A stretch of DNA of 64,000 bases, from positions 31,339 through 95,338 of the forward strand of contig MU858196.1 in NCBI GenBank assembly GCA_033297075.1, in the 5' to 3' direction. A program made the translations under genes and the position numbers. Source of the DNA: Rhypophila decipiens. Taxonomy: Eukaryota; Ascomycota; Sordariomycetes; Sordariales; Naviculisporaceae. The notes beneath the pieces were generated by a model. The model ran no database searches. It was not told the DNA's origin and worked only from the letters and a program-made list of their open reading frames with translations. Shown here in pieces: positions 1 to 64,000 of the stretch (position 1 is the stretch's first letter; each line of letters begins with the position of its first letter).

Positions 1-330
1 CAAGTACCTCCAATCTGGTCGGGTCGCCAGTCTGGAATTCAGCTTTTTCTGAATTCCAGACTGGTGGCAGACTGGTGAGTTTTGCTCTGTTTTCGGAGGA
101 AAAAAGCCATAAAAAGCCATAAAAAGCCACTTGTGGAGAAGGGTACAAAGGCCTTCAGATGTTCGCCAGATTGCGGTGACTTTTGCTCCACAATGCTCCA
201 CAATAGCTGTAATTTCAACTGTTTTGACTTTTTTGTGGCTTATTACTGGCAGTTATCTGGCCTAACCTGGAATCTGACGACTGGCCAGATGGGCTCCGAT
301 CAGGGCCTTATCGACACTTAATTCACTCCA
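1..330. repeat. Palindrome-rich end, probable mobile-element remnant
   Basis: The stretch contains a perfect hairpin at 27-64 (16-bp arms, 6-nt loop) and several further copies of CCAG(A/T)CTGG or GCCAGAT-like words up to about 295. Such sub-terminal palindromes are usual at DNA-transposon ends, but no transposase frame is visible and the element continues outside the window. From 331 to 1234 I see no convincing gene. Confidence 0.35.
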
Positions 331-1234
331 GAATGTGAGGATACCTATTGTCCGCAGTCCTACATCAAAATGAGGATCGGATTTCGGATTGTTTTATAAT
401 GTCTATCGGAGTTCAAATCCGTGTCTCGCGGATCATGGAGAATGGTATGCGAGTAACATCTGAGTAACATCTCAGCGAGACATGTGACCAAATTAAAAGA
501 TTGCACAGCATTAGAGGCAAGTGAGACTGTTAAAAAAAAATGATACGACGTGGGGGATCATGGTGTAGAGATATCCTGTGATGGTATCATCTTCTTATGA
601 ACGGAAGGTGCTTCAATCCTGCTTGTTATGTTGTGGTTTCGAGACAAGAAAGTTACCATACAAACCCACCGGCCAACAGGTAACCAACCCAAAGCCCAAT
701 GGGCTCATGAAATGGGTTTTGCCGCCTTCCACAATGAGCCTAAAGTTGTGATACCTGGAAAAGAGCAAACGAGAAGAGATAGTCAATGGTTGGGTCGCGT
801 CTGTCCCAGGTCCGTATGCGTTCCACCCGTTCCGTGGTACGCAGTCAACGAGGCTCGTCGCTGGGTATGAGAGAAACTTGGGGAAAACGGAAATAAGAGC
901 GCAACGGAGACGGTATCTGCCTCGGAAACGCACATTTGGCACAATCGGAAGGGTAACTGCAGCGACTCGTTAATTATCTTGATTTGAAGAGGCACCCTGT
1001 ATCTGGTACTCAGGAGACCTCTGAGCAGTTGATCCCGCCATCGGGACCGGAAAGCAGCATGGGATTAGTATGATACTTAACCCCTTCTTTTTCCCACAGC
1101 CGACTGTTGAGACCCCCTCTCCCAACTCCCAGCTATACAGTCTTCCTCATACATATCATCCTCTTATACGAAAGACGGCCGGGACTTTAAACACGGTCCC
1201 GAACACCTCTCAAAGCTGTTGAGCCTCCGCCAGA

Positions 1235-1567
1235 ATGCAGCTCCCCTTGATCCTGAACACCCTCCTGACAGCCTGTATCATCGTATCAGCATGCAAATGT
1301 GTGGGCAGCAAGGACCTAACCCGAGCATGTTGCCGGTGCGGCGCAGGCGTCATCGCCGACAGCGAGGATTGTCCTGCTTGGAAGATTGCGCAGCGACTGA
1401 GCAATTTTGCCAACTGCTGCCGTGAGCTCGGGGCAATATCTGACTGCCCCTGTCCCGTCGGATGCGTCGTTGCCGAGAAGAACCCCCTGCGGATTGCCGC
1501 CGGCCTGAAGCCCCTGTCCGAGGAAGAGGCCAAGGCAATTGCCGAGAGTTATCTGGTACAGGCTTGA
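1235..1567 (+). CDS. Small secreted cysteine-rich protein
   Basis: A single exon encodes 110 residues. The N-terminus is hydrophobic (about residues 2-20, signal-peptide-like) and the protein carries twelve Cys, including pairs CC at 32-33 and 61-62 and the cluster CPCPVGC at 71-77. The density and pairing of Cys suggest an extracellular, disulphide-stabilised protein. The C-terminal 30 residues have no Cys and are Glu/Ala rich. No family is recognised; a secreted effector-like or surface protein is the best description, by inference only. The ATG at 1235 is chosen because the signal peptide follows it directly. A pyrimidine-rich stretch runs just upstream (1080-1200). It stands alone, with no co-oriented neighbour closer than 500 bp. 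Confidence 0.7.
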   Translation: MQLPLILNTLLTACIIVSACKCVGSKDLTRACCRCGAGVIADSEDCPAWKIAQRLSNFANCCRELGAISDCPCPVGCVVAEKNPLRIAAGLKPLSEEEAKAIAESYLVQA

Positions 1568-2062
1568 TCATTGATGCAGTAGGTTGATGAGCACTCATAA
1601 CTAGACTAAATATTTCTCGGGCTGACGATGCCAATATGCTCCAGACTTTAAGCGGCCAAATCAAGTTGCCTCGATGGCGCGGATTTGATGTGTTTGGATA
1701 ACCTGGGTTTTAAGGGGAAATGCGCCGGACAAGATAAAACAAATAATGCCGGATTCCTGTGTAAGACGTTGGATTGAGAGTTAAGCGGACCAACGTCTCC
1801 TCATGTGCTTGAGAATGTAGATTATCGTTGAATTGTGGGTATAGACTTTAGTTGGGGGAGACATCGTGTGCCCGATGAAAGTTAATTGTTGCCATATGAC
1901 CATCGGCAACGCCGAAAAGAGATGCCGCCCCTTCACACATAATACACATTCCACAAATATCCCAACTGTGTCCCTTCCCCGCGTATCTTCTTCCTATCTT
2001 CCTATCCTCGAATAATATTCACTCAGCGTCAAGCCTCAACGTTGGGGGCTCCTGCAAAAGAC
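1568..2062. other. Intergenic, promoter of the propeller gene
   Basis: No coding signal is seen. The CT-rich stretch around 1970-2030 is a plausible promoter or transcription-start region for the gene that begins at 2063. Confidence 0.4.
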
Positions 2063-3282
2063 ATGCTCAACCAACGATGGAAGACCAAAATCCCCGAGTC
2101 GCAGTACAAGGATCGTAGGCCGAGCCCTTATCGGGACTTCAATAGGGTCACTCCCCTTATCACTGAACATGGCAGTAAGTCAAGGTGTTTATTCCCACCC
2201 AACACCACGCGTGCGTGCTAACTTTGCCATAATCATGATAAGTCTTTGCAGGAGGCTACGGCTGTCTATGCCGTCTAGACCGAAACACCGGCGAGATACT
2301 GACTTCAGTTCCGCTCCCAGTGGCAAAAGGCACGTCTGAAGCACCCATTGTGGTCATCCGTCGCGCAACTAGTTCCCTCCTCATCGCCAGCTCACACGGG
2401 CGAGTCCTGGGTCTCGACCCCATCACTCTCACCCAGCGATGGATAACCAAACTTCCAAGATCGAAATCCTATCCATCAACACCCCTCCTCTGCCATGCCC
2501 CCTCGATTGACAGCACCGACGTCAGAATCTACGCCGCCCCACCAGGCTTCGTCTTCCGCCTCGACCCACAAACAGGAAGGACGCTCGCCAGAAATGACGT
2601 CTGTGGATGTGGCTATAAGCCCGTAAGCCTAGGTATCGGGCACAGCAAGGAGGAGGTTCTAGCGCGAATAAAGCGCAACCTCTATGCCCTCGACCCGTTC
2701 ACCCCGAGAACACGTTGGCAAAACAGACTCGACGATCCTAACAGCTACAAAGGCCTAAATCCCGCCGTCCTAATGAACATATCCACCGCTTACAAGGGGA
2801 CGCTGTATCACGTTAGTGGGATTAACGGCGCGAAACTTGACAAGTTTTGTCTCAAGATGAAGGAAGATACCATAATGGTTCTTGACGCCCCTAATAAGAG
2901 GGTCTACATCGGGATAGACGGGTACGCAATCTGTGTCAGTACCGAGGGCGAGAAGCTGAAGAATCTATGGAATGTCAGCCTGCCTAGTAGTGGACACAGT
3001 GTTACCCAGGTCGCCCTTGGGCCTAACAACGGCAGGGTTTATTTTGCGAATAACGGATACGTCTTTGCATTGGAAATTGGTGGAAACATCGTATCAGCCA
3101 ACGCCCTCTCGGGCTTTGGGGGAAAGATGACCAACTTGCATGCGAGTTCGGACATGATCGTCGTGGGGATTGATGGGCATTGCATCGCACTCGAGACTGG
3201 CAATGGCGGCTCGAATGAAGCTAGGGGTGCGATACACGCCCCCTTGCCTTCTTACTGGGAGACTAAAAAAGAAAAGCCATGA
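2063..3282 (+). CDS. PQQ/gluconolactonase-like beta-propeller protein
   Basis: Two exons, 2063-2174 and 2252-3282, encode 380 residues. The 77-nt intron has GTAAGT, a TGCTAAC branch site and TTGCAG, and splicing joins the frames exactly (…EHG-R-GYGCLCRLDRNTGEIL…). The body consists of repeated blades such as RLDRNTGEIL, GLDPITLTQRW, RLDPQTGRTLA, ALDPFTPRTRW and ALEIGGNI. These are the D-x-x-T-G-x type repeats of pyrroloquinoline-quinone-like propellers. No signal peptide is seen, so a cytosolic protein is likely. Function is unknown; members of this fold include sugar-lactone hydrolases and structural propellers. The next gene, a P450 in the same direction, starts 665 bp downstream, but nothing proves a functional link. 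Confidence 0.75.
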
Positions 3283-3947
3283 GGAGCTAAAGGGGGTGGA
3301 AAGAATACTAGCCTCTAAGCCTGAGAAACAACAGTAACTAACTCAAGCTTGTTAGTTTATTCACGATGGTGTATTTACATGACTTAGACTAGCTCGCCTA
3401 GCCGCAGACGCAAGTGAGTGCAAGGAGCTGTAGTGGAGTTCCCTAGCCTGATGCACAGCTAGTGAAGGCATTTATTATAGCTAGCGAAGGCGCTATTCCA
3501 GTGTGGTCGAATCATTTAGAATGGGCATATCAGTCTTCTCATTATGATGGTACGCCCGGAATATTACTCTTGATCACCAAAAAAGGGACATGTAGAAGAG
3601 AGGCCCATATGACTTCAGAGCTAAAACCAACATGTCTCATAATTCTTTGCAAGGTACGCTCTCGATATTTCACATCCAGATCGGTGGTTACCGTTGTATC
3701 CAAGCCGTCGAAGGATTCTACAAACAGCTGGAGTCTGGGCGGCCTATATACGGATCTGGCCCCCAACTTTATATGATTGGATCAACACAGCCCCCATGAG
3801 GTTACATGGCAGATAACCAGCGGCAGCGTGTTAGTCAGCACGTTGACATCCGTCACTTCATCTCCGTACAGATAACTACACTGCCTTTCTTTCCGTAATA
3901 CACCATCCTCACGTCTTGAGTGGCATCAGGTCGACAAGAAGCGCGCA
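3283..3947. other. Intergenic, no gene seen
   Basis: Short open frames exist but none has protein-like composition or recognisable motifs. The 3' part (3840-3940) is pyrimidine-rich and probably contains the promoter of the P450 at 3948. Confidence 0.4.
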
Positions 3948-5859
3948 ATGACGATGCTAGACCATATTCCCCCCCAATGGTCAGAGATACCACAGACTAC
4001 TTTGTTCTTGCTAGCCGGGATCCTAGGTTTCTACTTCGTATCCATATCGCAGAGTTGGGCCCCATTCACGCGCGTTGGGAAGCCATGGCTTCTTTCACTT
4101 CTTTCTGGACCCCGGGCCATGTCTTTCACCATGGAAAAGCATCTCCAAGTGGGCTATGACAAGGCGAGTGACACCAGCTCGTCCCATTCTAGCATCATCT
4201 GGGCTGACAAACAATGCGAACAGGTCATCAGGAACACTTCCAACCCCTTCCTAATGAGATGGTGGGGGATGGAATACATCTTCCTCCCTATCAAGTATCT
4301 AGGAGATCTCAAGCGGGCAGATGGCCACGGGCTGAGCTTCTTTGAGAGTTTGAATGAGGTACGAGACCGCCAATTTGATGCGGTGCTGTCTGGTCATGGT
4401 CCAAGGAGAAGCTGACCCGTTATGCAACAAAATAGGCTTTCAGCCTTGAGGCCTCGGTCGGCGATCTCTACTCCTCCTCCAACTTGATGGTCGATGTCGT
4501 GCGACGGGGGCTCAACCCTCGGCTAGGTCAGTGGCAGTGCTCAATTCCCCAGAAGCCAGCAGCTGATACTTATCATCCACAGCCAAGATAACCCCCCTCC
4601 TCGAGTCCGAAGCGATCTACGCATTGACCAAGGAAATCGGAGCCCCAAAAGACTGGACCCCCTTCCCAGCCGCACAGCTCTTGAACAATACCGTACTCCG
4701 AACCACATCCCGGATCTTGATCGGTCCCGAGCTATGTCGCGATGTCAACTTCCTCGAAACCTTCCAACAGTTTGGCATTTCAATCTTTAACAATGGCTTC
4801 CTCTGTTCCATGCTGCCTCCTCTTCCAAACTTCATCCGCCGCCCCCTGTGTCGACTATTCACATCCCTCTTTCACAAAAAGTCCCTTGAGAGTGCAATAG
4901 AAATGGTCCAGCCAACCGTCCAAGCTCGCCTTGACAAATTACAACCCTCAACCAGCCCAAGCCCTTCCTCAGACCCAGAATTACAAGACGCAATAGCATG
5001 GACTCTTTCCCTCACCCAAGCAACCTATCCTGCCGAACATAATCCGGAACGAATAACTCTCACTCTCCTGCACAACCTCTGGGCATCCAACGCCGGCCCA
5101 GCCGAGACGCTTACCAACATGATATTCCAGATCCTCTACGACCCAGTATACCTCCCGCCTTTACGCTCCGAAGCCGAAGAGTCTTTCAGAATCCATGGAT
5201 ACTTTACTCATAAAGCCCTATCGCCCAATAACATGCCGCTCCTTGACAGTTTCATTCGAGAGATCAACCGCCTCTATCCAACCGACTCAGTAACTTGTAT
5301 GCGAACCGTCACTGACAACAAGGGATTCGAGTTCCACGATGGCTTGAGAGTGCCCGTTGGAAGTCGAATTGCCGTTCCATCGCTGGCGATCCAAACTGAT
5401 GTGGACAGTTACGCCGACCCGCTGAGGTTTGATGGGTTTCGATTTGTGCGGATGAGGAATTCCGAGGCGGCGTCTTCGGGGACTCCTGACAAGGAAGATG
5501 TAGTGGGCGATGGGGCCAAATACAGCGCGGCCACCCCTTCAGAGACATATCTACCGTGAGTTAGCTCCAAACTCCCAGTGTGCGATTCCGCCCATGATGG
5601 TAACAATGCTAACCTGACTGCGAGTCGCAGGTTCGGATTCGGCCGCCACGCCTGTCCAGGACGATGGTACGCCGTCCTCGTGATCAAAATCATCTTCACC
5701 GAGGTCATCCTCGGGTATGACCTGAAATGGGACCTCAACGAGGGAGTCATTCAAAAGGTCCGACCGGCGAGCCTCTCGCTAAATGGGATGTTTCTGCCCA
5801 ACCAGAGACAACAGGTTTGGTTGAGGAGGAGAAAGTCGAATATGAAGAGCAGCGATTAA
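3948..5859 (+). CDS. Cytochrome P450 (five exons)
   Basis: Exons 3948-4163, 4224-4358, 4436-4526, 4583-5555 and 5631-5859 give 547 residues. An N-terminal membrane helix (LFLLAGILGFYFV) points to the endoplasmic reticulum. Visible P450 motifs are the ExxR (REINRLYP), the PERF-like FDGFRF and the haem loop FGFGRHACPGR with its Cys ligand. The I-helix reads ASNAGPAETLTN, a variant of AGxxT. The type resembles fungal secondary-metabolism P450s such as trichothecene or ent-kaurene oxidases; the substrate is unknown. Introns 2-4 have GT-AG ends and good branch sites. The first intron fits best as a 60-nt GC-AG intron that leaves the frame open if retained. It restores the expected GYDKVIRNTSNPF reading. 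Confidence 0.85.
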
Positions 5860-6274
5860 TGCTGGGAAGTGACCGAATTATGTTGGTAAAGGGATGGTTG
5901 GATGGGTCATTGGATGTATGAGCACATGAAGTTTAGCCATGACTGTATGGGTGAGCTCTCGTTATAACTTCTCCTCGAGCCAGAGGTCGTCGGTTTGAAG
6001 GGGCGTCTGCCTATGGTCGTATTCGAAAGTTATTTGCCTGTGAAGACTCGCTCGTGGGCCACGATTCGGTACTGGGTGTTTGGCGACACGTCAACAGCCA
6101 CTGTCTGCATCGATTTGATGGATAACGGATGTAACTGTACCCGAGAATATGTTGTATGGGAACCAATTTGATCCTAATCCACCTCCGTGTCTGCCTTGTT
6201 CAAATTTGCGCGAAATCAGTTCATAATCGAGTCGCCGTCAGTGTTTTTAACTTTCAGATTGGCCAACATCCGAG
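5860..6274. other. Convergent intergenic region
   Basis: This lies between the P450 and the NACHT gene, which converge here. It holds the two 3' regions; no other feature is seen. Confidence 0.4.
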
Positions 6275-9103
6275 TTAATTGATGGGAGAAAGTCCCATCC
6301 AATCCACCATAATAAACGACAAGGGCTCGATATTCTGCTGTACACGTTCTTCCCCAGCCGACGCAGGGCCTCGCGACTTTTTAAAGTAATTTCTGATCCC
6401 TGAACCAAACTCCAAGGCACCAACCCGGAACCGCCGTTCCGCGCCCGGGGACCCGTGACCCTTTTCTAGCATGGCTTGGACCGTATCCCAGTAAGAGCGG
6501 TAGTTCAGATAGATTTTCTTATCTCCTGATGCTGGGATTTCCCCCTGGATTTTGCGGACTTCCCTCCTTAGCGAGAAAGAAGACTTAGCGCCAAAGTCAA
6601 GAAGCAACTGAACGGTCTGTAGACGTAACTGGACATCCCCATGTCGCCAGCTGCTTGCCTGGCCATGATACCCCATCACCGCGGCATCTAGGAGATGGCG
6701 TTTGGCTTTCACAAGCTCCTGGCTGGTTTCGAACCTGGCTCGAAGGTAAGCTCGACAGCAATAGGCTGCACTCAGTGTGTCGAGGGGATCCGAAATGCGC
6801 TTCGGTTTAACATAACTTTGGTATGACACTGGAACAATGCAGACAGTGTCTTGCAGAAGAGGCTCGATGAGTTGCATCTGCCTTAGTACCGCATTCAACG
6901 TCTCTTTTGTTAGGGAAAGATGCTCGATCTGTGAGCATACGTGGAAAAATCGCACCCAATAAGCACTTTGCGCGCCTGGGTTTGCTTGTTCCATCGATCG
7001 GAGCTCGGCTCCGGACACAGCCATGATGGGCAAAAGGGGCTGGAAACCAGGGGAACGCATTTCTAGCTCTTGAGCCTGTTCAGGAAGCCGGAGCCAGTCG
7101 AAAGCGGTTCTATGGATAAAATCTACCACTTTGCTGGATGAAATAAACGAGGTGCTCGTTTGCGACGTGCTCGCTTGCCCTGAATATATCTCCAAGAGCC
7201 CTTTAGTATGACCTGCTAGGAGTCTTGTAATAAGGGGCAAAATAACCTCATGATCGGTATCGGGCGGAAATTGAACTGCTTGGGTAGGATCCTTGCAGTT
7301 GATGGCAAGCCAAACGTGGACAGGCTCAATAGTATCGTCAATATGCAACTTCCAGGCCAAGACCATCCGATAAAGTTTGGAGCTAGTTTCCTTCATCGCG
7401 GGACTCAGACTTTCGTGAATTTTGGTGTAGAGAGCCTCGAGATCGGCTGGCAAGCTATTGTAGATGGTCCAAATTTCGTCCAGATCAGGGGTCTCGCTGG
7501 CTTTGGTGAAGATTTGTTCAACCACAATGGCAACCCAGAGGAACACGCCGTCGGCACGATCGGCAATTGCCTCCATTAACCCTAGAACGCTTCTCGGATT
7601 TAATGCCTGCAGCTCCTGCATGGCAATGCTTTGTGCAAAGCGGCCTGCGATGTAGTTGTCAATATCAGGCTTGGTCAAGTTCTCCATCCGTAGCGTCGGA
7701 TTCTGCTTGAATGCATCCGAGAAGACGACCCAAGGTCTGCTCGAGGCGCAGATCTTTACACCGTATTCCTGTTGGAGGCGTTTTAGGAACAATACGAGCT
7801 CCGTGTGCCGGCCGTCGAACTCATCTAATCCGTCAATGAACAGCGCAAGGCGCCCATTTCCTCGGATCTGTGATGCGAGCCTGAGCAGGCATTCGCGCAA
7901 CTCCTCCAAGCTCCATGCAGGGGATTGAGCGTCTGTCCCAGCTATTGAGAATAGGGCTTGACGGCGGAGGGCAATCGAGTCGCAGAGGTCCGGTCGCTGA
8001 GACAGAAGTTGATGGAGGAGCGATCGGAAAAGACCAGGCAAGGATTTCTGCATAGCGGTACCCGGTCCCCAAAAGTAGAAATAAGCGATGAGCAAATCTC
8101 CTTCATGAGCCCACTGTCTCAGGTGTCGAGAGAGCGAGGCATGAGTAGAAATAAACTTCATAAGAGTGCTTTTTCCTGATGCCGGCTTTCCGGTAATCCA
8201 AAAAGCCTTGTCCGTCTCCAACTCGAGCCAGTGGGTGAAAGATTGAGATGCTTCGCTATTCATCTCCGAAACTTCCTCGGGGTCAAATAGCCAATAAAAG
8301 GTGTCAGGAAACGCCTCAGCGATACCTTCACGCCGTGCTATCATGTCGTCAAATGCCAAGCTGTCCAGAATCTTTTTCCTCAAGGTTTTTCGGATTTTGC
8401 CGTGGTCTGGCAATGGACCGGAGAGCGGAATCCCACTTTGAACTGTGCCCCCTTGGAGATCGAGCAGTTCGCTCCCTGTCCACACAGCCTCCGCCAGATC
8501 GTCTTTCGCAGTGGTTTTGGACATCATCGTTGTAGAAGCTGTTTTGGAGTGGGACAGCCTGTCCAAACTTGACTCGATTCGTACCAGGGCGTCCATGACC
8601 ATTCGTGATTCATCTCCACTCGATTTGACGTGCTTCTTGGTTTCCTGCACTTCGCCTAGCAGACACACGACGACACTCATTGTGACTTGGTTTCGGATAC
8701 CGTCAAGCTTCTTGGACCATTCGTCCAACTGTTTGGCTGACCAGAGACTTCGAATGCTGACTTTCATCTGGGAACTGAAACGACCTAGGCCTCTGCTTGA
8801 GGATGCAACCGTCAAAGTTTTGAGCGCATCTGACAACTGCTTCTCGACCTCGGCACACTCAACGTTGAGGCGTTCCATGAGTTCGGCATGGCGGGGGTAT
8901 TTTTCCTCCAACCCTTGCACTCTGGCGCGTGCCTCAGCTGCCACATCTGAAAGCTCCTGGGAGGTTTTGTGAACATCTACTGCATCCTTGGGCTGGCCGC
9001 TGGAGGACTGGACGATTTCGAAGGCTCGATCAACAAGTTTGCTTCCAAACTCGACAAGTGTAATGACGCTCGAGGCGACCGAAAGCGCCGTTATCGGGTC
9101 CAT
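6275..9103 (-). CDS. NACHT-type STAND NTPase (fungal NLR-like)
   Basis: One exon encodes 942 residues. The N-terminus (MDPITALSVASSVITLVEFG) is the helical start typical of the fungal STAND N-terminal domains, followed by coiled-coil-like sequence to about residue 190. The NACHT module has a Walker A GKPASGKST near residue 305 and a Walker B LFIDGLDEFDG near 421. The C-terminal half is helical without obvious ankyrin, WD or TPR repeats. Proteins of this type act in fungal allorecognition and programmed cell death; the specific partner is unknown. The lack of a repeat sensor domain is unusual compared with HET-E-like proteins. The ATG at 9103 is chosen because the conserved N-terminus begins there. 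Confidence 0.85.
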   Translation of the reverse strand: MDPITALSVASSVITLVEFGSKLVDRAFEIVQSSSGQPKDAVDVHKTSQELSDVAAEARARVQGLEEKYPRHAELMERLNVECAEVEKQLSDALKTLTVASSSRGLGRFSSQMKVSIRSLWSAKQLDEWSKKLDGIRNQVTMSVVVCLLGEVQETKKHVKSSGDESRMVMDALVRIESSLDRLSHSKTASTTMMSKTTAKDDLAEAVWTGSELLDLQGGTVQSGIPLSGPLPDHGKIRKTLRKKILDSLAFDDMIARREGIAEAFPDTFYWLFDPEEVSEMNSEASQSFTHWLELETDKAFWITGKPASGKSTLMKFISTHASLSRHLRQWAHEGDLLIAYFYFWGPGTAMQKSLPGLFRSLLHQLLSQRPDLCDSIALRRQALFSIAGTDAQSPAWSLEELRECLLRLASQIRGNGRLALFIDGLDEFDGRHTELVLFLKRLQQEYGVKICASSRPWVVFSDAFKQNPTLRMENLTKPDIDNYIAGRFAQSIAMQELQALNPRSVLGLMEAIADRADGVFLWVAIVVEQIFTKASETPDLDEIWTIYNSLPADLEALYTKIHESLSPAMKETSSKLYRMVLAWKLHIDDTIEPVHVWLAINCKDPTQAVQFPPDTDHEVILPLITRLLAGHTKGLLEIYSGQASTSQTSTSFISSSKVVDFIHRTAFDWLRLPEQAQELEMRSPGFQPLLPIMAVSGAELRSMEQANPGAQSAYWVRFFHVCSQIEHLSLTKETLNAVLRQMQLIEPLLQDTVCIVPVSYQSYVKPKRISDPLDTLSAAYCCRAYLRARFETSQELVKAKRHLLDAAVMGYHGQASSWRHGDVQLRLQTVQLLLDFGAKSSFSLRREVRKIQGEIPASGDKKIYLNYRSYWDTVQAMLEKGHGSPGAERRFRVGALEFGSGIRNYFKKSRGPASAGEERVQQNIEPLSFIMVDWMGLSPIN

Positions 9104-9804
9104 GATGTGGATTCGGGGTCTGGAATAGTGGTGAAAATGAGGCCAGGACTTGATGGCTCCTGCTTGAAGTTGGCGGGAAAGGGAGGTTAGAACTAGGCAG
9201 CAACCCCGCCCGGGCTGGTTGGGGCTCTGCTCCGGCAGTGATAGAAGTTATGCGGGAGAATGGCGCTAGCCTCTTCCAGATGGTTTCCAAAAGCTGAAGA
9301 GGACTTATTGGTTGGGAAAGACTCTGTTATCTCCGGAAAGGGTTTCACGCTTTCCTTCCTTATCTTTGAGGGCACACATCTGTAGAGGAAGGAAGTCGCG
9401 TATGGCGGCAGGCGGCTTGGTTGACCCACCCTCCTCGGCTCTCGGGGGCAAGCCATCTGGATTGAGGACCGAATCGAGAGGCGAGACCGGTGTGATCTGA
9501 GAATGGGCGGAGATGGTAGCAGCTCATGGGGCCTAGACTCATAATCTGAGGGCTTGGAAATCCATTCGAAGAGGCAGATGGTACCACCGACATCGTCAGA
9601 AATGCTGATAAAAGACATAACATATGATCACGAAGTCCCTTTAGAAGGAACCGGCCGTCCACAACTCCCAAAGCTCTCAAAGCAGAGCAACAAAATCCAC
9701 ATCACAGAATCATTACCGTGGGCCAGATATCCTTCCGGCCTGGCGTGTCCATGATTGCTGAGATCTTTTCCCACAAACCATAATTATATCCTAGTACGAC
9801 AAAT
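9104..9804. other. Intergenic with one copy of a dispersed repeat
   Basis: The promoter of the NACHT gene lies here. A 41-nt word at about 9545-9585 occurs again at 14829-14869 with only two mismatches (see the repeat entries). No gene is supported. Confidence 0.45.
9545..9585 (+). repeat. Dispersed repeat, copy 1
   Basis: The core GGAAATCCATTCGAAGAG and its flanks match 14829-14869 in the same orientation with two mismatches. The similarity fades on both sides, so this is a short remnant of a mobile or duplicated element. Confidence 0.6.
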
Positions 9805-11594
9805 CTAGTAATCCCTATATACAGCCATCTCTGGACCCGCCTCGAGCTCAGCACGCCTGCCTTGGTGCTCATAAATGCCATTACCCTGGACCTCGTGCAG
9901 ACCAACCGAGTACTTTGTGGAAGGATCATCAACCTCAGCACGCCTACCTTGGTGCTCATAAATGTCATTACCCTGGACCTCGTGCAGACCAACCGAGTAC
10001 TTTTTGGAAGGGTCATCAACCGTTGCCAGCTCGTCGGGGTGCTTGTTGCCTCCGACATTCCCGCGAGATCGCCGACGGGCAAAGAAAAAGTAAGCGACTA
10101 CGACTATGATCAGCGCGGCGACACCGCCCACCACGCCCCCTGCGATTGCGCCGATGTTGGTTTTCGACTCAGACTCGGCGCTGGGAGATGCCGGCCCGGG
10201 ATTGCTTTTCTCCCCATCATTTGGCTCACCGTCTGCACAGTCTACTGTTGCCTCTTTTGACACGGCGACGAGCTTGCTGCTGGTAGACGGGTTAGCCTGC
10301 CACAGGGTAAAAGACTGGGCCTCGTGGTTGACCATTAGGTAGGCACCGGTGAAGAAGTAGCGGCCCAGGGTGGCGGGCTGCTCCCCGACCCCGTTCATCA
10401 GGAGCTGCCTGAGAGAGGTATCGAGGACTCTGGAGCCGTTCCTCAGCAAGTCGACACCAGGCGTTAGGAACTGGCTGTTGGGGATCCGGACCTGCAGCCC
10501 GTTGCTGAGCTGGAAGGTGATGTCCCCATCGAAGAAGGACTCGTTGTAGTTGCGCGCGGACCAGTGCAAGCTATAGGACGGGCCGATGTTAGACATTCCC
10601 ATAGTCGTCTCAACATCATCGACGATGGAGCCAGGCGCTTCCAGGAGCAGCTGGCGGTGAGGCACGATGCAAGTTCGGATGGCGGAATTCTTGGGCAAGA
10701 CGTCCACATCGGTCCCGTTGCGAAAGTTGACGAACAGGCCCGAGACAGTGACCTTCATGCCCGTCCAGCAGCCCGTGGCCTCGCTATAATCGAGGGGCTG
10801 GGTGTAGTTGGCACCAACGACTTTCTCTTCGTCGTAGCCGCCGAGGACGACGTGGCCGTCCATGGCGCCAACGTCGGTCCACATGCGGCCCCAGAAGAGG
10901 GACCAAACGCGGCTGGGGATTTGTCCGGCCTGAACGAGGGCGTTGAGGTAGGTCGAGTTAGAGCCTAGACCGAGGGGAGACAGGGTGGTATAGCCGTTGT
11001 CCCATCGCAGCCGGGGGATCCCGATAGGGAGCGTCAGAGCCTTGGCGGGTCCGACGGCCAGGCTCTCGGTGCCGGCCAGACTGGTGCCAGTTAACTTTTT
11101 GACTCCCAGCTCGGTGCCGGTGGTGGCAATCTCCTGGGTTGCGCCGCCAGCCGAGATGAGATCAGGTGATTTTGCAAAGGTGGACGAGTCGGTCTCGAGG
11201 AAGTAGCCGCCCCTCCTGATCTGGCAGATCAGCTCACTGTAGATGATGGAAGCGTCGCAGTCAGACTGCTCGTCGTAGATGTAGGTATTGTTGAGCTCTC
11301 TGTGCGGATTCCATGTCAGCAAGCCAGGTACGGTAACCCCAAGTCACCCAGGGGCCAGGCGGCCCAGGCCAATGCTTACGCCCATGGAAGCAAGACGATG
11401 TCCTGCGGAGGAGTCCCGATCCTGGCAGGTATTCCCTTCATGAAAGAGTCGCTGATGGAAGGGAGGACCTGGATATCAGTAATGGGCAAGGCGAGTGGGG
11501 TTGCCGACACGCATGCCTGTGTGGCGCCGAGGGCATATCGGGGCCGGGCAGCGAGCAAGGTCAAGACCAGCACAAGAGGGTTCATGGAAATCAT
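9805..11594 (-). CDS. Pepsin-like aspartic protease homologue, membrane-anchored, catalytic Asp not visible
   Basis: Two exons, 11594-11380 and 11299-9805, give 569 residues; the 80-nt intron has GTAAGC and CACAG and joins PWA to ELNNTYIYDEQSDCD. The order is signal peptide (PLVLVLTLLAARPRYALG), the pepsin-type IGTPPQ strand, a two-lobed ectodomain with several N-glycosylation sites, one transmembrane helix (AIAGGVVGGVAALIIVVVAYFFF) and a cytoplasmic tail. The usual DTG/DSG triads are not seen: after IGTPPQDIVLL comes PWAELNN, and the second lobe reads GSIVDDVETT. This points to a non-catalytic cell-surface member of the fold. The tail ends in two 29-aa near-identical repeats (EVDDPS-KKYSVGLHEVQGN type). 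The gene is divergent from GH47, with a shared 470-bp promoter region. Confidence 0.8.
9847..10020 (-). repeat. 87-bp tandem duplication inside the coding sequence
   Basis: Two copies offset by exactly 87 nt (29 codons) encode the repeated cytoplasmic tail of the aspartic-protease-like protein. They differ at a few positions only, so the duplication looks recent. Confidence 0.75.
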
Positions 11595-12062
11595 TGGACT
11601 GAAAACATGGGAACAATACCATCATGGCGACAACAGGAAAAAAAGAAGAAGAAAAAAAAGGAAGAGCAAAAAGGATCCGACAGGAGCATATCAGCATAGG
11701 ACGTCTTGGGGGCGGAGGGGGAAGGCTTTTTGCTCAACCGCCAGGCAATTGTGTTCGGCGGTTCTGCCCCTGTCTCCTTCTTATGCTGAGACAGTTGAGA
11801 CGGAAGCGGGGCCGGTCATTGGCTGCTTCGGGTCCGTTGGTCCCGGTATGCAGCCGTGCCGCACGTGTAACATTCATGCCCCTGAGTACCAGTTACGCCT
11901 AAAATTAAAACCTCTTGGCAACCTCTGTGCCACGACCACCTGTTCTGCCCGCAAACATGATCGAACCCCTCCAGACAAATACGAACAACATCAATCGCCC
12001 ATCAAAACGTAAATGACCAGCTTCGTCCCCCAGCGCTTTCCACGGCGCATCTCGCCGCCCAA
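11595..12062. promoter_or_regulatory. Divergent promoter region
   Basis: This is the 468-bp stretch between the aspartic-protease-like gene (minus strand) and the GH47 gene (plus strand). It includes an A/G-rich tract at about 11636-11670. No specific binding site is claimed. Confidence 0.4.
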
Positions 12063-13829
12063 ATGATCTGGTCGCGGCGCTCGCTTCGCAAAATGTCGCT
12101 CGATCGTCGACTCCCGCGCTACGTCATAATCGCCTTCGTCTTCCTGCTCGCCCTCTTCTTCCTCGGCCCCTTTGGTTCGGCTTCCCCCTCGAGCGCCGGC
12201 CGGCCTCCCCCGCCGAGATCGCACCCATCCGTCCGGTTTAAGCCGAGCTCGTCCGACTGGTGGACTACCGTGAAGCAGCACCATCCCGTGCCCCTAGCCC
12301 ATAAGCTGCCCCCGGCGACGCGCAACCTACTGCACACGGTCCAGCACGACTTTAGCGGCTACCGAGACGATCCCGTTACCGAACAGCGGCGGAAAGCGGT
12401 GCGGGCGGCCTTTGTCAAGAGCTGGGGAAGCTACAAGAAACATGCCTGGCTTTGGGATGAACTAGCTCCCGTGAGCGGCGGAGGCAAAACAACCTTTGGC
12501 GGCTGGGCGGCAACGATGGTCGATGCGCTGGATACGCTCTGGATTATGGGTCTTTATGATGACTTTTACGACGCTGCTGCTGCTGCTGCCCAGCTTGACT
12601 GGGCGAATACAACAGAGACGAGCGTTAATCTCTTCGAGACTACTATTCGCCATCTGGGGGGCTTGCTAGGTGCCTACGATTTGAGCGGAGAGCCGGCCTT
12701 GTTAGAAAAGGCGAAAGAGCTAGGAAACATGTTATATCTGGCGTTTGACACGCCAAACCGGATGCCGGGTTTCTGGTTAAACTTTGAAAACGCTAAGCAA
12801 GGGCTGCAAGTTGCTGGTACCAACGACCCCTCGGCTGCACCCTGCTCCTTGTCCCTCGAGTTCACTCGGCTCAGCCAGCTCACCGGCGACGCCAAGTTCT
12901 ACGATGCCATCAGCCGAGTGACTGACTTTCTTGAACGGTCCCAAAACTCGTCCAGACTTCCCGGCATGTGGCCGAAGCTGATCAATTTCCAGGCCGAGGA
13001 CGTTAGACACGAGTCGGGCTTCGCCCTCGGAGCTCTGGCGGACTCGTTATACGAGTACCTACCTAAGATGGCGGCCCTTTTGGGCGGACAGTATCCCAGG
13101 TATGAGCGCATGTACCGCACGGCAATGGACGTAGTCAAGGCTCATATGCTCCTACGCCCCATGCTCCCCGAGGACGAGGCTAGTCACACCGACATCCTCT
13201 TTGCCGGCGATGTCTATGTGGACCAGAAGAACGCGATAGAGCGCAAGCCCGAAGGGCAGCATCTCTCTTGCTTCACCGGCGGCATGTTCGGCCTCGGTGG
13301 CAAGCTGTTTGATATAGTGCCGCACGTCGGCATAGGAGAGCGATTAGCGCGCGGCTGCAGCTGGGCCTATGACGCTTTCCCGACAGGCCTTATGCCCGAG
13401 ATCTTTGGCATCGTTGCGTGTCCCTCCATCGACAAGGCATGTGCCTGGAACGAGGAGCAATGGCAAACCCAAGGCGATAAGCACCTGAAGAAAGGGTTTT
13501 CCAACGCCAGAGATCCACGCTATATTCTGCGTCCTGAGGCCATCGAGAGCATCTTTTTGCTTTATAGGATGACAGGAAAGGAAGACCTTCGCGACATCGC
13601 CTGGAGGATGTTTGAGTCGGTTATGAGGTCGACCGAGACCGAGCTGGCCAACTCGGCAATTGAAGATGTCACGGTAGAGGGGATCCCAACGCGCACGGAT
13701 TCGATGGAGAGCTTTTGGCTGGCCGAGACACTCAAGTATTATTACTTGATATTTTCGCCCCCCGGTCTGATTAGTCTGGATGAATTTGTCTTGAATACCG
13801 AGGCGCATCCTTTGCGGCGGCCTAAATGA
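12063..13829 (+). CDS. GH47 class I alpha-1,2-mannosidase
   Basis: A single exon encodes 588 residues. It is a type II membrane protein: a short basic cytoplasmic tail, a signal anchor (YVIIAFVFLLALFFLG, about residues 20-36) and a luminal (alpha/alpha)7 catalytic domain. Family hallmarks are GGWAATMVDALDTLWIMGL, NLFETTIRHLGGLL, SCFTGGMFGLGG, ILRPEAIESIFLLYR, TDSMESFWLAETLKYYYLIF and the calcium-binding FVLNTEAHPLR near the C-terminus. The enzyme trims mannose from Man9 N-glycans in the ER or Golgi. All expected acidic residues appear present, so it should be active. It is probably a housekeeping or paralogous glycan-processing gene unrelated to its neighbours. Confidence 0.95.
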   Translation: MIWSRRSLRKMSLDRRLPRYVIIAFVFLLALFFLGPFGSASPSSAGRPPPPRSHPSVRFKPSSSDWWTTVKQHHPVPLAHKLPPATRNLLHTVQHDFSGYRDDPVTEQRRKAVRAAFVKSWGSYKKHAWLWDELAPVSGGGKTTFGGWAATMVDALDTLWIMGLYDDFYDAAAAAAQLDWANTTETSVNLFETTIRHLGGLLGAYDLSGEPALLEKAKELGNMLYLAFDTPNRMPGFWLNFENAKQGLQVAGTNDPSAAPCSLSLEFTRLSQLTGDAKFYDAISRVTDFLERSQNSSRLPGMWPKLINFQAEDVRHESGFALGALADSLYEYLPKMAALLGGQYPRYERMYRTAMDVVKAHMLLRPMLPEDEASHTDILFAGDVYVDQKNAIERKPEGQHLSCFTGGMFGLGGKLFDIVPHVGIGERLARGCSWAYDAFPTGLMPEIFGIVACPSIDKACAWNEEQWQTQGDKHLKKGFSNARDPRYILRPEAIESIFLLYRMTGKEDLRDIAWRMFESVMRSTETELANSAIEDVTVEGIPTRTDSMESFWLAETLKYYYLIFSPPGLISLDEFVLNTEAHPLRRPK

Positions 13830-15139
13830 GAGCCGGAAGTCTGAATTTTACTTCGGATAATTGAACGATTCCTTATTGGACAAAGAGGCACCGCGGATGA
13901 GAAAGAAGCGCTGGGTGCGAGACTGTCCTTGGTTGGGACGGGAGATTAACTGGGTTTAGTTTGGTCATGAGGCGAGAGGAGAAAGAAAGAGAAAGAGAAC
14001 AAGGAAGTAAAAAAAGCTTCCCGGCACTTTTGCAAAGCCCACCGACAAATGTCTGGACCCTGTGTGCACGCCCTGAAGGCTGTTGCAGACCCTTTGAGGG
14101 TCAAGGCTGTGGCGACCATGGTTGGACGAAGGATTTGGCTATCTTTGCTGTCATGTTTGCTGCTTCTCTTGTGTCTGGACTAGAGACGTTTGCGTGGGCT
14201 CGGCCTGAGATTAGGAGCGCTTGATGAATATTAAAACAGGCGACGGGTGACAGCAAGTGCTTAGTGGCGCGATATGGCTTGTTGATTGCCACCCGCCGCG
14301 CTGGTATGTAAACAATAGAGAGCCGTCTGTGATAAATCACTAAGGAGACTCGAAAGAAAATGGATTCTAGGTGACTACCTGAGGCCGGGGAATGAATGGG
14401 GTTGGTGACGAAATGAGGCTGGCCAGTGGTTGTATGAAGCTGTTACAGTCCTAGAGAGCCAAATCTTGTCATATGAGGGAGGGTCGGAAGGTGGGCGAGC
14501 CAGGAAAGGAGGATCTGTCTTTGTATGACCTGGTTTTTATCACCGGTACCTGTCCGAGTTGACATCCTAGAGACAGTTAAGCCCCAAACCACACGCCGAG
14601 TTCAGTTGCTTTGGGTAATGTCTTATTTGTTGCACAGACAAGGAGAGCATAACAACCACTATATCACTGATCTCTGGCACGTGCCGGTTCAATACCTTCT
14701 TTCTGTGATGTTGATCAATGTCTACAAAGCTGGTCATCATGAAAGTGATTCCCCAGCCCCATGGTAGCGTCTCCCCCTTTTTCTCACTCTTTGTACATTA
14801 CTAGGCTGACGGTAATGTCGGTGGGGATTCTGAGTGCTTGGAAATCCATTCGAAGAGGCAGGTGGTACCTTCTCATGGTGGATGGTCCCGCGCGGTTCGG
14901 CCGCCGTCTCCCCGGTTCTAATCGTTCGACTCGCTTGAGTTGTTCCCGGCCCGAGGCCCGGTATCCACCAATGTTCTCGCGCCACTACACCCGGGAGACC
15001 GGCCTTTCCGACCGGTGTAACGGGGTACTACTCCGCAGAAGGCGACTTTGCCAAAAGATCCTCTGCTGTGTGGCAGCACTCGTCTAACCGTTTCACTGTT
15101 GGAGATTACTGTGCGCGTCAAGCTCATTCTTCGACCACC
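13830..15139. other. Intergenic, 1.3 kb
   Basis: It contains a GA-rich tract at 13973-14005 and copy 2 of the dispersed repeat at 14829-14869. Small open frames show no recognisable protein. The 3' end should hold the promoter of the CorA-like gene. Confidence 0.4.
14829..14869 (+). repeat. Dispersed repeat, copy 2
   Basis: Same orientation as copy 1 at 9545-9585, with two mismatches in 41 nt. Confidence 0.6.
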
Positions 15140-17837
15140 ATGTCCCCTCTTTCTTTCTTTCATGTGGGTGGCTTTGGGCTTTCACCGCCTTCTGAAAAAC
15201 TCTTGAGAGTACGCTCAGGCGGAACCAAAATGCATGACGCCAATGAGCTCGAAGCGGGGATGAGAGAGGAATTGGAGTCAGCAGATGGGGGAACTTCGGA
15301 CCAACCCGCCTCATCAAACCTTTACTCCCAAGCCGTGACGTCTCCAGGAAGGAACGATCTGACGAACCCTCACAGAGAAGAGCCCGGATCGACTCAGCCG
15401 GATTCCGTGCCTTGCCAGCATTGCGCAGCCGCCACCATCGCCAAAATCGGACAAGTCTCTCAATCGCTCCGACGGATAGAGACCATTCTGACCAGGACAG
15501 TCCAAGATTTATCATTGGATATCGACCTCGATGATCTTGATCAGATATATCATCACAAGAAAAGCACCAGACCTCGGCGACAGGATAATCCACTCCTCCC
15601 TCAATCGAGAGGAGACGATGCATATTCTCTCTCTCCAGCAGACGAGTTCTGGTGCTTTATGGGTCCTGGGAACGAGTATAACCGAATGGATAGACTCCGA
15701 AACGAGTTCATTCATTTCTTCAGCGACTCGTATGGCCGGCTCCGCAGAAAGGAGTGTGAGCGGGCCAAAAGAATTCCCCCGAGATATTTCAGTGGGACTA
15801 TGGTAATCGACGAGGAGCCTGGAACCATGAGTGACGAAAAAATAATCGACCTAGTAAGCAATGAGTGGTGGCCGGAGGGATTTGACCGACCGTTCCATCC
15901 GCCTGCAAAACTTCAGGAATTCACAACCAACAGCACGTCAGTTAGCGTCTATCAAGCCAGCTGCGACGACTGTGGATTTGTTGAGTACTCCGTCGCCGGT
16001 GACAATGTTTCTTCGTTGTTTTGGTACGTTCCTCTTCATTTCCGTTGCTCAAAGCCTTCAAGTTTACATACTCATACCTCTCTCTCAATTATCAGCACAT
16101 TGACTTACAATGAACTGAAGACCCCTGCAGACGTCTTCAACGCGATGGCGGCAATTATGTCATGCATGTCGCCCAAAAGGATTGATCACCTGATAGGAGA
16201 AACGCCTCGCCCAGTACTAGACGCCGTCCAGCAGTTCCTCGAGTGCTGGCCGTCGAGATTGTTGACGACTAGCAGGTTCGAGCTTGGGCGATTTTACTGC
16301 CCCACAACAATTGTTCTGGCTTTCTCGCTTCGTTCCTTTTCGAAAAGACAACCCGGCTGGGAAGGAAACCCAGTCCTCAAGCCTTGTCGGGCAAAAGCCA
16401 CGCTGACCGGCAGTATCGTGCTCGATGAGCATAGATGGTGTATCGTACTGTTCACAACCGTTTTTCGCCCATCCAGTGTGAAGCCGCTCTTCTCACTTTT
16501 GGCGCTCTCGGACAGTGACTACAGCAGAGCCCTTAGACTCTTAGATGCAGAAAAGAGATGGCCTCAATTACACCTTACGCCAACTGTTTGTCATACGGGG
16601 ATGACTGCTTTCCAGTGGCTGATAATAGAATCACTGATTGAGTGGTCGTCGAAATGGGAGGCATTTCTTGATATCCTGGACGAACATAATGAGAGCCAGG
16701 TGAGTTGAAAGCTGCACTGATATCCCGGCATCCGCTCAAACAAAACGAACTCACAAGGATTAACCCGAGTTTCCCTAGACTGGAGACATCCTCAGCGCCC
16801 AAGACCGGCGAGTTGCCATGTTCGACAACGAGAACTTTGACAAATCCGAGAGTTATTTCGCCACGAGCCAGCTTCTCCGGGTAGCGTCTGGGTGGATCAA
16901 ATATGCGACGTCGGACCTTGAGGCCCTCATCAAAGCATACCACGGGAGCTACGAGAAGAAATGCGTCAGGTTTTTGAACGAATGGCAGATCCAGGACGAT
17001 GCCGAGCGCAGACAACTCAAGATTGTAGACAAAAACTGGAAGTGCGTACGCGCCAACCTCGCCGTGCGCTCCAAGTTTCTTCTCGAGCGGATCCAGCGGA
17101 AAGAGCTGGAGATTGAAAGCTTGAGAAATGGCGTATGGTTACTTCGTCAACTGTTTCAAGCACATTAGTTTCGGGTCACTAATATTGGACAGCTCTTCAA
17201 CGCGACCTCGGTGGCGGAAGCCCAGAAGAGCTCACAGGTCAGCCACTACATCCTCGTGTTTACCGTTATAACTATCGTCTATCTACCTCTAGGCTTCATT
17301 AGTGTGAGTAATCCTCCCCATATAGCGTCGTGGTCGGAACTTGAATTTAGACAATAACCGTGATGTCCACTACAGTCACTCTTTGCCCTCAACATGTTCG
17401 ACTTTCAAGACCCCTCCACCAAAACAGCTTTCATCACCACATGTGCTACTGTAGGGGTGGTCACGTACCTCTTTTCCTTCAGCCTTGCATGGTTTGTGCG
17501 CAAAGAGGAGAGAAGGGAAAAGCTCAAGAGTTTGCTGCCATTCGCACTTCCGGCGTCTGTCTTTCCTGCGAGACGTCCAGAGATGGCAGGCAGGAATGAT
17601 GCAGGGAGGGAGAGGCAGAACAAAAGTAATAAAGGAAAAGGGAGGGAAAACAGCCCCTATATACAAGAGGGACATACGGACCAAGTTCAAGGCGGCAGTG
17701 TTTTACGGGAAAGAGCTCACCAAGGTATGGATAGGGTCCGGTCAGTCTTTCAGAAAACAGGTGATAGTGAGAGACCGGGATTGGCGGTTGGTGATGAGGA
17801 ACGTAATGACCAAGACATTGAGATGGGCATGTGGTAA
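15140..17837 (+). CDS. CorA-like membrane protein
   Basis: Proposed exons are 15140-16023, 16096-16699, 16779-17132, 17193-17303 and 17376-17837 (804 residues). All introns are GT-AG; the first (72 nt) keeps the frame open and is the least certain. The start could also be the ATG at 15230. The N-terminal half is hydrophilic with a CQHC motif. The C-terminal part shows the CorA pattern: a long helical segment (LAVRSKFLLERIQRKELEIESLRNG), then two transmembrane helices (ILVFTVITIVYLPLGFISSLF and FITTCATVGVVTYLFSFSLAWFV). The Gly-Met-Asn signature of Mg2+ channels is replaced by ALN. A basic, charged cytoplasmic tail follows. Fungal CorA-like proteins of this length are common, and their transport role is unproven. 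Confidence 0.7.
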
Positions 17838-18164
17838 GGAAGCACCCGGGCATGAGTCAATGATTCTTCTGTCTTGAATAAATCTTGTGTGTTTTAATAC
17901 CATGGTCTACGAGTCCGTAGAGCAATCCTGAATAAAGTTTGGTCCACGAAAGCCGTGAGTCTTGTTTTTACAATTATGACAAACGAAACCAGTACAACAT
18001 GACACGTCATATAACGTTATGAGACAACGATATTTAACGTTATTCACTTTTGAAATTTGGATCTCTACATTTTACTTCATTTTCGAGGTTCAGCTCGAAA
18101 AATGGCTAGACCGCCACACACCTGTCGTCGAATATTCTTCGACCCTTAACTATCTCCAAAACGT

Positions 18165-19919
18165 CTAATCTTCGACAAACACTAACCCATATAAACCACC
18201 CCGCTTAGAAGACAGATCCCCATCGTGTAGAAGCGGTATCCCCAGAGCTTTACCGATTTCCATCCCGGGCCGAAGGCGGGGGCTCCGAATCTGCGACACG
18301 TTGATACGACAACCTGATGATATAGGTATACTCCGAGCTGAGGTCCCGCGCCAGCTATGCTCAGAAGCTTGGTCGATATGGGCAGTGAGGATGTGGTGTT
18401 CTCGGGAAGAGCTCGAATCATTCCCGGGGCCACCGCCTAGAACAACGGTGCGGTCCTTTATGACCGGGCTCGGCCGTCCTGATTTGTCCGAGCACGTCTC
18501 GTACACATGGTCGCGAAATAACTCTGTTTGGTCCTGGTGACTGGCCGACGGCTCGTTGCCTGAATTATCCAGTGAAAACACCCCGAGTTTGGAAATTGGG
18601 TGATCCGGCGGAAACCGGTCCTTGCTGCAGAGCAGATCCCAGGGTACTAGGCTTGGTGAGGTCGAGTCGTCTTTTATACATAGGCCGCAGACCAGGGCTA
18701 TACGCTGGACAGATAATCCTGTTGGGTTTATGGTGAGAAAGTGCAAATGTACGCAGCTTTGCAAGCCATAGGAGCCGAATTTGTCAGCTATGAGGATGGA
18801 GTCGAACGGGGTCCGGCGGGATGACTCTGGAGCACGGCTTGTGTGAGGAATTTGGTTCGAAATTGCACCGAGGGCTTTGTGATAAAATATGCCAACTGTT
18901 GTATTAGTGTGCATGACAGCCGCGTCTCGTCCAGAGAGGGATGGAATGACATAGACGGTCTCCCGGTGGGTGTAATTTTGTCGTGAAATCCGGGAGTTTG
19001 TGTACACCGGCTCGGAGGCAAGGACTCTGACGTAGTGCTCCCCACTAATCCTTCGTAGCCGTATTGCCACCCACTTGAAGGCATTCGAGGTACGTACGCT
19101 CTTTTCGAAGCAGTTTAAGCCCATTAGGAGATCCGGAGAGGTTGAGGATGCTGTATCGTCCAAATCTACCGCCATGAACATGGCCGAGTCGAACCTCAGC
19201 CCCGTATTCGTAAGCGTGAATGAGACATCTTGGTGTGATCTCTCATGAGGGACAAAAATCTCATTGCAATGTTGGAACTCGGACGGGGAGCTGGCGAATA
19301 TACCACGGTACGTGTTGATAGGTAAAAGTGACGTCGATGGAACCTGCTGCCGGGCGAAGATGCTCAGGTCATTGGTCGATTGTGCGATCGCTTCCTGCAG
19401 TCGAACGAACGCTTTGTTCCCTTCTCCATATATTAAAGGCATATGGACGTCGAAGAGACCTAGAAGGCAGTAGGCGAGGTCTTCTTGCCTAGTAGCTTTC
19501 CGTCTAGCAGCCCATGACAGTCTCCTGGTAACAGGAATACTGGGTAGCTTGTTCACATCCTGGAGGACAGCAATGTCAATGCCAGTGATGTCTCTAAGAC
19601 GATCGATAAGGGTTTTCTTAGTACCCATGAATTGCCATTCTCGGTCGACGAACGTCGCTTTTGCCGGTGCTACTAACTCCTGGATCGTCCAGGCACGGTA
19701 GAACCACCTGTACTTGGCCAGATCGTCAATGTCCGGGTTTCGGACAGGTTGTTCGTCTGTAAGGGCCGCCAGATGTATGAAGCAGATTGCCGAATTCCTA
19801 TACCACGAAAACATCGAGTTAATCGCTTCGCTGAGCTCTGCGCTGCTGGTCTTGTCGATGCAACATGTGTCGATCCAGACGTATTTTAGTCCTACTGTCT
19901 TTGCGAGCTTGCAAGAGAA
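18165..19919 (-). pseudogene. HET-domain protein, 5'-truncated
   Basis: The minus-strand frame is open from 19919 to the stop at 18165. It contains the central and C-terminal HET motifs: KLAKTVGLKYVWIDTCCIDK, FYRAWTIQELVAP and EDLAYCLLGLFDVHMPLIYG, followed by a 400-residue C-terminal region. The N-terminal part of the HET domain, with the usual start and the PYAILSHTW-like block, is missing. A stop codon at 19922-19920 and antisense kinase sequence take its place. The first in-frame Met is at 19814 (MFSWYRN). A 549-residue truncated protein could still be made from it, but it would lack half of the HET domain. HET proteins trigger incompatibility-linked cell death. This copy is probably non-functional. 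Confidence 0.7.
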
Positions 19920-20858
19920 TTATCGACATGGTGATCTTAAGCCGCAAAATATCCTTTGGTTCAAAGGAGCGGCAGGAGACAGCCTCGGAACGCTCGTCGT
20001 GTCCGACCTTGGTTCGGCAAGTTTCCATTCAGAATCGACCCAGGAACGACACCAAACGACCCATGCTGGGTATGGCACTATCCGCTATGAACCTCCAGAG
20101 GCACGACTTGTGAAGTTCCTACCGAGGTCGCGCCGCTACGATGTCTGGTCCGCTGGTGCATATCCTTGGAATTCTTAATCTGGCTTCTTTACCGGTGGCC
20201 GGGCCTGGAGCGGTTCTATGAGGGAATCGACAAGTACTGGATAGAAAATGAGGATTTCGCGCCGAACCCCCAAAGGGACTCCGATGGTCGTTCAATCGCA
20301 GGCAAAGTGCATCCAAAGGTCCAGAACTACATGCGTAGAATGCAGAATGACCCGCGGTGTACAAAGGGAAGTGCAATAGGTGACTTTCTAGAGGTCATTG
20401 AGAATCGTTTGCTAGTACCAGGACACATTGAGGTGGACCCGATGGATATGGAAGACGACACCGAGTCAGCTTCTGAGCAGCTTCAAGTCGAAACGACCGG
20501 CCCTCCTTTAGAGCCCCCTCCTCTGGAGCCACCTCCTCTAGAGGCCCTTTCTCTGGAATCCCCTCCAATCATTATCCTACATCCAGCGACTGAAGACGCC
20601 ACAGGGACTACTAGCAGCCCACCTACGATTATCTCAACGATACTAGTACCAAAAGAGAGAGAATTGGACAATATTGATGACAATCTCCGAGCGGATTCCG
20701 TCGAACTGGATGAGCTCCTGCGTGAAATCCTTGGCAAGGTGGAGGTCCTTCCAGACTATGCCTTTCAATCGCCGAAGTGGGAAGAGGGAGAGAAAACTGT
20801 CAGTGCCAGCGGACTACCCCCGCCACTTGAGGGTTCTGAGAAAGCCAAGTCAAGTTAA
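19912..20858 (+). pseudogene. Serine/threonine protein kinase, 5'-truncated and frameshifted
   Basis: The plus strand at 19912 begins inside a kinase catalytic domain. It has the catalytic loop RHGDLKPQNILW, the metal-binding DLGSA (for DFG), GTIRYEPPEA (activation segment and APE) and YDVWSAG (helix F). The whole N-lobe, with the glycine loop and VAIK Lys, is missing. After GG(T) at about 20157 the frame shifts by one base: the downstream frame reads LEFLIWLLYRWPGLERFYEG, which continues the same kinase family, and runs to 20858. Its C-terminus has a proline-rich repeat (LEPPPLEPPPLEALSLE) and an acidic tail. The single-base loss plus the missing start mark it as a pseudogene. The 5' break coincides with the break of the HET gene on the opposite strand. 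Confidence 0.75.
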
Positions 20859-21025
20859 TCAGGCTTTCTCTCTTACTTAAATTGGACTAAACCCAACCAC
20901 GATGATTTAATGAATAGGTTAGTTAAATTTATTCAACATGGTTACTCAAACAGCTGAATAATTCTGAAACATGAAGGGACCGGATACTACCTAAGCTCTC
21001 ATGAGTTCTGTCTCCCAAGGCATTC

Positions 21026-22746
21026 TCAAGCCATACGGTGTGAAACACATGCCTGCAAGACGGCCTTGCCCTTGGTGCTAATAATGAACTGGTCGCTCAT
21101 CACCTCAAAGTGATCCTCGTGAGTCAGGCCCTCAAAGTCAAAGTCGAACTTTTGCAGCAGAGCAGCCATAACCAGATACACTTCAGCCCATGCGAGGCTA
21201 GAGGTCATCACGTTAGCTACGACTTACTCCACACAAACCGCAGGTATAACCAGCCAAGAAGAAGAGAAAAGAAAAGGAAAAAGAAAGACTTACTGCATCC
21301 CAAGACAAATCCGCGTCCCCCTCGAGAAAGGCGCATACGTCTTCTCCGTCTTTTTCCTCGCCTCAGGATCAACCCATCGCTCCGGCTCAAACCTGTGCGG
21401 CTCCGGATACAGCCTCTCATCCATGTGCATCAACAACGTCGTCATGCCCACCGGCGTGCCAGCAGGAATCCGGTACCGATCGTAAATGAGCTCCCTATCC
21501 GGCGCGATGCGCTGTAATCGGGTAGCAAGCGCCGGACTGAGGCGCATTCCCTCCATCAAGACGGCAGTCAGGTAGGGCAGCTGCTCGAGGGTCTGAAGCG
21601 GGAGGGTGCTGCTACCATCATCACTCCCCGAAGTAGCGTGGGCTAGTTCATCCCGCAATCGACCGAGAATAGCAGGGTTACTAAACACATGATAAACAAT
21701 CAACCGGAGCACACTAGCCGTTGTCTCGAATCCAGCTCCGGTAACAGTAGCAACATCCGCAAAGACCCGCGCAACACTCTTATCCTCCTCCAGCAAGTCA
21801 GAATCAAAAATCTCGTGCACAATCGTACGGCGCTGACCATCATCCCCACCGGGCTTATATGTCGCCGCAGCCTCGAGAAGTCGCGCAGTCTCGTGCTCGC
21901 TATCTTGAGCATACCGCATGAAATTCGCCGTGTTAGGGCCCGCATTCTTGATCAAAAAGTCCTTGGGAATAGCCAGCATCGCAGGCCCATACCACCGTAT
22001 ATGCTTGGTCAGTCGCCACATGGCGCCCCCGCCGTGGAAGACAAGTGTCATGCCCACGCCGAAATCATCCTGATCCAGATTCTTGTAATCCTTGCCCAGC
22101 ACAAATTCAGTAGAAACATCCCGCTGGAATGCACTGATTGCTGCGCCGAGGTCGATTATTCTTCCTGTGCCAGAAAATTCAGCGATACGGCTGCAGAGCT
22201 TGTCGACTTTGGCAACGATTAGGTCCTTGTGGCGGAAAATGTTGGCCTTGGAGAAGTAAGCGTTTAGAGGTAATCGGCGTGCCTTGTGTCGGTCGTGGTC
22301 GGGCGTGAAGATTATCGCGCCTATTGCACATTGGGCATCGACCGCCCAGTCGTATTTATTCCATTTTCCTCCTGAATGGCAGTAGAGTTTTTCGAAATAG
22401 GATGGGTCGTTGATGTGGAGTTCGTAGGGGCTTATGCGGATGATGGGACCTTTGTAGACAGTAGACACACAGTTATAATGTTGGTAATGGGCCATTGTCA
22501 GGGGAGGGAGGGGTAAAGGGCCTACCTACCGTATTTCTTGTGCATATCGGCGATCTTAAAGGTATACTGGCCGTTTTTGATTATGTCGTAGTATGCTTCA
22601 TAGTAGCGAGTGATGGCGGCGAGCTTTGGGCCGGGGAATTTTGCGAGCGGGTGCAAGTACAGCCGATAGAAAGCGAGAGTGGAAAAGTAGAGGACTGCTG
22701 TAAGGGCGATGGACTGCCAGGAGAGGAGGGAACTAGTGAGCTCCAT
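21026..22746 (-). CDS. Cytochrome P450 (trichodiene-oxygenase-like type)
   Basis: Three exons, 22746-22530, 22449-21294 and 21197-21026, give 514 residues. Introns of 80 and 96 nt have GTAGGT/AAAG and GTAAGT/CTAG ends, and both junctions restore conserved sequence ([18 protein letters not shown] and RICLGM-HLAWAE). An N-terminal anchor helix is followed by the proline-rich hinge KFPGPK. Motifs are the I-helix [10 protein letters not shown], the ExxR in [15 protein letters not shown] and the haem loop [10 protein letters not shown]. The overall pattern resembles CYP58/CYP65-type fungal oxygenases. The substrate is unknown. It sits about 3.5 kb from the tyrosinase and could be the outermost gene of the RiPP cluster, but the intervening metalloprotease makes this uncertain. 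Confidence 0.88.
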
Positions 22747-23432
22747 GGCGACGATGCTCAATCTTTCGAGGGGCGTCCAGAATTTTCCGAATCACTGTGT
22801 CTTTGTTGTTGAGTGGCAGTTCACGTGAGAAAAGCTGCCATAGTTAGGCAGGCCACAGATGGATAAATCGATCCTTCCGACAAGACAGTGCAGATGGGCT
22901 TCACGGCTACAAGTACCCAATTGGCAAGTCCACAGGGTGTCATCACGTCACGTCTCCCATCGCCAACACTCCTTGTTGGCTTGAGTCGCCAATTTGTTGC
23001 TTACACCGCTCAAGCTTTACAGCCCAATCAATTACAACCTGCATATGTTATCTGCGCTTGGCTCGTACCAAGCTGCCGGATCGAGACGCCTTCGGCTCTT
23101 ACTCTCTCCATATGGAGTCATAGTCTATACACTGTGCAGTATGCACATTTGCTTACCACCTCCGGCGTTAAGGAATGAGGACAAACTCTCGTACATATGG
23201 CACTGTCTCACTCTCGACTCCATAGGAAATACTTTCTATTAAACCTGATGTAAGCTAGGAATAACTTCATGTCAATACAATCTTGCAAGGTGCTCCGACC
23301 TAGGTAGAGAAAAAAGGAGAGTAAGCCATAGGGCCTTCGTGATCATCTCAACGGTTTGGCGTATTATCCATCATCAGCCGGGAGACCAAGCAAGACAATA
23401 ATGTTTCCGATCTCGTGGTCAACAAGCCGAAG
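22747..23432. other. Intergenic, no gene seen
   Basis: This is the P450 promoter and the 3' region of the metalloprotease gene. Nothing else is supported. Confidence 0.4.
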
Positions 23433-25656
23433 CTAAAGGTCATCCACATCCGAGGCATGATCATACCCCTCGTCTTCATCCTCCGAGGTAGAAGCGCTGT
23501 CGGCATCGTCCTCAGTGTCAGAGCCACTGTCATCCTTCCCGGAGATTCTCCTACGTTTCCGGGACCGCTGACCCTCGGGCTTATTCTGCAGCTCTTCCAT
23601 ATCGTAGACAGAATCAGGCAACTCGACATCCTTTGGCGCCGTGACGATGCCGAACTGGCTACAGCACCCCCCTCCAGGAGCACTCGCTCCGTAGAAGCCG
23701 ATGATGCGCTGGCCTTCGTCTGGTACTGTTTCGTGTTAGTATAACCATCCAAATGGCTGGATTGTCTCGGCTTTGTGACTTACCCAATACGTGGACACTG
23801 TCGCGATTAGATCCGCAGTTCAACGCCCCTCTAGCACTCCCATTCGAGAGCCAGATCCTTAGTCCTTCCAGCGTTCCCCCAGGGGCATTTACCCCCACCT
23901 TGACTACCTCAACGCCTTTTCGGATGGCAATCTTCCTTGCTTGATGCCCACCCATATGGGGATCATCATCGCCATGACGACCGCGAGGACCACAAGGAAC
24001 CTGGGTCCCATCCCGATAATGGACAATGGCACCATCAAGCCAAGATCCAACTCTGACATCAATCTTTGACGCATCGACCAGCTGACCATTCTTGCCGCGC
24101 CTCTTCAGCATCACGGCCCATTCCCAGGAGGAGTCGTCGTCGTCGGCTCTATCCACGTCGCCAACCGCCTTTTTCATCAGCCGGATCATCGTGCCCGGGA
24201 CGCGAATCCGCGACCTCTTGCTCAAAAACTTCCAAACATTACCCTTCCTCTTCTCCTCCCCGTTCATCCCAACCGCCACCAGCTCCAGCGGCTTGGACCT
24301 GTCGAACCGTTTCTCCAGCTCCGCCACTTTCAGGACCACCTCCTTCACTGGCTTTTGCAAAGACGGGACCGGCTCAATCTCCCCATTCAAGATGACAACA
24401 CCAACTCCAGCCTCACACTTGATCCTCACACCTTCCTCCTCCTCGTCCACAATCTCAAGCACAGGCTCGGCCCTATCCATCTTCTTGTCAGACGGCAACG
24501 CAAAGGCTTCAAGCGCCTTGAACCTTAACAAGTCCCGAACATCCCAACGACACTTATTCGTGGCCACCGCATTTGCCTCACCCGGAACAAACCACCTGAC
24601 CCAATCAGGCGAATACCCGCGGATCATGATGCCACTCGAATGCGGCGCCCCAAAGGCATGTCCAACCTCGTGCAGAAAAGCCCCTTGGCCAACTGCACAA
24701 GCCTGCCACATGGTCACGCACTCACCACAATCATTCCCCACACTCTCTCCCGGAACGGTCTTATCCGTCAGACAGATAGTGACGTCCTCGATGAACCTCG
24801 GCCAGGCATACGTCAGATGCGAGCCAAAGATACCGAGAGACAGACCATCGGGGTCATGGGCGCCCAGCGCGGCATGGCCGACGATTAAGTTCTGAGTGAT
24901 GTCAAAGTGGCTGTCTAGAATAAGACCGGCCACTGTGACAGGCCCCTCAAAAGGCGGACCATGAGCCTTCAACGCTGACGAAAATATTTCATGCAGAGAA
25001 CCAGCATCTTTTGCGTTGGGGTTTTGTTGTGCGCGGTCGGCTTGGCGCAGATCGGCAACGGTGTGTTCGGTGCGGACGAGGTGGATCCTGGGGACCGGGG
25101 AGGAGCTGGATTTATTGTCGAGGTGAGCCTGGCTGAGGGTGCAAGAGGACGAAGAAGATGTCCATTCTTCCTCGAGGCGGAAAGAGCGGCGCGAGAGACC
25201 ATTGAGTCGAAAGTCTTCGGCCGTGACGGCTTGCCACATTAGCGCTGTCATGCGGAACTTGGCGATGGCTGCCGAGAGGGAGGAGTGCGTGCTAGAAAGC
25301 GAGGGGAATCTTGATGGCGGGCAGTCGATCAGGAGGGGCGAGTCTTTGGCGATGAGTATGGCCAGGTGGAGTGGTGGGGTCTGTAGGAGTGGGATGTAGC
25401 GGACGGTGAGGGTTAGCGACTCGGGTCTGTTGGAGCAGATGGTGATATTGTTGTTGCCCGGTGCGAGGATGAGGAGGGCTTTGAAATCGCGGGACTCGGA
25501 CACGAGCCATTGCTGGTCGGGGAAGATTGTCTTGCCGCCATCGTCCACCGTGGAAATGGTGATGCAATTGGCTTCCTCATCGTCGGATCGGCCGGTGACC
25601 AGGACGCATCGCTGGTAAATTTCCTCGCCATCCTGGATGTTGGTAAGAGAGATCAT
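23433..25656 (-). CDS. YIL108W-type zinc metalloprotease with jacalin-like domain
   Basis: Two exons, 25656-23784 and 23725-23433, give 721 residues; the 58-nt intron has GTAAGT, an ACTAAC branch site and AACAG. The zinc site is HEVGHAFGAPH (HExxHxxxxxH) near the middle, followed by SSGIMIRGYSPDW. This matches the family of the yeast putative metalloprotease YIL108W. The region around WLDGAIVHYRDGTQVPCGPRG and, after the intron, GQRIIGFYGASAPGGGCCSQFG is jacalin-like and probably binds carbohydrate. The protein ends in a basic RSRKRRR patch and a Ser/Glu/Asp-rich tail. No signal peptide is seen, so it is probably intracellular. The gene is conserved in ascomycetes and likely not part of the secondary-metabolite cluster. 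Confidence 0.88.
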
Positions 25657-26290
25657 GTTTTCTTGCTCGACCGGTGAAAACGAATTGGTCTAGAGGATGA
25701 TGGCAATTGAAAGTTGATCGTGCAAATGGGAAAGAGAAGGGACGGAAAACAGCTGCTACTTGTATTCAAATTGAGACGCATTGACAGGACGGGGTCCGAG
25801 AACCTAGCATGTAGAAGATAAAGATGCTCGTGGGGCACAGAACAGGCAGAAAAACCAAAAGACCTCGTCGCGAGTCCACACGGTGAAGGCAGAGTTGTAC
25901 AGGAGAAGGCACGGCACAGCGACGCGAGAACAACGAAAAGTCCCATGATGAAAGTGGTCAGACCGTGGAGCCAACGCCAACCGAGCAGGTCCGACCCAGC
26001 CGTACCAGCCAGGCAGACCAGGCAGCAACGGGGCTGTCTCCACTTTGCGATGGAGATTGTGTGGGAACTTCAAGATAAGAGCTGGTTCGAGGAATGTGTT
26101 AAATGAAGCAAAGATGCTTTTTGTAATAAATAATAAATGTAAAAGACTTTGTCGAAAAAGTATTCAGAGGTTTACATCGTATCATCGTTTTCGGTGGTAA
26201 GGTGTCATGCCCATGGTGTTGCATTGAAGCTATTCCAGGTTTCATGCTTTTAATGTCTTGAGGGTTAGGGTTATATACGTGATCAAGTAC
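25657..26290. other. Intergenic, no gene seen
   Basis: This is the 5' region of the metalloprotease and the 3' region of the tyrosinase. It includes an AT-rich stretch at 26100-26160. No feature is supported. Confidence 0.4.
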
Positions 26291-28506
26291 TCAGGCACTC
26301 CCCGGCATCAACTGATCATACTCGTCGGGCCTAGCACCCACTTCCTTTCCACGGGTGACCTCCGGCAAGGCCTCATAGTGCGAGTACTTGGAGATCACGC
26401 CGCCTTGTTCATCCACTGAGCTCTCTCCGCTGACCATTGAGTAAAGAGGGTGGTGCTTGCCTTTTCCCTTGAGAACAAACACTCTGGTGTTGCCCAGTTC
26501 GCTCCAAGGGATGATGGTTCCTTGAGTCTGTTTTTCAACCCGTTTTGTTAGTATTTTTGTGGATCTGGTGACAAGTAAGAAGAAAGTAAAAAAGGTGTGA
26601 GAGGATGAGAGAGAGTGGAGAGGAAACTTACATTGACAGCAATCCAAGAAAGCCTATCAGCCAAATAACCCCTGACCGCATCGCCATCAAACGGACTGTC
26701 AATCTCGGTAATGTTGCTATTCGCAGCATCATGGTACAGCGGGATGGTCAAGGACACGGAAGCCCTAGACAAAACACCATCGTTGTGCTGCTGAGCGCAG
26801 TTGGGACATACACTGGCTGCCTCGCTCCCGGCGGTGTTACTGGTCCCCGGAACCATCGAACTGCTAAATGTGTACACCGATCCAACATGACGGGGGAGCT
26901 CCGAGACGGTAGTGGCTACATGGCCAGCACCGAGGATGCTCGGAGCGGCCTGAGCTGTCCCCAGGGACTGGATGGTCTCCTGCTGCGGTGCATCGCCGAG
27001 GAAGAAGTGGATCGTGTACGGTGAGCCTCGGTTATGGCCGTATCGGTCGTAGATGACGTTGATGACATAGTCATCCACGCCCTGGTCTGCGAACAAGGCC
27101 GAACCGCCAACCTCCCCATGGGACGAGAAGACACCGTGGCGGTCCTTGAGAATGACGTCGCCCGTGTGAGGGTATGAATCGGTGATGTGGCTCCGGATCC
27201 GCTGCTTGTAGGCGGCGTCGTCTTCGCCGGTGCGGCGTTGGAGAACGTCATACTGGTACCCCAGGGTTGTCCAGTCCCTGATGTCGTTGGAGTTGAAGTA
27301 GTCAACACCCCTCTCGCCGTCGAATTTGTGGCGGAAAGGAGGGAGGTCGTCAAGGGGGGATGGCGTGTCTTTGTCTGTGAACCAAACGTCATCGTACAGG
27401 GTCTGCCACATGGCAAAGTAGTGGTCGATGTTGCAGTGATGCATGAAGAAGATGGGGTCGAACGCGGCGACAGGCACGTCCATCATGTGGCCGATTCCGC
27501 TCTTGTAGGTATCGCCACCGACAAAGTTGTGCAAGTTGTTGTGGATGTACTCGAGCGAGATCCACTCCTTCCAATGCGGGTCAGTTTTGGGATTGTGCAT
27601 GACGGTGGACGAAAACTCTGCCCAGGTGGGATTCTTGTCTCCGAGCAAGAGGCGGTAGACCAGGTCGCTGACCGCTAGCTTCTCGATGTGGAGGTCCGGG
27701 TCAGCTGAACCGTAGTATTTATGGGCGTTGATGGCTTTGGCGATTTGTTCTGCATTGCTCTTTCCTTCGGATTCTTGCTCCGTGGGCTCGGGGTGATGTA
27801 CGCCATACCGGCTCGTTCCGGAGCATTTCGACCAGGGGTGATCGTCAGAGTCGTCGACAGTGTACGGAGAGGGGAGATCTCCCATTCTCGTGAGCTTCCC
27901 GTCCTTGTACAGCTGGTATCGGTACAGTGGGTTGTCGACGGGTAGGGGAATAGGCAGAGTCCCGTCGGCGTTCGGAGGCTGACGGACCTCGATCTCGGCG
28001 GGTTTGAATAACTCTGGAATCTCGCCCTCGTAGGAAGGACGAGCCCAGTCCCAATAGGGCAGGCGGAAGGAGTCTTTTCCCTTGATCCAGGTTTGTTTCT
28101 CGGCGTCGCTGTTGAACTTGAGCTCGTTTTCAATGACCTCGTTCATGATCTGCCACAGGGTCTGCTCAAAGAGGGCCATGTACGGCCGGTGCCAGGTTGG
28201 GAAGGTCAACAGGTTGTGGTTGCAGTAGATGAAGTGATCATCACCATAGTCGTGCTGGGGTCCCTTGGAGTAGTCCCAGCTGACCCCGTATGGCCAACCA
28301 TGGATGCCGGCGATCTGGAAGTACGAGAGCCGGTCCGTGTACGGGCGCTTGTACCATCGGATCAGGGCGCGGATGAAGAGCGAGACCTGGATGCTCTCCT
28401 TGGGCTTGTCGGTGGCAAACGCAGTGAACTCCTTCCGGATTCCTGGGCTTCCATCCACAGGCGGGATGCCCCGAATGTCGACGAACTGATATCCTGGTGG
28501 AGGCAT
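26291..28506 (-). CDS. Tyrosinase / polyphenol oxidase
   Basis: Exons 28506-26632 and 26527-26291 give 703 residues; the 104-nt intron has GTAAGT and AACAG. The start at 28506 (MPPPGYQFVDIRG) is the first ATG of the conserved N-terminus. CuA ligands appear in YFQIAGIHG, YCNHN (with the Cys of the usual Cys-His thioether) and FPTWHRPY. CuB ligands appear in YIHNNLHN and FMHHCNIDHYF. It is a type-3 copper enzyme that hydroxylates monophenols and oxidises o-diphenols. The C-terminal region (GTIIPWSELGNTRVFVLKGKGK) is the usual fungal lid part. Tyrosinases occur in dikaritin clusters (UstQ in ustiloxin, PhomQ in phomopsin). Here the core peptides lack Tyr, so its role may be different, or it may serve melanin. 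Confidence 0.92.
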
Positions 28507-28969
28507 GGTGGAATTTAGATGACTGTGAAAAATGATGATTTCGTTTGTGAGCGACAACGAGGCCGTGGTTGAGAGATGGGATCGTAACGATGGTTATTGA
28601 GACAAGAGAAAGGCAGATTCGGGCGAGAAGAACGACGTATAAGTACTTTTGGTGACCACATACCTATTCAACTTTTTCCCACCATCTAAAAGCTTGACGA
28701 GTTCGGATATCACGGCAACTACTTCCCCATGATCGAATGTCTGGCGGGTGATTGTTGCCAAGACATTTTCAGCGCGCCACGAGAAGACCGGGAAGAGTTC
28801 TAGATCCGCAAGCTCACAGCTGTCTCCGGAACTCAGCTGGCGCCAGTCGCCGTTCTAGACCTCTTCTGATATCTCGGAGTGGGGGATGCAGCATCGGGCG
28901 TGATAGTCACCAAAATAGTCTAGCCTATCCTGCAACTGATCCGTTCCGGAACATGCGCCGGTCCCTCCG

Positions 28970-29110
28970 CTCCGTAAATCCATATCACATTCTGTTAGGT
29001 CTTAAGTTGAAGTCTGTTGACAATATCACATCCGGATACATAGTATTTATTCAGCATTACTCTTTCTCGGGGCTGGGTCCTAAAAGAGAAACGCTTGCAG
29101 GAGTGCATAT
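28970..29110 (+). repeat. Degenerate dispersed repeat, copy A
   Basis: It aligns with 39013-39175 in the same orientation. Shared words include CTCCGT(A/G)AATC, ATCACATCCG, TTTATTCA and ACTCTTTCTCG, and GCTTGCA/ACTTGCA at the end. The many transitions suggest an old, RIP-affected element. Confidence 0.5.
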
Positions 29111-29163
29111 ACAAAACCCTCCTAGTTAAATTGTAAAATTCCATAACTTAGCCATCCTGTCAT

Positions 29164-29512
29164 TTTTTCTGCTGCAGATAAAGGCGCCTAATATTCAGGC
29201 ACCACTACTTTCATATACAAGCACTAGTCCAATTTCACTTTCTCAAGGCATTTATTCCAACTGGTTAAGGCCTCTATTCTAGCCAGTCAAGGCATTTATT
29301 CAAACCAGTCAAAGTATTTATTCTGACTAGTCAAGGCATCTATTCTAATTCAGTCAAGACATATATTCAAGCTAGTCAAGGCATTTATTCAGGCAGTCAA
29401 GGCATTTATTCAAGCCAGTCAAAGCATTTATTCAAGCCAGTCAAAGCATTCTTTCTAATAAGAGTAGTGCCTGTATATCAGGCGCTTATATAAAGAAAGA
29501 AAAAAGAGATTT
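29164..29512. mobile_element. MITE-like element with internal minisatellite
   Basis: The left end (29164-29212) and right end (29461-29512) are imperfect inverted repeats: AGGCGCCTAATATTCAGGCA on the left pairs with TGCCTGTATATCAGGCGCTT on the right. Between them, about 29242-29455, lie roughly ten tandem copies of a 21-23 nt unit of the form TCAAGGCATTTATTCAAGCCAG. No coding capacity is present, so it would be a non-autonomous element. Confidence 0.6.
29242..29455 (+). repeat. Minisatellite, 21-23 nt unit
   Basis: There are about ten head-to-tail copies with substitutions and small length changes. The consensus is close to TCAAGGCATTTATTCAAGCC plus AG. It is enclosed by the inverted repeats of the MITE-like element. 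Confidence 0.75.
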
Positions 29513-30779
29513 TAGCAGACTCGTAACGCGTATTTCATCAATAACTTAGCATTACAACCCTCTTTGGTCTACCTCCAGACGACCGGACTGTTCCATTTCC
29601 TCAGGTAGCCTCATCTAGCACCAGCAATAGATTCATCATTTCTGTCCATGTGCTTCGGCCAAGACTAGCTCCCTACGAGTTAAGGCTGTTGAGGCCCTGA
29701 TATTCCCTGGGGATTAAGAAGCTCGCTTCTATTCATCCACGCCTACACCCTCGAAGTCTCCGCTAGCTCGGCGATGCTAACACCATATACGAATATTCTG
29801 AACAGCATAAACAAGCTTTCTCATTGCTGGAAAAGCCGGAGTCGTGACGACGATGTTTTGGAGTTGGGAAGAATGAGGTTTCAATTCTCGGCGGTCTTAT
29901 TGATAGAAGGGGCTAATATACACGGAATTAGGTTACACTCCAAGCTCCCACCTGTCTCTCCGAAGAGAGGAAACATGGTACAAAGGCAGTGAAACCCTAA
30001 TTACTCGGTTATTATGTTCACTGAGGCAACCATATCGGTTCCGATTCCTTACCCGGCTTTTCCTCTCAGCATGTCCTCTCGCTTGTTCTCGTAGCACGGA
30101 AGATGGACTTCCGGACGAACTCGCTTAGGGCCGACCGGTCATGAGTGGGACTCGGCGCATTGAACGAGGGCTCCCAAGCTCGGAAGCAAGCGAAAAAGTC
30201 GTCGAGGAATGTTTTAGCTCGAGGAAACAGTCGTGGTCACCGGGAAATTAAATGCTACGCAAAGCCGCAAATAGCATTACGTCTTTCTAAAATTCCGGGG
30301 GATTTTGCCGTTCTGCTGCATGTTGGCCAGGCGAGATGGAGGGCCGGGACGACCTCATGTTGGGACCACTGGCATTCCGGCAGAGGTCGTCCGCGTTTTG
30401 ACTGGCCGACCAAATGTCTCGGCAATATCTCCACACTGCAAGGTCATACAAAGAGCAGCTACATCAAGGCCGCATCAGGTCCTTGTGTAGAATAGGTACC
30501 GATACAGCTTGGGAACTTGGGCCATGATTTCTTACTGCCGGTCCTCGGTGGGTGTTTTGAGCGTGATCATGGGTAGGATTGCGTGTTCTAGGCATGTGGC
30601 ATCAAGTCACCACAACTGGGACACCCCCTCTAATTCGTACTCGGCGGTTGAAACGATGCAGTATTCTTCGTGGGTATTTGAGTCTGGGTCGGCCCTGCAT
30701 ACTCGGCGGGGCCCCGACTCTTTCACTCCCACCAGCATCTGCTCTGGTTACCCAGCGGGAGAGCGAGGTATTGCCCAAC

Positions 30780-31703
30780 ATGCCCTTCACCATAAGCACC
30801 CATATGGCCTTCTTGGCCGGCTTAGGCGTTGCCCTGGCTCCTCTGGCTGTTCCTTGGTTGAAACAACTTGTTCTCGCCGACCAAGTCGGGCTGATTTCAC
30901 CGCTGAATCAGTCCATATCCTCGACCAAGCAGAAGCTCGCACAGCTCCTCCCTAGTCACGACCAAGAAACGAGCTTCATATGCCAGCCACAAAACTACAC
31001 GACCCAAATTATATCTCTTGACCCGCTGGTCATGTACATCCACAACTTCCTTCACGAGAAAGAGATTGAAAACATCCTCGCCGTATCCGAGCCCCTGCTG
31101 AAACCCTCGACCGTCACGAAAGACGGCGTGACCACCCGTTCGGAATACCGAACATCGTGGAGTGCCGAAGTCCCGCGCGAGAACCCCGCCGTCCAGTGCA
31201 TCGAGGAAAGAGTGTGGCACTTCATGGGCACAATGATGGCGCGGGGCAGGGACACCGTCGAACCGCCCCAGATTGTGCGGTATACCTCGGAGCAGAGGTT
31301 CAAGGTACACCACGATTGGTACGAGGGCCCACAGCGGGAGCGGCTGGGCCGTCGCAGGGCATGGAACCGGCTTGCGAGCTTCTTTGCCATCATGCAGGAC
31401 AACTGCACCGAGGGCGAGACGTATTTCCCGCACGTCATGCCGTACACGGACGCTTCGAGAGACTCGGCGGTTGATAGGGAGAACAAGGTGTGGAGGGGAC
31501 ACGAGGATGGGGGCTTGGCTTTTCGGCCTATAAGAGGGAACGCGCTCTTCTGGGTGAACCTCTTTCCGAACGGGCAGGGAGACGAGAGATTGGCTCACGC
31601 CGGGCTGCCCGTGAAAATGGGCGTAAAGACGGCCATGAATATCTGGCCGAGGCGGTATACGGGACCTGATGCGTGGGATCCTCCAACTGCGCAGTCTGTT
31701 TGA
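30780..31703 (+). CDS. Prolyl 4-hydroxylase-like 2OG-Fe(II) oxygenase
   Basis: A single exon encodes 307 residues from the ATG at 30780 (MPFTISTHMAFLAG). A hydrophobic N-terminal segment (FLAGLGVALAPLAVPWL) suggests a signal anchor and ER-lumen location. The catalytic domain shows VRYTSEQRFKVHHDWYEG with the iron-binding His-x-Asp, the fungal insertion GETYFPHVMPYT, LFWVNLFPNGQGDER, and the distal HAGLPVKMGVKTAMNIW with the second His and the Lys that binds 2-oxoglutarate. This is the prolyl 4-hydroxylase alpha-subunit (P4Hc) family, which hydroxylates Pro or other residues. Its place between the tyrosinase and P450 genes, 8 kb from a Pro-rich RiPP precursor, makes the precursor cores (PKPPI) a plausible substrate. 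That link is inference. Confidence 0.88.
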   Translation: MPFTISTHMAFLAGLGVALAPLAVPWLKQLVLADQVGLISPLNQSISSTKQKLAQLLPSHDQETSFICQPQNYTTQIISLDPLVMYIHNFLHEKEIENILAVSEPLLKPSTVTKDGVTTRSEYRTSWSAEVPRENPAVQCIEERVWHFMGTMMARGRDTVEPPQIVRYTSEQRFKVHHDWYEGPQRERLGRRRAWNRLASFFAIMQDNCTEGETYFPHVMPYTDASRDSAVDRENKVWRGHEDGGLAFRPIRGNALFWVNLFPNGQGDERLAHAGLPVKMGVKTAMNIWPRRYTGPDAWDPPTAQSV

Positions 31704-32649
31704 TAACCGTTCTGGAGCTCTTTGGTTTACTGCAGTTTGCTCAATGCTCAATGACAAGGTTCTGGGAACGTCGTCTCGATCCTGGGTCATCCTGTGTCCA
31801 CTCACGAATCCATCTCTGTTCGCATCAGTCACTCCGATGTGCCCATGTGTTTGGCTGAGTCGTCTATTTAGACTTCTGGTGATCGATCTCCCATACCAGT
31901 ACATGTAACATGTCCGTGTAAGTCGATGGATGCGGCACACTCCACCGGAGAGTGGGTCCGGGGTCTCGCTACGACCCGATCCTCGGGCCCTGCCGCCCAT
32001 CCGGGTCCACTCTCTACACGCTCTGCCATGCAAGCATGGCGGTGGTTGTTCAGCCTGGCCCGCCTTGGCGGACGGGTCACGGCAATGCTGATGGCCGGGA
32101 CGTGCAAGGCTCATCACTGCGCCTTTGCCTAACCTGCGAACCCGTGGCAACGATGCACGACAGGGTGGAGTTCATATATTCGAGGCTTATTTTACTTGGT
32201 GCGCCTCCTTTTCCTCCATTGCGGTCAAATATTGACGGTTCCTATGATCGTAGTGGAAATGCAAAGTTGCAAACCCCCCAATGTGTTTTCTTCAATTTCA
32301 TCATCTTACTAAACGTGCTCATTGGCCAGCCTCGGGAACACCATCCCACACTAGTAGTCCCAAAGCTCCGCAGGTTACGCCACGAGCGCGAGATTTATCC
32401 CCTTCTTTGCTGCTCTATCTGTTCCATTCCGGCAATTCGAGCAGCTCCAAGTCTTTCATTTCGCCGTCTTCTCTACCTACAGCTGTTCTGGCTGCTCTTC
32501 GGATGTGGATCTCGTATTGCTCGTGCATAGATGATTCTTCGGTCAAGGGGTGTAGCCTAAAGAAGCCTCCAGCATGAAAATGGCCCAAATGTGTTGCTAA
32601 TGCCACGAGCTGACTTCTACTTATACGGTTATTTCACCCACTTCCTTTG
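31704..32649. other. Convergent intergenic region with a duplicated gene end
   Basis: This lies between the hydroxylase and P450 genes, which converge. The only recognisable content is the 3'-end copy at 32477-32583, described separately. Confidence 0.45.
32477..32583 (+). pseudogene. Duplicated 3' end of a membrane-protein gene
   Basis: The segment copies the last coding part and 3' flank of the gene at 54259-55569 (minus strand). Both read TGTTCTGGCTGCTCTTC-type sequence, then ATCTCGTATTGCTCGTG, GATGATTCTTCGGTCAAGG and GTGTAGCCTAAAGAA, ending CCTCCAGCATGAAAA. The peptide VLAALRMWISYCS matches VLAALQVWISYCS. One G is lost in the G-run before the stop, and no upstream coding part is present. 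Confidence 0.7.
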
Positions 32650-34504
32650 CTACGATGGTGAAGCCAACTTGACTGGCATCAAAGTCCCATCGACCGGTTT
32701 TGCCGTGACTCTCCTCGTCTGCACGTCAAGAAAAAAAAAAAAGAAACATTAGCACATCTCTCTCTTTGTCACATATGTGCTGGGAGGGTTAGAGTGAAGT
32801 TAGGCGCCTACTCACATTATACAGCTCCTCCCTGACCTTGAACTGGCCATACTCATCCACATCGTTCGAGACACTCTCTCCCAGTCCCACTTTCACAAAC
32901 TCGTACTTCCTCGCCACAATAGCAATAATGACTCTACTCTCCAAGTTGGCCAGCTCCTGTCCCATACAATTTCTCGGGCCCCTCTCAAACGGCCGCCAGG
33001 CAGCCGCTGGGATATCAGCATTCTTCTCGAGCCACCTCTCCGGCACCCACTTATCTGCGTTATCGCCATAGACTGCCGGGTCACGTTGGATGATGGACTG
33101 GCATGAATAGAGTATCAAGCCATCAACGAGATAGTCCTTTTGGCCATCTGTCGCCGAGGTACGAAGCGTGAATCCGCTGCCTGGGGCGGCCATACGCACG
33201 GTGCTGGCTGGGGGATGCAGGCGGAGCGTCTCTTTGATCACTGCGTTGATGTATTTCATCTTGGGAAAGATGTCTTCACTGTGCGAGAGCAGACGGGCAC
33301 AGATGGCGGCGGGGTCGGTCTCTGGGCCGAGGACCGAGTCAAGCTCCTTGCGGACTGCCTGTAGTGCGCGGGGTGTGCGGGACAGCTCGTAAAAGGCCCA
33401 TTGGAGAGACGAGGTGAGGCTATCGTGGCCGGCGAAGAGGAAGGTGCGGACTTGGTCAGATGTCTCGGTCAGTTTGGAGGGGGTGAGCAGGGTCTCGGTG
33501 TCAGAATCTTGGAAGGAGAGCGCGACTATGCTACTGATATCCTTGGTGGTGCTACTGCTGGACCTTTGTGATTTGGCCTCGGCATACTTTTGACAGACTA
33601 AGGCGCGGACCAGAGTATCTATCCGCTTGCCCAGCCGGCGGCGCTTGTAGTGCACTCGGGGAATAAGCCACCAGGGGAGGTTATTCTTGTCATCGGCGTA
33701 GGTGCGCAGAAGCTCCCACAACAGGCGGATCACTTCGCCTTGCTGGCTGCGGTCCAGATGTTGGGCGTTGAGATCTACGTACAAGACTGCGGCGCCAATG
33801 ATGTCAAAGGTCAGATTGGAAATGATGGTTTCGATGGGAAAGACTTGGTTAGTGGCGGCGAAGTGGTCGAGATGTTGGATGAAAGGCTTGGTCTTTTCCA
33901 GAATCAAGGGTAGGAGAGTCCATAGATGCCGCGAGGTGAAGCCTGGAGTGTAGCGCCTGCGAAGGTCCTTCCATTCATGCCCCTAAATATTGAAATATCA
34001 GCGTCGGTCGGAGATAATGAGGCCATTGTTCCTTACTTCTTTGGCCAAGATGGACGTCATTCCGATGATAGGGGCCATGTGAGTCCAAGTGGGAGATTTT
34101 GTGGGGCTCAGAGGAAACAACTTGGATGGTCTCGAGACCTGCTCTGCGACTTCGTGCGTCGTTACTAGGAGCATTGGAGCAGAGACTGGTCGTAGGTCTA
34201 CAAACATAATGGGGGGCTTGCCCTTAGCCTCCCACATCTCCTCGAATATTTTATCTAGGGCGAGGTTAAGATCATATCCTCTAAACTAAAGAGAGCGCAA
34301 TGGTGCGACTTTACCAGGATGACGATCATTAGTTCCGCGCTTAGTGAGCTCTCCAAGTGTCTTGAGGTGGCCCCAAAGGAGACTTGTAGGAAGTTGCGGG
34401 ATGTGTTCATACTGAGCGAAGCGCAAATATCGTAGTTTGGTCACTTTGGTGTAAAGGTATGAGGATAGAAACGTGGCGGCCGCGAACAGAACGGGGATCA
34501 GCAT
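32650..34504 (-). CDS. Cytochrome P450 (four exons)
   Basis: Exons 34504-34315, 34254-34037, 33982-32816 and 32718-32650 give 547 residues. Introns are 60, 54 and 97 nt with GTAAAG/CTAG, GTAAGG/TTAG and GTGAGT/GCAG ends. The joins restore HPG-DKIFEEMWEAKGKPPIM, ILAKE-GHEWKDLRRRYTPGF and EELYN-TRRVTAKP. An N-terminal anchor helix is present. Motifs are the I-helix FAGHDSLTS, the ExxR KETLRLHP, VPERW and the haem loop FERGPRNCMG. The enzyme is an ER-bound monooxygenase with unknown substrate. Its position next to the prolyl hydroxylase, pointing towards it, fits a biosynthetic cluster. Confidence 0.88.
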
Positions 34505-34989
34505 TTTGCTAGATTGTTATCAGTGTTAGGTGGTCCCGAATGCTGTCTGGCGTCGGTCGCAATTGCCTAGAGATGGCAATAAGAGTATGTGAACACTGGG
34601 ACAATTTTTTGGGTTCAAATAAGCAAAAAAGCGAGTCCCTTGTGAGATTGGCTTAATGCAACAAACTACCAACAGTTCTTGTGCATACTTGTGTGACACA
34701 AACTACCAACAGCAGTCACGTATAGTCACGAAATACCACCTGCTTGATCAAAGCATTACGGGTACAGTTACCTCAACTGTCCTTGCTGCACGACTGACCA
34801 CAACTTCGTATGCCCAACTGGTCGCCCACCAGATCGCCAACGGCCCGCGCTCACTACGAATCATTTCCGGACGAGGACTTGTCTCGACATTAGTCATCAC
34901 CATCATGTCAGTGAGGACTATCCGAGTAAGTTTGACATTACAAGTTCTTTTCGAAGTCAAGTGAAAGACAAAGTCACTACACCTGCCAA

Positions 34990-35330
34990 GGTCATCATCA
35001 CTCGTGGAAGAAACAGAAGACACAGTCGGGTTGATTGTCTGGTCAGCTGCCGAAATCGCCCTGCCCATGATCTGCATTGGCATTCCCGTCTGCCGACCGC
35101 TGTACAAGTCTATTCTCGGTAGAATGGCCTCGTCCTTCAACTCGGGCGCCGGGTACGAGAAACACAACTCGCATTCTACCGCATCTGAGCTCCCTGGCCC
35201 GCGCGCGGGCGGAAGAGGACTGCGGACCATCGGTGGGAGTACCATGCCAGACAGAGGTGGTGGTCATCGGTCATGGCCACGGTAGCGGTGGTATCAGTGA
35301 CGAGGAGATTCTGGGAGGAGAATATTCTAA
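34990..35330 (+). pseudogene. C-terminal relic of a rhodopsin/PTH11-like membrane protein
   Basis: The plus-strand frame reads EDTVGLIVWSAAEIALPMICIG followed by IPVCRPLYKSIL, then GPRAGGRGLRTIGGSTMP. This resembles the last transmembrane helix and tail of the fungal rhodopsin-domain integral membrane family. After that the frame breaks, and a neighbouring frame continues with SDEEILGGEYSKRNKDG, a common tail motif in the family. A good splice donor (GTAAGT at about 34930) lies upstream, but I could not assemble the seven-helix part, so a fragment or pseudogene is most likely. Confidence 0.4.
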
Positions 35331-35897
35331 GCGGAATAAGGATGGGTACCGAAAGGACGTCGGGTGGAGGACTCGGGGTGGTGGATATCCAGATGGGGCA
35401 TATCATCTAAAAGTCTCAGTCTCGTGCCAACAAAGGAAAGGAGAGCGTTCAGGGAGGAGTCTATATCACGGAGAGTTGGCGCGTATCGAGGTCGTGGCCA
35501 GATTTGGGATTGAGTGAAGAGTGAGGGGAGTTTCTCAACGTTTGATAGACGGCGTATACCGTGGGGACGGAAATGGACTTAACTTAAACGCCGGCGTCTG
35601 GGGCCGACGTTATCCCCCCGGGTCCCGGTAGCAAAACTGGTTTCTATAAAGGATTGAACTGCTTCGTGCTCTATTCTTATCTCCCCTATTTCCGTGTACC
35701 AGGTCCTTATCCCTGCCATGATGTTCAATAAAACCTCGGAAACGCCCCCCAATGGTGAACGGGTGTCCGCGGGCCGCGCCCTCTCGGGTACCGGTAGTCG
35801 GTCACTTATCTTGGCTACCCACTCAGAGAATGGTTCCTGAGACATGCATCGACCTTCAATGTGTTATTAACCATTTGATCGTGATCTTTCTACAGAG

Positions 35898-35904
35898 TAT
35901 ATAA
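35898..35904 (+). promoter_or_regulatory. TATA box of the SDR gene
   Basis: TATATAA lies 192 nt upstream of the SDR start codon, which would leave a 5' leader of about 160 nt. Confidence 0.4.
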
Positions 35905-36095
35905 CAACCCGACCTCAAGATGCCAGTCCACAAATTCTTATGCAACATGAGTCTTCTTTTCAGTCCATCCCATCAAGATCAAGTTCAAATATCCATCTCT
36001 CAAACCCCAAACAGTCAAGATAACCACCGACATTTGAAACCCTTCCTCGCTCCATTGAAAAGCTCTAACCAGACCATCAAAAAACTACATCAATC

Positions 36096-37315
36096 ATGAC
36101 AGCCACCACCACCACCACAACCTCCCCTCCCAAATCCCTCTCCCTAGGCATGCGCCTCCAGACCGGCCCAGTCCGCCTCTTCCTCGCCTCGCAATTCTGC
36201 GCAAAAATCGAACCCGTGGCCCTCTCCCCGACGACCTCCCTGGCCGGCAAGTCCGCCATCATCACCGGCGGCGCTTCGGGCATCGGCTACCACGCCTCGC
36301 GCCAGCTCCTCGGCCTGGGCCTGTCCCGCCTCATCCTGGCCGTGCGATCCCCCGAGAAAGCCGAGTCGGTGACCGAGCAGTTCCGCAAGGAATTTCCTTC
36401 TTCCAAGATCAAGATTGAGATTTGGCAGCTGGAAATGACTTCGTACGCGTCCATCCAGGCGTTCAGCCGGCGGGTCAAAAGCGAGGCGCCCGATGTCGAT
36501 ATTGTGATTTTGAATGCCGGCGTGACGCATATGAATTTCGAGGTCAACGCCGAGACGGGCCATGAAAGGGTGGTTCAGGTGAATTACCTGTCGACGGTGT
36601 TGTTGGCGGTGCTGCTGTTGCCGACACTGACTGCTGCGGCAGCACAAAAACAACAACAACAACAACAACAACATGATGGAAAGAAGCAGCAACAACTCAA
36701 GAGGTTGACCATCGTCGGCAGCGGGGTGGCGTACATGACAAAGATCCCGAACCGAGAGAAACGCCCGTTTCTGGCGTCGTTTGATGATCTCAAGGTGCAG
36801 GCCTGGGATCCGTCGGAGCGGTACTGCACCTCCAAGGCATTACTCCATCTGTTTCTCGTCCAGCTGCTGGAGTACCTGCCGAGTGCTGACAACACGGGAG
36901 TCGTTGTCAATATCGTCTGTCCGGGGTATTGCAAGGGCAGCGGACTACACAGGGATTCCGAGGGAGTGATGGGCATGTTGTTGGCTGCGAGCAAGAGCTT
37001 GACGGGGCGGACGCCCGAGGAGGGGGCCATGAGCTACGTGGATGCGGTTGTGGTCAAGGGGAAGGAGTCGCATGTGTGCTTTTTGCTGGATTGCAAGGTT
37101 ATGCCGTGAGTTTTTCTTTTTTCCCTTCCCGTTGCTTGTCTCCTGGTGGGGTTGAGTGTCTTTGAAAGCTAATGAATCGTTCGCGGGTTGATAGATTCAT
37201 GAATATGGTGTATACATCTGAAGGCGAAACCCTCATGAATGTATTGTGGGACGAGACCATGGCCGAGTTGGAATTTGCTGGAGCGCGAGGGATTCTCGAG
37301 GGGCTGCGAAAGTAG
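36096..37315 (+). CDS. Short-chain dehydrogenase/reductase
   Basis: Exons 36096-37105 and 37195-37315 give 376 residues; the 89-nt intron has GTGAGT, a GCTAATG branch site and ATAG. The Rossmann motif TGGASGIG (about residue 58) binds NAD(P). It is followed by NAG, a Ser in VGSGVAY and the catalytic YCTSK. This is the retinol-dehydrogenase/WW-oxidoreductase-like SDR type common in fungal biosynthetic clusters. An insertion of about eight Gln plus a KKQQQ run (from CAA repeats, 36649-36700) sits between strand beta-4 and the catalytic Ser and is not typical. The enzyme would oxidise or reduce an alcohol/carbonyl pair; the substrate is unknown. Confidence 0.88.
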
Positions 37316-38246
37316 GGTGCAATGGCATGAAGATGTTGGATACAGGCTGGCGAGCGAATCTGCGGGGAAGATTGATTTGTTCAGTTGTCTCCTTGGTTTT
37401 TGTTTTTCTTTCTTTTTTTTTTCTAGTTATACGGGGGCTCTCATTTGTAGCCGCGAACGCTCGGTACGAAATACACGATCTGTACCGACTATGCAGTATA
37501 TGCACATGTTCACCTTTTCTTCTATATTGTTAGCTTTGTTGATGTATTAATAACCATCCTTGCTATTGCAAAAGGACACGAACTATATTATGAATTATTA
37601 ACCATCACGCCACTGAGTAAGACCTGCCGCAGGACATTGTTGGATGTTGTGCACTGAGTTCAAGCTTTACAAGAGTAATCCTGGCAATCTTGAGATTTGG
37701 TCAAAGCTGACATCAGAGTCGGCTACCGATTTGATGAGATGTGGAGCTGAAGCGTATTCGCACCGAGATACGGGTTAGGCGTATTTATGCAGCAAGATGT
37801 GACGCTCAGCTGAGGGCGAAAGCTTTTTGCTGATGGAGATCAATCACCTAGAACAGGTATAGACGCCACCTGCGAGGCTACCTTGTACTTGTGTCATTTG
37901 CGAATGAAACATCAAGATGCGGATTGATGATGTGATTTTCGTCGAGCCCGAAGGCCATAATCAGATATACGAAGCTATACGGCTCAGGTTCTCTCCAAGT
38001 TGGTAATGGTCGTCATAGGCACGGTCGGCGTCAATGACCTACCACCATGAAGATGACAAAAGATATTTGCGAGAATGACCGCGGCAACGCAAGATCGTTC
38101 TATAAAAGGATCCTTGGGCCCTCAAATCATCAGAGCTTTTCTTTTCAACTCATCAGCATCCAACCTCAGTCCTACATTCAGTCCATCACAATCCACCTAC
38201 CCACTTCCACAACCAAAAGCAACCCTTTCAACCAAGTTCATCAAAA
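37316..38246. other. Intergenic, no gene seen
   Basis: A T-rich stretch at 37400-37425 follows the SDR gene. The TATA box for the next gene is at 38101. Nothing else is supported. Confidence 0.4.
38101..38108 (+). promoter_or_regulatory. TATA box of the small secreted protein gene
   Basis: TATAAAAG is followed by a long C/A-rich leader up to the ATG at 38247, as in highly expressed fungal genes. Confidence 0.5.
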
Positions 38247-38615
38247 ATGATCCCCACCAAGCTCATCGCCCTCGTCGCCTCGGCCCTGGCCGCCCAACCC
38301 GCCCTGGCCGGCCCAGCCCACGTGCTCGTCTACTTCGGGGCCGACTGCTCCGGCAAGAGCACAGAACTGCTCGTCAACGACAACTCGTGCGTCAACGCGC
38401 CCTTTCGCTTCCTGTCGTACAAGGAGCACGGCTGGGGCAGCAAGGGCCAGCGCCTCCGCTTCAACTCCAACTCGTGCGGCGGCAACGAAGGCCTGCTCTA
38501 CGACACGTGGGCCTATAACGGCGACTATTTCCAGTCGGGCGCCTGCTATAACCTGCGCCAGCACGCGCCGGCGGGCAAGGTCGATGCTGTTAGCATTCGC
38601 TCGCAATCCGGTTGA
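38247..38615 (+). CDS. Small secreted four-cysteine protein
   Basis: A single exon encodes 122 residues. The signal peptide is MIPTKLIALVASALAAQPALAG, with probable cleavage after ALA. The mature part of about 100 residues has four Cys (GADCSGK, NSCVN, NSCGG, GACYN) and is rich in Gly, Tyr, Asn and Ser, a beta-rich composition. No Kex2 sites or internal repeats are present, so it is not a RiPP precursor of the type found next door. A clear TATA box and CT/CA-rich leader suggest strong expression. A host- or surface-directed secreted protein is possible; no family is recognised. The third-codon positions are strikingly C/G rich compared with flanking DNA. Confidence 0.75.
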   Translation: MIPTKLIALVASALAAQPALAGPAHVLVYFGADCSGKSTELLVNDNSCVNAPFRFLSYKEHGWGSKGQRLRFNSNSCGGNEGLLYDTWAYNGDYFQSGACYNLRQHAPAGKVDAVSIRSQSG

Positions 38616-39596
38616 TTGTTCCTGAGAGAGGTAGGCTTGTTTGGATCTTGTGCTTGTGCTGATACGAGGATGCTAACAAGAAATAAAGTTGCATTTTTCG
38701 AGAGGCTTTGGGTGGTGATCACCTCCACGTGGATGGTATGGGGGGAGGATTGGATAGAAAAGACAGCCCAGGCTGCCAGTGGTTGGAAAGGACGACTTGA
38801 ATTTCTTTTTGTTACACACTTGATACATAGACGTCTGGCCAGAAAATACAACTTGGTTCAACACCATTGATTATGCTTTGCTGTGAAGAACTCAAGTTGC
38901 AAAGGTAAAGAAGAAAACGAAGAACCGAGAATAATCTGGATGATTCCGCAGATAGGTGGTTGTGTGCACTGGTATTTCTGGCGATATTAACCCTAACCCC
39001 CCACCGGTCCTTCTACTCCGTGAATCAGATATCATTCAGTATACGGAATACTAAATACTACATTTCTAATCTCGAGCTAGAGTTTGTTAAGAACATCACA
39101 TCCGCATGTGTTGTTTTTATTCAACTCAACTCTTTCTCGTATTTGGGTTTGAAAACAGAATGACTTGCAAGAGTAAAGACAAATAGTATTAGGAGATGCC
39201 TGTATATGCCGACTCAGACTTTGTCCGTGAGACAATACCCTCCTTGATGTGATTGAAAGACACCGTGGTAGTCAACAAAGTTGACATGGCAAGCACAGCC
39301 AATGGCATAGGGTTAGTTCATGGCAAGAGGGTCTGTGTGACTTTGACGCTTCCGTTACAAAACTTTATCAGGCGCGCGGGACAAAAAGAATCCTCGACTT
39401 TGGTTAAAACTATCGTCTAGCAGTCTTTGTTTACCGTCTCGAATATAAGGCCTAGACCCTTTGCAGAGTATCTCCCCAAAAACATATAAGTTCCAATCGA
39501 CGTTTTTGAAGCCTTCTATCAGGCCACCCAAATCCATACCCCATATACCCTTAGGTCGATGGCCTAGCCCACCAGAAAGGACGACGCGATACACCA
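38616..39596. other. Intergenic with a dispersed repeat copy
   Basis: It contains copy B of the degenerate repeat at 39013-39175. Otherwise it is the 3' region of the RiPP precursor gene, and no gene is supported. Confidence 0.45.
39013..39175 (+). repeat. Degenerate dispersed repeat, copy B
   Basis: It aligns with 28970-29110 in the same orientation, with many transitions. A GCCTGTATATG word follows at about 39197, like the inverted-repeat core of the MITE-like element at 29.2-29.5 kb. Confidence 0.5.
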
Positions 39597-40070
39597 CTAA
39601 GCGTCGAAATCAACACCTGCATCAAGGATAGGCGGCGCGGGGCTGCTAGCGGTAAAGTCGACGCCCGCGTCCATAATGGGAGGCTTGGGGCTACTGCGTC
39701 GAGCCTTCTTGGCATCGAAGTCGACGCCCGCGTCAAGAATAGGCGGCTTGGGGCTGCTGGCCGTGAAGTCGACGCCCGCGTCCATGATGGGGGGCTTGGG
39801 GCTGCTACGACGAGCCTTCTTGGCATCGAAGTCGACGCCCGCGTCAAGAATAGGCGGCTTGGGGCTGCTGGCGGTAAAGTCGACGCCCGCGTCCATGATT
39901 GGAGGCTTGGGGCTGCTGCGGCGCTCGTTGGCTATTTTTACCGGTTAGTAAGTCAAGAGCTGTCCTGGAACCGTGTGGTCTGGTCATGTACAAGAGGATA
40001 AGAACTAACCAAGCGGTGCCGAGAGGGCGCCAATGGCAAAGAGCAAGGTGGCTGCTAGCTGGAATTTCAT
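39597..40070 (-). CDS. Dikaritin-type (UstA-like) RiPP precursor with repeated cores
   Basis: Exons 40070-40010 and 39931-39597 give 131 residues; the 78-nt intron has GTTAGT, a TTACTAACC branch site and AATAG. The order is a signal peptide (MKFQLAATLLFAIGALSAPL), a short leader ANERR, then three 37-aa units. Each unit is SSPKPPIMDAGVDFTA plus SSPKPPILDAGVDFDA plus the spacer KKARR; the third unit lacks the spacer and has PAPPI in place of PKPPI. Arg-Arg after each spacer and after the leader fits Kex2 cleavage in the Golgi, as in ustiloxin, phomopsin and victorin precursors. Cores lack Tyr, Trp and Cys; Phe is the only aromatic residue. A UstYa gene starts 830 bp away in divergent orientation. 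The cyclised product is unknown; that this is a RiPP is a strong inference from precursor plus UstYa. Confidence 0.9.
39600..39920 (-). repeat. Tandem 111-bp repeats encoding the RiPP cores
   Basis: Three units of 111 bp (37 codons) are present, the last without its spacer. Each contains two 48-bp half-repeats. Units one and two are nearly identical at the DNA level, while the stop-proximal unit has diverged most (ATC/AAC codons near the end, and Ala for Lys). Confidence 0.85.
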
Positions 40071-40898
40071 GTTGGATGGTTCAACTTGTGTCTGGGACTT
40101 TGTGTGTATGTTTGAAATGTTGTGATATGAGGGTATGAAGGTTAATACGGAGGGAAGAAGTCGGGTGTTTATAGTCCTGACTGGTGAGGCAAGTTGGCTC
40201 TGAGGCAGGCATCGGAGTTGGTAAAGTTGTTGGTTGATATCAGAGTCGTAGTCGATGGCAGACTTCGCCGCACCAGGCTCACTCTCCGGCGCTCACGGGG
40301 AGGCGGCCCATCTCGGCCTCGTCAGCATTGAAGAACCGACGACCATCCGAAACCGGTAAGGGAGAATGATTGGTTGCGATTGCTCGAGGATGACAGTTTT
40401 TGAGAGCGTGAGCCCAACGAGACACGAATCCTACTGTGTCATCACACAAAGTATCGCCGAAGGCCTCGAATAAATGAACAGAGAACTTTGGTACTCTCAC
40501 GGACTTGCCTAGGTAGGCATGTGACACATAGCTTCAACTCTTTGCACAGCCGTGAATATGCGTGCCAACAACGGCGTGTCATGACTCGGTTCGGATCCTG
40601 ATGGTTAAAGCAGGCTTATCATCAGAAAGGTATTGGCTCTTGGAAAGACTGCCAGTTCAACCATCGAGCTGGAGATATCTGACAGGATTGAAGATACTTG
40701 TCTTCGCCGAGGATCTCTGAGTCACCAGACACTTGTCCGTTTCCGGGCTGAGACTCCCAACCTTGCCCTGTCCCCGACTTTTACTTCTCGTTATCTTCCC
40801 ATTACTCACTCCTGCTTTTCTTCAGAGTGTTGAAATCCACTTGGCCAAGGTGAAGACTCAAACTCAGTCCATCATTTGGAACTATACTAACACCTACT
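40071..40898. promoter_or_regulatory. Shared promoter region of precursor and UstYa genes
   Basis: This 828-bp stretch separates the divergent precursor (minus) and UstYa (plus) genes. A TATAAA on the minus strand (40173-40168) lies about 98 nt upstream of the precursor ATG. Divergent pairing would allow co-regulation; no specific regulator site is claimed. Confidence 0.5.
40168..40173 (-). promoter_or_regulatory. TATA box of the RiPP precursor gene
   Basis: TATAAA on the minus strand is 98 nt upstream of the start codon at 40070. Confidence 0.5.
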
Positions 40899-42032
40899 AT
40901 GGAGAAAGTCACCTTTAAGCTCCCCTTCCCCAAGCGTCATGCGGTGGAAACTTATGAGCCATTACTCGACGGAGAAGGAGAGGACCAGAACTGCCATGAC
41001 GAAGGCCGCTGCATCCAAATAGTCAACAAGTCTGCAGAGACTCAAAAGATATCCATCCTGCGTCGCCTTTTCTTGACCGTTACAGGATTGTACGTCGTCT
41101 TCTCTGCTGTCACGTTATTTGTTCTTGCAAAGGATCGCGTACCACAGCCGTACTGTAAGAGAAGCAGAGACCCCAAATCGCATTGAGGACCATACTGACG
41201 AGGTAAAAAAGCCCCTGCCAACCACCTGCTATCATATCAACGACAGCGACTTTACTTTGGCGAGGACGAAAAGTTCACTGGGCACCCCAAGAACGTCGAC
41301 GAGGCGTGGGATTACCTCCTAGAACGTAAGTACCTACTCCCCAGCGTGGATGAGTTTCCCAATAAACGAAGCTAACCTGGTTGACGCTGGTACTGTAGCT
41401 ATCAACATCCGCGCGACAGAGAAGGAGCTCCAGCAAGCCCGGGCTGAGTTCAGCGATGATATCGTTCGCCTTGTCGATGGCGACTACATAGCCGTACTCT
41501 CCGTTCATCACGAACTGCATTGTCTAGTACGTCTCTTTTTCTTGCCCAGATTAGTACACTACTCCCGTGCTGCTTTTACCGTTGCTTTGCGGCTCTGACT
41601 GACATGGGCCGATGGAACAGGATGCTCTCCGCAGGAACATATTCCCCGAGTACTACTATGACCTGAACAACACGGCGGACAAACAGATGAACATTGCCCA
41701 CATGAGTAAGTGTCGGCTCTTGGATCCCATTGAGACGTACGGTACGACTGACATGTCTGTGTTTATTAGCACATTGTGTGGACACTATCAGGCGCAGTCT
41801 GATGTGCAAGGCAGATGTGTCTCTGTACACGGCGTACTGGATCGGGGATCATACTGCCGTTCCGAGCAAGGAGCTGCGTTCCAAGTCTGATACAGTCTGT
41901 GTTAACTGGGACGCTATCGATGGATGGGCAAGGCAGCGACTGCTGCCGCAAAACAAGTATTTGGTCCGTCCTGGTCCTTACGAGACCGAGACCAAGGGGA
42001 CTCAGGGGCACAAGAGCCATCATGATGACTAA
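40899..42032 (+). CDS. UstYa-family (DUF3328) oxidase
   Basis: Exons 40899-41154, 41212-41325, 41399-41526, 41621-41705 and 41770-42032 give 281 residues. The first acceptor (41211) could instead be at 41202, adding three residues. A membrane helix near residue 60 (LFLTVTGLYVVFSAVTLFVLA) anchors the protein, with the catalytic part in the lumen. Both diagnostic HxxHC motifs are present: HELHC in VLSVHHELHCLDALRRN and HMTHC in AHMTHCVDTIRRSLMC. They are followed by YTAYWIGDHTAV and CVNWDAIDGWARQR. UstYa/UstYb-type proteins install the ether or C-C cross-link that cyclises dikaritin RiPPs. The neighbouring repeat precursor is the obvious substrate. Only one UstYa copy is seen here, whereas ustiloxin uses two. 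Confidence 0.92.
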
Positions 42033-42473
42033 GCTGTCAATTTGCTCGGGGGAGAATGGATTAAAGGGGGTATTCTACGCTAGGGTAGCCATGGTAACGT
42101 GCGGGGTAGTTCAGGGGCTTGTTCGGCTGTTGGTTCAACCCTTACGGATACGGATAGTTTAGAATAAGCAATTTTTCTTTTCATTAAGTACGGATAACGT
42201 TAGGATACCTTTCAAAACCTAAAAGAGTGAATACGAGATAAGATTTAGCAGAGAATGTAAATTAACCCATGTTGTTTACTCAAAGCATTAATCTGGAAGG
42301 CTGCAGAGAAGCCATGTTCCTGACACCGTAATTACCTGCCGCGCGAAGATAAAAGTGTCGAGGGAAGGAGCTTCCTCTTCAGGCTTGTTGCATGACAATG
42401 GCGGGAACATATATAAGGTTACGTTCCCGCTTCGCCAACCAGAGGCTCAGTCCCCAAAGACTGCCCAACCGGA
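42033..42473. other. Intergenic, peptidase promoter
   Basis: It holds a TATATAA at 42410-42416, 58 nt before the next start codon. No gene is present. Confidence 0.5.
42410..42416 (+). promoter_or_regulatory. TATA box of the peptidase gene
   Basis: TATATAA lies 58 nt upstream of the ATG at 42474. Confidence 0.5.
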
Positions 42474-43487
42474 ATGGAGATGATCAAAATTGTCGCTGCC
42501 TTCTTGCTACTCCTTTCACCGACTCATCACACCGTGCTGGCAGCCATGACCGAGGAAACCGGGACCGTCGACTTTGCGATTCCAGGCCTTTCAGAGCCCG
42601 CCAAGACGTGGTACAGAGTTCTTGGCGGCCGCCTGAAAGCGCCAGATAGCATCCCTCTGATCATCCTCCACGGCGGGCCGGGCGCCTGCCACGACTACCT
42701 CCTCCCGCATTCAGACCTTGCCAAGCCGAATCGGCCCATCGTGTTTTATGACCAGATTGGGAACGGCCGATCCAGCCACTTTCCCGACAAGGCCGGCGAC
42801 GAATCCTTCTGGTCTGTCGACCTCTTCGTCCGAGAGCTGGACAACCTACTCGCCCACCTAGGTCTGCAAACCAAAAGCACACCGATTGATGTCTACGGGC
42901 ACTCATGGGGCGGTATGCTAGCCGCCGTCTGGGCTTCCAGACCATCGGACAAGGCTCCCAAGAACCTGCGCCGGCTGATCATCTCCAGCAGCCTGGCCAG
43001 CATGGACCTGTTCCAAGCGGGCGTCAAAACCCTGAGAAACAAACTCCCGCCCGCCGTCCAAGAGGTGCTAGACAGGTGCGAGAAGAAGAAGGACTTTGAG
43101 AGCCCCGAGTACGAAGCCGCGGTGGAGGTGTTCTACAAGCGCCACCTGAGCCTCACGCGACCCTGGCCGGCGCCCGAGGTCCAGGCCGCGCTGGACTGGT
43201 TCGCCAGGGACCCGACGACCTACGGGACAATGTACGGCCCGAGCGAGCTCTACGTCTCGGGCTCGCTCCGCAACTGGACCGTCATACCGCGTCTGGACAG
43301 GATCCGGGTCCCGACGCTGCTGCTCAATGGGCGCGAGGACGAAGCGCAGGACGTCGCTATGCAGCCTTTTTTCAACCTGATCAGCAAGGTCAAGTGGGTT
43401 ACTCTTGAAGCTGCTGCACACTTTACGCATGTTGACCAGCGGGGGAGACACATGGAAGTGATCCGGGAGTTTCTGGCAACTGAGTAA
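42474..43487 (+). CDS. Secreted proline-iminopeptidase-like alpha/beta hydrolase (S33)
   Basis: A single exon encodes 337 residues. It starts with a signal peptide (MIKIVAAFLLLLSPTHHTVLA). The family oxyanion motif HGGPG is followed by FYDQIGNGRSS, the nucleophile elbow GHSWGGMLA, the acidic residue in LLNGREDEA and the catalytic His in AAHFTHVDQRG. This is the S33 proline-iminopeptidase group, which removes N-terminal Pro or acts on related amides and esters. Most members are cytosolic; the signal peptide here puts it in the same secretory route as the RiPP precursor. It lies 441 bp after the UstYa gene, in the same direction. Trimming of the Pro-rich core N-terminus after Kex2 cleavage is a reasonable but untested role. 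Confidence 0.88.
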   Translation: MEMIKIVAAFLLLLSPTHHTVLAAMTEETGTVDFAIPGLSEPAKTWYRVLGGRLKAPDSIPLIILHGGPGACHDYLLPHSDLAKPNRPIVFYDQIGNGRSSHFPDKAGDESFWSVDLFVRELDNLLAHLGLQTKSTPIDVYGHSWGGMLAAVWASRPSDKAPKNLRRLIISSSLASMDLFQAGVKTLRNKLPPAVQEVLDRCEKKKDFESPEYEAAVEVFYKRHLSLTRPWPAPEVQAALDWFARDPTTYGTMYGPSELYVSGSLRNWTVIPRLDRIRVPTLLLNGREDEAQDVAMQPFFNLISKVKWVTLEAAAHFTHVDQRGRHMEVIREFLATE

Positions 43488-44492
43488 CGCATCCTTCAGG
43501 TGCGAGACAGGGAATGGAATGCGAGGAACGTATTACGACGTCGTTGGGAAATGTAACCAAGGGACGGGATGGAACTCTTATCATGCGACATGCAGACGGA
43601 CAATTTATTGCTTATTTTATTGCTTGTGTCGGTCCGCCTTTGTATGTTTGTGTTACCGTCCAGACAGCAGTGATTGCGCCCCCAACTTGAGGTCTTGTCG
43701 GCCGGGGCGGAAGTTCCACGCGGTGAGGCGTGGAATCCTTAATCTTGTTGGACGATCTTCCGAGCTCCCTCCCATTTGCGGGTTGCTACTGGACGGGAAA
43801 CTCTAATACTCGGATCTTTTGCAAAGATGGATGGGATCATTTCAAGGCAAGTACTCCGCACGGAGCGGTCCAAGGGCGCCTTTGCCGCAGCCCTACAGCC
43901 CAGCAGGTTCCGGAATGGTCCGGATCTACTGCCGCGACCCATGGTTACCATGGTAGGTAGCTCCTGTAGGTACACTACCTTCTCAGCTGTTGGTTGGTAC
44001 TTGCAGCATGACCAATGCAGAGGGGAGAGTTGGTTACACAGACACACAGGGACGGCCCCCAGCCCCCCTTGCACTTGGTCCCGGCATTTTCTATCAGCCG
44101 AAATATCGCCAAGCTCCGCCTCGAAAGCTTCGTTCAGATAACAAACTAAAATTACGGAGACCGATCAAATGCCACCTTCCTAAATCCGGCACTAATCTCA
44201 AAGGGTCCATGTTCTGCTGTTGGAACAGGATTCCAACTGCTGGTGAGACGCTTGCCTACCAGCAGTTTGATGCGAAGGCTTACTATATCGAGCGAAAATT
44301 CTTTCTTCTTTTTAACAAATCACACTTTATTTGCAACACGTTACACGTCTATGCCAGTGACTGTTTCAGGTGATTCTCATGCCCATAAAATGAATAAATG
44401 ACAACCCCATATGATATCACAAAGCCCAGTTGACCATTGTTACTACATAATTATCTAGTCAGACATGCATTATAACCGAGGTACCTGTCTGT
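43488..44492. other. Intergenic, no gene seen
   Basis: This is the 1-kb convergent stretch between the peptidase and the PTH11-like gene. Short frames have no recognisable content. Confidence 0.4.
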
Positions 44493-45837
44493 CTAGGCAT
44501 TCCCAACCCTAACACTCGCCACAGCCGGTACACCTCCTCCCAAAAACCCCGTCTTCCCAGTAGTAGTAGGCTCGCCAAGCTCCACCTCCTCAACCGCCCA
44601 TGCCCTCTGCCTCCTAATCTCGATGTACTTGCTCGCCGACCACATCTTGTTGCTTCCCTTCTTGTTGTTGTTGTTGTTGCTCCCACCACTAGCAGTCCCC
44701 TTGCTACTGGCGCCAAACGTGCTCTCCTGACGCCGTGCTTCGTCATCCGCTCGTAAAAAGCCGGATTCCAGGCTCATGAGGAATGGTTTCAGGAACGGGA
44801 CGGTGGTGGCCATTAGGCCGGTGGTTTGGACTAGGAGGGTGGTGGTGGTTGGTTTGTAGAGTTCGTAGAGGAAGTCTGGACCTTGTTCGGTGGTTGTAGT
44901 GGGTAATGAAAACACGGTGGGAGACCGGTAAAGGAGTATTATTTGGACGATGGAGGCGCAGACTGGTCTAGAGGGATGTGAGGGGTAAGATTGGTAACGC
45001 ACATCAGAAGAGGAGAGAGAGAGAAAGAAGACATACACGACCCTGCACCAGAAGCCACCCAAGATCTTGATGCGCTTGTCCCAGGTCATTTGGACGGGGA
45101 TGATGATGATGGAGGGGATGACTATCAAGATGACGTCGAGGAGAAGATTTGTGATTGCGCTGAAGGCGCGGACTGCGTGCTGAGGACCCGTGTTAATAGA
45201 GCTTGTTGACGATGGTCTGACTGGAGCCTTACCAGGTCGACACACTGCGCTCCGTGGCGCATGACATTCCATCTCGCCGGCTCGGGACACTGGAAGGCGA
45301 TGGCAAAGAGGTTGCTGATGCCCCAGAGCAGGGTAATCGCCCCCGTTGCAAAGATGACGACTCTGTGCCTGGTATCGGGTGTTATGGCGAGGAGGGCAAA
45401 GAGCAGAGCCGCCTTTGTCGCGACGAGTGCAAAGATGTTGAGCAACTCAGACGAGTAGAAGACCTTTTTGATGGGCAAGTGAAACTGTCAGCTTTGAACT
45501 CTTAGACTTGGAAAGGGTATATTATCGTGCGAACCTGAAGTGCAATGTCCACCGCGCTGTCATCCTGACGATCAGAAGAGAGGCCGATCCCTTGCCCTCC
45601 CGGACTCAGAATGGCAGCAATCTGTCCGACCGAGAGGATCAGGGCACCGAGTAAGACCCAATCGGCTGACTTGAGCTTCCTCGCGAGGAGCTGCTTGGTT
45701 GCAAACTGTGCTGCGACCGACAAGACGGAGAGGACGAGGCATAGCCAGGCCATGATCTGAACCACTGGGCTTGCGTCGACGCCATCGATGACGGACGGCC
45801 TTGTCCTCTCGGACGAGTCGGAAGAGGAAGAGTTCAT
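44493..45837 (-). CDS. PTH11/rhodopsin-domain integral membrane protein
   Basis: Exons 45837-45535, 45463-45233, 45179-45037 and 44967-44493 give 383 residues. The donors are GTTCGC (weak), GTAAGG and GTATGT, and all joins keep phase. Seven hydrophobic helices are seen, for example IMAWLCLVLSVLSVAAQFA, IFALVATKAALLFALLAI, VVIFATGAITLLWGISNLFAIA and ITNLLLDVILIVIPSIIIIPV. A QC-PARWN-like loop with paired Cys is typical of the fungal rhodopsin/PTH11 family. The C-terminal tail has a Ser/Asn/Lys-rich run (SGGSNNNNNKKGSNK). Such proteins are plasma-membrane receptors or unknown transporters and are often next to secondary-metabolite genes. Membership in the RiPP cluster is uncertain. Confidence 0.85.
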
Positions 45838-47085
45838 CGTGTGTCGTGTGACTCTTGTCTCGCCGTACGGGAATGATGACTGGAAGGAATCTTACAAAGA
45901 CCCCGGTATACATACAAGAAGAGTCTCATTTCTACCAGACCGCTGAGCCTTGTCCTTCCTCTGCTATTTCGTTATCTATCAGCAACCAACGCTTTTCAGG
46001 GGCCATGGCATAATATCGAATCACTATGCCACATTGGCACAGTAGAACAAGAGCTGTGCTTCGAGTTGACCTCTATCACCATGTCTCGATTTAACGAGGG
46101 TGTGACGCGCAAAAACTAAACCGTAATTCACGTTGTGTGCCAAGCAATTGCCCTTATATAGCCATTCAGCTTCACAGAGGGCCTTAAAAGAAACATTCGG
46201 ACTCGATTCATGTGCCGCCTGCTTCCCAGGTATCACACTGTGTGACCTACTTAATGTGTATGTGGAGGAAGGGCTTCTCATCTCTTGATTGGGGGCTGGT
46301 TGTTGATTTGATACCAACACTCAATGCGCCGCTCGGTCAAAGCTGGATCAACCTAATCTGTGTGACTGTGATGAAGGTGACTTTTCGGGCAGTGGTGGCT
46401 GGTATTGGTCAGTGGTGATTTGTACATGGGCCTGACTGCAAAGTGCTGTTGGAACGGTGTGTACTCCATCGGGGTTATGCACCTACCTCCTCTTGGGCCT
46501 GATAAGGCTGTACAGGGTTAGGGTTGTAGGCGGGAAACCCCGTCCCACCCGCACTTTGGCACTGCGCAACAGCCGGGCTCTTGAATAATTATGGCGAAAA
46601 GTCCCTGCAGGTCAAAACGCAAACCGACAAGAAAATTCAGCACGCAAAAAAATAACTAGCACCGCTAGATTTGATGCAGAGAGAAGAAAGAAACAAGTCC
46701 AGAACCTTGCAGGGATTCTGAACCAACAGCATGGCCATGCATGAAGCAATGCTTGAATTGACTTCCCCGGTCCAATCAAACATCAACCCTTCCTGCCTCC
46801 CGTGATGGTTGGAGCACCTCTCCAGGATCTGTCCTTGCAATATCGTGTATTACCACCACACGTGCGCCAACTCAAACCATCCGACATGTTGCTCTCCCGT
46901 CTCTCCCAGCATGCATTCACCCAGAGGACATCTCCCTCTGTCATTGCTCAACCACACTTTCCGTTTCTCAGGATTCTTACCTTTTCCCCGCGCGATATTA
47001 CCCACGACCCCGTCCGAGTCACACGACGAAATAAGCTTACAACAACTTGAACTTCCAAAGTTCATGTCATCAAAGTCGTGGCTAA
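45838..47085. other. Intergenic, no gene seen
   Basis: This is the 1.2-kb region between divergent genes (PTH11-like on minus, permease on plus). I found no additional gene. Confidence 0.4.
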
Positions 47086-49239
47086 ATGTCGCCAGTCATG
47101 GAGCTTCAAAACCGTGGCACCAAGTTCGCGTCCAAGGACCACCACTCGGAGCACGATATAGCCGGCGGAATCGGCACGGAGGGATCGGGTTACACACGAG
47201 ATGACCGGGACTTGATCCGGCTCGGGAAGCGGCCGGTGTTAAGGGTCAGGATCAATCAACTCGGCAATAGGCACATACCTACCTACTATGAACTTGAACT
47301 GACGTGATGTTTTATTTAGCGAAATTTCGGGTTCATGTCCATTCTAGGCTTCTCATGCACCGTGCTGATTACCTGGGAAGGCATGTTTGTGTTTGTCTCA
47401 CCTCACCCGCTCACGTATTGCCTTGAAAGAAGAACAAAGCTGACAATGATACAGAATCTCGACCTCGAGTCTACTCAAGTATGAGCCCGTCATATCTCAT
47501 ATACCAAGTTTAAATGAACAGGCTCTAACCTTGGACAAAGTGGTGGTCCGGCAGGATTGCTCTGGGGATATCTGATCGTCTGGGTCGGCATGATGTCGAC
47601 ATACGCTGTGCTGTCTGAGCTGGCGTCCATGTGGGATCCCCCATACCCGTCGATATATGTACACAAGTTTGGACTGACCACGCAACAGGGCACCCACTGC
47701 AGGCGGTCAATACCAGTAAGAAAGACCCTTCCAGCCACGGCCGACATTACCCATTAGTATTATCATCCAGTCCTACTGACAGCTAACAACCAACAAAGCT
47801 GGGTCTCCATCCTAGCACCAGACTCGTCCAGAAAGTTCCTAAGCTACCTGACAGGCTGGCTCACAATGGCAGGGTGGCAAGCGGTAACAGCCTCGGCAGC
47901 CTTCCTGATCGGCTCCCTCCTCCAGTCCACAATCGTGCTAGCCAACCCGTCCTACGCGCCCGAGCCCTACCAGACGATGCTCTTCCTCTGGGCCATACTA
48001 GCCTTTGCAGTCTTTATCAACACCGTGGCGAGCAAGACACTTGCTCACTTTGAAGGCATGATATTGGTCTTGCACATCCTTGGTTTCTTCGGCGTCCTGA
48101 TCCCGCTGGTGTACTTGTCTCCTCATGGGGACGGGAAAGCTATCTTTACCACGTTTGTGAATTTCGGTGGGTGGGAGACACAGGGTCTGTCGTTTATGGT
48201 CGGATTACCTGCTTCGGTGTTTTCGCTTGTTGGTGCGGATTCTGCTGTTCATGTGAGGATTGAATAATCATTTATTGGGTTCAGTGAGTTGACAGAGCTG
48301 ACAAAACACAGATGGCGGAAGAAATCCGGAACGCATCGACGGTCGTCCCACAAGCCATCATGTCCAGTATTGTGCTGAATGGAATCCTTGGTTTCGCCAT
48401 GATGACGGGCTACCTCATTTGTTTTGGGAATCTCGAGACCAACCTCGAGGCAGTGCTGGGGTCCTATGAGACTCTTGGATTCCCGTTCCTGTATGTCTTC
48501 CAGACAGGGACGGGCTCGACTGCCGGCGCGGTGGTTATGAGCTTGATCATTGTTGTTCTGGGGATTTGTAGCACCGTTGGGGTGTTGGCGTCTTCGTCGA
48601 GGATGTTGTGGTCCTTTGCTCGGGATAGGGGGATTCCGTTTTGGAGGACGTTTATCAAGGTAAAGGAATCTGGCACCTACTTGGGACGGTTGAAATGTGG
48701 TCGAAACCATCATGATGTCCGTCAGCTAATTACCCGCGTCTCCTCGCCAGCTCAACCGCCGAACCTCAATTCCAGTCTACACGGTCGCATTCACAACCTT
48801 TGTGTCAGTCCTCCTCTCCCTCATCACCCTTGGATCAACAGTGGCCTTCAACAACATCGTCAACCTCAGCGTAGCGGGCCTCTACGCGTCGTACCTGCTC
48901 AGCTGCGGCCTTTTGCTCTGGCGTCGCCTGATCACAGTCGGTGGAATCCAGCCGTACAATACAGCTGGTGGGTCTCTTATCGGCCCGGGAAAACTGCAAT
49001 GGGGACCGTGGCGAATCCCTGGGATATTGGGCGTGGCGAACAACATCTTTGCCTGCTGTTTTCTGTTGTTGCTTTGGGTCTGGGCTTTCTTCCCGCCTAG
49101 TACCCCTGTGACGCCCGAGACTATGAACTTTAGTGTTTTGACGTTTGGTGCTGTGGTGTTGTTTGCTGTTGTTTGGTACTTTGTTCAGGGGAGGAAGGAG
49201 TATAAAGGTCCTGTTGTGGAGATTGAGGCGGATCTGTAG
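47086..49239 (+). CDS. GABA/amino-acid permease (APC family), eight exons
   Basis: Exons are 47086-47244, 47320-47384, 47455-47468, 47522-47630, 47689-47715, 47799-48252, 48312-48659 and 48751-49239, giving 554 residues. Two are microexons (14 and 27 nt). Joining them restores ITWEG-IISTSSSNLGQSGGPAGLLWG and ELASM-APTAGGQYHW-VSILAP, both strongly conserved in fungal GABA/choline permeases. About twelve transmembrane helices follow. The protein probably imports or exports an amino acid, choline or related amine across the plasma membrane. Its location at the edge of the RiPP region makes a peptide or precursor transport role possible but unsupported. The donor after the 14-nt exon is weak (GTCTAC), so skipping would cause a frameshift. 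Confidence 0.88.
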
Positions 49240-49280
49240 AGTCTGAATAAGCTAGACTATGCTTGTGTATAAACCCTAGG

Positions 49281-51916
49281 TTATTGGTGTGTCTGGTCAT
49301 CTTGAACTTGATCCGCTGTTGTCCGCTTCCTCCTATTCCTCTTGGAAGGCGGCCCCCAGCATAAAGATCCTATTGCTATCACCACAGTGATCAAAACCAC
49401 CGCCCCAGCAGCCAGCATTCCCATCTTGAACCCGACTGTCTCTGTGACAGACTGAGCATGCTCAGACACTGCTGGAGCAGTCTCCGAGGCGATAGGCGCC
49501 TTTGAAGTAGTAGCCGATACCGAGATTGCACTCAGAGTGGGCGTGCCCTTTGGAGTCGGTCCCCCGACACCGATAACCGTCTGCGCTATGCCAGGCGCCA
49601 GACTGAACGTTCCATTGCCTGTTCCACAGTCGCAAAGATCACGACTGTATTCGTATCCACAGCAAAAGGTATCATCGCCACACGGGATGATCTTGGCCGA
49701 ATCTTCGTCCTCGTCGTTGGTGAGGCAAAACCCGCCACACCCTGACACATTCCAGCCAGGATCCGTGCAAGCACTGCGAAGTACAGACCCCAAAGTCACA
49801 TTCGGGAGGAATACTACCGGATTTGTAGTAATGCACATGGCGTTTGAAAAGCAAGTCCAGCCCGGTGAGCAGCATTGTGAGACGGCGACATCGAAGGTCT
49901 GGCAGGGATAATAGCCCGTCTGGAACTTTCCATTGAAGCCGTAACAGGGAGCTGGATTCTCAACGCTACCTAATAATGTCATCGTAGTAGGTATCGAGGC
50001 ATCTCCTCTAGTCTTGGCGGGTGTTGTTTGTACTGCGGTGGATGGTAGCGCTGTGTTGCCAGTGGTGTTACTAACGATTTTCCATGCAGCGACGGAAAAG
50101 GCGGCTAGGACGGCAATGAGGAGGACGGAGACAAGAACAACGTGAGGCCTGCTACGTATCGCCTGACTGACGCGAAGCCTTTGATAAGTTGCTGCACTCA
50201 AGCGCCTCATGCTCAGGCTTTGAACCAGACCAGGTACCGAAGCAGACTGCCGCACCAGCTCCGACCTGTGGAGGATCAAGTAGGTCAGCGCTGTGACAGC
50301 AGCCGAACAAACGACCCAGAGCCAGGCAGTGAGTTTCCCTTCAAATTCCTGTCGTACAATCAATAATTAGCTTTGTTCGTTCATTCTTTATTTACCCACT
50401 TACTTGCCCAATGCCAACAAAGCTCGATTTACACTTACAATGATTTTCATCCCAAATACACCTGCCACAAAGGTGAGAGGGATGAAGAAGAAAGCCAGAG
50501 AGGTCAGCTTCGTGACCACTTCAGCTTCCTGGATGGCCCTCTCGCTTTCCAGGATGCTCATCGTTGACATCAAGGTCTTGAAGACTCGGTCCAAACGATG
50601 TCGCAGGAGTTCAATCTCGTCTCTGATATCGACCACCTGTTGATGTTGTTGCTGGCCGGTCTCACCAGATGCTTCCGGGCCGTGGAGTACCATGATTTTA
50701 TCGCCCAAACGCTTGAAAGACTGGCTTTGGTGAAAGAGGGCGTTCCTCCACGAACCAAACAATACCCGAGAGCTGTGCAGTGCACTCCGTACGGTATTTT
50801 CCTTTGCCATTGACATTTCGATCTTATCCAGTGTCTGACCAAGAGTTTCCAGCACCAGAGTCTCGTCGACAATGGCAAGCGAAGCGACGATGCTTTTACA
50901 TATCCGAGAAAATTTTTCCTGGGCGGGAATGCCGGCGGTCCCCCCCTGCTCGTATCCGACTCGCCCGGCTCGCCTCCCAGCAAGAGACCAACGCCCGACG
51001 CTTGTAACCGGTCAACAAACCCATCGCGGGTTTTCGTGTTTTTACCGAGAAATGTCGTCAGCTCCCGCCGCTTCCTTGTACACGGTGCAAGGATATGGTA
51101 CTCTAGGCTCGTCACGCAAAGGAGTCTTGGCGGGTCGAAGAGAAGTATACCTATGAGCCCAAACCAGGCCAGTGGCTGGTTAGTGCGTTTTCGGTGCGAG
51201 AGCTAAGTGCATAATTCCCATCGTCCCCTCCCTAGTCAAAAAAGTCCCAATATCAAAAGCTTAATTACCTGTAATATGTCCTCTCTCCGATTCGGTGAAC
51301 CACATCGAGACGTTCTCGTAAGCAGCAACAATCGTTTCCGCATTCTTGCTCGCGGCACCGCCATCGTTCATCAAGGAGCAGTACGTCCGATACGGTTTCG
51401 AAATCCTGGAGTACCGAGAATGGTCGAGACGCAAATCAGGGGGTCCTTGAAAGTGGAAACATCATAGGGCCATCCCGCATCTATCCGCGCTTCAATGACC
51501 CGACTTTCCTTTCCTTGGGATTCCTTTCTAAGCCATTTCGCGAAGAAGAGCACGCCAACCGCATCCCGTACTAACCACTTCTGGCCGAGCGAGATGGTCT
51601 CGTTGGCGTGGAACTCGAATAAGCTGTCGGGTATGGATGGGAACGACACTCGAAGTCGTGACTGGAGGTCGTCGTCAACGCCCTCGAAAAGAAGCAGAGT
51701 AACCGCTGGTCTCGAGGCTGAATCAGCTGCTGTCGAACCGAAACTGCTCCCTGGGCTAGTAATACCGCCGAACTCGTCACTGGCGTTCACTCGCTTTGTC
51801 CAAGTCAAGTCGTCGTTGTTGAGGGTCAGCTCAACGATATCCCATGCCCTGCTTGATGGTTCTTCCGGACGGCCAGCACCAAAAGGAGCCCCCCTGTCCC
51901 CTAACTCGATATCCAT
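49281..51916 (-). pseudogene. CorA-like protein fused to an extracellular Cys-rich domain, disrupted in the middle
   Basis: Recognisable parts on the minus strand are an N-terminal CorA-like region from 51916 (FEFHANETISLGQKWLVRDA, DAGWPYDVSTFKDPLICV), middle pieces (LMNDGGAASKNAETIVAAYE; NQPLAWFGLIGILLFDPPRL; LEYHILAPCTRKRRELTTFL), then LETLGQTLDKIEMSMAKEN and the first CorA membrane helix. The last exons are …-50439 and 50348-49281. Three lesions break the frame: a one-base shift near 51381, a TAG at 51204-51202, and a shift near 50950 that a 47-nt intron might explain. After the CorA helices (AFFFIPLTFVAGVFGMKII; LWVVCSAAVTALTYLIL) come a third helix, a Cys-rich ectodomain with about 17 Cys (CYGFNG, SQCCSPGWTCFSNAMC, DTFCCGYEYSRDLCDCG), a fourth helix and a basic tail. 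GMN reads GMK. A split gene or sequencing errors are alternatives. Confidence 0.65.
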
Positions 51917-52446
51917 ATTACTCACAAGGGCGTATTACTGCATGTCATGAATACAAGGAAACATAATTGTGGAGAGGTTCGGAAGACTAGATAGGATCTT
52001 GCTCGGGTATATTTATTTCTTTATCAGCCTATACTTTCCATTGAGGCGGTGGCTGTGCCACACCCATCCACAACGCCGACCGACAGCCTGCAGATCAGCC
52101 CCGATGAATTATTGGTTATCAACGATACTCGATACAGCAGAGACGACAGTCATTTCCTTCTGAATCACACTGTACGAAATAGGAGGTAACGGTAACCGGC
52201 ATCTCAGCATCTTTCCGTATCACGTATTTCAACATGTCAGCCCTAATGAAATCCTCTCATGACATTCGTGGTACTTATGGACGCCGGGTCGAGAAACAAC
52301 AACAAAGCAAGCACCTCACACTACGCCTTCTGAGCAATTATCAAGCAGGGCATGGAATGTAATTTGAGCTCCTCATCGCCGTGTTTCCAGTATTCTCCGG
52401 CAACACGATCACAGAGCTGGCTAGGTACTCCTAACTTCTTACAAGC
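51917..52446. other. Intergenic, no gene seen
   Basis: This is the 5' region of the CorA-like gene and the 3' region of the next gene. No feature is supported. Confidence 0.4.
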
Positions 52447-53244
52447 CTATGTACAAACATCCTTCCAGGTCCCCTTGTCCAAATCATGCTCGTGCTTCTC
52501 ACAGCCAAAGTACTCATGGCCCTTAGCATCCTTGCGGTACTTCTTCTTGCCCGGGTGAGGATCGCCATTGATAAACAGGTTTATAAGCTTGCCGAGCTTG
52601 GCACCATCGCCGAAGAGGCCGTTGACAGTGACGGTCCCAGGGGCGTTGGGGGGTTGGAACACGACGGGATGCTCGGCGTTGGACTTGTACTTGGCGTCCC
52701 TCTCTTGCTTCTCTTGCTTCTCCTCTTGCTCGAATCCGACGTAGGCTTTGGCCTGTTCGGCCGAGAGCTCGTAGGTGGTGGTGGTCTCCTCCTCTCCTCC
52801 TGCAGCAGCAGCGCAAGTAGGGGTCTTGGAAACGACCACGGTAGGAGCGACATCATCGCCGCCAAAGAGGATGCCATGATTGAGCTTCAGATGAGGGCGG
52901 AGATTGCATGTTCCTGTAGTCCAGTCGTCGGCGTCGGCGTTGCTGCGCGTCTCAAACTTGATGGTGTAGGGGTCGGTCTCGTCCTGGCGAATGTCCTTGG
53001 TGCACTTGCTGTCGCAGAAGCCCGTGCCACGGATTACTGTCCTGGTGCTCCCGTCAAAGCCGAGGAAGTCGTTCAGGGCGAGCTTGTAGGTGATGTTTCC
53101 GTCGTTGACCTTTTCCTCGACGGTGAAGGTGCCTTGGTCGTCCAGCTGGGGATTGGAGAGGACCCCCGCCAGCTGCCATTGGCTGTTGCGCCAGGCCTCA
53201 TACTCCGCTTCGTTCATATCGACGTCGGGATTGTTGGAGTCCAT
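52447..53244 (-). CDS. Hypothetical protein, orphan
   Basis: A single exon encodes 265 residues from the ATG at 53244, which has a good context (CCACCATGG). No signal peptide or membrane helix is present. The sequence has several Cys (FCDSKCTK, GTCNLR, PTCAAAAGG, YFGCEKHEH, KDVCT). It also has an acidic N-terminus, a Glu/Lys/Gln-rich low-complexity part (FEQEEKQEKQERDAKYKS) and a compact ending (GLFGDGAKLGKLINLFINGD, then HPGKKKYRKDAKGHEYFGC). I do not recognise a family. Codon use is strongly GC-rich at third positions, as in expressed genes here. The His/Cys-containing C-terminus could bind a metal, but this is speculation. Confidence 0.65.
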   Translation of the reverse strand: MDSNNPDVDMNEAEYEAWRNSQWQLAGVLSNPQLDDQGTFTVEEKVNDGNITYKLALNDFLGFDGSTRTVIRGTGFCDSKCTKDIRQDETDPYTIKFETRSNADADDWTTGTCNLRPHLKLNHGILFGGDDVAPTVVVSKTPTCAAAAGGEEETTTTYELSAEQAKAYVGFEQEEKQEKQERDAKYKSNAEHPVVFQPPNAPGTVTVNGLFGDGAKLGKLINLFINGDPHPGKKKYRKDAKGHEYFGCEKHEHDLDKGTWKDVCT

Positions 53245-54258
53245 GGTGGCGGGTGATGGTGACAAGAGCAGCACTAGGCGGACTGATGATGGTAGAAGAG
53301 TTGTGAAACAAGGTTGTGTGTTATCAAGAGAAGTACTTGTCGTGGAGCAGACTTTCCCCAGACTTCAGACTTCAAGTTCTTCTTGTTACTTATACTTGAG
53401 TCTGAGGCAGGGAAATCATGTGTTCTGTCTATTTCCGGCATCAAGAATGACCCGTGATAGACTCTGGAGGCTGCATCAATTCGATAGCGCACTACTCGAG
53501 TACATTAGACCTGTGATAAAACGATTGTCTCGGAGCTGAAACTTCAATTGGAACTAGCATATCCAATAGAGCCAAGTTGCAAGAGCTGAACTTTCCGGTT
53601 TGGGGTCATGCTGCTGCGAGCACATCATAGAGCGATTCGGTCGGAGCTGAAACTTCCATTTTGGGTTAGAGCATCTGTGAGGACACCCGACGAGTAGGGT
53701 CTAGAAGCCTCTAGACTATAAGGCCTAGAAAGGCAACGAACGTCAGGGCGAGGCAATGCAAGAGCCGAGACTGTGATAGCCCCGGCCAGGACGTTCCAGC
53801 CCTTATTATCCGTAACCCACTCTCGATGCCACGGATACCACACCTCACAGCCGCCCTAGCCGATTTGGACATGATGCTGTCGAGCTGCAGGATGCTAGTA
53901 CACGTAGTAATTAATACCTATCCCTTTCAGCGAAGCCAGGCCCCATCAAAGTCGGCACAACAGGTAGTAGCTATATCTTATAGACTTGGCCGGTTGCTTT
54001 GTTCTTGTTGTTGGTGGACCTTTTTGGGCTTGAGACAGGGGAACATCTCCCCCCTTTTGTGACACTAGCAAACAATATTAGCTTTAACCATTTCTACTCA
54101 GAATATCATAATCGGCGTCAAACTAAAAATGTGGTTGACGACTACAAATAGCCCGGCCGTAGTCAGTTAACTAGTTCAGGATACTTACAAGTTCCAAATA
54201 TATATCCAGTCAGCTTGTAGCATTAGTAATCTATTTTCATGCTGGAGGGTTCTTTAGG
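53245..54258. other. Intergenic with weak tandem repeats
   Basis: Three degenerate copies of a GGAGCTGAAACTTCC-like word start near 53531, 53584 and 53641 (spacing 53-57 nt). No gene is supported. Confidence 0.35.
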
Positions 54259-55569
54259 CTACACCCCCTTGACCGAAGAATCATCCATCCACGAGCAATA
54301 CGAGATCCAAACCTGAAGAGCAGCCAGAACGGTAGATACAAGGCCAAAAGCAATAGCCACCATGATAGCCACCAGCCCGCACCAGTACGTGAAGCGCGGC
54401 GACTTCCTCCTCTCAGTGTATTTCCCGATCGAGCTCGTCGGTTCGGGGTCTTCGGCCTCGGAGCAGAGCTGCTGCAGTCGCGCCGCCCAGAAGGGGAACT
54501 GCTTGTACAGGCCGTGGATATCCGTGGGCCGTTGCACATCGCTCGGCGTCTCGTGGTCGGCGGAGGATTCTGTTTGTAGAAAGTCGAGCAGGAACGGGTC
54601 AAGCTTGCGTAACGCTACTTCCTTCTCTAGGAAGCGTCGTGTCCGCGTATCCCCTACTATTGGGAAGAGGATGTCGAATGTCTGGAGGGTTTCTCGGAGA
54701 AGTGGAGGTGGGAGACAGCCACTTCATAAAGTACCGAGCCTCATTGTTAGAAATTTGTAGGTATTCAACTCCCAGCCGTGGACATACCGAGATAAGAAGT
54801 CCGAGTAAATGTTTGACGAGGAGCTAGTAGTCCCGACGTCGCCTTGCCCTATTGTCGCCTGTGACAAACTCGACAAACTCTGCAGCGACCTAAGAAGAAA
54901 GGCCGGGTGGGCAAAGATGTGGACCGATTTCCAGTTTGAGCCTTTGAGCAGCAGCAGATGGTCTGTCAGGTGATTGGTCCATTGGATCCTGATGCCGGCA
55001 TAGGTCTTGAGGTAATCGGCGCTGAGTTTGCGGAGAGATATGGGCTGCGACCCGTTCCCCGCTGTCGATGCGTCATATCGAGGGTATATTCGCTGCATAT
55101 ACTGGGCTAAGGTTTCATGGTCTTTCCACCACGGACGGAAGATGTCTTCTCCCGCGCTTCCTGTCGGCGAACAAGACGTCATAAGCATCAAGCGGAGGCT
55201 TAGGTCGACTGTGGTGGCGTTGTCGAAGTGGGATATCAGTTCCTTCTTCGGCTTGTCGTGGCTCGATTTCAGCAGCGCAATGGCAGACAGCACGTGCTCG
55301 AGTTGTTTAACCCTCATGTCTGGCGGGACACCGGCCTGCTTCAGCTCCTCATGGCAGTACCCGAAGAAGCAGTCGAGCTGGAGGCTGCTCTCGTTCCGAG
55401 CAGAGCCCCATATCGCGCTCTCAATCAAGGATTTGCTGTCGGGGGTGATGGCCACTGGAGTGCTGGAGATAGCTCTGTTGCTCGTAATGTCTCTGCTTGA
55501 TATGGAGGTACGAAGTGTTACTAATCGATGTCTTGCGAAATGGAATGGCCATACAGATTCCGACTCCAA
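54259..55569 (-). CDS. Fungal membrane protein of unknown function (C-terminal helix)
   Basis: Two exons are clear: one ending at 54788 and one from 54721 to 54259; the 66-nt intron has GTATGT and GAAG. The open frame extends upstream to about 55569, but no ATG begins it, so the start is unresolved. A further 5' exon or an internal Met is possible. The protein is mostly helical (DSKSLIESAIWGSARNESSL, then DMRVKQLEHVLSAIALLKSS) and ends in one strong transmembrane helix (YWCGLVAIMVAIAFGLVSTVLAAL) with VWISYCSWMDDSSVKGV. This C-terminal pattern is common in a large, unnamed family of fungal proteins. The 3' end and its flank are duplicated at 32477-32583. Function is unknown. Confidence 0.7.
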
Positions 55570-58339
55570 GTTTTGCCCCGGTGTTGTCGATAATTAAAGT
55601 CTTGGCAGATAATTTGGTGTACGGGATACAGAGTACGGAGTATCCGTATAGCTTCATTCAACACCCCGATACGGAACTGATATATCTATCCCCCAAGCAG
55701 AAAACGAGAAAATAGGTGTGGCTTGGGCTGGATGGATGGATGGAATTTATTTCGCCCGGAGGCACTGAGCCTAAAGGGCCTATGCACGCTAACTACATTC
55801 GGTTCATCCAAATCCGCCATTATGTGGCTTGGGCAGTTTGTTGCGCCTCCGCCACAATTGGGAAATTGCCTTGCGCCAAGACATGATGTTCCCCATCGCC
55901 CAATCTGGGCCAATCAAGTTACTCGAAACTTGTGAGATCCACCCAATCAGACGACCCTAGACTTTCACGGAGTACTTATTAGGTCACATCATGTGCCCCG
56001 CAGTCTCTTCCTTACATTATCAGGAATAGAAATTCTTAATAATTGCATTTTGAAGTATATACAACACCCCCAAGATCATAATGACTAATCCATAACGTTA
56101 CTTATTACATCTAAAATATAGACGATAGTTACCCAGTTTTGTGAATCCACTTCTAGGGCACTACAGTGGTTTGAGCTGCCAGAAAAGCCAGCATCTTGAC
56201 GACGTGGGGACCAGCACCAACAGAAAGAATGCCGACGATGCCAGCGCTGCCGACGATTGCTACTGGTGAAGAGTTATGCGACGAGACAACGGAACAATCT
56301 GGGCCAGTTAGAAGACGAGGAGACGGATTCAGGCCAGGTCATGCTCGTTGTGTAACGAGACGAGGTACATTAAATGCCTGGGTGCTGTTTCTGGATGTAA
56401 AACCCATGCTGAGAGGTTCGACATCAGGTTAAGACAACGGCCAAGTTCAGCTCGCCGTGCATACCCGTACCTGCGGTTGAGTAGTTTGGCTATCGTGTGG
56501 CTCGCGGTCGGGGGCCGTTTCTGACGTCTGTTAAAATGGGATGCCCAGAAGAATATGGCAATCTTGGCTGTCAAAGTTGGTAAGAGAAGCAATCTTTGGC
56601 GCCTACTTGGCGGTGGATGATGGCCACTAGGAAGCAATACATAAAAGGCGTTATACTGTAGCAACATCATAAACAGCCTTGTTATGAAAAAGAGAACAAT
56701 TCGGCAGTCATTGAGGCAATAAGCTCTTGGAGGGTCCATTCTTCCATATTCGGCTGCGGGACCAACAAAACATGGATTTGAGGAGCCGTTCCTGGAGATA
56801 AGACTCATCATATTGTAAAAGCTATCTCAGGAGTCTAGCGCGGTCACGAAGCAGGTACAGTATGGGAAGGGATTCATGGGAATTTTTGATTCTTGACGTG
56901 GCAATATGAGCAGATATTGACATGCTGGGAGTGCCTTGGGCTCTGCCTGCCCCTTTGGCCGCCATAGTGCGCAGCTCGAAATACAAGACGGTGACATCCT
57001 TGACTGGGAGGAAACAAGGATTATAGCCAGTAGAGCCCAAGAACGCCGAGTTCTTGTCTCAGAGTCATACGAGAATTAGCAGGGTCAGCGAACGATGGGA
57101 TCCTTTGGCTCGAGATCTTTTCCGAAGAAAGGAACTGGGCCAAATTCGAGACTTTTCCACTAAGCTAGAGGAGTTGGTCGCTCCACATTCTTCACCGTGG
57201 AAAAAGGTGAGGTCTTCAGGGAATCATTATGGGCTTTAGGTGGCTCTATTCTTCTCGCTTTTAGCGCTATTGGAAGGCGACCTGTACAGGCCTCAAGCAG
57301 GTTTACGCAACGCGTGTTTCATAGTTGCTAAGTGGCGCTTTCGATGCCTACGACAAGGCGAATCGCCACTTGCATCATACTCGTATTGTTAATGGCAAGG
57401 GATGCAGCTGCCCGTCTTAGGCTAACGGCTTCATTATTTACCCGGATATCATGCAAGGGATGGCTCTTTTTACGTTATGAGACTCTCATTTCTGAGAAAA
57501 GTGCCAGGGTATGTATAAAGCCCTCCGGTATTCTTGAGGTCTACGCTCCGTATATTTGATGGTTTCTGTAGGTTCTTCTCGATGCCGAAAACTACCTAGC
57601 TAACAGCCTGACGTGCACAAGTTCGGCTTCTCGGAATCAACACCCCTTACTTGCTCGCCCAGGCTCGCTTGCGCCAGTGGCTGGGTGGCTTGGTCGGTGA
57701 TGAGTCTTCCTGGTCATGACCGCTGATATGAGACGTCCTCCCCCGTACGTGACTGGAGATCGGCCAGGGCGAGGGATATTACACCGAGACTCGTGAATCG
57801 GGTTGGCGAACGGTTTCATTTTTTATGCACTGAGCATACTGAACATAATAGAGGATGTCCCGCATGGGGCAGCTTTGAGTGCGACTCATGCTGGCCCATT
57901 AAGCCAGTTTAAGTTAGTTGGTATGGATTAAATCAGTTCGTTGATTCAGTTAATTAATTTAGTTTGTTTGTAGCATCTGACCGTGTCACGCAGGTAGTTC
58001 ACAAGGTTGAGGTGAGAGTGACGGCGACGCCAGCCAGTATGTCTAGTGGCAGTGAATCTAGGATACGGCCATCATCGCGTGAGTAAAAATGCCTCGTCTA
58101 GGTTCTAGTGGAAAGACGTAATCGGGCCTTCTCATCTCACTCCTTGTACCCTTATCAAGCGCTGAGTCGGCAGATGGATGAATGCTACACCCTGATATAG
58201 CAGGGCCTAGGCAGTGTACAGTATTATTGTGGGTTATTAAATCGTCAATAAAATAAGTAATTCTTGCAGATTTCTACGTAAAAATGTTTGTAGGCTCTTT
58301 TTCTTATGTAACAGAATAAAGACGGCAAAATGAAGCTAT
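55570..58339. other. Gene-poor region, 2.8 kb
   Basis: I see no convincing gene. Parts (57880-57970, 58200-58330) are AT-rich, consistent with RIP-affected repeats next to the transposase relic. Confidence 0.4.
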
Positions 58340-58830
58340 TCAATACTTCGTATACCAGCCCTTTGCATCTATAACCGCCTACAAACGCTTAGGCATCGTT
58401 AACATGAGCTTATTTGATATGTCCTCCCCCAAACCCTCCCACACAACGATTGATGCGTGTATAAGCCTGTCTATGCTTTTCTGGTTCTTTGGCATGTCAG
58501 AGAGCTCAGAGAAGTCTCCTATTATCTTTTCCTTCAACAATCTTTCAATAGGGTTAAGATCTGGAGAGAACAGCGGCCAGTCCAGCAGTTCCACGCCATT
58601 TTCTTTTGCCCATTCTTGAAGCCAATCTTGCACTAGAGCACACGTATGCGTGTCAGCGTTGTCTTACATGAAGATAAAATCCGGCTGACGGATTATAGGC
58701 GGTTGCTCTTATAAACACTCGATTACTCGCTGACCGTTCCAATTATGTATGTAAAAACATCTGACTATGCCTTGTATTTCTGCCTCGTAGCCGAAAGTTC
58801 TGGGGAAGTAATCCCTCGCCCTATACAATT
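58340..58830 (-). mobile_element. Tc1/mariner-like transposase relic
   Basis: The minus strand encodes the C-terminal part of a DDE transposase: RDYFPRTFGYEAEIQG, PPIIRQPDFIFM, DNADTHTCALVQDWLQEW, then ELLDWPLFSPDLNPIE with the second and third acidic residues, and finally KGWYTKY. The frame is interrupted by three stop codons at places where Gln is expected (before EQPPII, before DNADTH, and after MPKRL). All three can be explained by C-to-T changes in CAA/CAG, the RIP signature. The N-terminal part and terminal inverted repeats are not identified. Confidence 0.8.
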
Positions 58831-59434
58831 AGTGATGGTATTGCAATTGCGCGGACCCCACTGTAGCAGAATCAGTAGTTAATCCTCTTGCTAAGCCTTA
58901 TTAGAAGCCTATGCACTGGTGGTTGACTCAGAGTGAGAGAACTCTCTAATCTTCACGCTCCTCCAAATCCGCCTCTCTCGATTTACGAGTCTCGGTCTGT
59001 TATCCCTCCTGGGGTGAGCCCCTTCTCAGGTAGGAAAAGGGTGGCTTCATGTGAGAGGTCAGTGACGACTCATCAAAATCTATCCGACCGAGCCACCCAA
59101 CAGCGGCCGCCGGTGAGCCTAGGAGGGTGGATGGATATAAAGGTCTTGATTTACTTCCCTCATGAGACCACGCCTGCTAACTGTTCTGCACCCGCACCTT
59201 ATAGTTATACCCAAAATTCCTTTTCAACTTCACAGGTTCCTATTAATGCACTTAACCCCACCAATCTCACAGACTGCTCCCACCCCCTGAGAACGGCTAT
59301 TTCTTTCCGCCAACATCTAACGTCTTTGCTCCTCTGGATGCCAGATTTCATCGACTGGGCTCCAGGTATGTAATCATTTTTCATATCTTCAACCTCAAGC
59401 TTACAATTGTAGTAGTAGTACCTTCGCTCCAGGT
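58831..59434. other. Upstream region of the NDT80-like gene
   Basis: It may hold a 5' non-coding or short coding exon: a donor-like GGTATGTAAT at about 59364 and CTCCAG just before 59432. Otherwise nothing is supported. Confidence 0.35.
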
Positions 59435-60628
59435 ATGGCGCATGCCCGCTCCACGACGTTGTCTCAACCAAGACCTCAACTCACCCGAGACCTCTACATA
59501 ACTTCCACACCGGCTTTCGAGAGAGAGTCAGACCACGCCTCCCGCTCTCCAACTTATTCAGCACTACATCGACGCCACCCTCGGTCACCTCAGCATCCCA
59601 ACTATCCTCTCAAGATGGACAGCTACGGTGGATCAAAGTCCCAGCAAAACTTCCCTCCGCTGAATAGTATGACGTCGTTCGGAATCCTCTCTTTGAACGA
59701 CCCCAGCGGTATTACTATCAAGGCCGAAATCCAGGGAATCATCGACAAGGGATTCTTTCTTGCCGAGGACCACTGGACATGCTATCGACGCAACTATTTG
59801 TCTTGTGTCTGCTCCTTCTCTTTGAATCCCTCGCCATCCGCTTTTCCCAACGCACAGCTACAATTCATGCAGACTGGATCTCAACAGACTCTCCCTGTCT
59901 ATGGATTCGCCATGTCCATTTCAGCCGTTGTGGCCGACAGTGACAACCACGCTATCGAGCTCGTACAACACACCCCAAAGAGAAATAAGGGACCTGTTGC
60001 TAAGCCCGAGAAAGCTCGTCTCTCACCAAAGGCACCCCAGCCAAGCCATCATCCTCTCAACAATAGCATATATGGAGCGGCCGATCCCGGTGTCGGAATG
60101 CTACGCGACAACTATCCAGCCCCACAGAACTCGGTTCCTACTGAACACGTGTTCGAGCGCATCCAGTTCAAACAAGCGACTGCGAACAATGGCAAGAGAC
60201 GCGCCATGCAACAGTATTATCATCTCCTCGTAGAACTCTGGGCCGATTGCGGCGGGCAGAACGGAGGTGATCAGTTCGTGAAGATTGCTTACAAGAAATC
60301 GGCCAGGATGATCGTACGCGGCCGTTCTCCTGGCCACTACCAGATCGAACGACGAGGCATCACAAGCAGTGGTCCTGGGGGCTCCGGCGAAGATAGTATT
60401 AGCGGAAGATATACCCAAGGAATGGTCGGTTCCTGCGATTACGGCCCGGGCTCATCGGCGATGACGCCCGGATGGACATACGATCCGAGGCCTAGCAACT
60501 ATGGCGGCGGGTGGAATCATGGCCACAACCGAGGAATTAATCAGATGATGTTGCCCGAGGACGGAAGAGTGCTTTCTGCTTTCGACAAAACAAGTCGAGC
60601 TGTTTTCGATTACACGCAACAAGGTTGA
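59435..60628 (+). CDS. NDT80/PhoG-like transcription factor (VIB-1/XprG type)
   Basis: One exon encodes 397 residues from 59435, or 337 from the ATG at 59615 (MDSYGGSKSQQNFPP), which is the more likely start of the conserved part. The DNA-binding domain includes ITIKAEIQGIIDKGFFLAED, HWTCYRRNYLSCVCSFSLNP, ERIQFKQATANNGKRRAMQQ and YYHLLVELWADCGGQNGGDQFVKIAYKKSARMIVRGRSPGHY. This is the p53-like fold of NDT80/VIB-1. VIB-1 and XprG control protease secretion, starvation response, HET-dependent cell death and some secondary metabolism. The C-terminal 90 residues are Gly/Ser/Asn rich. It is shorter than VIB-1 and may be a paralogue. No direct link to the RiPP cluster is shown. Confidence 0.88.
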   Translation: MAHARSTTLSQPRPQLTRDLYITSTPAFERESDHASRSPTYSALHRRHPRSPQHPNYPLKMDSYGGSKSQQNFPPLNSMTSFGILSLNDPSGITIKAEIQGIIDKGFFLAEDHWTCYRRNYLSCVCSFSLNPSPSAFPNAQLQFMQTGSQQTLPVYGFAMSISAVVADSDNHAIELVQHTPKRNKGPVAKPEKARLSPKAPQPSHHPLNNSIYGAADPGVGMLRDNYPAPQNSVPTEHVFERIQFKQATANNGKRRAMQQYYHLLVELWADCGGQNGGDQFVKIAYKKSARMIVRGRSPGHYQIERRGITSSGPGGSGEDSISGRYTQGMVGSCDYGPGSSAMTPGWTYDPRPSNYGGGWNHGHNRGINQMMLPEDGRVLSAFDKTSRAVFDYTQQG

Positions 60629-63600
60629 AAGCAACCGGCGCTAGGAAGTGCTGCTGAAAGGGTGAGAAGCACGAAGAGTCGGGACAAATTTGCTCACAGT
60701 TTTTATATCTATGCTCACGTGTACTGTAACACCCGGCATGTTGCCCGATCTTTGAAGTTGAAGTTGTCATAAACAACGACCATAGACGGATCCCTGGCAA
60801 CCTCGATAAGCTGGCGTAACCCCCCTGTGGCAAAGGGTCTCAATTACTCTCCATGTTACTCCTTTTGCTTACCGGAAATTTCACTGGTGGGTACACTATA
60901 TCACCCCAGTACTGTTTTCTTGACACTGGTATGCCAGGTTTCTCAGTTTTGAAGAATTGTTCTGAGCGCTTTTATTGTCTCAAATTTGACCCTGCATCGC
61001 TCGTTCTCTAGATTGTTTCGGATTCGGTCATCTTGGATAAGATTAAACCAATCGCTTGAACTCGGCCCCTGGCCTCCTCTAGCTTAGTGGAAAAGTCCGG
61101 ATTTGGCCCAGTTCCCTTCTTCGGAAAAGCCTGGTTTCTAAATTTTGCTTTCGATCTAGTTGTAACTTAACAGCTCTCTTCTCCCATTCAATTGTTTATT
61201 TTCAAATAACCTCCTCTATCCGTCCTACCACAATCCAGTTTGGACTCCTCTAAGCCAGTCTCTTAAGGCTTTCGATATCAGAGGTCCACCAGAAGCTTAT
61301 GAAACAGCTGGCCGAGTCCAACAGCCACAGAAAGGGGCACCAGGGACTATCAGCTCGAATTTAATGTTCCTGGTTCGGGCACTGGGGATAACGTCGAGGA
61401 GGGCTTGGCGCGCTGGAAGAAATGACATTCTGCTTTAACCTGGGCAAGGTCAGCCTCTAGGGAGGCCACAAGTTCCCGCTGTGTTTCGACCACTCGCTGC
61501 AAGATGTCCCTGCAGTCTCTTATCTCTTCATTCTCCTTCTCTAACTCGGTGTCCCAGCAGCGGGCCATCACATCCAGTCGAGCTACAAACTGTGTCTATC
61601 ACGCATGGCCTAAGATGGCTACAACATCGGGCTTTCAGGGGTCAAAATTTGCACGTAACGCAGCTGCTTCGGCAACTCTAACCGTACACTTGAAGGCTGG
61701 AATAGAAGTAATTCTGACGGCCGCGTGTTGAAGAGGTTGTGGGTTCGATTCCCACACTGGCCACTCTGTTTTTGCAGGCGTGGCCTGCTGAGCCCCAAGC
61801 CATCAGGGTGAGCCTGCCACAGGTAGCCAATTCCGGTTGCCACGCATGACTCCGGCCACTGTGCATAAGTACGGCGGGCCTTCCACGAAGCCAGTCATCT
61901 CCATGCTCCTCGTGAACAAGTAAGGTTAAAAAGCTCATTCTGTAAAACTGTTGTCGAACGAGGCATTTTGTTGTGGGACATGGCCGGGAAGGGTGTGATA
62001 GCTGGAAGAGCCAGCTTGCCTAGATATTGTTGTGTCGGTGGAATAGAACCTGGTTGATGTTGGGGAACGTCTGGGAAGTCTGGAAAGCTCATTGTACCTG
62101 GGATCGCGAAAGCTGTTTCTTAAAGGAAGAAAACCGGTTTCGTGGAGTTTAAATAAACGTGCAGATGGATGCGCGATGGGTATCTGGATGGACAGGGTGA
62201 GGGTTGGGCTTTGGCTGCGGGAGAGTCGTCTGCGTGGGCTGCTCCATTAGCCGTGAATTCTCTATGGGCAAAGATGGTTATACCTTATCTCGCTTGCTCT
62301 GCTTTCTCGTCTGTTGGAGGGACACTAGTCCTTCATGATCCTTGCATTCCAGCCATTGCTCTGTGGGGCGATACCCACCAGATAGAATGTTCCAGTGCTC
62401 ATCATTCTAGATCCTTCCACCAGATCATGTATATAGATGCCTGTGGTTGACACCGCAGACATAGAGTTAGGAATGATCAACAAGAATCTTCTTCAGACTC
62501 GTTTGGTGTATCCCCCCCAACAGGTTATGAGCCCTGAAAAGCTTCCACTTTCTTTCGAATCAGAGACCACTTTGCTCGATTCTGAAGTCAAACACACAAG
62601 AGGCACAGAGATTATCTCCTCCCAAGCACGCAGAATTCGTTCATTTTCCGCAACAAAGCCACTGGGACAATGGTAATCCTCTATGTTGACGACGTCTGCC
62701 CGGCCGGTGAGCACCTCGGAGACACTCGCAAAATGGTGTTAACAACAACGGCAAAATAGACAGACAAAGAATAAACAATCCAAAATAAATCACGAGATGC
62801 TTCTCTCCTTGATATACCTCTCCAAAAGCGGCAAACTAGCTGTACAGTATGATGTGTCTATCTTCGCAGATCCTCTTATTAAGTAACAGCCATTTCTAGC
62901 TCTAGTCTATCTTTGGAAGACCTCCGATTTCGCCCACGAAATTCCCCCACTTCGAGCCTCCTTCGTCTAGGGCTACTTTAGTAGCGGAGATCCTCAGGAT
63001 ATGGTTGTCTGGGATCTTTTTATTAAAATATCGCACGATGGCTAGACTGATAGCTATATCACGTAATATGACTTACACACTTTACAGGAAGATAAAGGCT
63101 TCACTCTTCCTCGCCACTACTGCCGGTATCCTGGCATTTGCCGTCCCGATGCCATCTGCCTCTTCTGTAACTCCCCCGCCGCTCCCTCCTCCCACCTCAG
63201 GGACATGGATGAGATGCATCAATTCCTCTAAAGGAGTACTCCTTGGCTGGATTACACAAGCTTCTAGCCACGCTCACTGGTGGCCAAATGAGACTCGACC
63301 ATTAGCACTTCCTCTCCGCATAAGGGGGGAGGGGGCCTCCTCAGAAGAGATGTGCTGGTTGAAATAGATTGGAGTCCTGGTGTGTTCGGCGTGCGGATAT
63401 AACGAATTCATCATCAACTCAACGAGAATAATAGTGGCTACTAGACGGGGTTAGCTGACGTTACATAAACAATCTGTATTGTGGCTAACTCTTTTTCTTT
63501 TCTGCTGAGTGCATTACGGTTTTTTTCCAGCAATCAAAGTCCGTCGGACACACCTGTCCATTATCATAAGCATAACACAACAACTCGAAGGCCCGGTTCG

Positions 63601-64000
63601 CCTCTCGGTGAATTGCTTGATCTCTCAACTCTTTCACTCTTCGACTAATTCCTTTTACATGGTGAAACCGGTTGGAAAGATAAATTCTGCTGCTAAAAGC
63701 CATCGTTGAAGCCAGAACATAATTCGAAGAGGGAAGCTCACCGACTGGGCACCTTATATACGGGTGGCACCATATTATGAAATCTCCACAAATTGATTCT
63801 GCAGTATGTTGCTTACAGTAGAAAACGCGGTTTTGTCCGCACCCAAATGGTTACTAAAGTGACAAAAGAACGGTGGTAGGCATAGATTATAGAGCAGAGG
63901 CGCGGACAGGCTAATCACGGCCGTCACAGCATCCAGTTTCAGAGATCCGTAATTTATATACGATTTACGTTTCTATCGGTTCTTTGGTCTTTGATTCCTG
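60629..64000. other. Gene-poor right end, 3.4 kb
   Basis: Short open frames include a coiled-coil-like 73-residue frame on the minus strand (61571-61350) and a possible signal-peptide-like frame near 63050, but none is convincing. A tRNA-like T-arm (GTGGGTTCGATTCCCAC, 61739-61755) stands without a matching acceptor stem. Confidence 0.4.

Follow-up and report, generated by a model that had tools for sequence, protein, structure and literature searches.

The window analysed here, a 64,000-nucleotide stretch of Rhypophila decipiens DNA, carries a gene that probably encodes a dikaritin-type RiPP precursor, one whose core repeats lack Tyr, Trp and His and whose product would be cut by Kex2 and cross-linked, possibly at Phe, by the UstYa (DUF3328) protein encoded next to it. 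The observation of a repeat-bearing precursor as such is confirmed. Two points would add to the known class, namely the presence of two cores in each Kex2 unit and the pairing of the UstYa gene with a gene of the proline iminopeptidase family.

The first-pass annotation had placed the precursor at 39597..40070; these coordinates are correct, and our analysis adds that the gene lies on the minus strand, where two exons encode a product of 131 aa (Table 1). The reading frame is identical on both sides of the 78-nt intron, and the intron is required since the unspliced frame runs into stops. The protein starts with a hydrophobic signal-like segment (12-residue hydropathy peak 2.38) followed by ANERR, which bears out the signal peptide and leader first proposed, with hydropathy as the sole measure of signal peptide and secretion. 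The gene occurs at a single place in its own genome (45.7 Mb, 408 contigs).

Table 1 Coordinates of the precursor, its repeat units and the neighbouring genes within the window.
Feature	Coordinates	Strand	Details
Tyrosinase with Tyrosinase_C domain	26548..28506	-	PF00264 E 2.2e-40, PF18132 E 5.3e-13
2OG-Fe(II) oxygenase	30780..31703	+	PF13640 E 1.9e-6; nearest UstYa match 10 kb off
Cytochrome P450	32789..34504	-	PF00067 E 7e-48 on 32792-33982; N-terminal exons from three-frame translation, limits approximate
Short-chain dehydrogenase (SDR)	36096..37315	+	PF00106 E 1.5e-23 on 36069-37106; last exon from translation, approximate
Precursor exon 2	39597..39931	-	ANERR, six 16-aa cores in three Kex2-type units, stop
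Core 6, SSPAPPILDAGVDFDA	39600..39647	-	Lys -> Ala; stop directly after, no KKARR
Core 5, SSPKPPIMDAGVDFTA	39648..39695	-	
KKARR, putative Kex2 site 3	39696..39710	-	
Core 4, SSPKPPILDAGVDFDA	39711..39758	-	
Core 3, SSPKPPIMDAGVDFTA	39759..39806	-	
KKARR, putative Kex2 site 2	39807..39821	-	Site 1 is ERR before core 1
Core 2, SSPKPPILDAGVDFDA	39822..39869	-	Counted from exon 2 limits
Core 1, SSPKPPIMDAGVDFTA	39870..39917	-	Counted from exon 2 limits
Precursor intron	39932..40009	-	78 nt, GT-AG, GTTAGT...CTAAC...TAG; CTAAC branch-like; in-frame stops inside
Precursor exon 1	40010..40070	-	Start codon and signal-like segment (MKFQLAATLLFAIGALSAPL); N-terminus aligns with P0001
Shared upstream region of the divergent precursor and UstYa genes	40071..40898	.	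828 bases between start codons
UstYa/DUF3328 gene	40899..42032	+	Five exons 40899-41154, 41212-41325, 41399-41526, 41621-41705, 41770-42032; 281 aa
Alpha/beta hydrolase, proline iminopeptidase family	42474..43487	+	337 aa; N-terminal hydrophobic segment; GHSWG nucleophile-type motif

Downstream of ANERR, a SSPKPPIMDAGVDFTA-SSPKPPILDAGVDFDA pair of cores is repeated three times, with KKARR after pairs 1 and 2. At the DNA level a 111-bp unit recurs cleanly in tandem: its three copies are 81-100% identical to the reference one, Tandem Repeats Finder gives the array a score of 515, and it is plainly not due to chance. Across the six cores, the variable columns at codon positions 1, 2 and 3 number 3, 2 and 13 (of 16 each), and pairwise codon differences are 81 synonymous versus 23 non-synonymous, against a synonymous share of 23% expected of random single changes; these counts are descriptive and carry no formal test, since related copies are being compared and their pairs are not independent. 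The mostly synonymous differences suggest selection on the peptide and point to this frame. The three units of two 16-aa cores described in the first-pass annotation were found as such, whereas only two KKARR spacers are present and the third unit ends ...DFDA-stop; likewise, the core PKPPI(M/L)DAGVDF holds for five of the six cores and reads PAPPILDAGVDF in the sixth. Phe is indeed the sole aromatic residue in the 106 residues after ANERR, where His is also absent.

With near-identical repeats, Kex2 sites between them and secretion as judged by hydropathy, the protein classes among the Kex2-processed repeat proteins (KEPs), with which it shares the signal-like start and the dibasic sites. Alternatively, the array could form part of a secreted repeat protein with a structural or cell-surface role, from which no repeats are excised. 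Wall proteins often have Pro-rich tandem repeats, and successive cores meet without a dibasic site at three of their five junctions (TASSPK), but the dibasic sites recur in register, both full units of the relative described below are KR-flanked, the protein is short and a UstYa gene adjoins it, so that we regard this alternative as quite improbable.

A search of about 5.8 billion proteins, with 7,990 candidates scored, returned at E <= 1 a single relative of the precursor, the partial 72-aa protein BJ875DRAFT_361114 (P0001) of Amylocarpus encephaloides (Leotiomycetes; E = 1.4e-7), and no homologue beyond it; with a longer composite precursor probe, none of 7,996 scored candidates reached E <= 10. 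P0001 has a similar signal-like N-terminus followed by ASPKPPLSDAGVDF and ASPKPPLADAGVDF, and its pairwise alignment with the precursor spans the splice junction. The two proteins have the motif SPKPPxxDAGVDF in common, and differ in their spacers and in the number of cores per unit: each core of P0001 sits inside its own KR-flanked unit, whereas here there are two per unit. The retention of SPKPP and DAGVDF marks these as the conserved part and the units as conserved. Precursors with the same core beside DUF3328 genes had been named as the thing to search for; one relative was thus obtained, with UstYa adjacency in the R. decipiens genome only. No Amylocarpus name stands among the 19 UstYa homologues at E <= 1e-10, so the link between precursor and UstYa is seen in one genome. 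The Amylocarpus encephaloides genome is reported to have one predicted RiPP cluster among 34 clusters (PMC8351168), which may or may not be that of P0001. Searches of viral contigs (with the UstYa alignment and P0001 as queries) and of GTDB genome contigs (with the UstYa alignment) turned up no confirmed relative, in keeping with the fungal nature of the gene.

The UstYa gene is transcribed divergently from the precursor, with its start codon 829 bp from that of the latter. Its product matches PF11807 (E = 4.7e-43, 148 bits versus a cut-off of 25), a score computed on a model with three extra residues from a different first-intron end; the first intron was then set to 41155-41211 from homologues, which yields QPYSPANH and 281 aa. 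Among 574 candidates, 19 homologues were found at E <= 1e-10, the best in Podospora didyma (Sordariales; 67% identity), and the 18 with organism names we take to belong to Sordariomycetes, Dothideomycetes and Leotiomycetes. Solved structures gave no match at E <= 1, and the predicted fold of the Podospora homologue is poor (mean pLDDT 53). The first exon matches only its own place in the genome. The protein carries two HXXHC motifs, HELHC and HMTHC, whose H and C columns are conserved in at least 90% of 20 aligned sequences. Two such motifs are used to mark RiPP-type DUF3328 proteins, and a DUF3328/UstYa protein is the class-defining enzyme of dikaritin pathways (PMC12048977, in its accessible part). 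The contig (C152) holds a single UstYa match place, where the original five-part definition of dikaritin pathways spoke of multiple DUF3328 proteins; the asperipin-2a pathway likewise has one DUF3328 gene (PMC7329392), and the later dikaritin definition, in the text available, does not require several (PMC12048977). The dikaritin-type reading of the first-pass annotation is thus partly supported: the adjacent PF11807 gene, its two HXXHC motifs and the core motif kept in P0001 speak for it.

Published genome mining, as given in the accessible text of the survey, lists 7,878 KEPs, places a DUF3328 gene no more than 15 genes away for 1,758 of these, and finds that DUF3328 genes peak at the gene next to KEP precursors (PMC7329392). 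The remaining 6,120 have none within that distance (PMC7329392), a figure that suits an unmodified linear peptide, secreted after Kex2 processing as a signal, a pheromone-like factor or a defence molecule, with the UstYa neighbour incidental. The absence of Tyr from the core and the lack of a tie between the partial relative P0001 and any UstYa match fit this reading as well. We nevertheless consider it unlikely: unlike most KEPs in that survey, the precursor has a UstYa neighbour, directly adjacent and divergent, in a genome of which about 0.5% lies within 2 kb of a UstYa match, and its protein matches no Pfam family, with pheromone families and the mating-factor domain included in the scan.

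The next gene after UstYa encodes a protein that matches the proline iminopeptidase family TIGR01250 (222.9 bits versus a cut-off of 167.65) and PDB entry 3wmr (E = 9.7e-67). An exon-by-exon TIGR01250 search of the genome gave 17 exon matches, among which four genes reach 135-223 bits (first pieces) and the next place 56 bits; only the iminopeptidase of the window passes the cut-off. Three of these four genes lie 706 (C152, this locus), 1,437 (C26) and 958 (C118) bases from a UstYa match, and the contig of the fourth (C111) holds none. Given the share of the genome near UstYa matches, the probability that two of the three iminopeptidases outside the window would lie there by chance is about 7e-5 if places are independent, a value computed after the pattern was seen and taking no account of the clustering of secondary-metabolite genes. 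The UstYa proteins of C26 and C118 have the first and third best E-values to that of the window among 22 UstYa stretches compared, in a sample that is selected, since both loci were fetched because of their iminopeptidase. Rather than having arisen independently, the UstYa-iminopeptidase pairs may descend from one ancestral pair. If the dikaritin-type reading is right, some UstYa proteins would probably have a proline iminopeptidase as their partner; in the literature searched, we found no paper naming an iminopeptidase together with UstYa or DUF3328.

The two further pairs, L043 (G000:C26:279000-288999) and L044 (G000:C118:91000-98999), have their genes 1.4 and 1.0 kb apart. No Kex2-repeat ORF was present in the 10 and 8 kb read there, so that the pair neither requires a repeat precursor nor occurs only beside one. 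Near the first pair, at L043:7800-8300 (+), a small non-repeat ORF begins with a signal-like segment (MFSKLFIIAALGSATIMALAVPAHPL...) and could be a single-core precursor. These pairs also bear on whether the UstYa and iminopeptidase of the window serve another secondary-metabolite pathway, non-ribosomal or polyketide pathways also using UstYa, with the repeat gene beside them by accident. UstYa proteins do exist outside RiPP pathways according to the accessible part of PMC12048977, and both pairs lack a repeat precursor in the stretch read; but the precursor and UstYa have an upstream region in common and no PKS or NRPS domain was found among the 20 window proteins scanned with Pfam, and we judge such an accident very improbable.

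The same 20 proteins included no methyltransferase, an enzyme that the original dikaritin definition lists, and no kexin. The oxygenase (which we take to be prolyl-hydroxylase-like), the P450 and the SDR to the left of the precursor are possible cluster members. We do not claim the oxygenase and the SDR for the pathway, because their paralogues lie mostly away from UstYa matches: for the oxygenase, one of seven places outside the window is near one, and for the SDR, which has 36 other matches, the five best are on contigs without UstYa and a single weak one (C251) has a UstYa match at a distance of about 5 kb (by eye). A relative of the oxygenase lies 1.3 kb from a UstYa match (G000:C167:62914-63597 and C167:61187-61621). 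The genome is rich in both UstYa and tyrosinase genes, with 67 matches in 48 places and 60 matches, respectively. The tyrosinase 11 kb to the left, an enzyme type that the original dikaritin definition also lists, was considered as a pathway part and judged unlikely; its C-terminal domain and the Tyr-free core place it probably outside. For a peptidase and a transporter, the vicinity offers the iminopeptidase (42474-43487) and an amino-acid permease exon (47758-48264), both with a putative pathway role. Between the SDR and the precursor, 38247-38615 (+) encodes a small signal-bearing, Cys-containing protein of 122 aa that matches no Pfam family. Elsewhere in the window, two 87-bp tandem copies at 9847-10043, in the ORF 9805-11343 (-), encode VDDPS(K/T)KYSVGLHEVQGN repeats after a hydrophobic, membrane-like segment, and about 10 copies of a 22-bp repeat (TCAAGGCATTTATTCAAGCCAG), to which no gene is assigned, occupy 29243-29459.

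The first-pass annotation knew no matching core, and the core words DAGVDF, SPKPPI, SPKPPL, PKPPIM and AGVDFG/-T/-D indeed occur in none of the paper texts searched, a search that stopped short of the supplementary tables of the KEP surveys. Given the published KEP and DUF3328 counts and the nine dikaritin clusters reported for the apple-scab fungus (PMC9632046, accessible part), a new core sequence is expected, not surprising, and common in this class. The absence of Tyr, which had been singled out, holds here; it is not rare, however, as Tyr occurs in 65.6% of the repeats of DUF3328-linked KEPs and about one third go without, according to the text available (PMC7329392).

Compared with known systems, the locus shares with ustiloxin, phomopsin and asperipin-2a a signal-bearing multicore precursor, Kex2-type sites and a UstYa protein with two HXXHC motifs, as those are described in the accessible parts of PMC7329392 and PMC12048977. 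It differs in having no Tyr, two cores per dibasic-flanked unit, an iminopeptidase-family gene as the nearby peptidase and no methyltransferase among the scanned proteins, and its repeats measure 16 aa versus 13, 14 and 8 in the three systems, respectively (PMC7329392). Epichloecyclins (gigA cluster, Epichloe) likewise come from a repeat precursor that has a DUF3328 gene as its neighbour, and their small cluster, in contrast to the scanned proteins here, includes its own kexin gene (PMC7317419, accessible part); their cores are cross-linked at Tyr (PMC9233826), whereas the present precursor is Tyr-free. In victorin of Cochliobolus victoriae, cyclisation joins the C-terminal Phe to an internal Leu, according to the available part of a review (PMC9233826). 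Measured against that description, the precursor here is alike in having Phe as the last residue of its conserved motif, with aliphatic residues ahead of it; by analogy, Phe chemistry by UstYa is plausible here, and the chlorination and host-selective activity of victorin are not claimed for the peptide.

Taken as a dikaritin-type precursor, the protein would enter the secretory pathway, where Kex2 would cut after ERR and KKARR to give 32-residue fragments, each with two SSPKPPI(M/L)DAGVDF cores, and the basic residues would then be trimmed off. In linear, unmodified form, the two 16-mers have calculated [M+H]+ values of 1632.794 and 1628.817, SPKPPI(M/L)DAGVDF of 1373.677 and 1355.721, and the 32-mer of 3242.593. 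Further cuts, to which the iminopeptidase may contribute at the Pro-rich N-terminus, would define the final core. The junction between the two cores of a fragment (TA-SS) is non-basic, so either another protease would separate them or the double core would itself be the unit. UstYa would oxidatively join side chains. The cross-link at Tyr found in ustiloxins and phomopsins cannot be carried over unchanged to a Tyr-free core, and this, together with the Phe-Leu cyclisation of victorin, makes a link between the motif-closing Phe and an aliphatic residue (Val, Ile, Leu or Met) the most plausible one. The P450, the 2OG-Fe(II) oxygenase and the SDR, candidates by their position to the left, may tailor the product. 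A more specific and distinctly doubtful proposal is that a UstYa-iminopeptidase module makes a Tyr-free, Pro-rich cyclic peptide with Phe joined to an aliphatic residue, in which the two cores of a Kex2 fragment mature together into a bicyclic or tandem product and Pro removal by the iminopeptidase (perhaps with Pro hydroxylation by the 2OG oxygenase) sets the N-terminus. If the dikaritin-type reading is right, a family of cores without Tyr, Trp and His would join the expected UstYa substrates and offer a direct test of which side chains can be joined.

Finally, we scanned 20 stretches with UstYa matches, 197,906 bases in all, which cover part of the 34 regions obtained when the 67 matches are merged at 10 kb. 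The scan looked for words of five residues that occur three or more times and are separated by dibasic sites; the only sequence it included away from UstYa was the remainder of the window and the outermost parts of these stretches. The scan flagged 11 ORF rows in the window and six further stretches, from which one row each was kept by eye for five loci, namely the window, L023, L026, L029 and L041. L024 and L036 were dropped by eye as low-complexity noise without KEP-like units; also dropped were one alternative frame of L041 and three of the array in the window. Sorted in this way, another Kex2-type repeat ORF is present in four of the 20 UstYa stretches, and with these four plausible precursor loci the fungus seems, from its sequence, rich in repeat-precursor/UstYa clusters. 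Their repeats bear Trp or Tyr, and the precursor of the window is the only one of the five without Tyr, Trp or His in its repeats. L023:7822-8142 (-), whose stretch holds UstYa matches, starts with a signal-like segment and repeats Trp-containing SAAGVVTWADVSKR units; in L026:2659-3279 (-), close to a UstYa match, PLYSLTAL(V/I) units recur and KR sites are present. L029:739-1062 (+) combines PPPPSW/PPPPDW units with KR sites, and L041:8081-8476 (+) a signal-like start with four TNSYPKYGKA(D/E)DYEAVN units and KR/RR sites, each on a stretch with two UstYa matches.
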